The notes under the pieces are model-generated. The model was given only the letters and a program-made list of their open reading frames with translations, made no database searches and was not told the origin of the DNA. DNA of 64,000 nt, from the NCBI GenBank assembly GCA_900175165.2, contig FWWN02000619.1:64671-128670 (forward strand). The letters run 5' to 3'. The DNA comes from Rhizomucor pusillus. Its lineage: Eukaryota; Mucoromycota; Mucoromycetes; Mucorales; Lichtheimiaceae. Shown here piece after piece: positions 1 to 64,000 of the stretch. A program made the translations under genes and the position numbers. Numbering within the stretch: the stretch's first letter is position 1; the number at the start of each line of letters is the position of its first letter.

Positions 1-1974
1 CCTCCTCGGATCATTGAGCTGTAAGTTGTAGGATTCGCCTGGTGCGCAAGTCAATTTTTCGCCGAGCTTCAAAGCTTCTACGCGTTGCTTGACATCCCGC
101 GCCATCCGCTCTGCTTTTGCTTGAATGCTTTCGACCGTGATCCGGCACGTGTTTAGATATTCGTACTCTGGAGAGGATGGTTGTGTGCTCATTATCATAG
201 AGTCCAGGCAGTCGGCGTAGCATTGCAGCTGTCGGCGCGGCTGTCGCAAGTAAAAATATATGTTATTTCCCTTGACCATGGAAGATGAGGTATTTTCTTC
301 TTCCTGCTGTGCCCTCCGCAAATTAGGATTCTTTTTTCAAGTGTCTCCTCCAAGAGCTGTGCGAGCATCCTATTTTGTCGCTTCTCCTTCTTGATAATAT
401 ACTCGGCTAAAGGGATGTTTGATAAATAATGTTTCAGCTCTGTTTCTATAGCCAGCAGATGCTCGTAGAAAATATCGCCAATATCTCTGGGTATATCGAC
501 ATCGCATTCTTCGATTTTGCCGTAAAACTCCTCGCTGCAACGTTCGAGTACACTGTAACCCGCAAGGACATTTCGGATGAATAGCTGTGGGTCTGCACGG
601 ATAATATCATGTTCTCGCAAAGGTGTCACGATCTCCTGAAAACCCAATTATCGGTCAATCCAAATGGTCTGTGTGGACCCTTTTTCAATTACTACTCACT
701 CTATGCAAAATTTTCATATGCATCAGATATTCTCGTTCGGATTCACGCAGATGCTTGATCGTCTGATGTTTGATCCCTGTATGAATTTCTTCCAGCTTTT
801 CCTTGTCATCCTCAGACGGCTTATCGTACTTGTAAACCTGGTTGTTGCCATGTGAGCTGTGTGTCACGTTGTTGAATGTCGGCGCATTGTCGACAACTAC
901 TGTACTTACTGTCTGGCGTCTTTGAATAAACGGCTCTACGGCGTTGCCACCCTTATTTCTTTGAGGCTAAAAGTAGTTCAGCAGCGAAGAGTTAGAACAA
1001 AACCATCTTGATTTTTATCCACGCGTACGAAGGAAAGACAAAATACCACAGTTATCTCCTTCAGAACAATACTAGGTTTGTTTGGACATCGCGGAGCATA
1101 GCAGCCTATGCCTACTTGGCATCTTGGCATGTAGCAGCGCGTGAAATTCGTGAATAAACCAACAGGCAACGTCTCCTTAGTGTCATTAACGATGCGGGGG
1201 TCCAGTGTATAAAAAGCATTAGGCGAGGAAATAAAGAACGATTCCTCTCCATTTTGGACTGATGCGGCGACAGTGCTGGTTTGCTGCATATGTTTCATGA
1301 CGTATCCTCCCTTCTCCGGATCGCCGCCTATCTTCACGGTTCTGAACAAAGGGTATGGTTTACAATGCAACAAGGTATTCGCGAGAGACAGGGAATGATG
1401 CTCAGAGAAGCTTGAATCCGTCAAGATATCTGCAAGTATATACTAGACGATGAACACGACAATAATGAGTGAACCCAGCTGTTCAGTGTAGAGACAGGAA
1501 ACTAATTCTCTCTCTCTCCATGTATGTAAATACGCAAAGCATAGAGATCGAGAAAGGTACATAGATGAATACATGTGCACTGGAGGACACCTACCATAAT
1601 TTGTGTGCTTGAGAATATCTGTAAACCGAAAACCCTTTTTACAAACTCGTCGGACAGGCCGATAGTAACGCAATATCCGTATTCTCAATGGACGTGAGGT
1701 ACCGATCTTCATGGAATAAGAAAGGACTGCTGTTTCGGTTGGCGGCAAAACCGATGTGTGCGTAGGAGCTTGACGACGGCAGCAAAGGTTGTGCTGACTC
1801 TATCACAGGCGACGTGTACGTTTGGATGTAGTCTGTTTCCGCGCGTCCACCATAATATCCATTATCATCTCTGTTGCTTTCTGCCGACATCGGGGAATAC
1901 AGAAAATCAGTCGTAGTAGTCGCGTCGTGATAATCTTCGCTTAGCCGATTATCCATTCTATATGTATCGGACAT
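1..1974 (-). CDS. Rho guanine-nucleotide exchange factor (DH domain), 3' end beyond window
   Basis: Multi-exon gene read right to left and cut by the left edge. A Ser/Thr-rich N-terminus begins near 1974. A cysteine-containing block (GCYAPRCPN) typical of fungal Rho1 GEFs lies around 1047-1430. A DH domain starts with HLRESEREYLMHMKIL near 760-700 and runs to the edge with PSSPEYEYLNTCRITVESIQ. Two clear introns were read: 967-1046, and 636-699 joining ILHR to EIVTPLREHD. The N-terminal joins (1440-1700) are unresolved. The reading frame changes once at a run of six T at 332-337, with no GT donor available to explain it by splicing. PH and CNH domains, usual in this family, would lie outside. 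Known family role: activation of Rho1 for cell-wall integrity and polarity at the plasma membrane. Confidence 0.8.
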
Positions 1975-3104
1975 ACCCTAAAGTACATAAAGCTGGACAC
2001 TAAGGAAGAGTTGATGAAAGTGGGTAAAACAATGCGTAGCATCCCGCTCTTATATTTTCCATGCACTGCGCCACAGAAGCTTCCGCTTGTTGGATCTTGT
2101 TCATCTGCTCAGTTGTACACAAGCACCTGAATACCAACAAAAAGGAAGCAACCAAGTAGACATCAGAGAAGCTCACAATAGGAATCTTCAAAGAGCGGTT
2201 CGTCTCTGTGGTGAGTATCTTATAATACACTTGACCACTTGCTAAGCACACTTCTCATTCATCGACGATACCTTATGCGATGCGCCGCTCCTTGCGATTA
2301 GCGCCAGAGCTTAGACTGGTCACGAGAGCAAGTGGTCACCAGCTCATACGTAAATGATTAAATTTGTGCAACCTTTCTCCACATTTCTTATGCTATATGA
2401 TGAAAGTTCTCAAAATCGACTGTTTTCCGGGAAGAATGTTGCTTAGGAAACCTAAATGAGCTAGCAAGATATTTAGAAAATAAAAAAGGGTACATCAAAG
2501 AATGAATCATGAAAAGAAACACAATCGTGTGTGCACAGAGCTGGTGCAATCTACATATTATGTCCCTTCACACAATACCTTGCGGCACCGTAGATCAGGT
2601 AAATAAAAACATCGAGCATCAGATGGCGCAAATCCATGTGACATTTCACTGTTGGACGGATGCCTATATGGTATTAGCGCAAATCTCTGCGGCAGCTTCT
2701 GTTGTACACACTGCGAGGAGTCTGTTAAAATAGAATAAACCAGCGGTGCTGATGCTCACTCTACCAAACTGTTTAACGGGGATCAATGCAAATTCGACAG
2801 TTTGCAGCAGCGCTGCTGTGCAACAGATATGATATTATGCCTAAAATAGATGATAAATTCAATTTATAGTCTACACCTGTCTATTCCTTGCGATCTGCAT
2901 TTCCGGCCGTTCGAGGTGGCGTTTTTTGACGTTTTCAAGTCAACCCATGCAGGGTTACTTGCCAATTATGGCTGACCTCGCCGCAAACAAATTGTAACCG
3001 GTGCGGGACTCAAAGTATGCGATAAAAAGAAAGCGCAAATGTATCACAGAAAATATCTGCAAATGTACAGTAATACAGGTATACTATGAAGAAAACAAAC
3101 TTTT
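1975..3104. other. intergenic, mostly without recognisable genes
   Basis: Upstream of the RhoGEF and downstream of the kinesin. A minus-strand open stretch at about 2005-2130 follows a plausible acceptor and encodes a helical segment (TTEQMNKIQQAEASVAQCM). It could be an upstream exon of the RhoGEF, but I could not join it in frame. The plus ORF at 2509-2733 resembles nothing I know. No RNA gene seen. Confidence 0.4.
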
Positions 3105-3111
3105 ATAAAAA

Positions 3112-3234
3112 AAGCTTAGCGCCGTCTTGTCCTGACAGGCTGTCGTTTGGGCTATAGTCTTTGAGAATTTCCTTTAGTCGCTGGTTGACGACTTCTTCGC
3201 ATTTTTGTTCAAACTCCCTTCGTGTCATTAGGTG
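3112..3234 (-). pseudogene. decayed duplicate of the kinesin tail exon
   Basis: Read on the minus strand this encodes [20 protein letters not shown] and continues ILKDYS. It closely matches the last codons of the neighbouring kinesin gene ([26 protein letters not shown]). The match continues into the 3' flank: both have AACAAACTT followed by an A-rich stretch on the plus strand. The rest of the gene is absent and the extreme C-terminus differs. It is therefore a truncated, diverged tandem copy. The 470 bases between the copies hold only unconvincing ORFs. Confidence 0.7.
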
Positions 3235-3705
3235 CGACAATATGCAACGTATCAAGTCGTATCATGTGACATATGCTTACTCGATCCACTTCGTTATGTT
3301 CTACTCTTTCAGCGTAGGGAATTAGGCTTGACAGTGGGCGTATAACAACGTGATATTATCGAGCCTTCAGATTATGACAATGGGATGATGCCGAAAGAAA
3401 GTTATCCTGGAGAAAAGTCGATGATATTGATGACGGAGAAGTTGCTGATGGAAGAGCATTTATCTCATGCTTTGCCTCATACACCTCGATTTAGGCGAGC
3501 GCCGGTCCGAATAAACTGGAATCTGTGCTTGCAGGAGCAAAGTGGATGCAAAACCACCGGAGAATGGGGGTTCATGAGAAATACTAACGAACTCGAGACT
3601 TCTATCACGTTCCCAAATCATAGATCCACAATACCGAAGCGAAGCAAGCAGCCAAAAGCTAGTGATGGTATATATATAAAACAAACTTCCATTTTTACAA
3701 AAAGT

Positions 3706-5766
3706 TTATCGACGTCTCGCCCGGGCAGGTTGTCTTCTTGGGGTGTAGTCTTTCAGGATTTGTTTTAGTCGTTGCTGTACAATTTCCTCACATTTTTGTT
3801 CGAACTCTTTTCGAGTCATGATGATTACATCGTCTGGATGAGGTGGTGCAGCAGCAGCAGCAGTTCTGCTCCGTAACTTGCGTCTCTTCTTCTGTGGTCT
3901 TGCTATGTCGGGTGTATTAGATGGCGTTGCATCATGCGCCTCCTTCAGTGGCATTTTGGACTGCCTATTGCATATCTGGCCTCGGGTTCGTTTGGCAGGA
4001 GGCAGATTTTCTTCAATCATTTCCAGCGCCTTTCGTTTCGCTTGCCTCGTGGCGTAAGGATGATGCATAGCTGGCATATCTGGTATAGGTATATCTGGTG
4101 AGAGATTTACGCGAATCTGTCGAACATTAGGCTTTGCTTGGCTTTTAATTTGTCTTGATCTCTTGGCGAAGTTTAGGGTACTGATAAGACACGCGATTAG
4201 CAAGGGCGAAAGAAATGAAAAATGCAACTGACTTACTTGCAGGTATCTGGAAAATGGCTCTATATCAACACAAGTCAGGATTCAGTACCTGTATTCAATA
4301 ACTACTTGGTTGTTTCCGCTAGATACGCACCCTTCCTGGAGCAACGTTGACAATCATCATGCCCAGTGAATTTCCATGCAGCGTAGACTAGCAACAGCTA
4401 CGTTAGGACTGCAAAAAACTTTTAAACTTTGAGATGAAGAGATACCTGTAATATTCGCGTCATTTTGGAATCCCGGAATGGTATTCGTCGCTATATTCAA
4501 AGTTAGAAACGGCGGGAGCGGTGATCTTCCAGATTGGCCGGTCACTTACAGATCCATTGTTGATGGCTTCTACAACTTGTCCAAGCACGAATAAGCTCTT
4601 ATTGATAGCTGCGCTTTCTGCCATTCTGTCTCTTTTGTTGCCTGTTTTGCGATTGTCTTCGGATCCAGCGAGATCAATGAGAATAATTTTGCCTTCCATG
4701 GTACGGAAATCGCTCTTTGGGTTGCAAGGTTCGATGGGGCATGTAGTTTTAACGTTCAAACTGAGGATAGCATGGGATCGGCTTGAGTGTAAGTTAAGAT
4801 TGGTACTTGCTGTTGATCGATTTCGACGAGCAAGACTATGGCAACCAATTAGACACAAACTCCTTACAGTGTAAATGCGCAGTGTAGAAGCTTACTGGAA
4901 TGTTTTGTAGAATTCGCCCAGAGTCTCAACAGGTTTCTGCAGCTGTGTGTAAGTTTTTCCAATTCAAAATTTAACACTTGCTGTACAATTTACCTGCGTT
5001 AGATTAGCTACAAAGACTTCCCGATAGATATCCTCCCTCACGTCCAGACCGGCGTTGCTTTGCTGAAGTGGATGGTATTTAGGTAAGGGTTTTCAAAAGC
5101 ATGATTTTCCAGGCAAGACAATGCTACCTTATCTCTTGGCACCAACAAATCGTAAACGGATTCTTTCAGTATCTCCATATAGGACATTTCTATCTCCACT
5201 TGGGATATTTGCGAAGCTTGTTTGGTTTCGAATAGGTATTCTGCCACACGCGGGATGATTCCAGGTTCCTGAGCAGTGCCCTCCATAGTGTACGTTTTGC
5301 CTGCAAGAAAGAATATATTAGAGAAGGTCTACTTGTCGCTGCTGCTGCTTTTATTTATGCGAACCTGAACCGGTGACGCCATACGCGAATATAGTAGCAT
5401 CCTAGAGAGAAATATATCAGCATACTTGAAAGCTACGTCTAATGGACAAGTGCCTTACATAGCCCTCAAATACTCTGTCCACCAGAGGACGTACATCATT
5501 TTCAAAGATCTCGACCTGCGTAGAGTTCATGGGATAGCATGAATTGAAGCTTCAAGCAGAAAATCAAGTTGTCAGAACACGAAGTCAGGCTCCTGCAGTG
5601 TGATCAAACTGTACCTGTAGCTTAGATGCATGTCCGGATTTCGTTGGTTTTCAAGGTCTATGCGATTGTTGTTTACAGTAACTGAATTGTCTGGTGTTTC
5701 GCATTGCAAGAATGGTCGAACGCGGCAGACGACTTTGATCTTTTCTTCGGAGCCGGAGCGCTTCAT
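3706..5766 (-). CDS. Kinesin-10 / KIF22-like chromokinesin
   Basis: N-terminal motor protein with about ten short introns, roughly 480 residues. It starts [20 protein letters not shown]. Then follow [15 protein letters not shown], the P-loop GVTGSGKT (split by an intron near 5310-5370), switch I-region SSRSHAI, switch [15 protein letters not shown] (a signature of KIF22/Kid) and [11 protein letters not shown] in a short exon near 4455-4500. The motor ends with [15 protein letters not shown]. The tail is basic, with an Ala run, a helical segment and an Arg-rich end. Short exons near 4330-4500 and 4235-4260 are needed to complete the motor; reading through them breaks the frame. Known family role: chromosome-arm forces and spindle function in mitosis. 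The tail has no obvious HhH DNA-binding motif. Confidence 0.85.
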
Positions 5767-6347
5767 TGTTGCTGCTCGCGTGAGTGGTATAAAGCGGGAA
5801 GAAGTCGGCGCGGAGCGGCGCTCTTATAAAAATCGCGATTTACGAGCTCTGCAGGAAAAATCAGTACTTTCGAAACATGCCTATTCTCTGTCCTTCTTTT
5901 GCAATGAGTAATCGATATTATGCAGATGCACACGCATATGGTCTTGCATTGCATCTTAAGCTTATGCAACAGGCACATTAATTCCATATTTTAAAGCGAC
6001 TTTCAAAGCAAGTCAGCAGCTCTGTAAAATCTGAAGACTACTGTATACAAATACTGGTACAGTGATATTGTCCATCATCGCAAAAAATATAAGAATTAAG
6101 TATCCATAGGCGTACCGATGATCCTTAAAAATGTATTTATAAGGAGCGCACTTTGTATATCAATGGAGAACATGATCTTCCAAAACAGATGGTTGTAGGA
6201 ATCAAAAATGACGGATGGTTCAGGAGAGAATAATGACGGCAAGCATACAGATCGTTTATGTGATGATTACTTCAAGTAATGACTTTATCCTGTCGTTGAT
6301 TCGGGCATGAATATTCACATCGACTTTCTGCTTCGAAATACACCAAT
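5767..6347. other. intergenic: kinesin promoter side and C1D 3' flank
   Basis: AT-rich, no convincing coding potential on either strand and no RNA gene recognised. It contains the 5' flank of the kinesin and the 3' flank of the next minus-strand gene. Confidence 0.5.
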
Positions 6348-7041
6348 TCATCTACCTTCAAAGGGATCAACTCTGGGTCGCTTTGATTTATATCCTCTTT
6401 CTCCATCCTCCCTTCGTTTCTTGGACGTTTGTGCATTACTTTCCCTTTGCTTGGAACTTTGCTGTTTGGTATCTGCTTGATCTTCACTTGCCAAAGCTGC
6501 CTTGATAAATCTGTCTGCTGCATCCTTGTTCAGCTGCATATTTGCTGTGGGAACAGTTGTCAATATGCGTATATCCATGGACTGTCTACTATTTGCCGTG
6601 CATACCTTTGGGTTCCTGCAGTTTTCCTTCCGCTTTCTTTATCTTGTCAATGTACTTTTTCACTCGTTCCTAAAAGTGCAGATATACAAAAGAATGTAAG
6701 ATATAGCCGGATATGTAGGTCGTTTGATTGATCTCTCACCAATTCTTTGAAAACAGCATGGTTCTGCGGCTCCTTTCCTTGAGTTCTCAAATATACTATA
6801 ACAACGATGGTTAACACACAACGATCAAGGAATTTCGGATCTACCCGTTACCGTAGAATAAGCTGTCGATCGTGAATGTCAAGAGTACGTGGAATTGAGC
6901 TCTCTCGCTAAGTGACATTTTGCCGTATACTTCGGATATAGGTCGATTTAAGATGGGTTCCAAATGTTTCTCGACAAGATCGAGACGAGCTTTCAGCGCC
7001 TTTACAGCTTTCTTTGGTACTTCCTGGGCTGCCGTGTCCAT
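6348..7041 (-). CDS. C1D / Rrp47 (Lrp1) nuclear exosome cofactor
   Basis: Four exons, about 170 residues. The first exon has the Sas10/C1D fold helices (LDLVEKHLEPILNRPISEVY, AQFHVLLTFTIDSLFY). It is joined to VYLRTQGKEPQNHAVFKELE, then ERVKKYIDKIKKAEGKLQEP, then NKDAADRFIKAAL. This is the order seen in human C1D and yeast Rrp47. The C-terminus is Lys/Arg-rich (TSKKRREDGERG), consistent with RNA binding. Known family role: binds Rrp6 and helps the nuclear exosome trim 5.8S rRNA, snoRNAs and other RNAs. It is divergent from the RPP40 gene, with only 122 bases between the start codons. Confidence 0.87.
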
Positions 7042-7163
7042 ATTTTTTAAATTGCAGTGCTGTAAAGGGAAAGAGAAGAAATTGGGCTAAAGCAGCAGCA
7101 GCAGCAGAGGCAGCGCCACAAGCTCCTCCTCCACTTTTCCCCTCCGCGCGATCTTGACTTAAC
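7042..7163. promoter_or_regulatory. 122-base divergent promoter between C1D and RPP40
   Basis: Only this stretch separates two oppositely oriented start codons. It contains a short CAG repeat (about 7094-7110) and pyrimidine-rich DNA. No clear TATA box. Both flanking genes act on structured non-coding RNA, so co-expression from one promoter is plausible (inference). Confidence 0.5.
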
Positions 7164-8687
7164 ATGAGCCAGTCAGCTTACATTCCCAGCGAACCAGATC
7201 TTTCCTCCTACGCGACGCTCGGCTACCTCGATGCAGACGCTCATGTGCAGTATTGGACAGACGCTATCGCGAAACATTGCTTTAATCAGCGGGTAACAAG
7301 TCGCGTTCAACACTTCGATGATCGATCGTGCGTGATAAACTCAATAATTTCCCTCTTTTGTAAAAGCTGACGGTGTTTCTGCCATTCATTACTCAAGACA
7401 TCGCATGGAAACACTTGTATTCAAGTGCCGGGCACTACTACAATGTTAAACTTTCATTATCATGGCTGTTACAGCCTAGTTTCCTTGCAAATTACATTCA
7501 ATCAGGTACGCTATACCGTATATATCAGACGATGACAACAACGCTCACTCTAGTGATGTACACAAGAGTCCCATTGTATATTATTACATAGCAACAAAAG
7601 CAAGCTTGATACCGACAACGTTGTAGTTATGGATCACCATGGTAACCAATGGCAGTACCAGGCATGCAAGACCTCTTTCCGCTAACTTATTTTTCTTTTT
7701 CAGGAAAACTCACATTTAGTCTTTCAAAATCTACTTATCAATCTTTTGGTATCGTGGGATTATCGCAGTCGAAAGCTGATAAACAAAGGCAAAAGCATGG
7801 TATGGTGAAATGAACATTTATACATCCTTTATTCTTGGCTGATCTAAAGTCATTATATCATTTCTGTATAGTTGTACAGATCGATGTGCGAGATCCCAAG
7901 TTTGTACCAGGTGGCAAGTTGTACGAACGACTGAAATGGTGCTTAGAAGCGAATTTCAAGGAGCCTATGGAGATGGTTGCTACGTGCTACGACAAAGGTT
8001 GGTACGATGTGATAAATTTTTTGACCTGATCTAAACGCTGATTCGTTGCGAAAAAAAAGAGACAGGAAGATGTATCGATATACAATGGCCGGAGGGAGTG
8101 AAAGCGACGAAAAACGAGATGACTGCTCAGTTTGACCATCTGCAAAGCGCCGATATACCGACCTTTGCTCATCTTCGTCGATCGTTGTCAGATAAGCCTG
8201 ATGCGGAGTGGCGCGAGCAAGTAATACAAGCGACAGAGTGGATAGGATTGGCACATATCAAAGCAAACAGACTAGCTTCCAACGATCGACCGCAATCCTT
8301 TGTTACCCTTTATTCTTCACCGAAACCTGTGCTTACGGAGCAGACCGGAACCCTTATAACATGGCAGGGTCTCATACCGATGCCTTTCATTCGACACATT
8401 GCTATCTCTTTGAGGAAAGTAATTTTAGTAACTACTATGGAAGGATCTGTTATTAATCGCCTAACAGAAAGTTGTTTGAACAACAAGCCGCAAAGCGTTG
8501 GTCATCAGTCACAGTACATGGTTTTCGAGATTCACCGTACACCTGGGACAATCTTCAGCATTACCCTTTTGTGAATGGGGAAAACGATTACACGGTGATC
8601 TTTTTGCAATCGGAGGAGGATAACGAATCTGATCAAGATATGCATGTAGTAACGTACCAAATGTTTGGCATGCATCACTATGAATGA
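7164..8687 (+). CDS. RNase P/MRP protein subunit RPP40-like
   Basis: Multi-exon gene starting MSQSAYIPSEPDLSSYATLG. Later exons give PFITQDIAWKHLYSS, GKLTFSLSKSTYQSFGIVGL, VDVRDPKFVPGGKLYERLKW-like sequence (read as IDVRDPKF...GGKLYERLKW), EWIGLAHIKANRL, SFVTLYSSPKP and, in the last exon, SVTVHGFRDSPYTWDN then NGENDYTVIF. The order and the pair EWLG... / VQGFADSPVSW... match the RPP40 family (human RPP40 C-terminus). Intron 8419-8471 (approximate) splits LRK from LFEQQ. Known role: scaffold protein of nuclear RNase P and RNase MRP, for tRNA 5' maturation and rRNA processing. The stop at 8685-8687 is 16 bases before the next gene's likely ATG. Confidence 0.82.
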
Positions 8688-8703
8688 AATAAATGCAATT
8701 GAG

Positions 8704-10583
8704 ATGTCGGAGTTTCTTCCTCCTTCGGAAATCATGCCGGTTTTCCGGCATTCCTGTCGTGCGGCGGGAACACTTTTGTCTATGCAGATGTCGACGCAAG
8801 ATTCTACACCTAATGTCCAGGAAAACGACCCGCAATTAACAGCTACCGACATTGCAAAGCTTTACAGTAACCTTGAGAATGTAATAAATCGTGTACCAAC
8901 TACAGAAAGTCCCTCGTCTCCTGGGAAACTGTCGCCCTACTCGACACCTCTTGGCGTCTCGTCACCTCGTGTTGTGTCACCGAGCGCTAGTGCTACTTCT
9001 CCATTGTCAGAAGGAAAATCGTCACCGCCACTGCCGCCGCTTCCTGCTGCTGGAGGAAAAGCTACTGACTGTCCATGCCAGCATATTTTCGCTTCTTCTG
9101 CTGAGCATCAGCTGTCAAGTAAATGCGCACTATGCCGCCGGACGCTCACTCCGGTCGACTCTATCTCTAGGGACTGTGACGCCCAAAAACGGGAACGATC
9201 AAAGCTTCAAAGAGAGCTGGAGAAGGAGAGGGAGAGGCTGACCAAATGCCAAAAGATGGTGATAGAACTGAGGGCGCAGAAAGACGTTCTAGAAAAGCGG
9301 TTGGAAGAAACATCGTCGCAAGTGCAGTCGCTGCAAAAGGACTTGGCAGTACTCAACGACAAGTATGTCGACGAGATCGAGCGGGTATCCGAGATTCAGC
9401 ACGCCAAAGAAATGGTAGAGAACGAGTTGGAGGATTTATCGCGGCGGCTCTTTGAGGAAGCGAACGGCATGGTCGCAGAGGAGAAGCGGGAGCGATCAAA
9501 TCTACAAGTTGCATATCAGCACTTGGAGAATCGATTGGAGGAAACACGAGAGCGACTAGCTGCAGAAGAGATGCAGTTGAAAGAGCTGCGGCAGAAGATG
9601 CAGCAACTGGAAAGCCAAGGAAGTGAGCGGCATTCATCCGTGGGGAGCAGTAGCCCTGCAGTGGGCCCCATTGTTGACAGCAGCGGTCTAAAAGAAGACC
9701 CAGATCGCGTTGCTGCGAGGGACCTGGTAGAATTATTTGCCAGCAATCTTAGAATCTCGATGCGAACGAATGAAACGCCCGTCGGTATCGACAGCTTACA
9801 GCTAGACGAGTTCCGGGATTTTGTCAGCATGGGACGGTCGTTGCCACTCAAGAAACTACACACTGCATCGTTTATGAAGCATTGCCAGCTGGAAGATGTG
9901 GAACCGTGTCTCCGTTTCGGACCCAACTCGCGATTATCAGCGCGTAAACTCATGGAAGCGATAGCGATGAATTCCTGTTACATCGAAGATGCGCCACCTG
10001 GATTCGCGGAAGAGCAGTTTAGGAAAAGGTCCGCGGAAGATGCCCCTTTGCAGATATCGGCGCTCAAGTTCTCGGTGTGGGACAGATTTGGGTCTGCAGA
10101 CAATTTTATTGGGTGCCAGGCTTGCGGCCGAAGGGAGCCACCGCTGCCGTATCGTTTCCGGATATCGTATTTTGACGATTGGGCGTGCATAGACCGATTC
10201 TGCAGGGATAGACTCGTGGCGGTGTGCGAGTTTTACGTGTTTGTGCGCAATGTAAGACAAGGCTACTATAGCAACAGACCGATTGCGGAACTGTACCGCG
10301 AGGCGATGCGTCTCCGACTGCAGATGTTTTATACAAGGTAAGTCTCGAGAAAAAACGGAACAGCAAAGAAAAAAACGCGTGTGTAAATAGAGAAATTAAG
10401 CTTGTTACACACGATAGAATCGGGGTGCTGCCTATGATTACTCAGAATCTGGGTGTCAAAGGCGATGCTATCGGCGCTGCCTCCCAACCCAACATGCAGA
10501 TCCCTTCGACAACGACAGCAACGACACCGTCTGCGCAGCAAGTGATCCCAAACGAGAAACCGCGAGAGAGCGAACCCCGATAA
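8704..10583 (+). CDS. Sec2/Rabin8-type Rab guanine-nucleotide exchange factor
   Basis: Two exons (8704-10337 and 10418-10583), 599 residues from the ATG at 8704. In-frame ATGs at 8665 and 8680 would overlap the RPP40 coding region. The N-terminus is Ser/Pro-rich with a CxxC-type block (CPCQHIF...CALCRR). A long coiled coil (about residues 160-310) contains the Sec2 GEF signature KDLAVLNDKYVDEIERVSEI and EMVENELEDLSRRLFEEANG. The C-terminal half resembles RAB3IP/fungal Sec2 (LPLKKLHTASFMKHCQLEDV, CQACGRR, CRDRLVAVCEFYVFVRNVRQG). The second exon keeps the frame (TR joined to IGVLPMITQN). Without splicing the protein would end at TAA 10339. Known role: activates Sec4/Rab8 on secretory vesicles for exocytosis at growth sites. 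Confidence 0.87.
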
Positions 10584-10959
10584 GTGCATTGTAGAAAGCA
10601 GTGTGGCGAAAATATGCAGACAGATTCCTTGTCCGGAAAAATGTGTTCGATATGAAAATATATACACAGTACCTTTAGTTTATGGCTGAACATAGCCAGC
10701 GCCTAGCCGTTTTCCTTTTCAAGTTTTCAATGATGCAATGACTAGCTTTTTTCTTGACCAGAAAGTCGGTTCGAAATTCCTTTTTGTGTTTTCTTTTCTT
10801 TCTGCTTTTTGGAGCCTTTCCCGAGAAAGGTTCGTTCGCAATATTCCCCGCTCCCTCGTCCTTCCTACTTGTCATCCCACCCAGATCAGCGTGATTCACT
10901 GAAAGTAATCAAAATCCGAGCGATCACTTGCGTTTTGCCCCCGCCGCCCGCTCCGCACA
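10584..10959. other. intergenic between Sec2 and velvet genes
   Basis: 3' flank of Sec2 and promoter of the velvet gene. A minus-strand ORF at 10675-10899 is Lys/Arg-rich but has no recognisable domain and lies entirely in the flanks; I do not call it a gene. Confidence 0.45.
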
Positions 10960-12562
10960 ATGTACGGCCCACCGCCACCCTTGGGTCTCGTGCGGCCTAG
11001 CAGAAACGAGATGCGCTATCGCCTAAGTATGTATTACTATGGAGAACCGACGGCTGCTCCCACGAGGAATAAACAGTTTGAAATTGACGGTCTTGTGGTC
11101 AGAGGTTGTACAGAATCCTGTCCATGCCCGCTGCTGTGGATTTGGAGAAAAGGATAGACGTCTAGTAGATCCTCCAGCAATCCTACAACTTTTTGAGGAA
11201 ACAGACGACGGCCGAGTAGAACGCGTAACGTGAGTAGACAGCAAAACCAGCGAGCGACAAGGAAGCATTTGTCGTGAGTGTTCCTGGCTTCAGTCGCTTG
11301 CCGATTTTTTCTTATTTTGTATGGATATCATTTTACTCTCAACTTACTCAAATTCGTTCGCTGCTTCCTTGTACCTGTTTTATTACAGCAACGTAGATTC
11401 CACATTGTTCGTCGTGCACTGCGACTTGTACTGTGAAAACAAAAAGGAATCAAGGAGTCTAGTGTGTTTGCCATCAACGGTACCTCCAGAACCCTCTGGG
11501 ATGGAGCAAGGGATTTTCTCGATCAAAGAGCCGAAATACGTGCGTAACTTGACGGGAACATTGACGGCGAATGCGAACCATCTTTTGGACGATAAGAAGC
11601 TGCCAGGGATATTCTTCATCTTCCACGATCTTTCCGTACGCACCGACGGCTGGTTTACTTTGAAATTTATGTTTATGGACTTAGACGCAGGGTAAACGAG
11701 GAGCACAAAAAAATTGGTCGAGATTGTTCTTTGCTGTATTCCAGAATAGGCTTTTTCACTGTTTGTGTCACGCTAGGGAGCCATTCACCATGAGTACAGG
11801 AGTCAAGGCAGAGACCTTTTCGGAACCTTTTCGGGTGTACACAGCCAAGAAGGTTAGACTCAGATAAACTTGCCAACCTCCTCCCACCCACTGCAGCAGC
11901 CACTGCGTGGACAAACTGTTTAGCGTCAATCCATACTAATTCGCTGCTTGTGTAGTTCCCAGGAATGACAGGTTAGCTGCAGATTCTTTCCGGATATATT
12001 GTAGGTTATCCAAGCAGACGTAGAACTCACGCTTTATATATATCTTGTCACCGTGTATCCAGAATCCACACCGTTGTCTAAAGCATTTGCCAAGCAAGGG
12101 ATCAAAATTGTTGTTCGGAGGGAACCCTCATTTTCTCGCGCTAGCGACAAGTATTACAAAATGCTCCTACCAGGCCACACTTTTACAAAACCGAGTCCTT
12201 CATCATCGTCAGCGTCTGCAGCAGCCTCCAATATTTCTTCCGCCACTGGCCCTTCATCTTTCTCCGCCCACCCACCACCATCATCGTCCCCAGCTACGGC
12301 AGTAGCAGAAACTGAAACGTTACCCGCACAGAACTCCTCTTCCTCGAATAACTTTAGCATCCAATCCCTGATGGTTACCAACGACGTGGATCCCGCCATA
12401 TCCACTTTGGTGTCTTCAGCAGCAACGTATTCCTCCACCGCCACAACCAACTCCGGACAATCTCCCTTGCCGTACACGCGAATAGCTATTGCAGATGTGT
12501 TATCCGCTGCACCTGATGACAATGATGACGAGAACGCACCAGCACCGTCGTCATTTTCATGA
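10960..12562 (+). CDS. Velvet-domain transcription regulator
   Basis: Six exons (10960-11026, 11103-11229, 11389-11691, 11777-11852, 11956-11971, 12063-12562) give a 362-residue protein with all phases consistent. The velvet domain fills the first two thirds: YRLKVVQNPVHARCCGFGEK, DRRLVDPPAILQLF, FVVHCDLY, GIFFIFHDLSVRTDGWFTLK, EPFRVYTAKKFPGM, STPLSKAFAKQGIKIVVRRE. Exon 5 is only 16 nt. The C-terminal tail is Ser/Ala/Pro/Thr-rich and looks disordered. Known family role: DNA-binding regulators of development and secondary metabolism that form homo- and heterodimers. Which paralogue type (VelB, VosA, VelC or VeA-like) cannot be decided here. Confidence 0.92.
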
Positions 12563-12936
12563 CATTATCCTATGTTTATCGTCTTGTCTGTTCCCCTCAC
12601 CCAGGTTGCTATTGTTATTATTTTAATTACCTTGTAGAATATATATACATATATCCTTTCGACTTTGTTTATGTTGTGCTTGTATACTACGAAATTATCC
12701 ATTCCTGAAAGTATCTTTCACCCACTCCCTAGTCCGTAATATGTAGGTGTTTGGCGTTTACAATTTTCACACTGTGTTTATCAAATCCTTGCATCTTCTG
12801 TATGGCTTGCTTTCGATATTGATATGCCGTAGCACCGTTCAAATTAGTAGATGAATCGTCGCTCTGTAAATTCAAAAAAATGACCTTAAAATTTCTCGCT
12901 CTTCGCAGGACTTTTACTGCACAACCAGAGAAACTT
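12563..12936. other. intergenic between velvet and Dbp9 genes
   Basis: AT-rich TATATA stretch (about 12640-12655), probably the velvet 3' end. The bases up to 12936 include an open run after a CAG acceptor-like site at 12908, so a 5' UTR intron of the helicase gene is possible. No gene recognised. Confidence 0.45.
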
Positions 12937-15090
12937 ATGAGCGACGATCTCAAGTCCTTCTCTTCATTTGACCTTGATCCACGCCTGTCTCGGGCGATCG
13001 TGCAGCTCAAGTTTACGCAGCCCACCCCCGTGCAAGCCAAGGTCATTCCTGTCGCCTTGGCAGGCAAAGATATCCTGGCCAGAGCTCGCACAGGTAGTGG
13101 CAAGACGGCAGCTTTTGTTATCCCCATTGTTCAAAAGATTCTTCAGTCCGAGCAAGTATGTAACAACACACAACTCGGCAACAGTAGAGCGTTTGTCTGA
13201 CAACCTAATAATATAGTCTTCCTCCAATGATCCCTCGATCAAGGCGCTGATCTTGGTACCTACCCGAGAGCTTGCTGAGCAAGTGACGACCCACGTACGC
13301 AAATTCATCGTCTACGCCAAAAATGATATCAAGGTCGTGAACCTTGCAGGACAAATGTCGCCTCAGCAACAAAGGTAAAAGAGATTTGTTTGCCTCAATA
13401 GCAAATTTGCAATATTGACAAGTTCTTTGCAAATGTAATAGACCACTGCTTGCTGAGAAGCCTGACATTCTTGTATCAACGCCTAGCAGAGCATTGGCAC
13501 ACTTGGAAGCAGGCGTAAGTTTCTTTTTATATAGACAAGATATAAGCCTTTCTTTGATATTAACGCTGCTGCGATGTAGAACATGGTCTTGAAATCGTCG
13601 TTGCAGAACTTGGTCATTGACGAAGCCGATCTGGTGCTTTCCTTTGGTTACGATGAAGATGTGCGCAAAATCCTCACCTTCTTGCCAAAAATGTACCAGA
13701 GCTTCCTCATGTCGGCTACGCTGACCGAGGTAAGAAAGAAAGAGACTGATTATGCAGCTTACTGTGGCAATTAATCGCAAATGTGTCTGGTAGGATATTG
13801 AAAACCTAAAGCAGATGATTCTCAGAAAACCTGTTGTCCTTTCCTTGGAGGATCAGCACGATGAAGCACAATTCCTTACACAATACGTTATAAAGTAAGT
13901 TATCGAGGGGATTTTACAATAGATTTTTGTTCTAAATATCCTTTGATAGATGCAATGAATTCGAAAAATTCCTCTACGCGTTCATCATAATTAAGCTGCG
14001 GCTCATTAACGGCAAAGTACTGCTGTTTGTCAACGATATTGATCGATGCTACAAGTTGAAACTCTTCTTGGAACAGTTTTCGATAAAATCATGCGTTCTC
14101 AATTCCGAACTGCCCCTCAACTCTAGGTGAGTACGACTCGGTAGTTTCCGCTTGTAAGATTATTTCTCTTAACTAGTTATTCAGATATCACATTGTTGAG
14201 GAGTTCAACCGTGGCATTTACCAGTACTTGATCGCATCAGATGAAGCGGATCTTAAAGGAGAAATGGATACGGACGATGAAGACGAAGAGGATGATGCAC
14301 AGAAGCAAGGCAAAAGCAGCAGCGATAACAACAAAAACAAATCCAAGCAAGTGCGCGACAAGGAATACGGCGTATCCCGAGGCATAGACTTTCAGGACGT
14401 TACCGCCGTTATCAACTTTGATTTCCCCAAGTCGGCAAAGTCATATACTCACCGTGTTGGCCGCACAGCCCGCGGTGGCCAACGAGGTATCGCCATGAGC
14501 TTTGTCGTCACCAAAGAGCACATGCACGTGGACAAGGACGTTGTCAAGGACGTGGCACGTGGCCAGGATGTGTGCGACGAGAAAGTGCTCGCTCGCGTCG
14601 AGCGTTTGCAGCACAGTAAGAATGCCCAGTTGAAGCCATATACCTTTGAAAAGAAGAACGTGGAAGGGTTCAAATACCGTGTACAGGATGCATTGCATAC
14701 AGTCAACAAGGCGGCGATCAAGGAAGCACGGATAACAGAAATCAAGCGCGAAATCTTAAACTCGGAGAAGCTCAAGGCGCACTTTGAAGATAAACCCAAG
14801 GATTTGGAGTTTTTGCGGCATGATAAAGCCTTGCAGCCAGCGCGTGTCAAGGAACATTTGAGAAACATTCCGTCTTACTTGATGCCTCGCGTATCTGTTC
14901 CTAGCCGGGCACAAAATAGCAAGTTTAACGGACATGTCCCATTCGAAAACGAAAAGAAGCGGAAAAAGTCTGGCCATAAGGGTCCCGCAAAGGTAACAGA
15001 AGCAACCCATTATATCTACTGCATTTACGCTAACTCTTCATCTAGAAACGGAAAACGGATCCTTTGAAATCTATAAAGAAACATCGCTAA
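12937..15090 (+). CDS. DBP9: DEAD-box RNA helicase Dbp9/DDX56-like
   Basis: Starts [20 protein letters not shown] with the Q-motif [13 protein letters not shown]. Then motif [20 protein letters not shown] (Ia), [14 protein letters not shown] ([17 protein letters not shown]), SAT in [28 protein letters not shown] (V) and [13 protein letters not shown] (VI). An acidic insertion ([15 protein letters not shown]) before motif V and a Lys-rich tail are typical of Dbp9. About six introns; the last joins GPAK to [14 protein letters not shown] and the stop at 15088. I prefer ATG 12937 over 12880, because 12880 is followed by an acceptor-like CGCAG. Known role: 27S pre-rRNA processing in 60S ribosome assembly in the nucleolus. 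Confidence 0.92.
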
Positions 15091-15257
15091 AAGTAACATC
15101 ACGTGTCTCTCTCTCTTTCTTCATAGTCTTTTCAACTTTTGCATTGTATCTCTACCTCTCAATCATTTGTTTCAATGAAGCTCCTAGTCATTTATCCTTA
15201 ATGCGATGCCCAAAAGTGAATAATTCTCCAAATGGTTTCGAGTTACAACATGCTCAT

Positions 15258-17006
15258 TTATTCAGCCTTGGAAACAGCAACTTCATACAAGTATGCACCC
15301 AAGAGTTTGGTACCGTTAATGTAGTTGGAACGGTCAAGCTTTTCGTTGATAGAGTGGGCACCCTAAGCAACGGAGAGTTAGCACCGGCAAACATAGGCAG
15401 AAAAATATCATCGCTGTCAACTTACGTCGTCACCGCGACCCATGGGGAGGAGCAAGACGTTCTTATCAAGAGCGTCCTGGAAAGTCAAAGTGACTGGGAT
15501 GGATCCACCTTCACGAGTCAAGTCGGGCTTGACGTTGAACACCTTTTCGACAGCCTTGGCGGCAGCGACTGGACATCCAGTTAGCGCGCGCATGTCTATT
15601 ATGCCAATTCCAAACAAACATCCATACCATAGTTCCAGTGATCAGGGCTGGAGAGCCAGTGGTTACCAGCGTGGGAGCACTCGATCTTGATAGTGTTCTT
15701 GCTTCCGAGTTTCTGGAACTCCTCGGTTACGTACTTTTGAACGAGTTCAGTGACTTTGGCAGGGTCCATGTCAGGAACGGTACGGATAGAGAACTTGCCA
15801 ACGACCTTGGCGGGCACAACAGTCTTGTCGCCAGGGCTGTAGAAAGCACCCTCAACGCCGTGAAGCGACAAGGATGGGTATCTCCAGCGATGCTGCAAAA
15901 CATCACGCACTTCATCGTGGATATTAATCTTGTTGCCAACAGCTTCGTGTAATTCTCTCATTTCAAAGTGAATGCCGTCATAGGTCTTTTGCTCAGCATC
16001 TATCAAACATGTCTCTTTTAGTATCAAGATAACTAGATTACTACACGACGATATACAGTATTTTTGCCTTACCAGTCATGGGTCGGACCATGTCGTAGAT
16101 ACCAGGGACCAGGATCTTGCCCTGGGGAGTGACAAGCTTGCTCATAATAGCAAACAAATCGGTCATGGGTTCGTGCACGGTACCACCAAAGACACCCGAG
16201 TGAAGATCGCGTGCTGGGCCGCTAATGTGCAAGTGGAAGTAGGATACACCGCGGAGACCATAGGTCAAGCAGGGCTTAGTGGTGCCCAGCCAGTAGTTGT
16301 CCGAGATACACACAGCATCAACGTCGGCAAAGTACTTTTTGGCTTGGTCGTAGATAACGGGTTCCAAGCCCTCGGAACCGGATTCCTCCATACCCTCCAA
16401 GCAGAACTTTAGGTTGACGGGCAGTTCAAGGCCAAGCTTCTGGTGTGCATCCACAACGTTGATCCAACCGAGAATGGGACCCTTATCGTCGGTGGCACCG
16501 CGACCAATCAAGCGGTGCTGCTCATCCTCAACGAGTTCAAAGGGATCGGTGTTCCAACCATCTTGCTTCAATGCCTGAATAAAACATAATCAGTAACCGT
16601 CCTCGTTTTCACGTAGCTGCCATCTATACGCACAGGCTGAACATCATAGTGACCATAGACCAAGACAGTCTTCTTGGAGGGGTCAGTTCCAACAGTTGCC
16701 AACACGATAGGTGGAAGGGGCAACTCGGTGCCTTCGAAATTTTGCTTTCCAGGGTCGACAGTTTGAATGTTGACTGCACCTACAGCCTTGAGCTCCTCTT
16801 GCAGAAACTCGGCCATGCGGAACACATCCTTGCGATGGTTCGGGCTGGCGCTCACACTGGACGAATACACGGTACTCTTAATATTGTCGCCCACACATTC
16901 CCAATCGTGTTTGGCAAAATTACCTTGGAATTGCAACTGCCTTGCGAAGACGTTCAACGAAAGCGTCCTGGTTTTTCTCGACAAATTCCAAAAACTGGTT
17001 GACCAT
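15258..17006 (-). CDS. M20 metallopeptidase, CNDP/Dug1-type Cys-Gly dipeptidase
   Basis: About 480 residues in several exons. The start [20 protein letters not shown] joins [20 protein letters not shown]. Metal-binding motifs are [24 protein letters not shown] (bridging Asp) and [14 protein letters not shown] (catalytic Glu and ligand). Later HSGVFGG and [14 protein letters not shown] (the family normally has other residues around the lid), then [15 protein letters not shown] and the C-terminal GAHS...[16 protein letters not shown] block. Known role: cytosolic zinc/manganese dipeptidase that cleaves Cys-Gly in glutathione turnover. It converges tail-to-tail with Dbp9, 167 bases apart. Confidence 0.92.
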
Positions 17007-17200
17007 GACACAAAGAGGAGCAGTTATGCTGCACTTACAGAAAAAAAGAACTGGTAGCGTGCGAAAAACTCTTCTTTACTTCCCCGCCGCCGCTAGGAAC
17101 ACACGCGTTCTTCTTTCCGCTCGGGAAAACCGAGGCCCCGGAGCAGGCAGCAATGAGACATAAAAAGTGGGAGGTGACACAAGAAAGACTCCAAGAATGT

Positions 17201-20200
17201 TTATTTCAAGCAAATAGGGCAATGTCTCGAGATCCGCAATTTACCGCATTCTCCTTCGATTTCATGCCCACATGGCAACAAAAGCTTGATCTTTTGTATG
17301 CAAACACCACAGCTTTCAAAGCATCGTCGCTGGCATGCATGTTTGCATTCCGGGAATATTCGTTCACACGGTTCTTCGCAACGAACGTCTTCGTGATTGT
17401 ATGCGTGGCATGGTAGTGGACACCTATGTCCACACTCGAGTATTTCTCCACAGTCGCGAGTGCATCCGCCTTCGGGTATAGGAGCAAAATCTACAGGCCA
17501 TTGGACTTCTGTCACTCGGCTGTGTTTCTTGCATTGCAGCTTGAGACGTGTGCCAATCCGTTCGCGAGCATTATCCTCCAAATTGCCAATGATTTCATTC
17601 CAAAGATCGCTGCGTTCACATAACAAGCTTGCATTGCCCAAGATATACATGCCCTAATAAACCATATCGGCACGATAAGTATACATATTCATTGAAGCGT
17701 CATCAATGTTATATTACCTCTTTAGCACGAGACAAACTGACGCAGACACGGTTCGCAACCTTCAAGAAACCGATTTGGCCCTGGGCGTTGCTACGTACAA
17801 GCGAAAGTATAATGATCTTGTTTTCTTCACCCTGATAACCGTCAACGCTGCTGACTTGAATCAGACTTGTATCGAGGAGTGCAGTTCGTTCCTGACGAAG
17901 TTGCCTTTTGATCATCGATCGTTGTCCGGAATACATGGTGATAATCGTAATTTCTTCAGGGCTGTATCCTTGCAAAAGGAGATAGCGCGATAACTTTGCA
18001 GCCATGGCTGCTTCGTGTTCATTGCATTTGGAAGCTGTTTCAGGTACATGGCTCTCTGGTTCGTTGTGACTGAGGAAGAACACAGATTGCTCGACACCTC
18101 GGACTGGAGGACGTTTTGCGGGATCCTTGACATCGTCATGATCTTGCAGTGGTGGGTCGCTGTAGATAGGATCGACAAACATACGAATTTCAGGTCGCAT
18201 ACGACGTTGATGTGATAATCTTGTAAAGGGAATTTCATTCATGACCAAACGTTCGAACAATGATACGTTCAAAAAGTGCTTTTCCGCGAGTGCATGGACA
18301 GCATTTTGAGGACGAAGTTGCTGATGATCACTAGATGCAGACATATCATTCAATGAGACTCTTCACCGACATCACATCTTCCTTGCGACTTACCCAATCA
18401 ATATCAAGTGCTGCAGCGACTTGGTTACTGCGGAAACAATGTGAGCTTCCATCATTTCTGCTGCTTCTTCTACAACCATAATTCGCGGACGTATTTGCTC
18501 CAACAAATCGTGATATTTGGCCTGGATTGGGCTTTAGATATGGCTGCTCTTATACATAGTAACTAGACAGTGTTCACCTACCGCTGCAGTTGATGTCATA
18601 CCAATTACTCGATTCTCCCGACAAGTTCTTGCGTCGCTGAGCATATTGAACCGACGTATCTCCTTGCAAACATTCTCATATCGTTTCATTAATTCTTTGA
18701 GATGCTCTGTATATTCTCTGTTTCGTAGTTCAGCCCACTTTTTGTGAGCCTTCAGTCTAACAGGAAGCGGCCACAGTGTCACATCGTCTTCTTCTTTCAT
18801 CCACCGTTCCAGTACATAGTGTTGAGGCTCGAATACGCTTTCGTCAATCGCATTTTCAAAGAAGTTGAATTCATCAGTGTTGAAAGTTTTTGCAGTCTGG
18901 ATCTTTTTGTAATTGATAATTTTGCGCTCCGTGCCAGCAGGAGCTCGGTTGCCTTCCACCAATCGACTGTACATTGTGCTAACGGTTGGGCTTTCACTCC
19001 ATTGTTTTTTGTACGCGCGACCAATGTTGATAAAAGTGGATTTGTTGCCCCGCAAATCAGGTTCTTCGGCAAAGTTGAGTGTAATTTCACGCAATTCTTC
19101 TTCGTCCGCAAGATCTTCTTCGTCATTTTCGTCTTCGAAGACGAGACCTCGATTTTGCTCCAGCAGATCTTCTTTCATTTCTTCAGTAAAATCATACATC
19201 GGACTCGATCCATCTACGTATTCGATGGCATCGTGCAGCCATATTTCGACAGGATTGATATTCTTTTCTTTTTTTTCGGCCGCATAATTCGTATTGCCTG
19301 TATCCCAGTCGTTCTGGCTACTCTTAGCTTGTCGTTCATTTCGATTGCGAGATTTTCTAGGTGATGGACTTTGCGGTTGAGGACTCGGGGTGCTCGTGAC
19401 CCAATCATCATCGTCATCGTCAAAAGCCGTATATTTTGTCGCTGCTGCTGTGACCTTTGCGCGCTTTTCCTCCATTTCTCCCAGCCGTTTAAGACTATCC
19501 AACTGTCGAGGATTGAGGGCTTTGATTTTGCGTAGGAATTCCAAGTCGACGCAAGGTTCTTCGTACATTTCTCGAAGCATTTCTGTTATAGCTTTCTCCA
19601 CGCCTTTTCGCTGGCCAATAAGTCTGCCAAATCCAGGTTTTCTTTCTTGTTCCTTGCGTAACTCATACAACAGACGATCCTTGAGAATTTCGGATTTCGA
19701 ACGACCACCGACACGAACAATTTTCTCTTCGTGGTTGTAAATATGTTCCAAGAACTGGTCCAACGCTGTAAATAAGATATGTAAGTCTACTTTCATGTTT
19801 CAAGTAAAGACTCTAGCTTTGAATAATTTACCGTGATTCGTTTGGCAAATACAGACAATCGGACCGATGGAATGTGGAAAGTTGTTCAAAAGTACACGCA
19901 TTGCATATGTACCTACGAATGTCTTACCAGTACCAGGTGGACCTATACACTTTGTTTAGCGCCAAGGATATCACACGTAGACGATATCCTCATAGTTTAC
20001 CCTGTACGATAGCGACATTGTTTGACAGTATTGTTTTCAATGCATCCATTTGCGTCGAATCCATTCCAATTTCGTATCTTGGCCAGATCTTCGTAATGTC
20101 AACAGGTTTCGCTTTCTCACTCATGCGACGCTTTCCAGCGGGATACATGGCGATATCATAGTGCCGTTTCACTGCAGCGTAGTGTGGCAATCGCACATTT

Positions 20201-21641
20201 TGCGAGACATCGACTAGGTATTCTGAGAAGGGCAGATCGTCGGATGGAATTGTCTGGAATACGGACAGGATATGACGATAAGCTATTGCAAGCGACATAA
20301 GTAATCATACAACAATGTTGTGATATCTTTACTTGCAACTTACCCTCAAAGTAACCGTCGGTTGCTTCTAACTGTGGTAAATACCGTTTAGTCAAGAGAA
20401 ATATACTCAAAGTAGAAGCTATATGCGTACCATGACATATGTATCTTCTTCGCTAAGCGAGGGATCTCCAAAGCCAAGTGGCGTATTGTCGTTGTCCCGC
20501 TCAAGATGAATATCAATCATGTGTTCGAACCGACTGGATCCTTTCATTGGTTCCTCGCCTCTCATTACGACCGTGGCTATCTTCAAATCCTTTTCAAAAT
20601 TGTCTTTTGATAGTAGGACGAGTGTTCCTTCAATGAGGCGTTTCGACTGTGGCCAGGATACTTTTGCGTAGTATGGAACTCTGAATCCAATCCGGTATAA
20701 AACCTGTCGTGATCCAAAGACAACAGCGTTGAGGCGCACCTGAACTTGTGGTTAGCCATTTCGCTTATCCCAAACACGAGTTTCTGAGCTTTTTTATTAC
20801 ATGCTCATATAAACGGAAATCTCGCGTAGGTGGATTTGGATCGCCTGGCGCTGTGGCAGTAGAAAGATCATTGTCTTTAGCTTTTGCCAGCGTTTTTCGA
20901 TACGATTTGACAGCTTTCTGTAGCGGGATCAAGCAATCTTGTCGCAGCAATTCATAGTGCGTGTACAAATACTGATCGACGTTGTCGTAAGGTCCTTTGA
21001 CGCGGTTGATCGGGATGCCCGGGATAGGCTTCAGTTTTCGACGCTCACTGGGATCCTGATAAATCTCCTGCATGGCTTCACGCTCATCGTTAAAGATATC
21101 CTCAGCGGTAGGGATTACAGGACGGTTGCGAAAAGACTCGTATTCTACGTTTTGAGAAAAGTATGGTTTATCAGGAATGTCCAGATTCAACTGAAAAGTG
21201 GCCGCTGCTTCGTCATCGCCGCCGCCGTCGTGGTGGTGGGTCCTTGTGCTGTATCGAGCTTCTGACTTGGGTTCATATCTAGCGGACTGGACCCATCCGT
21301 CACCGTTGTCGACGTTTGCTGCGTCTTCCCAGCCGCGCTGGGCATCCATGGCCCACTCCATCGACTGATCGATCTGCGGCCGGCCAAAGTCGAACTTCGA
21401 GCGTGTCAGCTGACGAGGAGGCGACGCATAGTCATCCTGCAAGACCATGAAATTGTTCGTTGTTAAGTCCAACCTGGCATTGACTACAGTTGGGCCACTG
21501 CCACCCGAATGGTATAGACTGCACACGAGCCACAAATGTCAAATAACTGATCTTGAGACGGGGTCAAAAGACTTTGCAGCCTTTTCGGATATACCTCGAA
21601 GTTGACCAGCCAGGCGGGCGTCTACCCAGTTCTCTTGACAT
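17201..21641 (-). CDS. NFX1-type zinc-finger SF1 helicase, ZNFX1/Hrr1-like
   Basis: Roughly 1300 residues in about nine exons. The first exon (21641-21595, MSRELGRRPPGWSTS) joins across a 76-base intron to SLYHSGGSGPTVV. The middle matches ZNFX1-type helicases: QMDALKTILSNNVAIVQGPP, Walker A GPPGTGKTFVGTYAMRV (about 19905-19950), CQTNHALDQFLEHI, motif II in the form VVEEAAEMMEAH, HQQLRP, SVDGYQGEE, and SLSRAKEG at the end of the helicase core. The C-terminus carries NFX1 zinc knuckles (CTRDCGEILECGHRCPLPCH, then CEEPCERIFPECKHACQRRC). An acidic/Pro-rich insert (KYTAFDDDDDDWV) lies between Walker A and motif II. Known relatives act in small-RNA pathways: S. pombe Hrr1 in the RNA-directed RNA polymerase complex and animal ZNFX1 in germ granules or RNA sensing. 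A silencing role here is inference. Confidence 0.88.
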
Positions 21642-22311
21642 AGCCTAATGTTCGCAGTAGGGAGGAGAGAGGAGTTGGCGGTGCTCAAAGACCAGCAATG
21701 AATGAAATGCAGACGGTGGATGGGGGCAGACGCAAGGTACAGTTTCTGCGAGATAATCGTCTATGTTGATAATATGTATTTATCACAATTTATCACAAAC
21801 ATAAGATAGTATTTACAGAATGGCAGCTTACTGTGGACTCGTTGTGAGGTAATACCGTTAGATACTGATGTGGTCAAATGCTATCGTCCATTTCTTTACG
21901 GGATGGACAGCTAAACGAAGATAAGCCCGCGCTTTTCCTCTTTTCGGATGAATAGCAATTCACAGCCATTGATCAGTTCTTCCCCATATGGATGATAGAA
22001 TTTCTCACAAATAGTTTATGAAAATAATCAAATATGAAATAAGAATGCATTTTTTATCTTAATGAATACAAAGATGCTATGTATTTTAGTATGGATATTT
22101 TTGGTAGAGCTAGCAAACGAAGGCGAATAATTCACGAGGCAATTTGATCCAGCACAATCCAGCATAATGCTGTTGGTCACGATTTTTTCCTGAACTACCC
22201 TTGACGCGCAAAACTGACACGCATGTTGTAAGGCATTCCGTCGCCCGAATTCGACACAGCTGCTTGTGTGACACAGGATCAATCCTTTTCCATTTTTACT
22301 ACTTGCTTTGA
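21642..22311. promoter_or_regulatory. 670-base divergent region between ZNFX1-like and TPX2-like genes
   Basis: Head-to-head start codons flank this stretch, so it must hold both promoters. The minus ORF at 22028-22357 overlaps the TPX2 first exon and has no family resemblance. No repeat or RNA gene seen. Confidence 0.45.
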
Positions 22312-24729
22312 ATGAACCGTGCAGACGATAAAGACAAATGGGAATTCGACGCGCCAAAATACTGGGATTTGACTAGACCTGATCAAGATTCGGACGCAGT
22401 CGACAATTGGTTTGGTATGGCTCGGTTGCTAAAGTGTGTACCTGATTGTTTCTAATTCTTTCGGTGCTTGTTAGCCTCGCATGGGTCTCCGGTTGCTTCC
22501 GCCTGCAGTTCCAGCCAAAGTCGCGGCAGCAACAGGAGGACTATACGAGCAGGAGGCGCCGCAGCAGAGTCTTCTTCGACGATTCGGCGCGATGGCGACG
22601 GAAGACGTGAAACCAACTCCTTTGCCTCCCGGCTGCAGCAGCACCGTCCGACAACCAAGGGCGAAAGTCACAGCAACCATCCGAAGAGAAGAGATATTTT
22701 CAGCGCTTTGGCAGCGGCGCAAACAGCATCGTCAGCAGCCAAGCAAGTTTCGCCGATAGTTTCTTCTTCTTCGTCGTCATCTGCATCGAAAAGTCAACGA
22801 AATCCCCACAGCGACGTTCTGAAAGAGAAAAACGAGGACAAACAAAAGGATGCATTCCGTCGGTTGACAAACATTTCTTCTGCGCTTCGAAAATCGATTG
22901 CACCCAACGATGCATCAGAGCAATCCACGCAAAGTAAAGGAAAAGGTGTCGAGAGGAAAAGTGTACCTATACGGCCATCATCATCAACAACGACGTCGCA
23001 GAGGGTCAGAAGAAATATTGCATTGGAGTTGGAGAGCCGAAGGCTCGATAACGCTAATAACTCTCGAGAATCGGTACATGAAAGAAAGGAACCATCTTCA
23101 AAGCTGGAATCTTTCAAGGGAACGCAACGAGGAAGTGTATCATCGGATGGCGATTTGACGAATCGTTCAATATTATCTGTCAAGCAAGTTGATACACACA
23201 AACCACCTCAAATGTCGAAACGGAGTATCGATGAGGCCTTGAAAGACTTGGAATTGCATAAACGGAAAGATGAGGAGACGCAACATAATACCTCTAACTC
23301 GATCAACACCACCACTGTTGATAACGACACCGTAACTGACACGAATAACGACTTGGAAAAGGGCGCTGCTGCAAACACACATGCAGACAAAGACACGGAG
23401 TTCGACCTTGAAACTGAGCAATCTCAAAATGAAAAGGATGTTTCCGACGTTCCTTCACCGTCTCCGTGGGTACCGCCGCAACAACAAGAGATGGTTCAGT
23501 TGCCTGCACGCATCGAATCTACGCGCAAAATTAGCGACCGAGATATCACACGAAGAAGCAGTAGGTCTTCACTTACACAGCCTACTGCGAAGTCAGATAT
23601 GTCGTTGCAGCAGAATCGATTATCAGTCAACAGTAGTACTACACAGTCGATACGTCGAAAGTCAACGTTATCCTCGATATCACATCGAACGCATCATACC
23701 GACATTGAAGCGCATACAATTGAATCTAATCGAACGAGTGGAGATCGGGAAGACACGCAAGACAGCAATGCATTCTCGCTCCCATCTCGACCTAAAGAAC
23801 TGGACACTTCAGCAGAGTATCGTCGTTTATCAGTCAATGATACCCAAAAGATGCAACGTCGAGAATCAACGTTAACCTCTTCGTCACATCAGACTCAACG
23901 TACGACGGCTACTGAAAATACGATCAAATCTGCGAATGATGTGAGAAGGTCATCTAAACCTCAAACCGAGTTTGCAAACACAATTTTTTCAATTCAAAGA
24001 ACTGCACAGGCTACCAGTGGTTTTGACGACAACGACGTCTTAATGAGACCCACCGATTTTGATGGATTGTTTGAAAAGATGCAAGAGATTAAACGGCAGT
24101 TACAGGTGGTCGCGAAAACATCGGCCATACGCCCTACTGAATCGCAGCTTACAAAAAATATGGGCGGTTTAACTCGAAACGACCCTCCTCGGGCTGTGGT
24201 GATAAGCAAAGACTCTATAGATGAACGGATCCAGCGAGCAAAGCGTATTATCGAAGAATCCAAGCAACGCAGCAAGATGTGGTTCGTCCGGGTCCCCGAG
24301 ACGCATTCGTTAGGCTATCGGGAAAACCACTGGGTGCCAAAGAAGCGAATGCACTCTGGCGAACGAAACGAAGGACGCGAGGATGATAAGCTTAAGAAAA
24401 GTCGACATGTAAATATACCGGAATAGCAAAACCTGGACTGCTTGCTGATTTATAAAATTGTTTTCAGGACGACGAAAACTATGGCTTGGTCGAACAGGAC
24501 GGCAGCAGACCATCCATTGCTGAACGGATAAAAAAGCTACAACAGTCTATTGATCTTGAATCTAATCGACGCACTTCTCGCGTAAGTACAAGGGTTTTCT
24601 CTCCTAGACATCGGTTTTGTTTGACGTTATTAAATCAAACGTTAGATCTTAAAACCGCCATACCTTCCCATCGAACCGACGATACCCAAAAGTCCTCACT
24701 TTGCCACAGATGCCAGACATAGGTCGTAA
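22312..24729 (+). CDS. TPX2-like microtubule-associated protein
   Basis: Four exons (22312-22414, 22475-24408, 24468-24581, 24646-24729), 744 residues, all phases consistent. The N-terminus KWEFDAPKYWDLT followed by DNWF mirrors the animal TPX2 start (YSYDAPSDFINF then DSWF), which binds Aurora A. The long central region is Ser/Arg/Thr-rich and polar. The C-terminus has basic helical stretches (SIAERIKKLQQSIDLESNRR) and a TPX2-type PKSPHFAT motif in the last exon. Apart from these motifs it is poorly conserved. Known family role: spindle microtubule nucleation and activation/targeting of Aurora A. Assignment rests on motifs at both ends, so a more general spindle protein is possible. Confidence 0.65.
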
Positions 24730-25094
24730 TCTTAAAAACCAATATCATCACATACTCTTTTACCATAGTACAGATCAAAGTGAAAATACAATCCTTTTCA
24801 TATGATAGATAATGGAAGTGTTACTAGAATTGTGAACCTGAGCCTTCGACTTTCCACCCAAGACATTATCGAGCCAGATCGCCATAAAAGAAAAGAGCGG
24901 GTGATTTGGGCATAAACGCTGCGGCTTTACAGACATTTTTGCTTCCTTTTCAGCAACCAAACTCTCTCCTCATGCAAAGCGCCGCCAAACCATGGCGAAT
25001 AAAGCGCATGCCACTGAGTCAGTGGTATTATATGAAACTTAAAGTGTAATGCAGCAGCAATGTCTTATAATACACCCACCTCTAACCATTTTCC
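24730..25094. other. intergenic between TPX2-like and RPP14-like genes
   Basis: A minus-strand open stretch from ATG about 24934 (MSVKPQRLCPNHPLFSFMAI, then WLDNVLGGKSK) has a hydrophobic segment and might be a short exon of a small membrane protein. I could not extend or identify it. Otherwise nothing seen. Confidence 0.35.
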
Positions 25095-25473
25095 ATGTCT
25101 GCATTTAGTTGGTGTGAGGAAGAAGAGGAAGACGCGGATCAAAAGCCAAACATTACAGAAGTGACGTTCCGCATGAGCATTCAGCAAGCTTTGCAGTCGA
25201 CTTTTGGTATTTCTGGCATGTCGATCGTCGTTGACGTTCTCAGTTGGGACCAGTCAAGTAACACTGGATACATTCGTGTTGCTCAGAGGTAAAAAGCACG
25301 AGAAAAAGAATCGATATTTTTTCTTTCTTTTTATTTATTCAACAACAACAAACAATAACAGTGACATGGTGACGGTGTGGAACGCTATATCGTTACATCA
25401 GTTTCGAGTAGGCGATATTGGATGCAGCGTGGATATTCTGGACGGCTCAGCTAGTCTCATCAGCTTGATTTGA
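25095..25473 (+). CDS. RNase P/MRP subunit, RPP14/Pop5-family protein
   Basis: Two exons (25095-25288, 25362-25473), 101 residues. The sequence ITEVTFRMSIQQALQSTFGI, then DVLSWDQSSNTGYIRVAQ and VTVWNAISLHQF...GCSVDIL follows the RPP14/Pop5 alpha-beta fold, including the VKLWSSLTLL-like helix and the final hydrophobic strand (SASLISLI). Known role: small protein subunit of RNase P/MRP. The coding region overlaps the 3' end of the oppositely oriented Slm1-like gene by 27 bases. It is the second RNase P subunit in this window, about 18 kb from RPP40. Confidence 0.75.
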
Positions 25474-27427
25474 ATCAAATTCAGGCGGCAGCACGACACC
25501 TGTCAATATCGTGAATTCTGCTTGCAACTCTGCTTCTTCTTCCTTCTTTTCCTCTGCTGTTGCTGTTTCTTGCACTTTGTCTGCTGCTTCGGTTTCTGCA
25601 GCTGCTGATGATTGGACCTGTTGGGTTTCTGGAGGTAGAGGAGGAGAAGATGATTCGACGTAAATATCCGGGTTAACAGCGTTGGTCGGTTGCCAATAGG
25701 GTGGAGCATTGTATGTGACGGAGGGCCTATATCTGTATGATATCTCTGTAAGGTGCTCGAGCCAGGCCTGCATATCTGGGGCGGATTTGGCACGATATGT
25801 TAATGTGCTCCGGTGTCCCTTGGCTGGTTCAACGGATATGTACGATGCGGTAGAGAGGGTGGTAGAAGAGGATGGAGAAAGCAAGGTTGAGTGGGACATG
25901 TTGTGCTTATCCTGAGGCTGGAGCTGGAATACCAAGTTGTGATGCAAATTCGTGGATAGGGTGGATACGTTGTAGTGTGGAACAAACAGCGTCGTATCCG
26001 GCCGATGCGGATAGTTTTTACTGGACTTGTACTCGTGAAGGAAACCAGCTACAAAAATGAGTAAATCCACCCAACGACAAGATGACACTGCCTAGGTAAA
26101 ATATACTTGCCAGGAGTGAGAACATAAATGTGTTCACGCCATCGATGCAGCACGGACGAGTTACGTTCCATGCGAGCTGCGAAAACGGGTTGCAGTAGCG
26201 GATGAGCGTGGTTTGGATACTGCAGGCGATCGGGATGCCGGTATGGTGCGTCTTCTGGGATCAGCTGGCTGCGGAACCTTTCCACAAAATCGTGCCAGTC
26301 CCCATCAGTCTTTAACTGATCGATAGCTTGTTGCACTTCGGGAGCCCAGCGCTCTACAGATAATTGCTTCATATCATGCAAGATGCGCTGTTCCATAATA
26401 AGCACTTCGTTTTGCAGCCGCAGCACGGCTTCCTGCATCTTATTGGTATGCTGATAAACTTTGACCATTTGATACACGACTCCTGTATATACAATGAGTT
26501 GGCTCAGATTCTCTCACGTATTGTTCCCACTTGCATGCATATTTTTCACTAGTACCCCCTTCCAAATCAAAATAACCTACACTTGCCTGCATTGATCAAC
26601 CACGGGTCCAGTTTTCCGTACCCACTATGCTGTTCAAAGTACGCAATCTGGCGATCCAGTTTCTCCAGCCGTCGCTTGGCTTCGCGGCGCATCTTGGCGA
26701 GTGTCGATACTTTTAATCGGTCATCCTTTTGTATCGATCGGATCATATCCTTGAGCTCATGCTTGATGGTCACCAAAACGGGCAATGCCTGTGTCTTGAG
26801 AAATGTAACGAACGCGGCGTGCTCGCTTGCACGTGCACGGTGATGAGCTTGCCACGACTCACATACGCGGCGGATACCCTCCGTGTACGCGAAATGTTTG
26901 GATAGGAGCACTTTGTACACTTCGCCATCGTCGTCGTCAAGGCTGCTGTTGTTATCTCCACCGCTGCCGCCGCCGTCGGACGAGCGAGACGCAACAAGAA
27001 TGCCCTGAATTTTCTCGTATGCTTTTGCGACTTGATTTTCCACGGTTGCTAAGTGCGCTAGGTGCTCGCAAAGTCGCTTCATTAGCAAATACCAGGCTTC
27101 CAGTCGCTCTGTAAGGATGGCTGTGGGCCGGATGGCTGGATTTGCATTCTCGTCTTCAAGCACTATCCCGTCGTTGCAGTCAAATACCGGTGGATCCAAT
27201 GCAACCTTTTGCACTTCTTCTTTCTCTTTTTCTTCCTGTGATGATTGTTCCTGTTGTTGCTGCTGCTCTGAAGCGCACGTCTGAAGAGGGAAATTAAAAG
27301 TGGAAAGGGACGGAATCAGATGTTTGATAGAAGAAGCAGGAGAACCAATGGATCCCAAGGAGGTGTTGATAGGCGCGGGTCGCACTGTATTCAAGTGCCT
27401 TTTAAATCCAAAACTACCCGATGTCAT
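25447..27427 (-). CDS. Slm1/Slm2-like BAR and PH domain protein
   Basis: Three exons (27427-26587, 26482-26111, 26048-25447) give 604 residues. The N-terminal third is low-complexity with a Gln/Glu run. A long helical BAR-like region covers about residues 130-400 (LEAWYLLMKRLCEHLAHLAT, RRVCESWQAHHRARASEHAA, KMRREAKRRLEKLDRQIAYF). A PH domain follows (WREHIYVLTPAGFLHEYKSS to AWLEHLTEISYRYR). The C-terminus is acidic and Ala/Glu-rich. Both introns begin with GC instead of GT (donors G|GCAAGT at 26586 and 26110). Known family role: PI(4,5)P2-binding TORC2 adaptors at eisosomes, controlling sphingolipid and actin responses. In-frame ATGs upstream exist; 27427 is the first that lacks a hydrophobic non-family extension. 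Confidence 0.82.
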
Positions 27428-27771
27428 GCAGCAGAGTTGTAAAGGTGTTAGGTAAAGTAAGTAAAAAGGACAAGTTCGCAAGGTTCCACAGAAAGAAAAA
27501 TATTTAAATGGGCCTCGTCCAAATTACAACCGAGTTCATTTTACTGCTGCCATTGTTATTGTGACTTGCGTCGCTCTCTCATCATTTCACTCCATTTTTT
27601 TCGCTGCCATCTCTCTCCTCAGTCGATATCCACGAGACAAAAAGAAAATGATGGAACAAGATAAGTGGAAAGGCGTAAACGTGCGGGAAAACACTGGTGC
27701 TTATATTATGGACGTATGTGTGTGAACAAGCAAAAACCAGATTCTTTTACTTGATGATTGTTGTCATGAGT
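27428..27771. other. intergenic between Slm1-like and COX12 genes
   Basis: Holds the Slm1-like promoter and COX12 3' flank. A plus-strand 25-codon ORF at about 27648-27725 is too short and unlike any family to call. Nothing else seen. Confidence 0.4.
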
Positions 27772-28310
27772 CTAAACTTCAAAGTTGGAGGGGTTGGTGC
27801 CTTCTTCGCGCTGAGCATCCCACTTTTCAATCTATATCATTCAAGTGGATAGGTTGGTATATGTGCGGTGCCTAGTTTGAACCTGTTCATGAACCTACCC
27901 AGCCGTTGGGGCACAAGCTGTGGAAAGCGCGATAGAATTGCTTGCAGGGTTCAAATTCCTCACCACGGGCATTGACGCACTTGTAGTAGTCGACGTAGTT
28001 TTGCCAGCAGCTATTGTCCAAATATCCCACCTTAGTAACCTTCCTCCATGCATTCACAAACAATATATAATTCAGATAACGTACTGCTTGGTTTGGTTGG
28101 TGTTGGGGAAGCTGCAAGGTTAACAAGGTGATGGTTAAACAAATTGTGGCGTGATAGATTCGGTTTACAAGTGCCGTAAATTGCTTACCGGGCATCAAAA
28201 CCGGCTATACAAGGAAAAGCGAATGTCAGTGCAAGGTTGCGTTGTTAGAGACGAGATATACCAAACGTACCGGTGGTCAACTTGACATTGGTTTCCTCGA
28301 CGTCAGACAT
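27772..28310 (-). CDS. COX12: Cytochrome c oxidase subunit VIb (Cox12/COX6B)
   Basis: Five exons spliced to about 83 residues: MSDVEETNVKLTT, AGFDAR, FPNTNQTKH, CWQNYVDYYKCVNARGEEFE...CKQFYRAFHSLCPNGW and IEKWDAQREEGTNPSNFEV. The twin CX9C and CX10C cysteines (CWQNYVDYYKC and CKQFYRAFHSLC) are the family hallmark for disulfide folding in the intermembrane space. Known role: peripheral subunit of respiratory complex IV. Two of the five exons are very short (about 16-30 nt), which hides the gene in simple ORF scans. Confidence 0.95.
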
Positions 28311-28528
28311 GGTTTCAAGAGCTGAATGCAGAGAGAGCGTAAAAAAAATTGCGCGTGGCAAATCTGTTTTGATTCAAGGGCCAATCGGGCTCAGAAACCT
28401 TCGACGTCATTACAATTGCGAGCGGCCTTCCTGCTCCTCCTCCTGGTGACAGAGAAAAAGCATAAAAGAATGGATGGAAACCATCTTTTTTATTCACACA
28501 TTCCATAAACATTTTTTTACAGATAATT

Positions 28529-29567
28529 TTACAAAGAGGCGTTGCAACCAAGATGCTTGATAAAGAACGAGTAGATACGGTTCCAAGCAGTGTCGCGAAC
28601 GGCCTGCTCAGCGGACACGGGCTCGATGGACTTGTCGACGAAACCGAGTTCCTTGCGCTTTTCGATCGACCAGTCGTCGTCGTTGAGGAAAGCATGTCCC
28701 TGCTCGGGGTAGCGATAGATGGTCACATCCGAGGCATTCTTGAGCTTGGCTTCCAATGCATCGGCTAACATAGACTTTTAGTTAACGACAACCTCGTTCG
28801 CTTAAAAGCACATAGATAAGGGCACAAAAACATACCAGCAGCAGGATCACTGAAGCCTGCCATGCTATCCTTGCCACCAAAGTGGCCTTGCACAGCGGTT
28901 GCATTGGTGATCTTTGTCACGTCGAACGCGTCAGCCGATGGAGTACCGTAGCACGTGACAGCAGCTTGCAATGGCTGTTCTGTATCAGCGAGAACAGTAG
29001 CAAGTACCAGAGAGAGTGCACCGCCCATGCAGAATCCAATAGCACCGAGCTTGCTGCATCCAAAGTATTAGCATCATCAAAAACAGCCAACTAGAAAAAG
29101 AAAAAAAGAAAATAGAGATAGCTTGCCTGTACCCCTGCTTGCGCAAATGTTCAGCAAGTTGCTTCATTTCCTTGGCAGCTACCTGCCAGTCCAAGTTGGA
29201 CATCAAGTGGCTAGCTTCCTAGATACAATGGTTTTAGTCTGCGTGCATTGTCGTGAATCGAAATACATAGCAACCACGCGCACCTCAGCGGTCAAACCGA
29301 TCTTGCCCTTGTACAAGTCAGGAATAAAGGTGTGTGCACCAGTGTTGTTAGCGATTCTCTGGCCGTGGTTCTTGATGGTGTCATTGATACCCCACCATTC
29401 CTGCAGAACCTGTTTATCGCGAGCGCGGATGTCAAAACGGGCCGCGCTTCTTTTTTATTTTGAAACGGGTACAAAGCACTACTTACAATAATAGCAGCAC
29501 CGTCGAGCTTCTTGGCAGGACCTTGGGGCTCAAAGGAGTAGATCTTGAAGGGCAATTCACTGGACAT
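28529..29567 (-). CDS. Dienelactone hydrolase family protein
   Basis: About 250 residues in several exons, starting MSSELPFKIYSFEPQGPAKK. It has VLQEWWGINDTIKNHGQRIA (near 29385-29400), FIPDLYKGKIGLTAEEASHL, the nucleophile motif GAIGFCMGGAL (Cys), GHFGGKDSMAG (Asp) and YPEQGHAFLND (His), which make the DLH-type Cys-Asp-His triad. Fungal homologues are cytosolic alpha/beta hydrolases of mostly unknown substrate (yeast AIM2-like). The name does not prove dienelactone activity. Stop at 28529; the 3' end faces the COX12 promoter, 218 bases away. Confidence 0.88.
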
Positions 29568-30070
29568 GGCGGCTGTGTGTACTATATGCGTGTGAAGCAA
29601 GAGTTCCAAGTCTCGGACCTTGCCTTTTCTTGACGCTCTAACGATTTCTCCGCACACTGCATGTAGAACAGGATCGAAGTTTTTCGCGGATCTGTCTCAC
29701 CAATTACCACAGCTTCGCGCATATCATATCTGTATCTATTACGGATGACGGGCTTACTGCAAATATTTTGATTTCCATATTCAAATGTCAGTTAAATAGC
29801 ATTAGCCTAGGTCGTTGACTTCTTAATCTGGCGTTTCCAGTTAAGTAAGCGAGAACTAGCGGATAATAGAATCCCCGCATTCGTACTAATCGCACTGTAA
29901 TTTCGTTTTGCTCACTTGATAGGCACGGTAATCAATAATAATACAGAACAATGCGCATTTTGGGTCCCAGGCGTATTCTTCTTTTTGTATGATGCCTATT
30001 TAAGGTGCAACAAGAAGTCAGCACCGGTTCTATTAAAGGACAAAACAAGAATGGCAAAAATGTCTATAGA
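29568..30070. other. intergenic upstream of dienelactone hydrolase
   Basis: Promoter side of the hydrolase, AT-rich, no coding potential recognised. Leads into the retroelement remnant. Confidence 0.4.
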
Positions 30071-30074
30071 GATT

Positions 30075-30475
30075 TCAGGGATAAGTTTCTCGAGCTAATC
30101 TGTCAATATGCGCTATGGCTTTCTCGGCCACAAGTTTCGGGTAGAAAGGCCTGTCATCAAAGACAGATTGCCAATGGGCGTACCAAAGGGCGAGGACGAG
30201 GCAGGCATGTAGGTGATAAATATTTAATTCGGACAGTTCACTGTTGATGCGCAATCGGAATTGGGGCGCGTCCAGACGAAGGATCTTCGGCGGCGAGGCA
30301 GTGGATTTACAAGCATCATAGGCCACGGATAAACATCCAAACTGTCAATTTAGGTCCGCAGCTCCGTAGGAAATCATATTGAGATTCGTATTCACCGCAG
30401 AGTGGGCAGGCAGGATCAGGAATCTTGGACAGGATTAAGGAGTGTAGTCTATCATTGGGTCATAATGATATCGTG
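30075..30475 (-). mobile_element. decayed 3' end of a LINE (non-LTR retrotransposon)
   Basis: On the minus strand near 30460-30340 one frame reads RLHSLILSKIPDPACPLCGE then YESQYDFLRSCGPKLTVW. This is the Cys-rich C-terminal motif of LINE reverse transcriptases (CxxC...H....C). The expected His is Asp here. After a stop and frame change, another frame (30326-30075) continues HACLVLALWYAHWQSVFDDR, PFYPKLVAEK, as in LINE ORF ends. Stops, a frame break and a lost metal ligand show that the copy is dead. No poly-A tail or target-site duplication was found by eye. The ORF at 30452-30664 may be further decayed element sequence. Confidence 0.65.
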
Positions 30476-31284
30476 ATTGACGCCGGGCTGTGATATATGA
30501 TAGAATTCTGTCGAAGTACCTACATCTATGCCACTTGTTGAATAATATCTTTGATATGTGGTCTTTTTGTTGTCCCATTGACTGGGGTAAAATACGGCGC
30601 ACTCGCGGGATCCAGGAGCTGCTTCATCAACCTGTCTAGTTATTATCACTGGCGGATACGACATTTAGGAAAATTCAGTTTCCTGGCCAAGAAAACTAAT
30701 TTGAGTTCAATTGATTGCAAAAAAAAAGATTTACATGTAAATTTCATCACTTGTACGGTTATCAACACGAAGACATTATTTTCAGTTAGAAGCCACGCGA
30801 CTCATTCGAAGCGGCTGTACTCTGAGACGCTGCCCGTAGACTTTCCCATACAGTTGAGATACCAAAATATCAGACTTTTTCATTTAATACAGCCTTCTAC
30901 TGTATGATGCTGCGCAGTATTTCTTACCGAGAAGCAAAGTGATTAAACTTACATAGCAGCCATTAACGTTCTATTATAATTAGATCCCTGTAGTCAATAA
31001 TTCGAAGCGGTCTCGATAAGCAGGAATGATGTTAGACATATAGTAGATGCATACTATTTATGGACGCATGACTATAACAAAGAGCGATTTACGGTTTGGA
31101 TGTGTTTTATTACATACATTTATTTATCCTCTCTGTCTCTCGCAAGGTTTATATGGACATTGTAGACCTATGACGGAAGTCGACGAAATAGGAAAGTTCA
31201 GTCACGGCTTGCGGGTTGTTTGCCGGGGCGGTGTATAAGATTATTGTATAGATTTTCCCTTCCTCCTTTGACCCAGAAATAACG
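30476..31284. other. intergenic, AT-rich, no gene seen
   Basis: No coding or RNA gene recognised. Includes the promoter of the QCR10 gene at its right end. Possibly older retroelement debris next to the LINE fragment. Confidence 0.4.
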
Positions 31285-31588
31285 ATGCCCGTTTCCAAGA
31301 TCGTCGCTACTCCCCACCTCGGCTTCATTACTCCTGAAAAGTTCTTGCGCACGTAAGTTTATTTGTGTTTCGGGAAGGCAAGGAGAGAAGAAGCGCTGGT
31401 CCCGCTCACAGACAATTTCGGCGTGCAACAAAAGTGCTCCTAGCCTCGCCATTTGGGGTGCCGCGGCTGGTACTGCCCTTGCTCTTCTCGGCTCTGACGT
31501 TCCCTTGGTCAAGAAGGATATCTTGAGCAAGTTGCCCGTGCTCGGATCGCACTTTGCTGTTCCTGAGCCCGCCCAGGACGAAGAATAA
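31285..31588 (+). CDS. QCR10: Cytochrome bc1 complex subunit 10 (Qcr10)
   Basis: Two exons (31285-31352, 31444-31588) giving 70 residues. MPVSKIVATPHLGFITPEKF matches the start of fungal Qcr10. After LRT the second exon encodes a single membrane helix (LAIWGAAAGTALALLGSDVP) followed by LVKKDILSKLPVLGSHF, the conserved Qcr10 tail. Known role: small accessory subunit of respiratory complex III in the inner mitochondrial membrane. The intron is 91 bases. Confidence 0.87.
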
Positions 31589-32043
31589 ATGAAATAGGTA
31601 AATAACGAAGCAGCTGCAGCTGCAGCAACGCGTTCAAGGAGGAGGAGAACTCAATCGACATTTGTTATTGATGTTGTCTAGAACCATTGGTCATTTGCAG
31701 ATATATACACGCTCACGAAACAGCAGCCATGCACGAATAATATCAAGAAATAAAAATAACACACTCTCCTTGTCTCTCTCACTCACACACTCGTACACCG
31801 TTTTTCCTCAACGTGGCATGCATGAGGAGAAGCGCCATTGAAGATATTTTAGGCAAAAATGAGGTCGCCTCCGTCTTTTTCTTTTTTAAATCTATTAATA
31901 ATGTGAGGCGATCGTCCTTGGCCTGCACGAGGAATCTACAACAACTCGTCGCTTTTGCTCTTATACGATTATTACACTTTCCCTCTTTTTTATTACTTTC
32001 TCTATCTTGTTTCCCTTTCCCTGCTCTTCCCTATTCGAACGTA
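31589..32043. other. QCR10 3' flank and GH16 promoter
   Basis: Contains CT-rich and TCTCTC/CACACA stretches (about 31765-31800) and a pyrimidine-rich run before the GH16 ATG. An open frame continues upstream of that ATG to 31813 but lacks domain features; it is not called. Confidence 0.45.
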
Positions 32044-33282
32044 ATGAGACCATTTTCTGCAATTATTGTGCTCTACCTGGCCGCGCTCCTGGCTTGTCCA
32101 TCCTCCCTAGCTGCGACCGTAAAGCGGGAAGATGACGAGGAGAAGAAAATGACATGCCGCAACACACACACCGTCTTCTCCGAGAACACAGACGGATGGA
32201 AAGCTTACGGCAGCCCAAAGGGAACGTTTGAACTGACAAGTGACGGATTGGAAATGAGGCTTTTGAAGCCTGAAAAGCCCGTTGAACGTCTCATCGACAA
32301 GGAAACGGGTATAAATACCTTGCTTTTTCTTGGTGGATTATTTAAATAATTCGTGATATGTTTGCAGAGCTACCCTACAACAGCGATGCTGGTGTTGGTC
32401 CGACGTTCAACTCGACTACATACATGCACTATGGCAAATTTACAGCTGTAGCCAAAGCAGCACCCAAAGGAGGAGCTGTCACCGCGTTTATCCTGATAGC
32501 TGACAACCGCGACGAGATCGATTTTGAGTTTACAGGGGGTAAGGATTATTGCTCGTATACGCTTCATCCCAAAACTTACGTTAACATATTGTGCGGGGAC
32601 TTTGGGTAGGAGCGCCACACACTGCTCAGTAAGTGCACAGACACCCAGTGGAAGAAAGAGATCTACATGCATGATACTTACAACGCGTGCTTCTAGGACC
32701 AATTTCTTCTGGGGAGAACGTCCAGAGTACACTGTAAACGGAGCATCCCACCAGGTTCCAGGAGGTTCCGTCTACGATGAATTCCATACATACACAATCC
32801 ACTGGTAAATATGTAGAGGTTGGATGCTAATGTATATGGAGGAAAATTCATGCAAAGATAAATGCTTGCAGGACTCCGGAACGTATTGTGTGGTACATTG
32901 ACGACAAACAAGTTCGGATCCAAGAGAAAAAGAAGACATGCAAAGATGGTGTTTGCAAGTATCCATCGCATCCAGCGTGAGTTTTCTCGTGCCTTCAGAG
33001 ATAGACAAAAAATGCTCACATGCAAAGGGAAATATTTCGTTGTTCTCTAACAGTCGCGTCCAAGTCGGCTTGTGGGATGGCAGCTTTGAATACGGCACTG
33101 CAGAGTGGGCCAAAGGTCCCATCGATGTGAGTTATGCAAATAATATATATGCATACAGAGTCCAGCACACTGATCACTCGAAAATGGCTATCACATAGTG
33201 GGATGGCGTGAAGCATATTTCAGCGTATTTAAAGGAAGTACGCATTGAATGCGACCCGGACTATAACGAAATAGTTGAATGA
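32044..33282 (+). CDS. GH16 Crh-type wall transglycosylase (stops at TGA-CTA)
   Basis: Seven exons (32044-32308, 32368-32538, 32610-32628, 32697-32804, 32872-32976, 33054-33126, 33199-33282) give 274 residues. The signal peptide is MRPFSAIIVLYLAALLACPS plus SLA. The catalytic motif DEIDFEFTGG carries the GH16 nucleophile and acid/base Glu. Then QTNFFWGERPEYTV, FHTYTIHWTPERIVWYIDDK and RVQVGLWDGSFEYGTAEWAK are typical of Crh1/Utr2 enzymes, which link chitin to beta-glucan. Exon 3 is 19 nt long. Most Crh enzymes have a GPI anchor. Here the frame ends at TGA 33280-33282, but the same frame stays open to 33516 and encodes such an anchor signal (see the next entry). Confidence 0.88.
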
Positions 33283-33516
33283 CTACCGGGGGATACGGAT
33301 CCCCTCACGACCTCTCCAGAAAGCGTGCCTCTAGATCCGTCAAATCCTACCATCTGGCGACCCAGACACCCAGTTGATGATAAACCAAAGTTACACCCCT
33401 CTCCATCTTCCAATGCTGCAGTGTTCCCACCTTTATTTACTATTCCTAACATTCTAGCTGCTCTAGTGCCCCACTTTGCTGTTGCTGCTCTTCTTTCATA
33501 TCTTCTAAATTTATGA
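33280..33516 (+). other. candidate stop-codon readthrough extension with GPI-anchor-like tail
   Basis: The GH16 stop TGA at 33280 is followed by CTA, and the next 77 codons in the same frame are all sense up to TGA 33514-33516. The predicted extension begins LPGDTDPLTTSPESVPLDPS, is Pro/Ser/Asp-rich, then has SSNAA (possible omega site) and a hydrophobic C-terminus (NILAALVPHFAVAALLSYLL). That is the layout of a Crh-type linker plus GPI signal. I tested splicing by eye: GT at 33274 or 33238 with AG ends at 33319, 33323, 33334, 33365 and 33373 does not restore this frame. TGA CTA is a known efficient readthrough context. Alternatives: a recent nonsense mutation or a base-call error. Confidence 0.6.
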
Positions 33517-33576
33517 CAGTATCCCCCCTTCAAAAATGTTGAGTTTCTTGGTTTTAGCTGCTTTCGAAATGGGACA

Positions 33577-33760
33577 GAAAGAGAGAGAGAGAGCGCGAAC
33601 ACACACACACACACGAGAGACTGGCAAGTCTTGATCCACCAAAAGGGAAAAGAAAGGAATTCTTCAAGAAATGTTGCTGCGTTTTGCTGTGTTGTCTCCC
33701 CATCTGTATACTCTTCTCTTCCTCTCTTTTTCTTTCTTTCTTTCTTTCTTTCTGTGATAT
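33577..33760. repeat. microsatellites (GA)n, (AC)n and (TTTC)n
   Basis: A GAGAGA run at about 33580-33592, an ACACAC run at about 33599-33614 and a TTTC repeat at about 33727-33752. They lie in the 5' flank of the next gene. The pyrimidine-rich tract to 33820 ends in AAACAG two bases before an ATG and may be the 3' end of a 5' UTR intron. Confidence 0.7.
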
Positions 33761-33822
33761 TTATCTTACTCTACTCTCTTTCCCTTTCTCTCTCTCTTTC
33801 ATTTTACATTTTCCAAACAGCG

Positions 33823-36133
33823 ATGTATTCAGCCGCAAACTGGAAGACATCGCTGACGCGTGTGGTTACACACCATGACTCCCAGCGTCGCATCGCACCC
33901 ACCGTGGATGAAAAGAAACCTCTAAAGCAACCGCCAGCATCCCTGGTGAAGCAGCGTGTGCTGCAGTATTTTGCCAAAGCTGTGCGTTCTCCGTTGTCCC
34001 ACCAGGAACTTGCCAGCGTTCCAAATCTGGCTGATGGTGGTGGCAGGCGCGAAAGCAGTAAGAAACAAGACAACAGTAACGACAGCGAAGAAGAAGATGA
34101 TGACGACAGCGACGCAGCACCGATCACACCGCCGCAGCGAGCAGTGACAAGGGATAAATCTGGACAAGGAGCGGCGTTCATGTTCCAGCCATGGATGCAA
34201 CGCTCTGCGTCCTCGCCTCACAATCCTATCACTAGTCAGGGCCAGTTGCAGCTTAAAAAGGCAATGACCTGGCTAGGAAGACCTATCCATCAACTCTCAG
34301 GTCGCCGGCGAGCGCCTGGAAGCTTGCCCCTACGCTCTGTACTTTCAACATCCGTGCGTAGCATGTTGCATAAATATCAAGCACGCCGTTCACCTGTTAC
34401 TGAAGACTTTATCGCCAGTAGCAGCAGTAGCAGTAACAGTAGCAACAGTGACGAAGAATATACAGAAGATGACGATGAACCCGAGGACGACAGCGATGAA
34501 GAGGACGTAGAAGAATTGGAACAAGTCAAGACAAAACAAGTACCACAAGGCAAAGTAAAAGATATAATCAGTGAACACATAGAAGAAGGAAAAGAGGATA
34601 AGAAGGAAGAGGGAGGAGAAACAGAGGATGACGATGATGATATTAGCACGATAGCAGATGGACGCACTGCTTTTGACTGTGATCAGGAACACCGGCCCAA
34701 TATCTCGCCTCTCAAAGCTTCGCCTCAATCGCCCAAGGAACTACTCTCTGGACGGACAATGCACTGCAAAGGTATATATATATACTCATTCGGTTTTTGA
34801 GTGAAAACAGGGTTTTTGACCAAACCGATGACATTTCACAGTTTTGCAAGTCACCAACCTAGCATCTTCTAAAGGTGAAATGATAATGCATATCTTTCTA
34901 GTAGAAAGTAACGACTAATTTTTTTGCTTCAGAGCATGATTATGAACTGGATATAAGAGTAAACGATGTCAGCAAAGCATTGCTGCGAGGCACCATGGCT
35001 GGAACAAAGACGACACGATGTTTGGCACCTCCAAACCAGTCCATTATCTTGTAAGCTTTTTTTCCATCATTTTCCATTACTAGTTGTATATTACAAGCGA
35101 TAGCAGTGGCATTGCTCATTCCAGCTCAAGTGATGCAGAAGATCCTTTTGAACTAGCGCTCGTCGTAGCTATCAAGCCCAAGCCAGGCATAATGAAGACA
35201 ATGGCGCGCGCCGTGCGAGGTATGGCCGGTCCGCAAGAGAAACTCTTGCCAGCTGCGCCCGTCGTTGTTGGCATTGCCAGATTATCATCGTCGGATAATC
35301 CTCAGCTATCTTCGTGGCGACGAGAGATACGACGCTACCGGCTAGCAAATCCGAATAACGTGAAAGGCTGGGTCATTGACGTAACCGTAGAAACGAGCCT
35401 GGAGGACGTGCAACCGACTGATACTGCTACGACACGCCGGGCTCCGGCCTCGCCGGCCCAACGGGTACCATGGACCTATTACACATATATGTCCGGACTA
35501 TCAAACCTTTCTGAAGAGGAGGAAGAGAACGTGCTGGATTGCAGTGTGGAAGCTCTAACGGCATCCATAACTCAATGCAGGACGGGCGGATTCTTGACGA
35601 TCTATGTTCGCAACACTCGATTTCCGGTATGAAAACGAACTTCCTCGTCTGGTTTGAAAAGTGCTGACATGATATCTACAACTGTCCTTGTAGACCTGGG
35701 AGCGTTTCTGGGTGGTGCTGCAGGATGATAGACTAGTGCTGTATAACTTTTCGTACAAGGTAAAAAACCACCAACGGGGTGTCAAAAAAACAAGGAGGCC
35801 ATCCAATGGGGAAGCTGAAATCAACACCTGTTTTAGGAACAAAGGGATCCCATCGATATCGTACCCCTATTCAACCTGATTCGAGTGGCTAAACCATCGT
35901 TTGACGATCAAGAGAATGTGTGCCTCTCCCGGACATACGGTCTGGTGCTACAATTCAGCCAGATGGCGGAGGAAACGGAGATGCAAGGCGCCGAAAACAA
36001 GATCTTTACATTCACAGACCATGCGATTGATTCGCTACACTGGCGCAGAGCACTTACTACTTATCTGCATCGTCGAACCAGTAGAGATGATGGAATGGAT
36101 ATGCTACCTGTAAATTCAAAGTATTTGTGGTAA
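33823..36133 (+). CDS. Anillin/Mid1/Bud4-like protein with C-terminal PH domain
   Basis: Five exons (33823-34771, 34933-35050, 35098-35626, 35694-35759, 35837-36133) give 652 residues in frame. The N-terminal half is disordered, with Ser and Asp/Glu runs. A middle block (DYELDIRVNDVSKALLRGTM, then PFELALVVAIKPKPG) resembles the anillin homology region. The C-terminus is a PH domain: GGFLTIYVRNTRFP, TWERFWVVLQDDRLVLYNFS, DPIDIVPLFNLIRV, CLSRTYGLVLQF, LHWRRALTTYLHR. Anillin PH domains share the GFLT... start and the C..R strand. Known family role: scaffold of the cytokinetic ring or septin collar. Intron 35051-35097 (47 nt) is short and its acceptor weak, so that join is the least certain. It could be an unrelated PH protein. 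Confidence 0.55.
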
Positions 36134-36265
36134 AAAAATACCATTTGGTGCGGAGAAAAATTTTTGGGACATTGAAAACGGCTTGCCTGGCTTGAAACTA
36201 TTGCACCTTCCCTTTTCTTTCTCTTTTTTTTTTGGAGAATCTCTTTTTTCACTGACAACTGAATT

Positions 36266-38569
<2,304 letters not shown>

Positions 38570-39023
38570 ACAAAAACGACTCTTTGACGAACGCTTTTGC
38601 CATTCATCCATGTTTTCTTTTATCCTCATTTCTGTCCTATTCAATTACAAAGCGATATACGATATGCATAGATTTCCCTTCTCTCTTTTCTTCTTTCTTT
38701 CCTTAGCTTTTCATATTTGATTTGTCTTGACATGGTTTGTTTTGGCATCATTAGTATTACTAGAATGAAACAAATGATTTGCGTTGTGAAAAGATATTGA
38801 GCACAAACAAACAAACAAAAAGGAGGACTGTATATGTGATATTCTTCTTTGCTGCATGCTGGGATGATCGCTACTGCTTTTTCAGGGACTACAAATAGTT
38901 TTCGATCCGAATTTGCACGTTGTCTGTACCACCTAGGGCGGGCAGAAGAGTAGGCACTCTTTTGTTTTTTCCTTCTTTTTATCCTCCCCTTTGTCACACA
39001 ACTCCATACACACAAGAGAACTT
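38570..39023. other. Ded1 3' flank and DHHC gene promoter
   Basis: T-rich 3' region then AT-rich DNA; ORFs on the minus strand are low-complexity. No gene or RNA recognised. Confidence 0.45.
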
Positions 39024-40385
39024 ATGTCGTCAGCTGGCTTGGAGCCAGGCGAGGACGCACATACAACCTTTACAGCTTCATCCATTCGTCCTTCCTTTGG
39101 TTTATACGAGATGCAACCGCACTCCTCTATCATTCATTTCGCCCATCAACTTGAACATCACGAGTCATTTGAAAATTTCGATCTCAAAACCGCATCCTCG
39201 AAGCCGATCGAGACAAAACCTGCAGCATCAGCACCAGCAACGACGGCAACAACAACAATAACAGCAACACCTTCAAGTCCGCCTTCACCTGAAGATACCT
39301 TTAATAATAATAATACTACCACATTACCCGCACCGGTTACAACAGCAGCGGCGGGACACGTGCGCAACTATCAAGTATTCCCCGGACGCAACCGGTTCTT
39401 TTGTGGAGGCAGACTCATGACAAGCCGGGAATACTGGGCGTTTGCAGTCACATTTATTCTTCTGGTTGCTCCCTGTGTTCTTTTCGGCATCTTCACATGC
39501 CCGTTCCTTTGGTACAATATCCACCCGGCTGTGCCGATCATCTTTGCATACATGTTTTGTCTCGCTTTTGCATCAATGATCAAAACATCCTGGACCGATC
39601 CTGGTGTAAGTTGTATATACATCCAATCAATTTATATGCGATATATCTAATATATTTTCTCTTTTGTAGATCATCCCTCGAGGTTTAGACGATGAGAATG
39701 ATGAGGACCAAGCATACCTCAAGGAGATCCAGATCAGAGATCGAAAATGGACATTAAAGTACTGCGAGACTTGCCGGATATACCGTCCACCTAGAGCAAG
39801 CCATTGCCGCCAATGTGATAACTGTGTAGGCAAGTAAAAATTTGCAAACTGGTATATGGATATATCAATTAACCTGAGATCTGCAGAAAACGAAGATCAT
39901 CATTGTATATGGCTAAACAACTGCATTGGACGGCGCAACTATCGATCGTTCTTTGTGTGTATCGCAACGTCAACGCTGCTTTGTATCTATGTCATTGCAT
40001 TCTCAGTGACGCACGTCGTTCTGAGCAGCGAAGATGGCACGCTATCATTTGGAACAGCATTTGACCGCGCTCCGGTCAGTTTCTGTCTCGCCATTGTTTG
40101 CTTTGTGTTGCTCATTATGGTCGGCGGCTTAACCACTTACCACTGCTCGCTCATCATACGCGGTGTATCTACGCACGAACAGCTTAGAGCGCACATCATG
40201 CGTGCCAGAGATTACCCGACGAACCCATACATGTCCAAGAATCCCTTTGTTAATATCCTGCATATTCTTTGCCGACCCCAACCGAAAAGGTACAGAAAAA
40301 CAAGTTTGCTTTATTACACAATTGTGGCATTGTTTGCTAACTGGTATCAAGTTATTTACGACGCCGAAAATGGGCAGATGAGTGA
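39024..40385 (+). CDS. DHHC protein S-palmitoyltransferase, Erf2-like
   Basis: About 390 residues. The N-terminus is Ser/Thr/Ala-rich and cytosolic. Two membrane helices follow (AFAVTFILLVAPCVLFGIFT, HPAVPIIFAYMFCLAFASMI), then TSWTDPG, IIPRGLD, KYCETCRIYRPPRASHCRQC and the catalytic ENEDHHCIWLNNCIGRRNYR. Two more helices and a TTYHC/RGVSTHEQLR block follow, as in Erf2. The usual Pro after DHHC is Ile. Intron 39830-39886 begins with GC. The end is uncertain: an intron from GTACAG at about 40291 with branch-like TGCTAAC gives stop 40383-40385, while unspliced translation would run to 40479 and overlap UreD. Known role: with Erf4, palmitoylates Ras in the ER/Golgi. Confidence 0.85.
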
Positions 40386-40471
40386 AAGAAAACAGAAAGC
40401 AGAATCAACAGTAATAATAATTATTCGTGTACAAATAAACACTTCAAGATACCCAATTTCCCATATATGCT

Positions 40472-41425
40472 TTACATGAGGATTTTCGAAAACATGCCTT
40501 GGCCCACGAGACTAGAAAGACCTTGGCCGAGACACTCCAACTTTAAAAAATCACGCACTTGCTCTGTAGTCATGCCCGCCACTCGTACCAACATCCCACG
40601 GCCCTTCAAGAAGACGCTGGAGGACCACAAGAGCGGGCGCGGCCGAGCTGCCGAGAGTATTCGTTCCTTGTCGGCCTTTGCCTGGATCGCCTTAATAGAT
40701 TGTTCAAACAATGGCTCGCCTGGGGCGGATACGACAATGAGGGTAGCAAAGCAAGTGTATGGCTGCAACCTTGCAGCGTACGACGTGTTATCCGGATCAA
40801 AGTTATCATCGTCTAGGACCATGTGGTCTCGCAGCACCATTTTCTGCCCGAGCTTGACATCTATGCGGCTCGAATAGTGTTGGAAAGACCAGCTTTCGCC
40901 TCTTGATAATCGGCCGCTCGTGAACCAATCAAGAAGAACGAGCTGTGAGGTATCATCTGCGAGTGTAAACGTTTGCCGTGACGAGAAGGACGAGTTGCGG
41001 AAGGAAGTCACTGGATCAGGCATAACAAGCAGCGTCGCACCCGATGCAGCGACTTTAGCGTTGATAACTTGGAGCGATGACGGCAGCCTGTGCTGAGGGG
41101 TTTTGCTGGTGTCTTTGAGTGTGCGGGTTGCCAACCATCGCTGCTGATCGGCACGATCCTTGAACACTTTGGTGTTGCCCTGCGTCATTAGCAAAAGGAT
41201 CGCACGCGGCTCGACAGTTACAGAGACGTCAAACGTGTCGCCGCTCACGATGCCGCCGCCGTAACTGAGCATGTAGACGACGGCAAGTCGATCGGCGTGC
41301 CCCGTCGTGGGCACAAACTTGAGCGGATACTGCGCATGGATACGGCTGAAGCGGCTCTTTTGGTCGTAGCACTGGCATACAAGGATTCCTTTTCCTGGGG
41401 TATTTGACACAGCCGCTTGCAGCAT
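40472..41425 (-). CDS. Urease accessory protein UreD
   Basis: Single exon, 317 residues, starting MLQAAVSNTPGKGILVCQCY. It has the UreD/UreH pattern: HAQYPLKFVP, VVYMLSYGGGIVSGDTFDVS, RAILLLMTQGNTKVFKD, LVMPDPVTSF, SSRQTFTLADDTSQLVLLDW, FTSGRLSRGESW and a C-terminal RDFLKLECLGQG. Known role: with UreF and UreG it loads nickel into urease in the cytosol. It sits head-to-tail behind the HSL hydrolase gene, 241 bases apart. No other urease gene is in the window. Confidence 0.93.
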   Translation of the reverse strand: MLQAAVSNTPGKGILVCQCYDQKSRFSRIHAQYPLKFVPTTGHADRLAVVYMLSYGGGIVSGDTFDVSVTVEPRAILLLMTQGNTKVFKDRADQQRWLATRTLKDTSKTPQHRLPSSLQVINAKVAASGATLLVMPDPVTSFRNSSFSSRQTFTLADDTSQLVLLDWFTSGRLSRGESWSFQHYSSRIDVKLGQKMVLRDHMVLDDDNFDPDNTSYAARLQPYTCFATLIVVSAPGEPLFEQSIKAIQAKADKERILSAARPRPLLWSSSVFLKGRGMLVRVAGMTTEQVRDFLKLECLGQGLSSLVGQGMFSKILM

Positions 41426-41666
41426 AGATAAATAGTGGTGTGTATATATTTATAGGTGGTATAAACGATGGAAGGATGCGGTGATGGATTCGGCGGCGGG
41501 GTCAAAGATGATAACGAACCCGTCTGCCGTCGCACAGACAGATGCTCAGACCCGGGAATATGGATAGTATAAAAATCACAATGCAAGCTTCCATTAGCTC
41601 GCCTTTCGGGACTCTTTCCTTTCTTTTATCAATCAATCAATCATGAATGCCACTGATAATATAACG

Positions 41667-43049
41667 CTACTCTTGCTTGACAGTGTTTGCACACCAGTCA
41701 GCGATTAGAGAAAGATCATCGCGCCAGGCTTGTTCGCTCGGGCACAAGGACGGTTCTACCACCCAAATATGAGGAGCATTCTCGCGCGCAATAACGTCCA
41801 GCTGGACTCCTTCCGTCGTTTTTAGCTTGTCTACGAGCCTCTTGATATCGTATTTCAAGATTTCATCCTCGCCGTAGGTAACCAGCACCTTGCCGACGTC
41901 CTTGTAGTTTGCATAGACTGGGGAGATTTCAGGTTGCTGAAGGAATGCTGCTTGCTCTTCTTTGGACATGCCTGTCAACTGAGGCAGATAATCCTTTATG
42001 TGAGCCTCTAGCTGCGATACCCGCACGACGTCCGTCGATTCGTGCGTCTTCAATGTAGGAGAAGTCAGTTCCAGCGTAATCCAGGGCGAAATCATGACGC
42101 TGCCGGCAGGTAGGCGACGGCGGCCCTCCTCCTCCTGCTGCTGCTGCTGCTCGTCACGCATCGTCAGCACGGTCTGGGCTGTCAACCAACCTCCTGCACT
42201 GTCACCAGCTACATATGTAGATACAGATGTCTTTAATTAGTGTTTGAAGGAAAAACGAATGTAAACGGAGTGCAGTGTAGATATACTTGCCAACAATGAT
42301 TTTGGATGGGTCGATGCCCAGTTCGTTTACCAAGTACTCGTAAGACCGAACACACTCTTTCTGTGCAGTCGGGTATCTCGCTTCGGGAGTCAGGGTATAT
42401 TCAACCGAGAGAATACGCGCCGTTAATCCATGTTTGTTCTTGACATGCTCAATGATATGCAGGAAGGAACGAAGGTACTGGGTCGCGTAACCTATCCTGA
42501 ATCCGCCTCCTACACACATGAAATCAATTATCAGTGTGCATTTTTCCTTGTTTGGAGTGTTGCGGTTACTTACCGTGGATGAACAATATAACAAGATCGG
42601 CCTCGGCCGAGGTCGTGTTCTCTACCCATTGAATTGCGTCCTTCTTGCGCGCGATATCCTCCGCAACAATCCAGCTTCCGGCGAAATCTTGTCGCTTGAA
42701 CGAGCCAAAGTGTAGATACTCGTAGCCGACTGGCTTCGTTGCCTCGTTGTAGAAAGCGCGTGCGACCGACAGCGGACGCGCGAGAAAGAACGAGATTAAC
42801 TTGTACCGCGCACTAACTGGCACCTTGTATATTCCTTTCCGCAAACCTTTTCCTACGGCCGTGGAGACTGGGTACAACGCATGTAAGCTTTTTTTCTTTT
42901 CGAGTCAATAATTTTCCTTCGATACATTATTAGTACTCACGAAGAAAGCGGCCTTTGCTCGAAGCCAGGAACAGAACAATGGCGGCAATGACTGCATGAT
43001 TTGCTTTAGAGGAGATTTCTTCTCGGAGCATCTCAATCGTCGTCGACAT
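41667..43049 (-). CDS. Alpha/beta hydrolase, HSL (hormone-sensitive lipase) family
   Basis: About 390 residues in five exons. The N-terminus MSTTIEMLREEISSKANHAV has a hydrophobic helix (VIAAIVLFLAS). Then VAEDIARKKDAIQWVENTTS, the oxyanion motif HGGGFRIG (split by an intron), SVEYTLTPEARYPTAQKECV, and the nucleophile motif AGDSAGGWL. Later VTYGEDEILKYDIKRLVDKL (Asp) and NAPHIWVV (His) complete the triad. The first intron (42868-42940) uses the acceptor TACCCAG, which keeps the frame. Intron 42209-42290 has a GC donor. Family enzymes are esterases/lipases or steryl acetyl hydrolases; the substrate here is unknown. A Gln run (EQQQQQEEEG) interrupts the domain after the nucleophile. Confidence 0.87.
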
Positions 43050-44040
43050 TGTGTGCTGTGGGACAAGACAAAAAATAAGAAGAAAATAGTTCCCAAGGAA
43101 GGACAAGCTGGTGGCAAAATATCTTCAGTAACGCGTTTTCAGCTACATGACACAAGCGACACATACAGGGATTAAGCTTGCAGGATTTGGCAGCAGTGTT
43201 GTGTGATACGATAGCGGCATATCTATCTGATGATGCAAGCTTCAGACTTGTATTGGTTAGGTGTTCACGGCGCACATAGCAAGTATGTCTATTTGAGGAA
43301 CATCATTTCACGCCAAAATATCTCTCGCAGCTATACAGCTTAACAACCATTACTCGGTTTCCGGTCTCTGGATTTTCCCGCATTCGTTCGACATTTGCTT
43401 TGTAAAAAGACATGAATATGAAACTAGGTGTCTCCTATTTCTGAAAGGATCTGTAATCCATAAATATTTTATATACATTTCTTCTTTTTAGCGAAAGAAT
43501 TACATGCATCGTTGTTTGGCTCACATGTGGTCATAGCAACTATGGAATGCAACAAATGGGAGAAAATGTGTTCTCGGTCTGTTTGATTTATGCACGCAGT
43601 CTACTAGTCCGATCACCAAGCAGCGGCTTAAAAATGCATTCGCTTTGCTCCTGGATGCATAACTCCATCGAATTCTCAATTTTATGCAAACCAACATTTG
43701 CAGGAGCCCATCATCGATGCGTATTATTATCTATTACTTCGCTCGCTGCTGCGCGTATACTTGACATTGAGGTGGCGCTTGTGGCGTACCTTCTCTTTCG
43801 GGGAACATGCTGACTTTTTTTTAGTTGCACTAAATCAAGCGAGCACGGACAACGCTTATGCAGCTGACAGCTGGCCTGCAAAATCCCGATAAACTACATT
43901 GCTACGAAAATGCTTATACAAATTTTACTAAACCACGATACTCCATGATGTTCTAAAAAGTACTAAGCGCGATTGCAGCGCGTAAAAAGCACGCTAAATC
44001 GCTGTTTGTAGCTATATTATCATGAGTCCTACAACGTTTG
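43050..44040. other. about 1 kb without a recognisable gene
   Basis: Upstream of the HSL hydrolase. Small ORFs on both strands show no family resemblance or consistent exon structure. No tRNA-like elements seen. Confidence 0.45.
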
Positions 44041-44049
44041 TATTTTCCA

Positions 44050-45300
44050 ATGCGTTCAATTTCTCCGCCATGTCGCGTGTTAAAGGGACGAAAATGCAGG
44101 AAGGTACATCTTCTCTCTCTTTACTGCAACCGTCGTTTACAAGAACAGATCGAACCTATTGTCACTTTTTAGGCTCCTACTGACTTTTACAGATCAATCG
44201 GCGTCTTGCAGAACCCAAATCGCAATGTCAAACGTAAGTCCTGACCTTAATGGAGTAGTGTTTGATCGCTGTACACCTGTCTTGATTGCTTCCCAATTAT
44301 AATTCAACCCAGTGCTCAACGCTAGCGTCATTAATGCATGAGGTCTCCTTCCTGGAACGTCCCGGTCTCAAGCTGCTGCTACGCGCATTCCCGTGCCTCG
44401 TCGTTGTGTCCATGCCGGAATGCCCGTTACTGAACCAGGACATTCGGTAAGGCTTGCAATTATGACATTAGCGTCTCTTCAACCGTTAACCTCTTTCTTT
44501 CTGTAAATATAGCGACCTTATTGCGGAAGGGCGCCAAGACGACGAGACGCTGCTGATCCGTCTCAACCAAGCAACTCGCATCAGAGCAATCAAGGCCGCA
44601 AGAGACGTGGTAGAGGCAGAGGTAGAGGCAGGGGCAGAGGCAGAGGCGCTCAGTCCCGGTCGTCTGCTCAACCAGGTCCAAGTGCAGCATCCAACAACCA
44701 AGCTGCGACCAGCTCTGCGGAGAGCGACACCAACGGATCAGTTGTGAACACGGAATCGGGTGATAAGCACAGTACTCCTACCGGTAACTGTAATCAATGC
44801 TCTGCAGATGTTTCGATCAATCTTGCTAATGTTACTTTAGTTACGGTTGCTGGAAGAAAGCGTCCGCTCCCTCAGGATGTGGCTGAAATAGTTGAAGCCA
44901 AGAAGGGCCAACTGGCTAACGATGTGTCGACTCAGAATGAAAATCTGGCGACTATATCTACGAAGAAGCACGCGAATCACCGCTCGGCAAGGATGCAGAC
45001 GCCGCTGAGGATGCTTCAGAAGAGAGAGCTTCCAAGGATGAGACTACGACAGATCAGGAAGCACCCTCACAGCCATCACTAGATAAAAAAAACGTCTACC
45101 GAAGCGACCGCCCCGAAAGCTTCAGGATCGGCGCCAAAGGAAGTTGAGGATAATGCAAAGACAAAACCCAATGAAAGAAGCAAAAAGTCTACTTCTATAC
45201 AGGAAGAGGACAAGAAAGAAACCAAACATGCCAAAGATTCCCAATATACTGTCGATGAACCTAGAACAAGGGGATCAAGAGGAAAAATGCCGGATTGAAC
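44050..45300 (+). CDS. Arg-Gly-repeat disordered protein, frames unresolved (possible pseudogene)
   Basis: The central exon (from about 44512) reads KRRGRGRGRGRGRGRGAQSR, then a Ser/Asn/Thr-rich segment and VTVAGRKRPLPQDVAEIVEA, as in RNA-binding RG-rich proteins. The upstream exon GLLPGTSRSQAAATRIPVPR joins in frame at the intron 44450-44511 (approximate). Downstream the coding-like frame jumps twice: near 44940 (a run of four A) to an acidic frame (KDADAAEDASEERASKDETT), and at 45085-45092 (eight A) to a Lys/Glu-rich frame ending near 45297. I found no splice sites that explain the jumps and no in-frame start for the main frame. A second frame over the same exons gives another open product ending near 44740. 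No function assigned. Confidence 0.35.
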
Positions 45301-45575
45301 GCATTACAGTGCTAAATCAAAAAAAGGGGAAAAAAGAAAAAATAGGAAAAAAAGGAGAAAATATAAAGTACTTTCAACAGTATATCCGAAAAGATACTCA
45401 AAGAAATATAAAAAGCTTCAACAGTATTCACTATCTAGCACCAGCATTAAATGTAAGCTGAGACGAAGATCCTGGTCGTCCAAGATTCAAACTCATTCTC
45501 ATGCACACGGCCTTTTCCGGCGCAGCCACGTTAACAACCAGCTTGACGACTATCGCCTCCCTGCCGATTCTATAA

Positions 45576-48500
45576 ATGGCAGATCACGAATCAGAGGAAG
45601 CAAGGAAAGCCAAAGTCCTCGCTGCCAGAAAAAAGGTGATTATTCTCTCTGCGATGGTCTTGTTTTCAAACGCGTTCCTGAGATTTTAAACGTATACACC
45701 CATCGCTGCAGCTCAAAAAGTTTCAGAGCAAGAAGCAGGAAGGCGGCGCTCAGACGCCCGAGCCAGATGCTACTGCTACGTAAGGACAGGCGAAGAATCA
45801 ACATGAAGTTGCAATGGTCAACTAAGAAGTTCTCCCACGGACGCAGGCCTGTGCAAGATTCAAGTGTGACGGAGGTGACAGAGAAAGAGGCGAGCGAACA
45901 GAAAGAGCAAACGGCCAAAGACGCTAAAGAAGAAGAAGACAGAGGAGCTCGAGAAACTATTATAGCGAAGATGTTAGAAGGGCAGCAGCAACAGCAGCTA
46001 GACAAAGTCCAAAATGCATATTCACAGCTGCAATCAGAGCACAGTGCCAATTTGAAAAAACTGGAAGCATTGCGGGAAAAGCAGACGAGTTTAGAGAATG
46101 CAGCAAAGGCAGCTGAGGCGCAGATGCAGCGAGAACTTCAAAGCAAACAGCAGGAAATGGATGAACGGCAGCAGCAAATTGAAACTCTGCGTAGAGAACT
46201 GGCTATCCAGGAGGAATCCAGTCAAGCGAAACAAACTGCAGAAGATAATGTATCTTTGCTACAAGCAGAATTGGAGAATGCGAAAAAGCTTCGCGAGCAA
46301 CAAGTCAATGAGCTGATAAAAAAACTAGACGCTGCAAATCAAGAACTGAGCCGCGTGACCGAAATGTTGACCTCAAAGGATGCGCAAATCGCGGAACTCG
46401 AGAAGAAAAACACGGATGCTGTAGAAGCTGTACAAAAAGAAGCGGAAAATATTCGCAAGGAGCTTGAGCAGCATCGGCAAGCAGCGCAGAAAGAGGTAGA
46501 CACCGCAAACGATACTATTTCCCAACTGCGAAAGGATTTGGAAGCCAAGAAAGCATTGGAGCAAAATTTGCATAATGCAACCGAGATGGAAAAGAGATAT
46601 CAAGAGAAACTGGACACAGCAACCAACGAGTTGGAGACAATGCGCAAAGAACTCGACGGGTACCGACAATCGGCAGAGGAAGCTGCCAAAATATCAAATG
46701 AAACAATATCTCAGTTACAAAACAAATTACGATCCAATGCCGGCGTTGAAGAGCGTTTGCAGGAAGTCATGAAGGAGCTTCAGGATGCGCAAGAGTCTAA
46801 ACAACAGCTCGAAAAAGCGCGAGAGGAACTGATTGAAAATACAAATAAACAAGTGACAGCATTGCAGGAGAAGCTATCAGCCAAAGAAAGGGAGCTAGGG
46901 CATGCAGTTGCAAGTCACGGCACAGCAGCTGAGCAGTTGAAAAAGGATAAGGATGGATTGCAAGCTGAACTCGAAGAGTCGAAAAAGAACCTAGAATCGG
47001 TGCAGGCAGAGATTACGTCTCTGAAGGAGCAGCTCAGCGTCAAGGTTCGAGAGTACGAAGAGGCTAGAAAGCAACACAGCGAATCATCTGAAAAACTTAA
47101 AGAAGAGAAGGCGGCGTTGGAGACACAATTGGAATCGAGAAAGAAAGATTTGGAAAGTGTTAAGGAAGAAAGTACAGCGGCGAAGGCACAGTTAGCAGAG
47201 ACGCAGCAGTTACTGGAGCAAGCGAAACTAAGTCACGAGGAAGCAAGACAGAAGTTATACCAGGAGAAACAACAGATCGAGAATAAAGTCGATGTGATGC
47301 AAAAGCAGCTAGAAACAGTGCAAGCAGAGTTGACTGCAATGACAGAACAGCTATCCCAGAAGAACAAAGAAGTAGATGATTTACGATCCAATCACAAAGT
47401 GGCGAGCGATCAGCTGGAAGAGGAAAAGAAGACTTTGCAAGAGCAGCTTAATACAGCGCAAAAGGAGCTGCAGAGTTTGCATACAGAGATTGCATCGGTC
47501 AAAGAACAGCTGGCCAAGAAGCACGAAGAGCTGGAGAAAGCAAAGTCAGATCATCAAGGAGAAACAGGCAAGCTCGTGAAAGAAAAAGAAGCGTTGCAAA
47601 AGCGACACGACACTGCCAAGAAAACCATAGAATCGATGAAATCCGATATCGGTACCCTGAAAGAACAGATATCTCAACTCTCCAAAGAACTTGAACAAGC
47701 CAAGGCCAAGCACACGCATGAGGTTGCAAAACTTGAACAAGAAAAAGAGGCGTTGACCCGAGAATTGATGCAGACAACCGAGCAGCACTCTAAAGACAGG
47801 GAGGAAACATCGAATATGATTGAGCGGTTAAAGCAGCAAGTAGCCACGAAAGAGACACTGGAGCAGCAAATGCAGGAGTTAAGCAAGCAGTTGGAGAATG
47901 CGCGCACAGACATGACATCGATGCAACAGTTAATAACCGACAAGGACAATAATGCCAAAGAACTTGTTTCTAAACACGAAGCAACACTAAAAGCGATGCA
48001 GCAAGAAATGGATACTTTGCGGAAGGAAATCGATGAATGGAGTGCCAAATCAGAACAGCAAGTACAGGATGCCAACGCTGCTCAGGAGACGATCTCTCAG
48101 CTGCAAGAAGCCAAGAGCACCTTGGATGATCGGATCAAGAGCTTGACAAACGAGCTTCAGCGTGCCCATGATAATATTTCATCGTTAAACGCTAGTCTAG
48201 CTGACAAGGAGAAACTCGCAGAGAACAATGAAGCGAAACATAAAGAAGCCTTGGAGAAATTGAGAGCGGAAATGAGCGAGGTCGAGGAGCAGTTATCCAT
48301 GTCACGCAAATCATTGGAGCAAGACCTGCTTGAAGCTCGAACACGCGTAGATAGTCTGGAGCAGGAGAAACAGGTGTTTGCGAACGATTTAGAGGCAGCA
48401 CGTCGACAAGCGCAGGAGCAAGAAGCAACGTTTCAAGAACGACTCGACAATATGACGGCGGATCTGAAGAAAGAACAGGAACAGTCGGAAGCTTTGAACA

Positions 48501-50218
48501 AAGAATTGGAAATGCTGAAAAGCAACATGAGCGAACGAGAGAAAGAGTTGGAACGTAAACTGGCAGAAGCTGAGGAGCAGCTGGAAGCGCACAAAAAGGC
48601 CGTGGCAGACAAGGAAGATATGATCAACGGCCTAGTGACAGAGTCAACGACGTTTAAGCAAAAATACGACAAGGCGTACATGGACAAGGAAACCATCCAG
48701 CAGGAGCTCACAAAGCTGCAAGCATCCTTGAAGGAGATGCAGGAAAAGCATAAGGAAACTGAGACGTTATCTGTGCAGAAACTCAATGAAGCGCATCGCA
48801 ACCTGGAAGAAAGCGAAGAGGCGCTCAAGAAATCCAGTCTAGAGTTTGAGAAATACAAGGAAAAATCGATCAAAGACTTGGCAGATAAGACAGCTGCGCT
48901 AGAAACATTGGAGAAAATGGTTGAGCATGAACGGGCCGAGGCAGAAAAACTCAAAGATATGTACGAGCAGAAGCTAAAGCAGGCATCAGATGAGACGAAA
49001 TCGCTGCACAGTAGCAACCAAGACCTTAAGCGACGCATTGACTCAATGGAAACAGAGCATACGCAGGCACAGACTGTTTTGGAGGATCGTATGAAGGCAG
49101 CGATCGCGAACCACGAGAAGCAGCTTGCAGAATGGCAAGAAAAACACGGCAATATCGGCAAAGATCTAGAGGCACAGCAATTCCTGGTCCGCGAATTGAC
49201 GGAAACAAAGCAATCGATTGAAGCTGCGCTCAAGGAAGCACAGGATGCGTTTGCAAAGGAGAAAGAGCGAGCTGTAGACCTAGAAAAGGAGTTCCAGGCG
49301 CTGACGCAGCAGCGTAACGATATCGAGCGAGAGTTGAATACCAAGAGCAAACGCATTGCAGAACTGGAGAAGCAGTTAGAGGATATGGAATCGAAGCAAA
49401 AAACCGCCGAAGACGAAGAGCAGCAACAGCAAGCAGCTAGTCGCAGTGGAATGCAGAAGATGGCGCAGGAGAACAGGCAGTTACAGGTTCAATTGGAGCA
49501 AGTAAAAAGCGAACTACAGAAACAGGAAAAGCTTGTTGATGTATTGCAAAAGCAACGGGAAGAAGCCAAGTCAGCCATCGCGTCCGAGATGGACAGTCTC
49601 AAGCAAGAGATAACCAGTCTTCAGGAACGGCTGCAAACAAAGGATACATCTGGAGCGCTGATTGATTTGGAGAAACAACTAGCTCAGGAGAGAGTCAAGT
49701 GCCGAGAGAAGGAAGACGAGCTCAAGGAACTGCAAACACGGTTAGAGCGGCAATACGAGGCATTCAATACTATACGTGGCGAGTTGACGGCAGTGCGGCA
49801 GCGGCAGTTTGACAACGAAAACCGACTGACGCGCGAAAAGAAGGAGCTAGAAATGCTACTACAACGTCTGCGGGCGGAATACGAGAGCCATCTGGAACGG
49901 CTGTGGACCCAGCAGCAGAGGGAGAGAGAACAGCGCGAGGACGTTTTGGAGAATCGACGCGTGGCCCTAGATAACGCCCAAGTCAAGCTCATGATGAATG
50001 GATTGAGCCCAGTGAGCGAGAACGGATTTGAATGGGTGCAAAGCGGCGAAGAAGAGGAAGAAGACGAGCAACAAGAACACACCGACCGAGAACATGGCAG
50101 CAAGCGTGCACGGATACCAGCAGTTGGCAAGGTGCCGCCTCTTGTCAAGCCGGCATTCTTTGAGTTCTTGGAGGTACCAAGATGCACTGGTTGCAAGAGT
50201 GAAGTAATAGATATTTAA
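45576..50218 (+). CDS. Golgin-type long coiled-coil protein (GM130-like N-terminus)
   Basis: Three exons (45576-45635, 45712-45779, 45847-50218) give 1499 residues in frame. The start MADHESEEARKAKVLAARKK LKKFQ resembles the basic N-terminus of GM130/GOLGA2 (p115-binding in animals). Almost all the rest is heptad-rich coiled coil, high in Glu, Lys, Gln and Leu, with repeated blocks such as EKLSAKERELG and SLKEQLSVKVREYEEA. The C-terminus is a short globular end (PPLVKPAFFEFLEVPRCTGC, then KSEVIDI) with a CxxC. The unspliced ATG at 45767 would lose the conserved N-terminus. Likely Golgi tether (inference from architecture). Other long coiled-coil tethers such as Uso1 cannot be excluded. Confidence 0.72.
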
Positions 50219-50836
50219 AAAGAAGAAATCAAACAACAACATCACCTTTTGTACATACACCATTTCCATAAAGTAATGTCAAAAACCAAATTCAAATATT
50301 AGATGTTGTCGTGCGCAAAGGTACATCAGTCTCGGAAATATCGATATACTTACATATCTTCCATTGGTGTCTATCCAAAGTAAACTCCCTCTTGGAAAAG
50401 TTGAAAGTAGCCGACTTTGATGGCTTTCCTTATGAATAATACATTTGTTTGAAAAAGCTCGAGTGAAAGCACTTGCTATTTTAAGAGCATCGGCGCCAAA
50501 CATGCATAAGGACAAGATGCAGTCAATGCCAGTTCTAAAACGAACGATATTCCGCGTCGCATGCAGTGTGCTGCGGCCAAGAGAAAAAATATCTGCGCCC
50601 GGTCAATTCCATTCCGATGTTGTATTCCTAGTTGCTAAGCATTCACCAGAAACTCCGTTATTGATGATGTAATTGTAATATGTCAAAGAACGGATAATGG
50701 GTTGGGGGTATTTATCTTTACATGACAAGCATTTTCTAAGAACGACTATTTACAGTGTAAAAATACAATGACAAAGAAAGAAAAAATAGAGAATGGAGAA
50801 AGGAATTCAAATATGGAGGAGAAGGATACATAATAA
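50219..50836. other. convergent intergenic region after golgin
   Basis: Lies between the 3' ends of the golgin (plus) and the amino-acid transporter (minus). No ORF with family resemblance and no RNA gene recognised. AT-rich near 50740-50830, consistent with the transporter's 3' UTR. Confidence 0.45.
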
Positions 50837-52218
50837 TTACTGATAATACGAAATCAATGTCCTGATGGAATCGATGGTACCAAAGATGAGACCAACGATA
50901 CCCAAGAGGATAATGAGGAAGCACCAGGCATGTTCATAAATGGGCTTGTTTCGGAATCCAGTGAGGCGCCAATAGAACAAGACTGGGAAGATGAGAATGA
51001 GACCGCAGTTGGCAAAGGAACCAATCAAACTCATAAGTGCATCAAAGTGAGGGACGGTGCAGGCAATAACGCCCACAACGACGGTGATGAAAACACGGAG
51101 GCAGAAACGGATGCAGAATTCGCCAATCTTGCCGAAACGTTCGACTGTAATGTTGAGCATATCCTCAACGTCGAGCGAAAAGGATGTCGTCAAGAGAGGG
51201 GCGGCTAGCAGGACGTGTACAGTCATCAATACAATAGCAACGATCTTGGGTGCGCCGTCCGGCAGCGAGTTGTACATTGGGCTTTCCACGGTGTCACCGT
51301 AAATGTAGTAACCAGGAACAGCTGTCATAAAGTACATGGCAGCGCAGGTAGCAAGACCGGCTGAGACTACCTTTGGCCATTGGCGAGGTTTCTTCATCGA
51401 GGCTTCGACGTGAGGATAAATAATGTTGCCACCGAAACTGAAAGAAATGGTGCTGAGAGCGATGGGAAACTTGGGCCAGATGACTGGGACGGTGTTAGCA
51501 GGTGGAAGATCCTTTTCGTGGATGCAAGAGACGACGAGGACGATAAGAACGGTGACGAGGGTGGCGAGAGCACCGAAAGCGCTCATGATGGCAATTTCTT
51601 TCATATTCTTGACAAGCACGAAAGGGATAGCCATCAGAACACAGCAGATAATGGTCCAGTAAACAGTGCCGATAGCACCGGCAGTACCTGCAGTGAGTTC
51701 CTGGAGGTTACCACCGGCAAGCACCATGTACAGAACGGGGGCACCGAGGGTGATCCAGGCGTTGAAAAAGAAGGTCAACCAGCCACCGATGACGCCAAAT
51801 GACGCAGTAGCAATTTCCTTGTACGTAGACATACGACGTTTCGGATCGGCGTAGAGACATTTGACGAGAATAATACCGGTGTACGTGGACATAGTCCATG
51901 CAAGGAACAGGATGAGGACGCCAAGCCAGCCACCCAAGCCCAGAGCATACGGCAGACCAAGAGTACCGGTACCGGCAATGACGCAGACAATGTTAAAATA
52001 CGCATACAGCGATGATCCGGCGTTGGCGCGATCAACGTCACCGTGGTGCTCGGTCTTGTAGTCATATTCTTGGTCTGGATCCACGGGGGATACGATGAGT
52101 ATATAAATGACGAATACATATGCTGCGGCTGGCAGTGGAAAGGATATTTACCGCTGTAAGTCTCTACGATATTCTCTGAGCGAGCGTATTCATTGGAATA
52201 TTTCTTTTCCTCTGCCAT
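50837..52218 (-). CDS. Amino acid/auxin permease family (AVT-like) transporter
   Basis: Two exons (52218-52152, 52074-50837) give 434 residues. A short acidic cytosolic N-terminus (MAEEKKYSNEYARSENIVET) is followed by about eleven membrane helices. The family signature AGSSLYAYFNIVCVIAGTGT then LGLPYALGLGGWLG opens helix 1. Later FGGNIIYPHVEASMKKPRQW and GYYIYGDTVESPMYNSLPDG are typical of the Aa_trans family. Known role: proton-coupled amino-acid transport, often at the vacuolar membrane. Substrate unknown. Confidence 0.9.
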
Positions 52219-54641
52219 TATTAGAGAAGGGAAGTGTTTAAGAGAAGGAAGAGAAAAGGAAAAGAAAGACGTCGGGAAACAATGGGTTTGAATTGTTAAA
52301 GTAGGGGAAGGGTCCGCCTTTATATATGACGGATTGACGGGGTTGTGAAGAAATTCTCTAGCGACCATTTCGATTTGTATGTCCAATGAGATGTTTGTTT
52401 GAATCGGACGTTTTTGACACACCAGTCGATAAGGTTTTCTCACGACAATAGCACAGCGCGCTATATGTGGACTTGTCTTTTCTCACGAACTACCCTGGCT
52501 GATGCCCGTACATGCATGTGTAAATTTAGGAAATGCTCTTTCTGCCTCGTTGCCACGCAACCCTCTCTTGCGCTACCTGTACATCTTCGGTGCTCGCCCC
52601 GGAGAGACAATGGTGCCCCGGTCTTTGATACTCAGATGTCGAATCAGCGCCCGTGTGCAGCCATGACTCAAGGCCGGGCAAGCGTTCTCTTTGGATACCT
52701 GAATTTCAATCACAATTGGGGTTCCCTAAATAGGAAGTCAAGGACTCTTGGGATCATGTGCGCCATGGTTGCACCGAGCTGGTACTCAGATCATATAGCA
52801 GACCACCATTGGAAAATGAGATGGGGTTCCTGAAACAAAGCTTTCTTGTTACGGTTACATGCGTGCGAAAAATGCAATAGTCTATACCGTCTGTGAGAGG
52901 CACCACTCGAAAAGCTTACTGAGTAGTCGCTTTAGGATATAACTAGCAGCTCTACTACACTACTACACCGCTGCTACGCATCTGCCTAACCGATGTGCCC
53001 ATCAATTTCCTCTCATTGTCTGAATACAGGACTTATCTAATCGCCCCGTACGACATTTTTTCCCTTTTTGCAATTTTCCCATGACAACAACCCATCGTAT
53101 CTAATCTTTCTCTGTTCCACTGTGGCACTGCTATATCTGAAGAGTCCCTTGGAGACGTTTATACATTTTAGGGAACGGCCTTTACCTGATATACCGTGCG
53201 ATTTCCCACCTTCAGCTTTTACATTAGCGCTTTGGAAGGATGCAGGTTTTCCCTGAAGAAGCTAAACTGATGGTCAGAACATTAGATCATGTCACCTTCT
53301 TTTTTTGACTTGATGATGTGAGGCGTAGCGAAAATGCTAAGCATGGCATGATTGCAAACCTGCGAAAAATAATCAGGAAAAAATCACGCATGTTGATTGC
53401 AAACTACTAAAAGCATATATGGAAAAGTAGGTATTTGAAACACATGATTCCCTATCTCCTTTCGGTTGTCTTCTTACATAAATTTTTCGGTTAGTTTCTG
53501 TATGGTCAGCCTTTCCTTCCAATGGGGGAAATTGCATTGTGATGTCAGAGCAATAGCATTTTGGATAAGTGTTCTTGATACATACAACCTGTAAAAAAGG
53601 TACGTCGTAATGGGGCGACACGTGTGGCATACATACTGGATCAATCAAGCTGCGTTTCTCCTGCGTCTCCCGCCCCAAGCTGAGCGGCAACCTGTGCCCC
53701 AATACGGATTGGCTAGCTTATCTGCAGGCGGGATCTTTGAGGAATATCCTGGGAAGTCTGTAGGCGTTTGTAGAGATCCGCTTACTAAGGAGTACATCGC
53801 ATCCCTCCATAAGCTACTTATTGTTGTTATTCCTGGTATCCGGACGCATACGTGGAGCAAACGCCATGTGTGCAACCACACGTGGAGAACAAAAGAGCGC
53901 TCCAAAGCATAATACTCATTAATCCCAGAAATAAGTCATTTTAGATACATATAGTATGAAAGGCACATTAAACTACTGCATCACAATGCCCATAATAGAG
54001 CTTCTGGTTTGCACGTTTACGTGTTGTACTATCGTAATAGAAGAAGAAGTGATTTGCCAAATGAAAAGAACGTTGCTGCTTATTTGTACATATTTTGTCC
54101 GGAACAACTTATTTATACTACATCTTTGACTGCAAAATGCTCAGAGGTAGAACCTCGAGGCTCTCTTTGAAGTTTGTTTGTTTGACTTTTCATTTCATCA
54201 AACTGTGTTGGAAATTTCCGGAGAAATGCTAGATCATCGGTAAATTCTTGACATTGACAGATCACAGACTGGATGAGCAAACGTGATATCTCAATCCGGC
54301 CAATAACGACAGCAAGCACATGTTCCACGAGCTTGTAGCGTATTCTGTTCTCGATCACACAAGTCAATACCGATAGCAGCATGCGCTAGAACAACTACAT
54401 AGTATCGAAATGATTCTCAGTCTGGGCCATCCAAACCTTCCTTTAAACGCAAACTGTGACTTGAGAGTGAGGAGGGGTCTTCTAGCTCATGCTAGTGCAT
54501 ATTAATATATTGCATTGTAAGTGAAGCGAATAATATATCATAAATGATTTAGGAGCTGTAAATGTACAAAGATGTCGGGCAACGACTAACTGTAGAGTAC
54601 ACCTTTTGCGAGAAGTTGGATTATTGTTATTATTATTATTA
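52219..54641. other. 2.4-kb gene-poor region
   Basis: Between the starts/ends of two minus-strand transporter genes. Plus ORFs at 52399-52833 and 53610-53912 and a minus ORF at 54113-54382 lack recognisable domains, signal peptides or a sensible exon pattern. I see no terminal repeats, tRNA or retroelement motif. It contains the promoter of the amino-acid transporter (CT- and GA-rich at about 52240-52300). Confidence 0.5.
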
Positions 54642-56175
54642 TTAGCTTCGCCTGGTTTTGGTAATTCCCCAGCGCACCACGCGGTAAACAAGGAACACCA
54701 AGGAGAAGAATGCAATGAGTGCGTGGCCAATACCTAAGAGCAAGAACGGGGCGCCCTTCATCCACTTGTCAAAGAGCACGCCGCCAACTTTGGAGACAAT
54801 GATGATGCCAACCGCGCCGCAGAAAGAGTAGGCTCCCGCAACAGCACCGCGAGCTTCAGGCTTGACAAAATCACCACCGATCATGGCCATACCAGAAACA
54901 ATCATTCCTTGAAGAAACATTATTTGTTAGACTATACCTTGCATCCAAGACTTTATTTTTTAAGGACTTACCATATTGCCCTATAGCTGTTAACACAATG
55001 AAGGCCATGCTTGCTTTCGAGGAAGGATCGATGGAGAACGAGAAAGGGATCGTGCCGCAGGCACCAACGATACCGGCGATTAACAGTGGTATTTCCTTTG
55101 GCAAATACTCGCTTCCAATGCCAAAAAATGGAGCCGAGATGAGGGCAAATGATTGGGCGATACCAGTGAGCGTGCCTGTTGAACCTTGCGCAGCGTAGCA
55201 CACTCTGTCGGCGCTGCACACGCCAGTGTCGATGTAGTACTGTGTGATCCAGAGCGAGATGAAATTGGTGATAATCACCTCGTCTGCGCGTGCAAAGAAG
55301 CTCGATGCAAAACCAAGAGCCACGCGCGGGTCACGCGCTGCCGAAAATCCGTCGCGCAGGCGCACAATGACGAGTTCGTAGAACGTAAGGCGCCGACCGA
55401 AGCGGTTTGCTGGCATGCCTCGCCACAGTAAAAACCCGAGTGCGGTGGTGACGGAGCCAATGATTACGTAGGTGTACCGGATCGTATCGCTCGTTGTAGG
55501 CGCAACATAGACGAGCTTGACAGGGATATCGACCAGCACGAACGAGGCAAAGATGGCGCCAAGGCCTGAGCATATGCCAATGATACCGGATACCATACCG
55601 CCTTGGCCGTGGATAACTTCAGTCATCATGGCTGCCATCATACACGTGGTGCCGGCGGTGCCGATGGAATAAACGAGGCGGATCAACAGCAAGCCGGGAT
55701 AAACCGTTGGCATATATGGATAAACGATAACCATGACACCCATAATCACTAGCGAGATAGCAATCACTGTGCGTTTCATGACGCGATCTGAGAGGTTGCC
55801 CCACACAACCACGGCCACAACTGACATAACTTCTGAGTATGTACCGAGCGAACCGGTGACATCGCCTTGCTGACTGGATGGTACACCGAGCAACGAGATA
55901 ATGACCCAGGATTGAGCTGTTGCAAAATAGACGATAATTGCCATTGACACGAAGACCGAGAATATATACAGGAAGAATTGGATTGGATGAACGTGCGCTG
56001 TTAACGGCACCAACCATAGAAACTTGCGCGGTGGTCTGTCATCGATAGGCTGGTCCGTCAAGTCAATGGCTTGCTGCTGCTGATCAACGATTTCAACGGT
56101 GCTGGAGTCGTGAAGATATCCCGGTGCACCCGAATGGATATCTTTTTCGTTCTGGATCTCCAGCTTGCTTGCCAT
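54642..56175 (-). CDS. Major facilitator superfamily transporter
   Basis: Two exons, about 490 residues, starting MASKLEIQNEKDIHSGAPGY. About twelve membrane helices: the first is FFLYIFSVFVSMAIIVYFAT. The loop 2-3 motif VWGNLSDRVMKRTVIAIS fits the MFS motif A (GxxSDRxxRR type). A central cytosolic loop is RLTFYELVIVRLRDGFSAAR. The second exon begins GMIVSGMAMIGGDFVKPEAR and ends in a basic tail. The intron (about 54910-54972) splits AIGQY from GMIV. Substrate cannot be inferred; the family includes sugar, drug and metabolite carriers. Confidence 0.88.
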
Positions 56176-57141
56176 TATTGCGCGTGGATGTCGCGGGGAA
56201 AAAAAAGAAAAGAAAAGGAGGTGTCGTCGATAAGCGATGCAGGGGAAGAAAAGATCAAGGGTTGCTGTGATGTACCGCGGACGAAACGAGGGGAAGATAT
56301 ACTCGAATTAATAGAATATTATACGCTGTTGCCAAGACAATTGTCGTTGTTGGGCCGTCGCTGGAAGCGGGAACATGTCAAGAAGGAGTATAAAGAATGG
56401 TCAGCGTCGCAGTTCGCTTGATGGTTTGCCGTGTTATCAGATTCCAGGGCGCAGGCGAAATGGTAGTGGTGGAAAGAAGGTAAAAGAAAATAACAATTGG
56501 ACCTTCCAATTTCTGTATGGGCGCGCACGTAGGAAAATAGGACCTTCTGATCTGATCACGGTGCGTAGCACACTCCCTCTTCTTCAGACGGACTGTTCGA
56601 TTAGGATGGAAACGGCGTATCTGATCAAGGCCACGGACACAGAAAGAGACAGAGAGAGTTTTCACACTCATGTGAAATGTTGGACAGAAGAAAAATTTTT
56701 TTTACTGTGCAGAGAGACCGGTAAGTTAGAAAAATCGCAATTGAAGCTTTGCAACGCATCAATTGTGTACCAAACTGATGCTCGATGCAAGGTATGTCTA
56801 AATGATCGCAGCTATGCTATTTGTAGCAGGTTTGCGAGAATCAATCATGTATTATTGTATCCTTAGATTCGTTCGTCATATTTCTGGCTAGCATTGTCAA
56901 TGGTAACACGTTAGCGTACAATCAGATAACTTTGTACCCGGCATGAAAAGAATTTCCATAAAAGTAGCAGTGGAACCGAAGGAGACGATTATTTCCCGCT
57001 ATTGCCGGGCATACTGCCCGGGTGCCGCTACGTTGCAGATATTCGTGACTCCTTCAGAACCTTTTTCTACATAAATACACCGAGTCCGCTTGTCAACAGG
57101 GTTTCAATCAAGAACGCATACCTCTCCTTTCGACATTAATC
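56176..57141. other. divergent intergenic region (MFS / secreted protein)
   Basis: About 970 bases with two promoters facing outward. An open plus frame at 56375-56866 has no family resemblance. A CTACATAAATA TATA-like element at about 57067-57077 lies some 70 bases upstream of the secreted-protein ATG. Confidence 0.45.
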
Positions 57142-57697
57142 ATGAAATTCACACTCGCCGCTGCTCTGACTGCCTTGGTTGCTACAGCCTCAGTCCATGC
57201 TCAAAACTGCAATCCATCCTACAACGCTACTTCTGCTGGTTCATGCATTGATGGATGCAACGAGGTAATGAAAGTTAATTCCCAATTGATGATTTACGCG
57301 TTGCTTACAATGTATATAGAAAGCCGGAAAGGAGCAATACAGCGATTGGACCAACGACCCTTCATCGCCTAACTTTGTCAAGTCGCTTTCATACATGTGC
57401 GGTAAGGGCACTCCTCAATACACAGCATTCATGACGTCAGCCGGTACCTGTATGATGTCCTGCACCCAAGACGAGCAGAATGCTTTCAGTACCAAGGAAT
57501 TCCCCGAAGCCTGCGCCTGGTACAATGAACACAAGGATGATTCTTGCAACAGCAGCAGCGGCAGCGCATCTCCGAACAGCACTTCCTCTGGAGAAACCAG
57601 CAACAGCAGCACCAACTCTGAAAGCGCTGCATCCACTTTGGCAATTCTTGGTTATACCTCGGCACTCGCTGTAGGTGCTGCCTACTACCTCGTTTAG
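57142..57697 (+). CDS. Small secreted Cys-rich protein with GPI-anchor-like C-terminus
   Basis: Two exons (the second begins after a TATATAG acceptor near 57320), about 165 residues. The signal peptide is MKFTLAAALTALVATASVHA. The mature part begins QNCNPSYNATSAGSCIDGCN and has eight cysteines, three potential N-glycosylation sites or more, and EYSDWTNDPSSPNFV-like spacing. It is followed by a Ser/Asn-rich linker and a hydrophobic end (AILGYTSALAVGAAYYLV), suggesting a GPI anchor. I do not recognise a named family. The cysteine pattern is not the CFEM consensus as far as I can see. Likely a cell-wall or plasma-membrane surface protein. Confidence 0.75.
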
Positions 57698-57861
57698 ATC
57701 CCTCTACATTACACATTGCTTTCCTTAGAAAGTCAACACACAAATTAATAGCAAGCATTGATGCATGTTACCATGTATTTTATAATTTAATAAAAATCCA
57801 TCGCATCGTTATTCCTTACAAGTATAGAAAATTGAGTATAGAAAATTGAGTGGAGAGTTGT

Positions 57862-58153
57862 CTATTTATTCTGTTTTTCGCCGGTATGAATTGACTGAAA
57901 AGCCCTGGATGTATCATCTTTACCGATAAATGTTGATACGTAGCATAGCTCGGTCTCGGCTTTGGGGTGCTTGATGTCCCTCCTGCCTGACCCTTTCAGG
58001 ACGTTGCGAACCGGTGCAACAAAGTTTTGATCTAGTGGAACCACAGGTCCTAACATACACGCGCCACATATTGCTGTACCCAAGATGAAGAATACCGAAA
58101 CAACACTCCAACAGTGTCTACATACCAGAAAAGTATGGCAGCAATATCAACAT
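57862..58153 (-). CDS. possible small two-exon hypothetical protein
   Basis: Minus strand: an ATG at 58153 opens MLILLPYFS, then a GTATGT...GGTACAG intron (about 58071-58125), then AICGACMLGPVVPLDQNFVA, PVRNVLKGSGRRDIKHPKAE and a stop at 57862. About 84 residues with a hydrophobic start. Splice signals are good but there is no family match, and the 3' end faces the secreted-protein gene 165 bases away. May be spurious. Confidence 0.3.
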
Positions 58154-59395
58154 CTTATACGATATTGGAGGTGGAGTGCTACCAGTGCAGAGTAGTATGC
58201 AGCAGCTCGCACTGCAAAAGCAAAGTAGCAGCAGGCCATGGCTCTCTCCAAGCTAAAATCAGCCATTATCACCTGCAAGATAACGGAAGACCAGCTATGT
58301 GCTCGAGAAAGAAAGCTTGATATGTTTATAATTCACACATGTAATAGGACAGAGCGTGTGAATATCAGAATAAAATATGCGACAAAGAAGGTGTTCCGCG
58401 ATGCAACCAAACACTTGGAGCGGTACAACATGCTTCGCACACCTACCTCCACGCTCCTCAGAGGAGCTTAAAAATCCTGCCCAGCCAAATGGCCTATTTG
58501 GGTTAATCTCTGGTCACATTACACTCATTCCCGAACCCTCAGTCTCTGAAATTCGCGCCGTCCCTTTTCACTTGATCAGCTCTCCTCGTTTCTGTTACTC
58601 GTACCTACCACTGTCTTCATTATCGACTGTCAGTCAGCTTTGTCAATGGGCTATGACAATTTATTCACGGTACAGCACATAGCTGATCTTTTGACGGTAT
58701 ACTTGTCACCCGTCGTGTTAGAAGAAAACGACCAGAATAAAATGGAAAGACCTCATCGGCTGCTGTGTTGCTTAGATACTCCATTTCTTTTCTCTCGCTT
58801 TCCTTTTCCGTCTGCAATGTCTTTTGTTCTTTTCAGGAAGAAGAGACAAGTGCCAGGCGCAGACGGCTAGAAGAGATTCTCGACTGACTGACGGATGTGC
58901 GTCGTTGCCGCCGCTACATCCCCCGATGTCATGGTTATATGCAGGCTTTCTAACCGTGCTTCTATTCTCCTCGGTTGCAATGACTTTCAAGCGTCTAACT
59001 TGATAAATTTCAAGCAAGCTGGTAAGTGCAATTTTTTGGAGCTTGTTCGATGCGGGTTGCTTGTCTTGATCTGAGAGAGGTGGGCAAGTGGGCCCCCACG
59101 ATATCCGTCCCATTGATCCCACACAACCAGTTGTCGCAATTAGTAGATACATAGTTTAATGCAAAGGAATGAAAGGATAGTTCAGTCTCCCTGTCCAGAT
59201 ACCGGAAGCATTTTTTTTGCTGAAGAGATACCAGAGAAGCGGCAAAATGCTATATTAAGATAAACTTATTGAATTTGGTCCGTTTAGCAAAAAGTCGAGC
59301 GATAATCTCGACCTTGTTTCTGTTCGGCCTTGAATTTTAACCTTCCTTCCGACTTTTCTTCTTCACCACCTCAACCCGCTTTTTCAACCTTCTTT
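58154..59395. other. 1.2-kb intergenic region
   Basis: Promoter of the next gene (pyrimidine-rich up to 59395) and otherwise small ORFs. A minus-strand stretch at about 58960-59060 (NKLQKIALTSLLEIYQVRRL) looks helical but could not be placed in a gene. Confidence 0.4.
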
Positions 59396-61075
59396 ATGAG
59401 TTCAGTGTCCTCTCACGAAGGCAGCGAAAAAGACATCTTCCTACATCGCATGGCGGACGGCCTGCCACCTCGCTATGCAGCAATGCGCAAGACGGATTTG
59501 CTCGATACGATTGATTCTGCTCGACCTCGCGACACAGACGCATGGAGCGTAGCTGCGACAATTGACGATCAAGAGTCAGTTATTAGCGGTCCCGGTGGAG
59601 CAGCAAGCAGCATCAGAGCCATGACCGAAGGCGGACGAGAGACGGACGATGACCGTTCAACACTTGACGGTTTAAACGATGGTAGTGGTGCTGCCAGGGA
59701 CGGCGGCATTCACCAAGTCTTGTTGACGGACACGACTCCTTTTAGGCTGGACGCACTTCGTGATTTGGACGGTGTGCACGACAATGCAAGCAACTTGACA
59801 GACGACGATAAGCGGTCGCGATCGAACGCTGCCGAGTTTGGAGACGACGGCACACGCTCTGCAGCCGCGGACTTTGACCACAGCGAAACGAGCGACGACG
59901 AAGGCGGTGGAGCGAGTACGCACAATGTCGTCAGTGACGATATTTCGGCACCTCCTCAACCGCAACCGAGCTTTGCCTCCGTAACAAAGTCATATGAAGA
60001 ACTGATGGAAGAAAACGAGCTGCTGCATAACCAGCTTCGAAGCTTGCAGATTGCTCAGAGACACCAATCCGATGTTATTGAGAACTTAAGGTCCCTGACC
60101 AACTGCGACGAAGAAATCTACGGTAGAGCACTCCATCTTTCCCAGGTAACTCCCGAAGAGCTTGAACGATGGAATGAGCAGGCTAAGCAGCAGCTCCAAC
60201 ACCATCATCATCACCGCCACCATCACCACCAGCAACATCAACAGCACCAGCACCAGCAGCCATCCTCCATAAGCTCTTCTCCTGCGGCTACCGTCCCTGC
60301 ATACTCCAATCCAGCAGCTCCTCCTCACTCCAATTCCGTCACATCAGCTCCGTTGTCTGGACCTGCTGCTGCTCCTCCTCCTTCCTCCACGGCTAGTGGT
60401 GCGCATCACGTCTTTGACTTTGACCATCCTCCCACCGTCTCCGTCATCAACGCTCGCACTCTTACGCAACAACTCGTCCGACTTGCTGAATTAGTTACCC
60501 GCTTCGTAAAGGAACTTGTTGATACAAACAATTGGCAGATCAAGCTCGAACAGGATCTGTACAAACATATCACTGATCTGTACTTTTGCGCGCTTCCATT
60601 TGGTACCGAGAACCAGGAACTGCTCAACCTCGCTTACGCAGACCAGATCCGGCGTTTCCAGAGCACTCTAGGTTCTAACTTTGCAAAATGGTACAGACGG
60701 CAAACTGTCCAGTCGCTGTCGTTGAATCCGGCAACCAAAGAGCACCTCTCGCAGCTCCGTGCACAGATGACCGAACGACTGGTAAAAATGCTTCAGGATA
60801 TCGATCAGGATGCAAGTGAGAAAATTACGCAGCATCGACAAGTCTGGGACGAGATCCTCGATTTATGCACAGCCTTGTCCCTGGAAATCCATGGAGGTGA
60901 CGCCGATGTCTCTGTACAGACGCTTCAGGTCGGTAGCAGATACGACGAAGATGTCATGGCTGTCGTCGGCGACATCCATGCAGACAAGGACAAGACAGTC
61001 AAGGCGGTCATCAGCCCACTGTTTGTGGATGAGGAGGAAGCTGTTTTATTACCAGCGCGAGTATTATTGGAATGA
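59396..61075 (+). CDS. Conserved-looking protein with His/Gln tract, function unknown
   Basis: Single exon, 559 residues from ATG 59396. The open frame upstream to 59330 has no ATG. The N-terminal 200 residues are acidic and Ser/Thr-rich. A short coiled coil follows (YEELMEENELLHNQLRSLQI). A histidine/glutamine tract (QHHHHHRHHHHQQHQQHQHQ) and a Pro/Ser/Ala linker separate it from a predicted helical C-terminal half (LTQQLVRLAELVTRFVKELV, QELLNLAYADQIRRFQSTLG, LRAQMTERLVKMLQDIDQDA). I do not recognise a family. The helical half looks like a structured domain and is the part to search. Confidence 0.75.
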   Translation: MSSVSSHEGSEKDIFLHRMADGLPPRYAAMRKTDLLDTIDSARPRDTDAWSVAATIDDQESVISGPGGAASSIRAMTEGGRETDDDRSTLDGLNDGSGAARDGGIHQVLLTDTTPFRLDALRDLDGVHDNASNLTDDDKRSRSNAAEFGDDGTRSAAADFDHSETSDDEGGGASTHNVVSDDISAPPQPQPSFASVTKSYEELMEENELLHNQLRSLQIAQRHQSDVIENLRSLTNCDEEIYGRALHLSQVTPEELERWNEQAKQQLQHHHHHRHHHHQQHQQHQHQQPSSISSSPAATVPAYSNPAAPPHSNSVTSAPLSGPAAAPPPSSTASGAHHVFDFDHPPTVSVINARTLTQQLVRLAELVTRFVKELVDTNNWQIKLEQDLYKHITDLYFCALPFGTENQELLNLAYADQIRRFQSTLGSNFAKWYRRQTVQSLSLNPATKEHLSQLRAQMTERLVKMLQDIDQDASEKITQHRQVWDEILDLCTALSLEIHGGDADVSVQTLQVGSRYDEDVMAVVGDIHADKDKTVKAVISPLFVDEEEAVLLPARVLLE

Positions 61076-61164
61076 GCGAAAAATCTTATATGCTTCTGTA
61101 CATTTGTTGTGTGTTGTTTTTTCTTTTTCTTTCCTTTTTCCTTTAATTGAAAAATATTATATCT

Positions 61165-63128
61165 TTATCGGTCTACTTCCATAGCATCGCCGTTTGTTTC
61201 TGCGTCGTTTGCTGCTGATGCGCTTTTGCTTGCTTCAAAGTATTGATTCGGGTGTTCAATCGCGTCGATCTTGTCTGTTTGCTGCGGATGGGTAAATTCA
61301 TAGTATTTCGTACATGCAATTTGATAATGTCGATTGCGCACCAGGTCCAGTATCTCGTTGACCTGGGCTGCTGAAAACTTGTCACGGTAGAGGCGCGTTG
61401 CAAGATTTTCATGTGAAAAGTGCCGGAAGGGACAGCCGTGGTGATCGCCTGTCGACGGCGGGTTGCCTTGGATGATTTTTATGCAACTTAAGAACGAGAA
61501 TTTAAGCACTTTGCAGGACCAGTTTAAAATGTATATTATCGTACCTGTATGCAGCGTAGCTAACACGTTTACCCTCCAAACCGTAGCTGTGTCGAATGTT
61601 GTATGCATATTCTTTTTGGAATTTGTCATCAGTGAAACTTGAAAATGCTGTGCGCCAGAACAGTAACGCTTCTTCCACAGATAAGCCAATAGCCTATGCA
61701 CAGTTATTATACAGTGTCAGCAAAATGTTTGAAAAGCTGACAACTTTAAAATTTATACCTTCAAGAACAAGCCGTACTGCATACGGCCACCGTTTCTCAA
61801 GTGGTGATTTGCCCGCAGTGCTTCGTGCAAATTCTTCATGCAAAGAGGTGCATGGTGATGAACGAGCTAGAAAGATAAAAAAAAATAATTAGCGGGAATA
61901 TACTTCGTTGCAACTGTATATCAGACTTACAGCATCCACATCGCCAGCTTTAACTGAGCCATTCGCAGAAGCATTGTCACCGTATACTCTGCCGACATAT
62001 TGCTTTTCAACGTTGAGCAAGATTGGTTTGAGTCTTTCATCTTCTTCCATCCGAGGCAAGGCTTTGGCCGTTGCTTCCAGTGCTTTGGATAAATGTGCTT
62101 TGAATTCCTCCATAGCCAAACTCACTTGCTCAAACATGGGCACATATGCTTTGCCTTTAGCAATGTAAACTGATCGCCGTCCAACTAGATCCGGCACCTT
62201 TTCGAAATCCACCTTGAAATATGTTTCACTCTGTACCAGATTGCGTGCTGACTGCCCTGCTTGCCGTGCTCTCATGGCAGCACATACTTCCAGTTGATCC
62301 ATAATCTCCTCCTTCTCTTCTGGTTCCAACTATCATTTCGCTTTTGTTAGCAGCGCGCCGAATACTCATGGCCCTTGCTGCCCAACTTACGATCGACCAG
62401 CTCATATTGAGACTTGCAACAAATTGTTTTTTATCTTCTGCTAATTCTTGCTCAAAACGGTATCTGGGTAATCCACGTCGATTTTTCTTTAGTACACATC
62501 TAAGCAACATCAATGCGTGGTGTGTGTACCTGAAAAGTGCACATTCTTGTCTTAGGAACCATTGCCGCAGATCCTCGCTGCAATATATTTTGCAATAATG
62601 TGTGAGAACATGCCGTCAACTTCCTAGATCGACAAACAAACAAACTGACTGCTGACCTTCTGCAATATGCCATGCGAAGTACAAAGTGGCTAATATGGTC
62701 TTTCCTTCGTTCTTCATACAAGTTTGGCGACTTTGACAAGTTGGATTTGAGCGGGAGGTGTTTTTCAAGAACTCGATCGACTTCCTTTTTGAACTCTGGT
62801 CCTCGTTTGTTGCGGATCGCTGCCGTCTCAAACGTCTTTAACACTGGGGCGCGCAGGGATTTAGTCCTTGCCAACGGACACACACACACAAACAAAAGCA
62901 GTTGCACTCCGTCTAGTGAAAATTACCTTGCAACCGATCGAGCGCAAACTGCTCGAATTCTTCAATGCTGATCTCGGCAGGTGGTGGCTTCAAGTAAAAG
63001 TTGAGGCGGTGAGGGTATTCGGATTGCAAGAGACTGGCATTGCTGGTTTCATTGTCTACGTATATCTGCTGGTATCGACCGGCTGCGGCAGCAAATCGGT
63101 TGTACTTTGGTTTCTTGTGTTTGAACAT
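61165..63128 (-). CDS. PRI2: DNA primase large subunit
   Basis: About 500 residues in seven or eight exons, starting [20 protein letters not shown]. The N-terminal half has [23 protein letters not shown] and [14 protein letters not shown]. The iron-sulfur domain carries all four expected cysteines: [38 protein letters not shown] and [12 protein letters not shown]. Near 61800 the correct exon begins CTCGTTCATCACCATGCACC; reading through its neighbours breaks the frame. The C-terminus is short and acidic ([12 protein letters not shown]). Known role: regulatory Fe-S subunit of DNA polymerase alpha-primase, which hands RNA primers to the polymerase at replication origins and lagging-strand sites. 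Confidence 0.92.
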
Positions 63129-63345
63129 TAGACGAGCAAAAAGGAGGACTTGAAAAAAAGAGAGATGCGGTCAGGAACCACAGCGGCGCGCCACGCGCGA
63201 CATCGCTACGCGACAACCCCGCGTCGCTCGCTCGGAGTCGTCTGTCTGACAATCATCTTTTTATTTCTATCGATGCTTGCACTTTCAACATACACTTTGC
63301 GCTAGCTAGCATATTTCTTCCCGTTCAATGCATCGATTTGCTTAT

Positions 63346-64000
63346 CTAGGTATTGTGTGGTATATACATGTCCCAAGGGTCGCTTGGAGGTTCAGGTATG
63401 CAAGTTGAGGTGGTTGTGCTGGACATACCCCTTGAAGACGGGGTTGAAGACGAAGAGGAGGATGGAGGCGGATCGTCTCGCTTGTCCACAAACTCCCACA
63501 GTACGCACTCGTCGCAAGCATTGCTTTCAGGTCGACAATCCGGTAAGGGAAACTCTTGTGCGTGCTCTTCTTTTAGGATATATTCAATGACATCTTGTAT
63601 TCTGTGGGACCGGATGTCTACCCGCCATCCCTTATCGTTTACAGTGTCCCAAGTGCATAGCTAGCAGAAGATCATGTGTGTATTAATCCACTGTATATTT
63701 GAAGAAATTTGAATGAAGAATTGATTCAGCTTACCTTGCCCGTGTGGCATTTTGATTCCATTGCAAATCCGCCGTACCAGCAGGAACTGGATGGACCGAC
63801 GCATGCACCGATAAATATCGGGTCTGCCGTGTGTCCAAAGTGCCACAGCGGCATCTCTACTCCGGGAGGATGTGGCAAGTGTAAACGTCGTGACGCGAGA
63901 CGATCCGGTGGTGTTTCAAACGTCACAGTTGGCACCAGGAATGTCTGGCCCACGAGACTTGCCAACACGCCGCCTAACGAATGACCCGTCAGCCAGATGG
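63346..64000 (-). CDS. ATG15: Autophagic lipase ATG15, 5' end beyond window
   Basis: C-terminal part only; the start lies right of the window. It contains the lipase nucleophile motif [19 protein letters not shown] at 63998-63945, then [20 protein letters not shown], the Asp-containing [20 protein letters not shown] and the conserved [18 protein letters not shown]. Intron 63661-63734 joins [20 protein letters not shown] (catalytic His region) and [20 protein letters not shown]. The end is a Ser/Thr-rich tail and the stop at 63346. Known role: vacuolar phospholipase that breaks down autophagic bodies. In fungi it is a type II membrane protein, but its N-terminal anchor is not visible here. Confidence 0.93.

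Follow-up and report, generated by a model that had tools for sequence, protein, structure and literature searches.

The window analyzed here is a stretch of 64,000 nucleotides of genomic DNA from the mucoralean fungus Rhizomucor pusillus, located on a contig of 145,463 bases (C118) within a 24.45-Mb assembly. At positions 32044-33282, counted to its first stop codon, it carries a GH16 gene of seven exons, one of which is a 19-nt microexon. The labels CrhA, for this gene, and CrhB, for a paralogue on another contig, were coined in this analysis, and both are taken to be Crh-type GH16 genes. The features of the CrhA locus, in window coordinates, are as follows.

32044..32308, + strand: CrhA exon 1, with the start codon and a hydrophobic N-terminal signal sequence, MRPFSAIIVLYLAALLACPSSLAA (by eye); matches the NCBI protein P0001 exactly
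32368..32538, + strand: CrhA exon 2, where the GH16 core begins, with the DEIDFE catalytic motif
32610..32628, + strand: CrhA exon 3, the 19-nt microexon; matches P0001 exactly
32697..32804, + strand: CrhA exon 4 (gene model)
32872..32976, + strand: CrhA exon 5 (gene model)
33054..33126, + strand: CrhA exon 6 (gene model)
33199..33279, + strand: CrhA exon 7 before the stop, the end of the GH16 domain, with the last residues ECDPDYNEIVE
33199-33282, + strand: CrhA exon 7 including the TGA (gene model)
33280..33285, + strand: UGA stop followed by CUA, a fungal and mammalian readthrough context (PMC4207609, as described in its section 6)
33283..33513, + strand: candidate in-frame readthrough extension of 77 codons, homologous to the C termini of orthologues that have a sense codon in place of the stop
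33283..33405, + strand: Pro/Ser-rich linker that starts with LPGDxxP and contains a W-x-P motif (W at 33355-33357), both common to orthologues
33406..33420, + strand: SSNAA, candidate omega-site region (crude GPI rule)
33451..33513, + strand: hydrophobic C-terminal tail, ILAALVPHFAVAALLSYLLNL (crude GPI rule)
33514..33516, + strand: second stop codon, TGA, at which the extended form would end (from the sequence)

Up to the first TGA, CrhA encodes a protein of 274 amino acids that is 100% identical to the R. pusillus protein VTP01DRAFT_10187 (P0001), an NCBI model that terminates at the same TGA. The assembly from which P0001 derives has a contig of 1,176,777 bases, as opposed to the 145,463 bases of the contig examined here, so that the same CrhA stop is present in two separate assemblies. 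The CrhA product matches the GH16 domain (PF00722) with a score of 132.9 bits, compared to 127.3 bits for CrhB and a cut-off of 22. Among solved structures, the closest to it by sequence is 6ibu, annotated as “Probable glycosidase crf1” (E value of 2.9e-26), which is taken here to be Crh5 of Aspergillus fumigatus; the DEIDFE of CrhA aligns with DEVDWE of 6ibu, and the shared DE-x-D-x-E pattern is presumably the Crh catalytic motif. Judged by their domain, motif, and likeness to a characterized Crh enzyme, CrhA and CrhB are putative Crh-type GH16 transglycosylases. The match to 6ibu stops at CrhA residue 265 of 274, and the catalytic domain is therefore complete upstream of the stop. The stretch corresponding to the microexon at 32610-32628 starts one longer exon in CrhB, where the extra intron is absent.

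A sequence-only reading of this DNA had reported a TGA at 33280-33282 followed by 77 open codons, and the gene is indeed arranged in this way, with TGA-CTA, an open frame from 33283 to 33513, and a second TGA at 33514-33516; the Pro/Ser-rich linker, the SSNAA sequence, and the hydrophobic C terminus that it had described in the extension are all present as well. In a census of 264 kb that included the window and covered all frames on both strands, TGACTA accounted for 63 of 20,919 stop codons. Only five of these 63 are followed by at least 60 open codons, and the single one of the five whose frame has a GPI-like end by the crude rule is CrhA itself. The codon-usage coding potential of the extensions is too weak to be decisive (−2.7 bits for CrhA and +5.7 bits for CrhB), although frame 0 scores highest among the three forward frames in both genes. 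The base at position +7 is C or T at the two stops; as G at this position is optimal for readthrough in mammals (PMC4359377), the CrhA and CrhB context is not the optimal one. No consistent stimulatory RNA structure was detected downstream of the two stops, with z scores that ranged, depending on the stretch, from 0.64 to −1.46 for CrhA and from 1.70 to −2.74 for CrhB. A local 7-bp hairpin whose first base is the sixth one downstream of the CrhA TGA was discarded, its stretch being no better than shuffles (z of 0.64).

Past the second stop, the frame reopens for 427 codons (window positions 33517-34800) into what appears to be a separate downstream gene. GA, CA, and TTTC simple repeats lie between the end of CrhA and the next open frame, at 33577-33800, where they overlap subthreshold matches to plant microRNA families.

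The paralogue CrhB was found by a GH16 search of the genome on contig C128, at approximately 48.3 to 49.7 kb (L012:620-2014, minus strand). Its model reads 278 amino acids up to a stop codon that is again TGA-CTA (L012 841-836, minus strand) and that occupies the same alignment column as the stop of CrhA. Behind this stop, 72 codons are open, and the end of the encoded tail, in which the hydrophobic stretch is followed by a terminal NLRY, is GPI-like by the crude rule. In the 264-kb census, 60 of the 20,919 stops were followed by at least 60 open codons with a GPI-like end, a count that, like that of TGACTA, includes CrhA; assuming independence, the chance of finding both properties in a second gene is 63/20,919 × 60/20,919, or about 9e-6. 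The two other GH16 genes in the genome (on C7 and C345) encode ordinary in-frame hydrophobic tails and end in TAG and TGA-TCC (by eye), so the leaky stop is not a general feature of R. pusillus GH16 genes.

The CrhB extension is also represented in a Logan protein, P0076, which spans the CrhB stop with a Trp residue at that position and has all 72 extension residues unchanged. Three residues upstream of the stop, P0076 has Val in place of the Ile encoded in the genome analyzed here, and its source is therefore a different strain or a closely related species. Trp is also found in P0076 at three other sites that are TGA in this genome, and the protein has the appearance of a gene call made in the bacterial manner, with TGA decoded as Trp; because of these three sites, the Trp at the stop presumably stands for TGA as well and is unlikely to reflect a TGG codon. 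None of the 48 homologue matches is a full-length R. pusillus entry identical to CrhB, which may thus be missing from the annotated proteome.

The closest relatives of CrhA show what kind of sequence lies behind the stop. Five orthologues, from Circinella, Dichotomocladium, Fennellomyces, and two Lichtheimia, have a sense codon at the stop column (encoding I, H, S, E, and E) and then continue into a tail. Across the junction, CrhA NEIVE*LPGDTDP (the asterisk being the stop) aligns with NQIVDSLPGDSEP of Fennellomyces and NEVVEILLGDEEP of Circinella. Against a profile of the five sense-orthologue tails, the CrhA extension scores 16.2 bits in frame, and nothing in three control sets does as well: 2,000 shuffles, 982 control frames (downstream frames of 60 to 100 codons drawn from 200 kb of this genome), and the other five reading frames of the extension DNA. 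Already over its first 4, 8, and 12 residues, the CrhA extension outscores every one of the 982 controls. To judge from these comparisons, the CrhA extension is clearly homologous to coding tails and appears to be old coding sequence. The likeness of the CrhB extension to the same tails is weak: it scores 2.5 bits, a value reached by 9 of 2,000 of its own shuffles and by 35 of 982 controls, and 3.7 bits when CrhA is added to the profile (8 of 2,000 shuffles and 16 of 982 controls as high). At the start of the CrhB extension, 4 of 982 controls do as well over the first 4 or the first 8 residues and 25 of 982 over the first 12.

These relationships bear directly on the possibility that both stops are ordinary ones, with CrhA having lost its anchor through a recent nonsense change that left the frame behind it as an undecayed relic and with the open frame of CrhB being a coincidence. 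Sense codons in the five nearest orthologues make a recent change in CrhA possible, and the weak codon-usage signal in the extension is in line with it. A recent nonsense change is indeed sufficient for CrhA taken alone; it is not sufficient for CrhB, in which a clade-wide stop is nevertheless followed by an open, GPI-like frame. This conclusion comes from the distribution of the stop among Mucorales. The CrhA and CrhB proteins, each cut at the stop, served as queries that yielded 77 distinct homologues, of which 42, together with CrhB, were aligned. The resulting 43 rows include 39 from Mucorales, to which the aligned genera other than R. pusillus are assigned here by assumption, and 4 basidiomycete outgroups. 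Left out of the alignment were 31 proteins from other fungi or unnamed sources, the Logan R. pusillus-type fragments P0012, P0074, and P0076, and the Apophysomyces protein P0060, which has a sense codon and a tail, as does P0043.

Slightly more than half of the Mucorales rows (21 of 39: CrhA, CrhB, and 19 others) end exactly at the stop column; the 19 come from Fennellomyces, Circinella, Phascolomyces, Lichtheimia, Dichotomocladium, Zychaea, Radiomyces, Mucor, Rhizopus, and further genera. Nine rows have a sense codon there and a tail of 49 to 82 residues, counted from that codon, and the remaining nine end at other columns. In three related Crh-like proteins from Mucor plumbeus and Parasitella (P0055, P0056, and P0061), the annotated C terminus lies four residues upstream of the column, immediately behind HN, YN, or DN, which possibly represents a shifted stop or the edge of the gene model. 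A search designed to reach extensions in other species, with the last-exon alignment and with Trp at the stop, produced 513 candidates, none at an E value of ≤10, and had no power, as it missed the known positive P0076.

In the tree, CrhA clusters with the five sense-codon orthologues (support 98/98), whereas the clade of CrhB (support 95/92) also contains six orthologues, each from a different genus, and all seven of its rows end at the stop column. The tree requires three changes between stop and sense if the rows with other ends are not counted and nine if all three states are included. Since the whole CrhB clade ends at this column, the CrhB stop must be old, and an extension that was never read should therefore have decayed; a 72-codon open GPI-like frame in this position is no fresh relic. 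Each of the three separate stop/sense changes runs into a C-terminal tail, and such a tail is most easily explained as having been kept behind the stop throughout. The 19 other Mucorales proteins that end at the column may be merely soluble, as ordinary termination would have it. However, the occurrence of the same TGA-CTA and of such a frame in a second gene, with odds near 1e-5, the clade-wide CrhB stop, and the three changes into a tail together make the ordinary-stop explanation unlikely.

The anchored form could also arise by splicing if an unannotated or alternative intron excised the TGA. Candidate introns were enumerated with GT-AG and GC-AG ends in CrhA and CrhB and with AT-AC ends in CrhB only. 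The sequence-only reading had held that five alternative acceptors, inspected by eye, do not restore the frame. This needs correction: the scan found frame-keeping GT-AG introns, five in CrhA and six in CrhB, and a GT is located 42 bases upstream of the TGA in both genes. However, each of the five CrhA candidates removes conserved residues, and four of them have a non-YAG acceptor, compared to YAG at the end of all 11 introns in the CrhA and CrhB models. In both genes, every candidate removes residues that are encoded contiguously in orthologues. Even the mildest CrhA candidate, 33274-33390 (donor GTTGAA, acceptor CAAAG), takes out the conserved LPGD and W-x-P linker. No donor-acceptor pair occupies corresponding positions in CrhA and CrhB, and the NCBI model likewise terminates at the CrhA TGA. 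The candidate introns were accordingly rejected, for deleting conserved residues and for their mostly poor acceptors, and removal of the stop by splicing is considered very unlikely.

An explanation in which the TGA is a sequencing error or is decoded as selenocysteine is hardly credible. The CrhA stop appears in two assemblies, and CrhB has the same TGA, both of which speak against an error. The genome does contain a tRNA-Sec-like match, of 35.7 bits against a cut-off of 47; the same tRNA-Sec search, however, also matches all 14 prokaryote controls, 9 of them below the cut-off. A place for CrhA among the selenoproteins was rejected, with no SECIS family match in the 33000-34300 region and the best tRNA-Sec match falling below the cut-off.

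The nature of the anchor is a separate matter. Crh enzymes are, as a rule, GPI anchored, and CrhA and CrhB resemble the ascomycete members of this group, such as A. fumigatus Crh5 (presumably 6ibu), in their GH16 domain and DE-x-D-x-E motif. In the six ascomycete Crh relatives tried, the GPI-like signal is part of the main reading frame, whereas in CrhA and CrhB it lies behind a stop. All GPI-like calls were made with a crude home-made rule, just as the signal sequence was judged by eye. This rule is passed by the CrhA and CrhB extensions, 8 of the 9 sense tails, and all 6 of the chosen ascomycete relatives, and by none of the 16 short forms tried (out of 21 in total). It is a loose one: out of 5,000 shuffled versions of each extension, 150 (CrhA) and 87 (CrhB) also pass. 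The readthrough could thus be real, with the extension serving as a plain transmembrane anchor or some other tail, an explanation that overlaps with the favored one as far as readthrough is concerned. Besides the crudeness of the rule, the NLRY that follows the hydrophobic stretch at the end of the CrhB tail would fit such a plain anchor. On the other hand, a C-terminal hydrophobic run after small residues characterizes both extensions, all but one of the nine sense tails, and each of the six ascomycete relatives tried, which, along with the usual GPI anchoring of Crh enzymes, makes a tail of another kind improbable.

Taken together, the data suggest that CrhA and CrhB quite probably undergo programmed UGA-CUA readthrough that would produce a secreted enzyme along with a minor anchored form. 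The proposal of the sequence-only reading that readthrough adds a GPI signal and yields soluble and anchored forms gains support from the CrhB paralogue, the homology of the orthologue tails, and the common stop column. A minority of ribosomes would read through the first stop, UGA-CUA, of each gene, while normal termination would release a soluble secreted enzyme of 274 (CrhA) or 278 (CrhB) amino acids. Upon readthrough, one residue would be inserted at the UGA, followed by 77 or 72 residues, respectively, with a GPI attachment signal at the end, and the extended form, made from the same mRNA, would become anchored to the membrane or the cell wall. With the leaky stop placed just past the catalytic domain, the enzyme would be retained in both forms. 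Some Mucorales lineages would have swapped the stop for a sense codon, so that their enzyme would always be anchored. From these sequences we infer ribosomal readthrough, a certain ratio of the two forms, a GPI anchor in preference to a plain membrane one, and a biological benefit of the arrangement.

This leaky-stop arrangement is probably old and ancestral in Mucorales. It is moderately likely that the ancestral Crh protein of the order already had a leaky UGA where its catalytic domain ends, which would have been kept order-long as a switch between the free and GPI-anchored forms with a hidden tail, several lineages having become constitutive by a single codon change.

Both the stop context and the mechanism have precedents. 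In Ustilago maydis, CUA after UGA is sufficient for efficient readthrough, and peroxisomes are the destination of the enzymes in the fungal readthrough cases described in section 6 of PMC4207609. CrhA and CrhB share with the U. maydis genes tpi1, rpe1, and art1, as covered in that article, the same stop context and the principle of one mRNA that serves two locations. A further similarity to this system is that certain fungal species encode the peroxisomal signal within the main frame instead of behind a readthrough stop (PMC4207609, section 6). Unlike these cases, in which a peroxisomal signal is added to a metabolic enzyme (as given in the same section), CrhA and CrhB would add a linker and a GPI-like signal, 72 to 77 residues in all, to a secreted cell wall enzyme, and would do so in two paralogues. 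UGA-CUA is likewise the core motif of mammalian LDHB, MDH1, AQP4, and others, according to PMC4359377 and PMC12233894. The differences from these UGA-CUA(G) cases are that position +7 in CrhA and CrhB is C or T, not G, that the extension is of another kind, and that the organism belongs to another kingdom. The nearest case noticed is in Drosophila, where some readthrough extensions are predicted to contain transmembrane domains (PMC3840789) and could similarly add a membrane segment; these extensions are eight in number and predicted only, and GPI is not mentioned in the main text. No case of readthrough that adds a GPI signal was recognized in open-licence PMC full text, among the matches listed. 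The context and mechanism are therefore known, while the destination and the gene family appear to be new and the arrangement appears to be conserved.

If this interpretation is true, the same leaky stop would set the proportion of free to membrane-anchored forms of a wall-building enzyme in two genes and, perhaps, throughout a whole order of molds. Many Mucorales Crh proteins that are annotated as soluble would then have an unannotated anchored form, and any change in termination efficiency could shift wall assembly.

The other genes known for readthrough in fungi show various stops in this genome: the second PGK gene ends in TAA, and those for TPI and RPE end in TAG. One PGK gene (L046, on C110, minus strand) ends in TGA-CTA-G; the frame behind it encodes LDGQKPKM up to the next stop and may represent a cryptic extension of the peroxisomal type.
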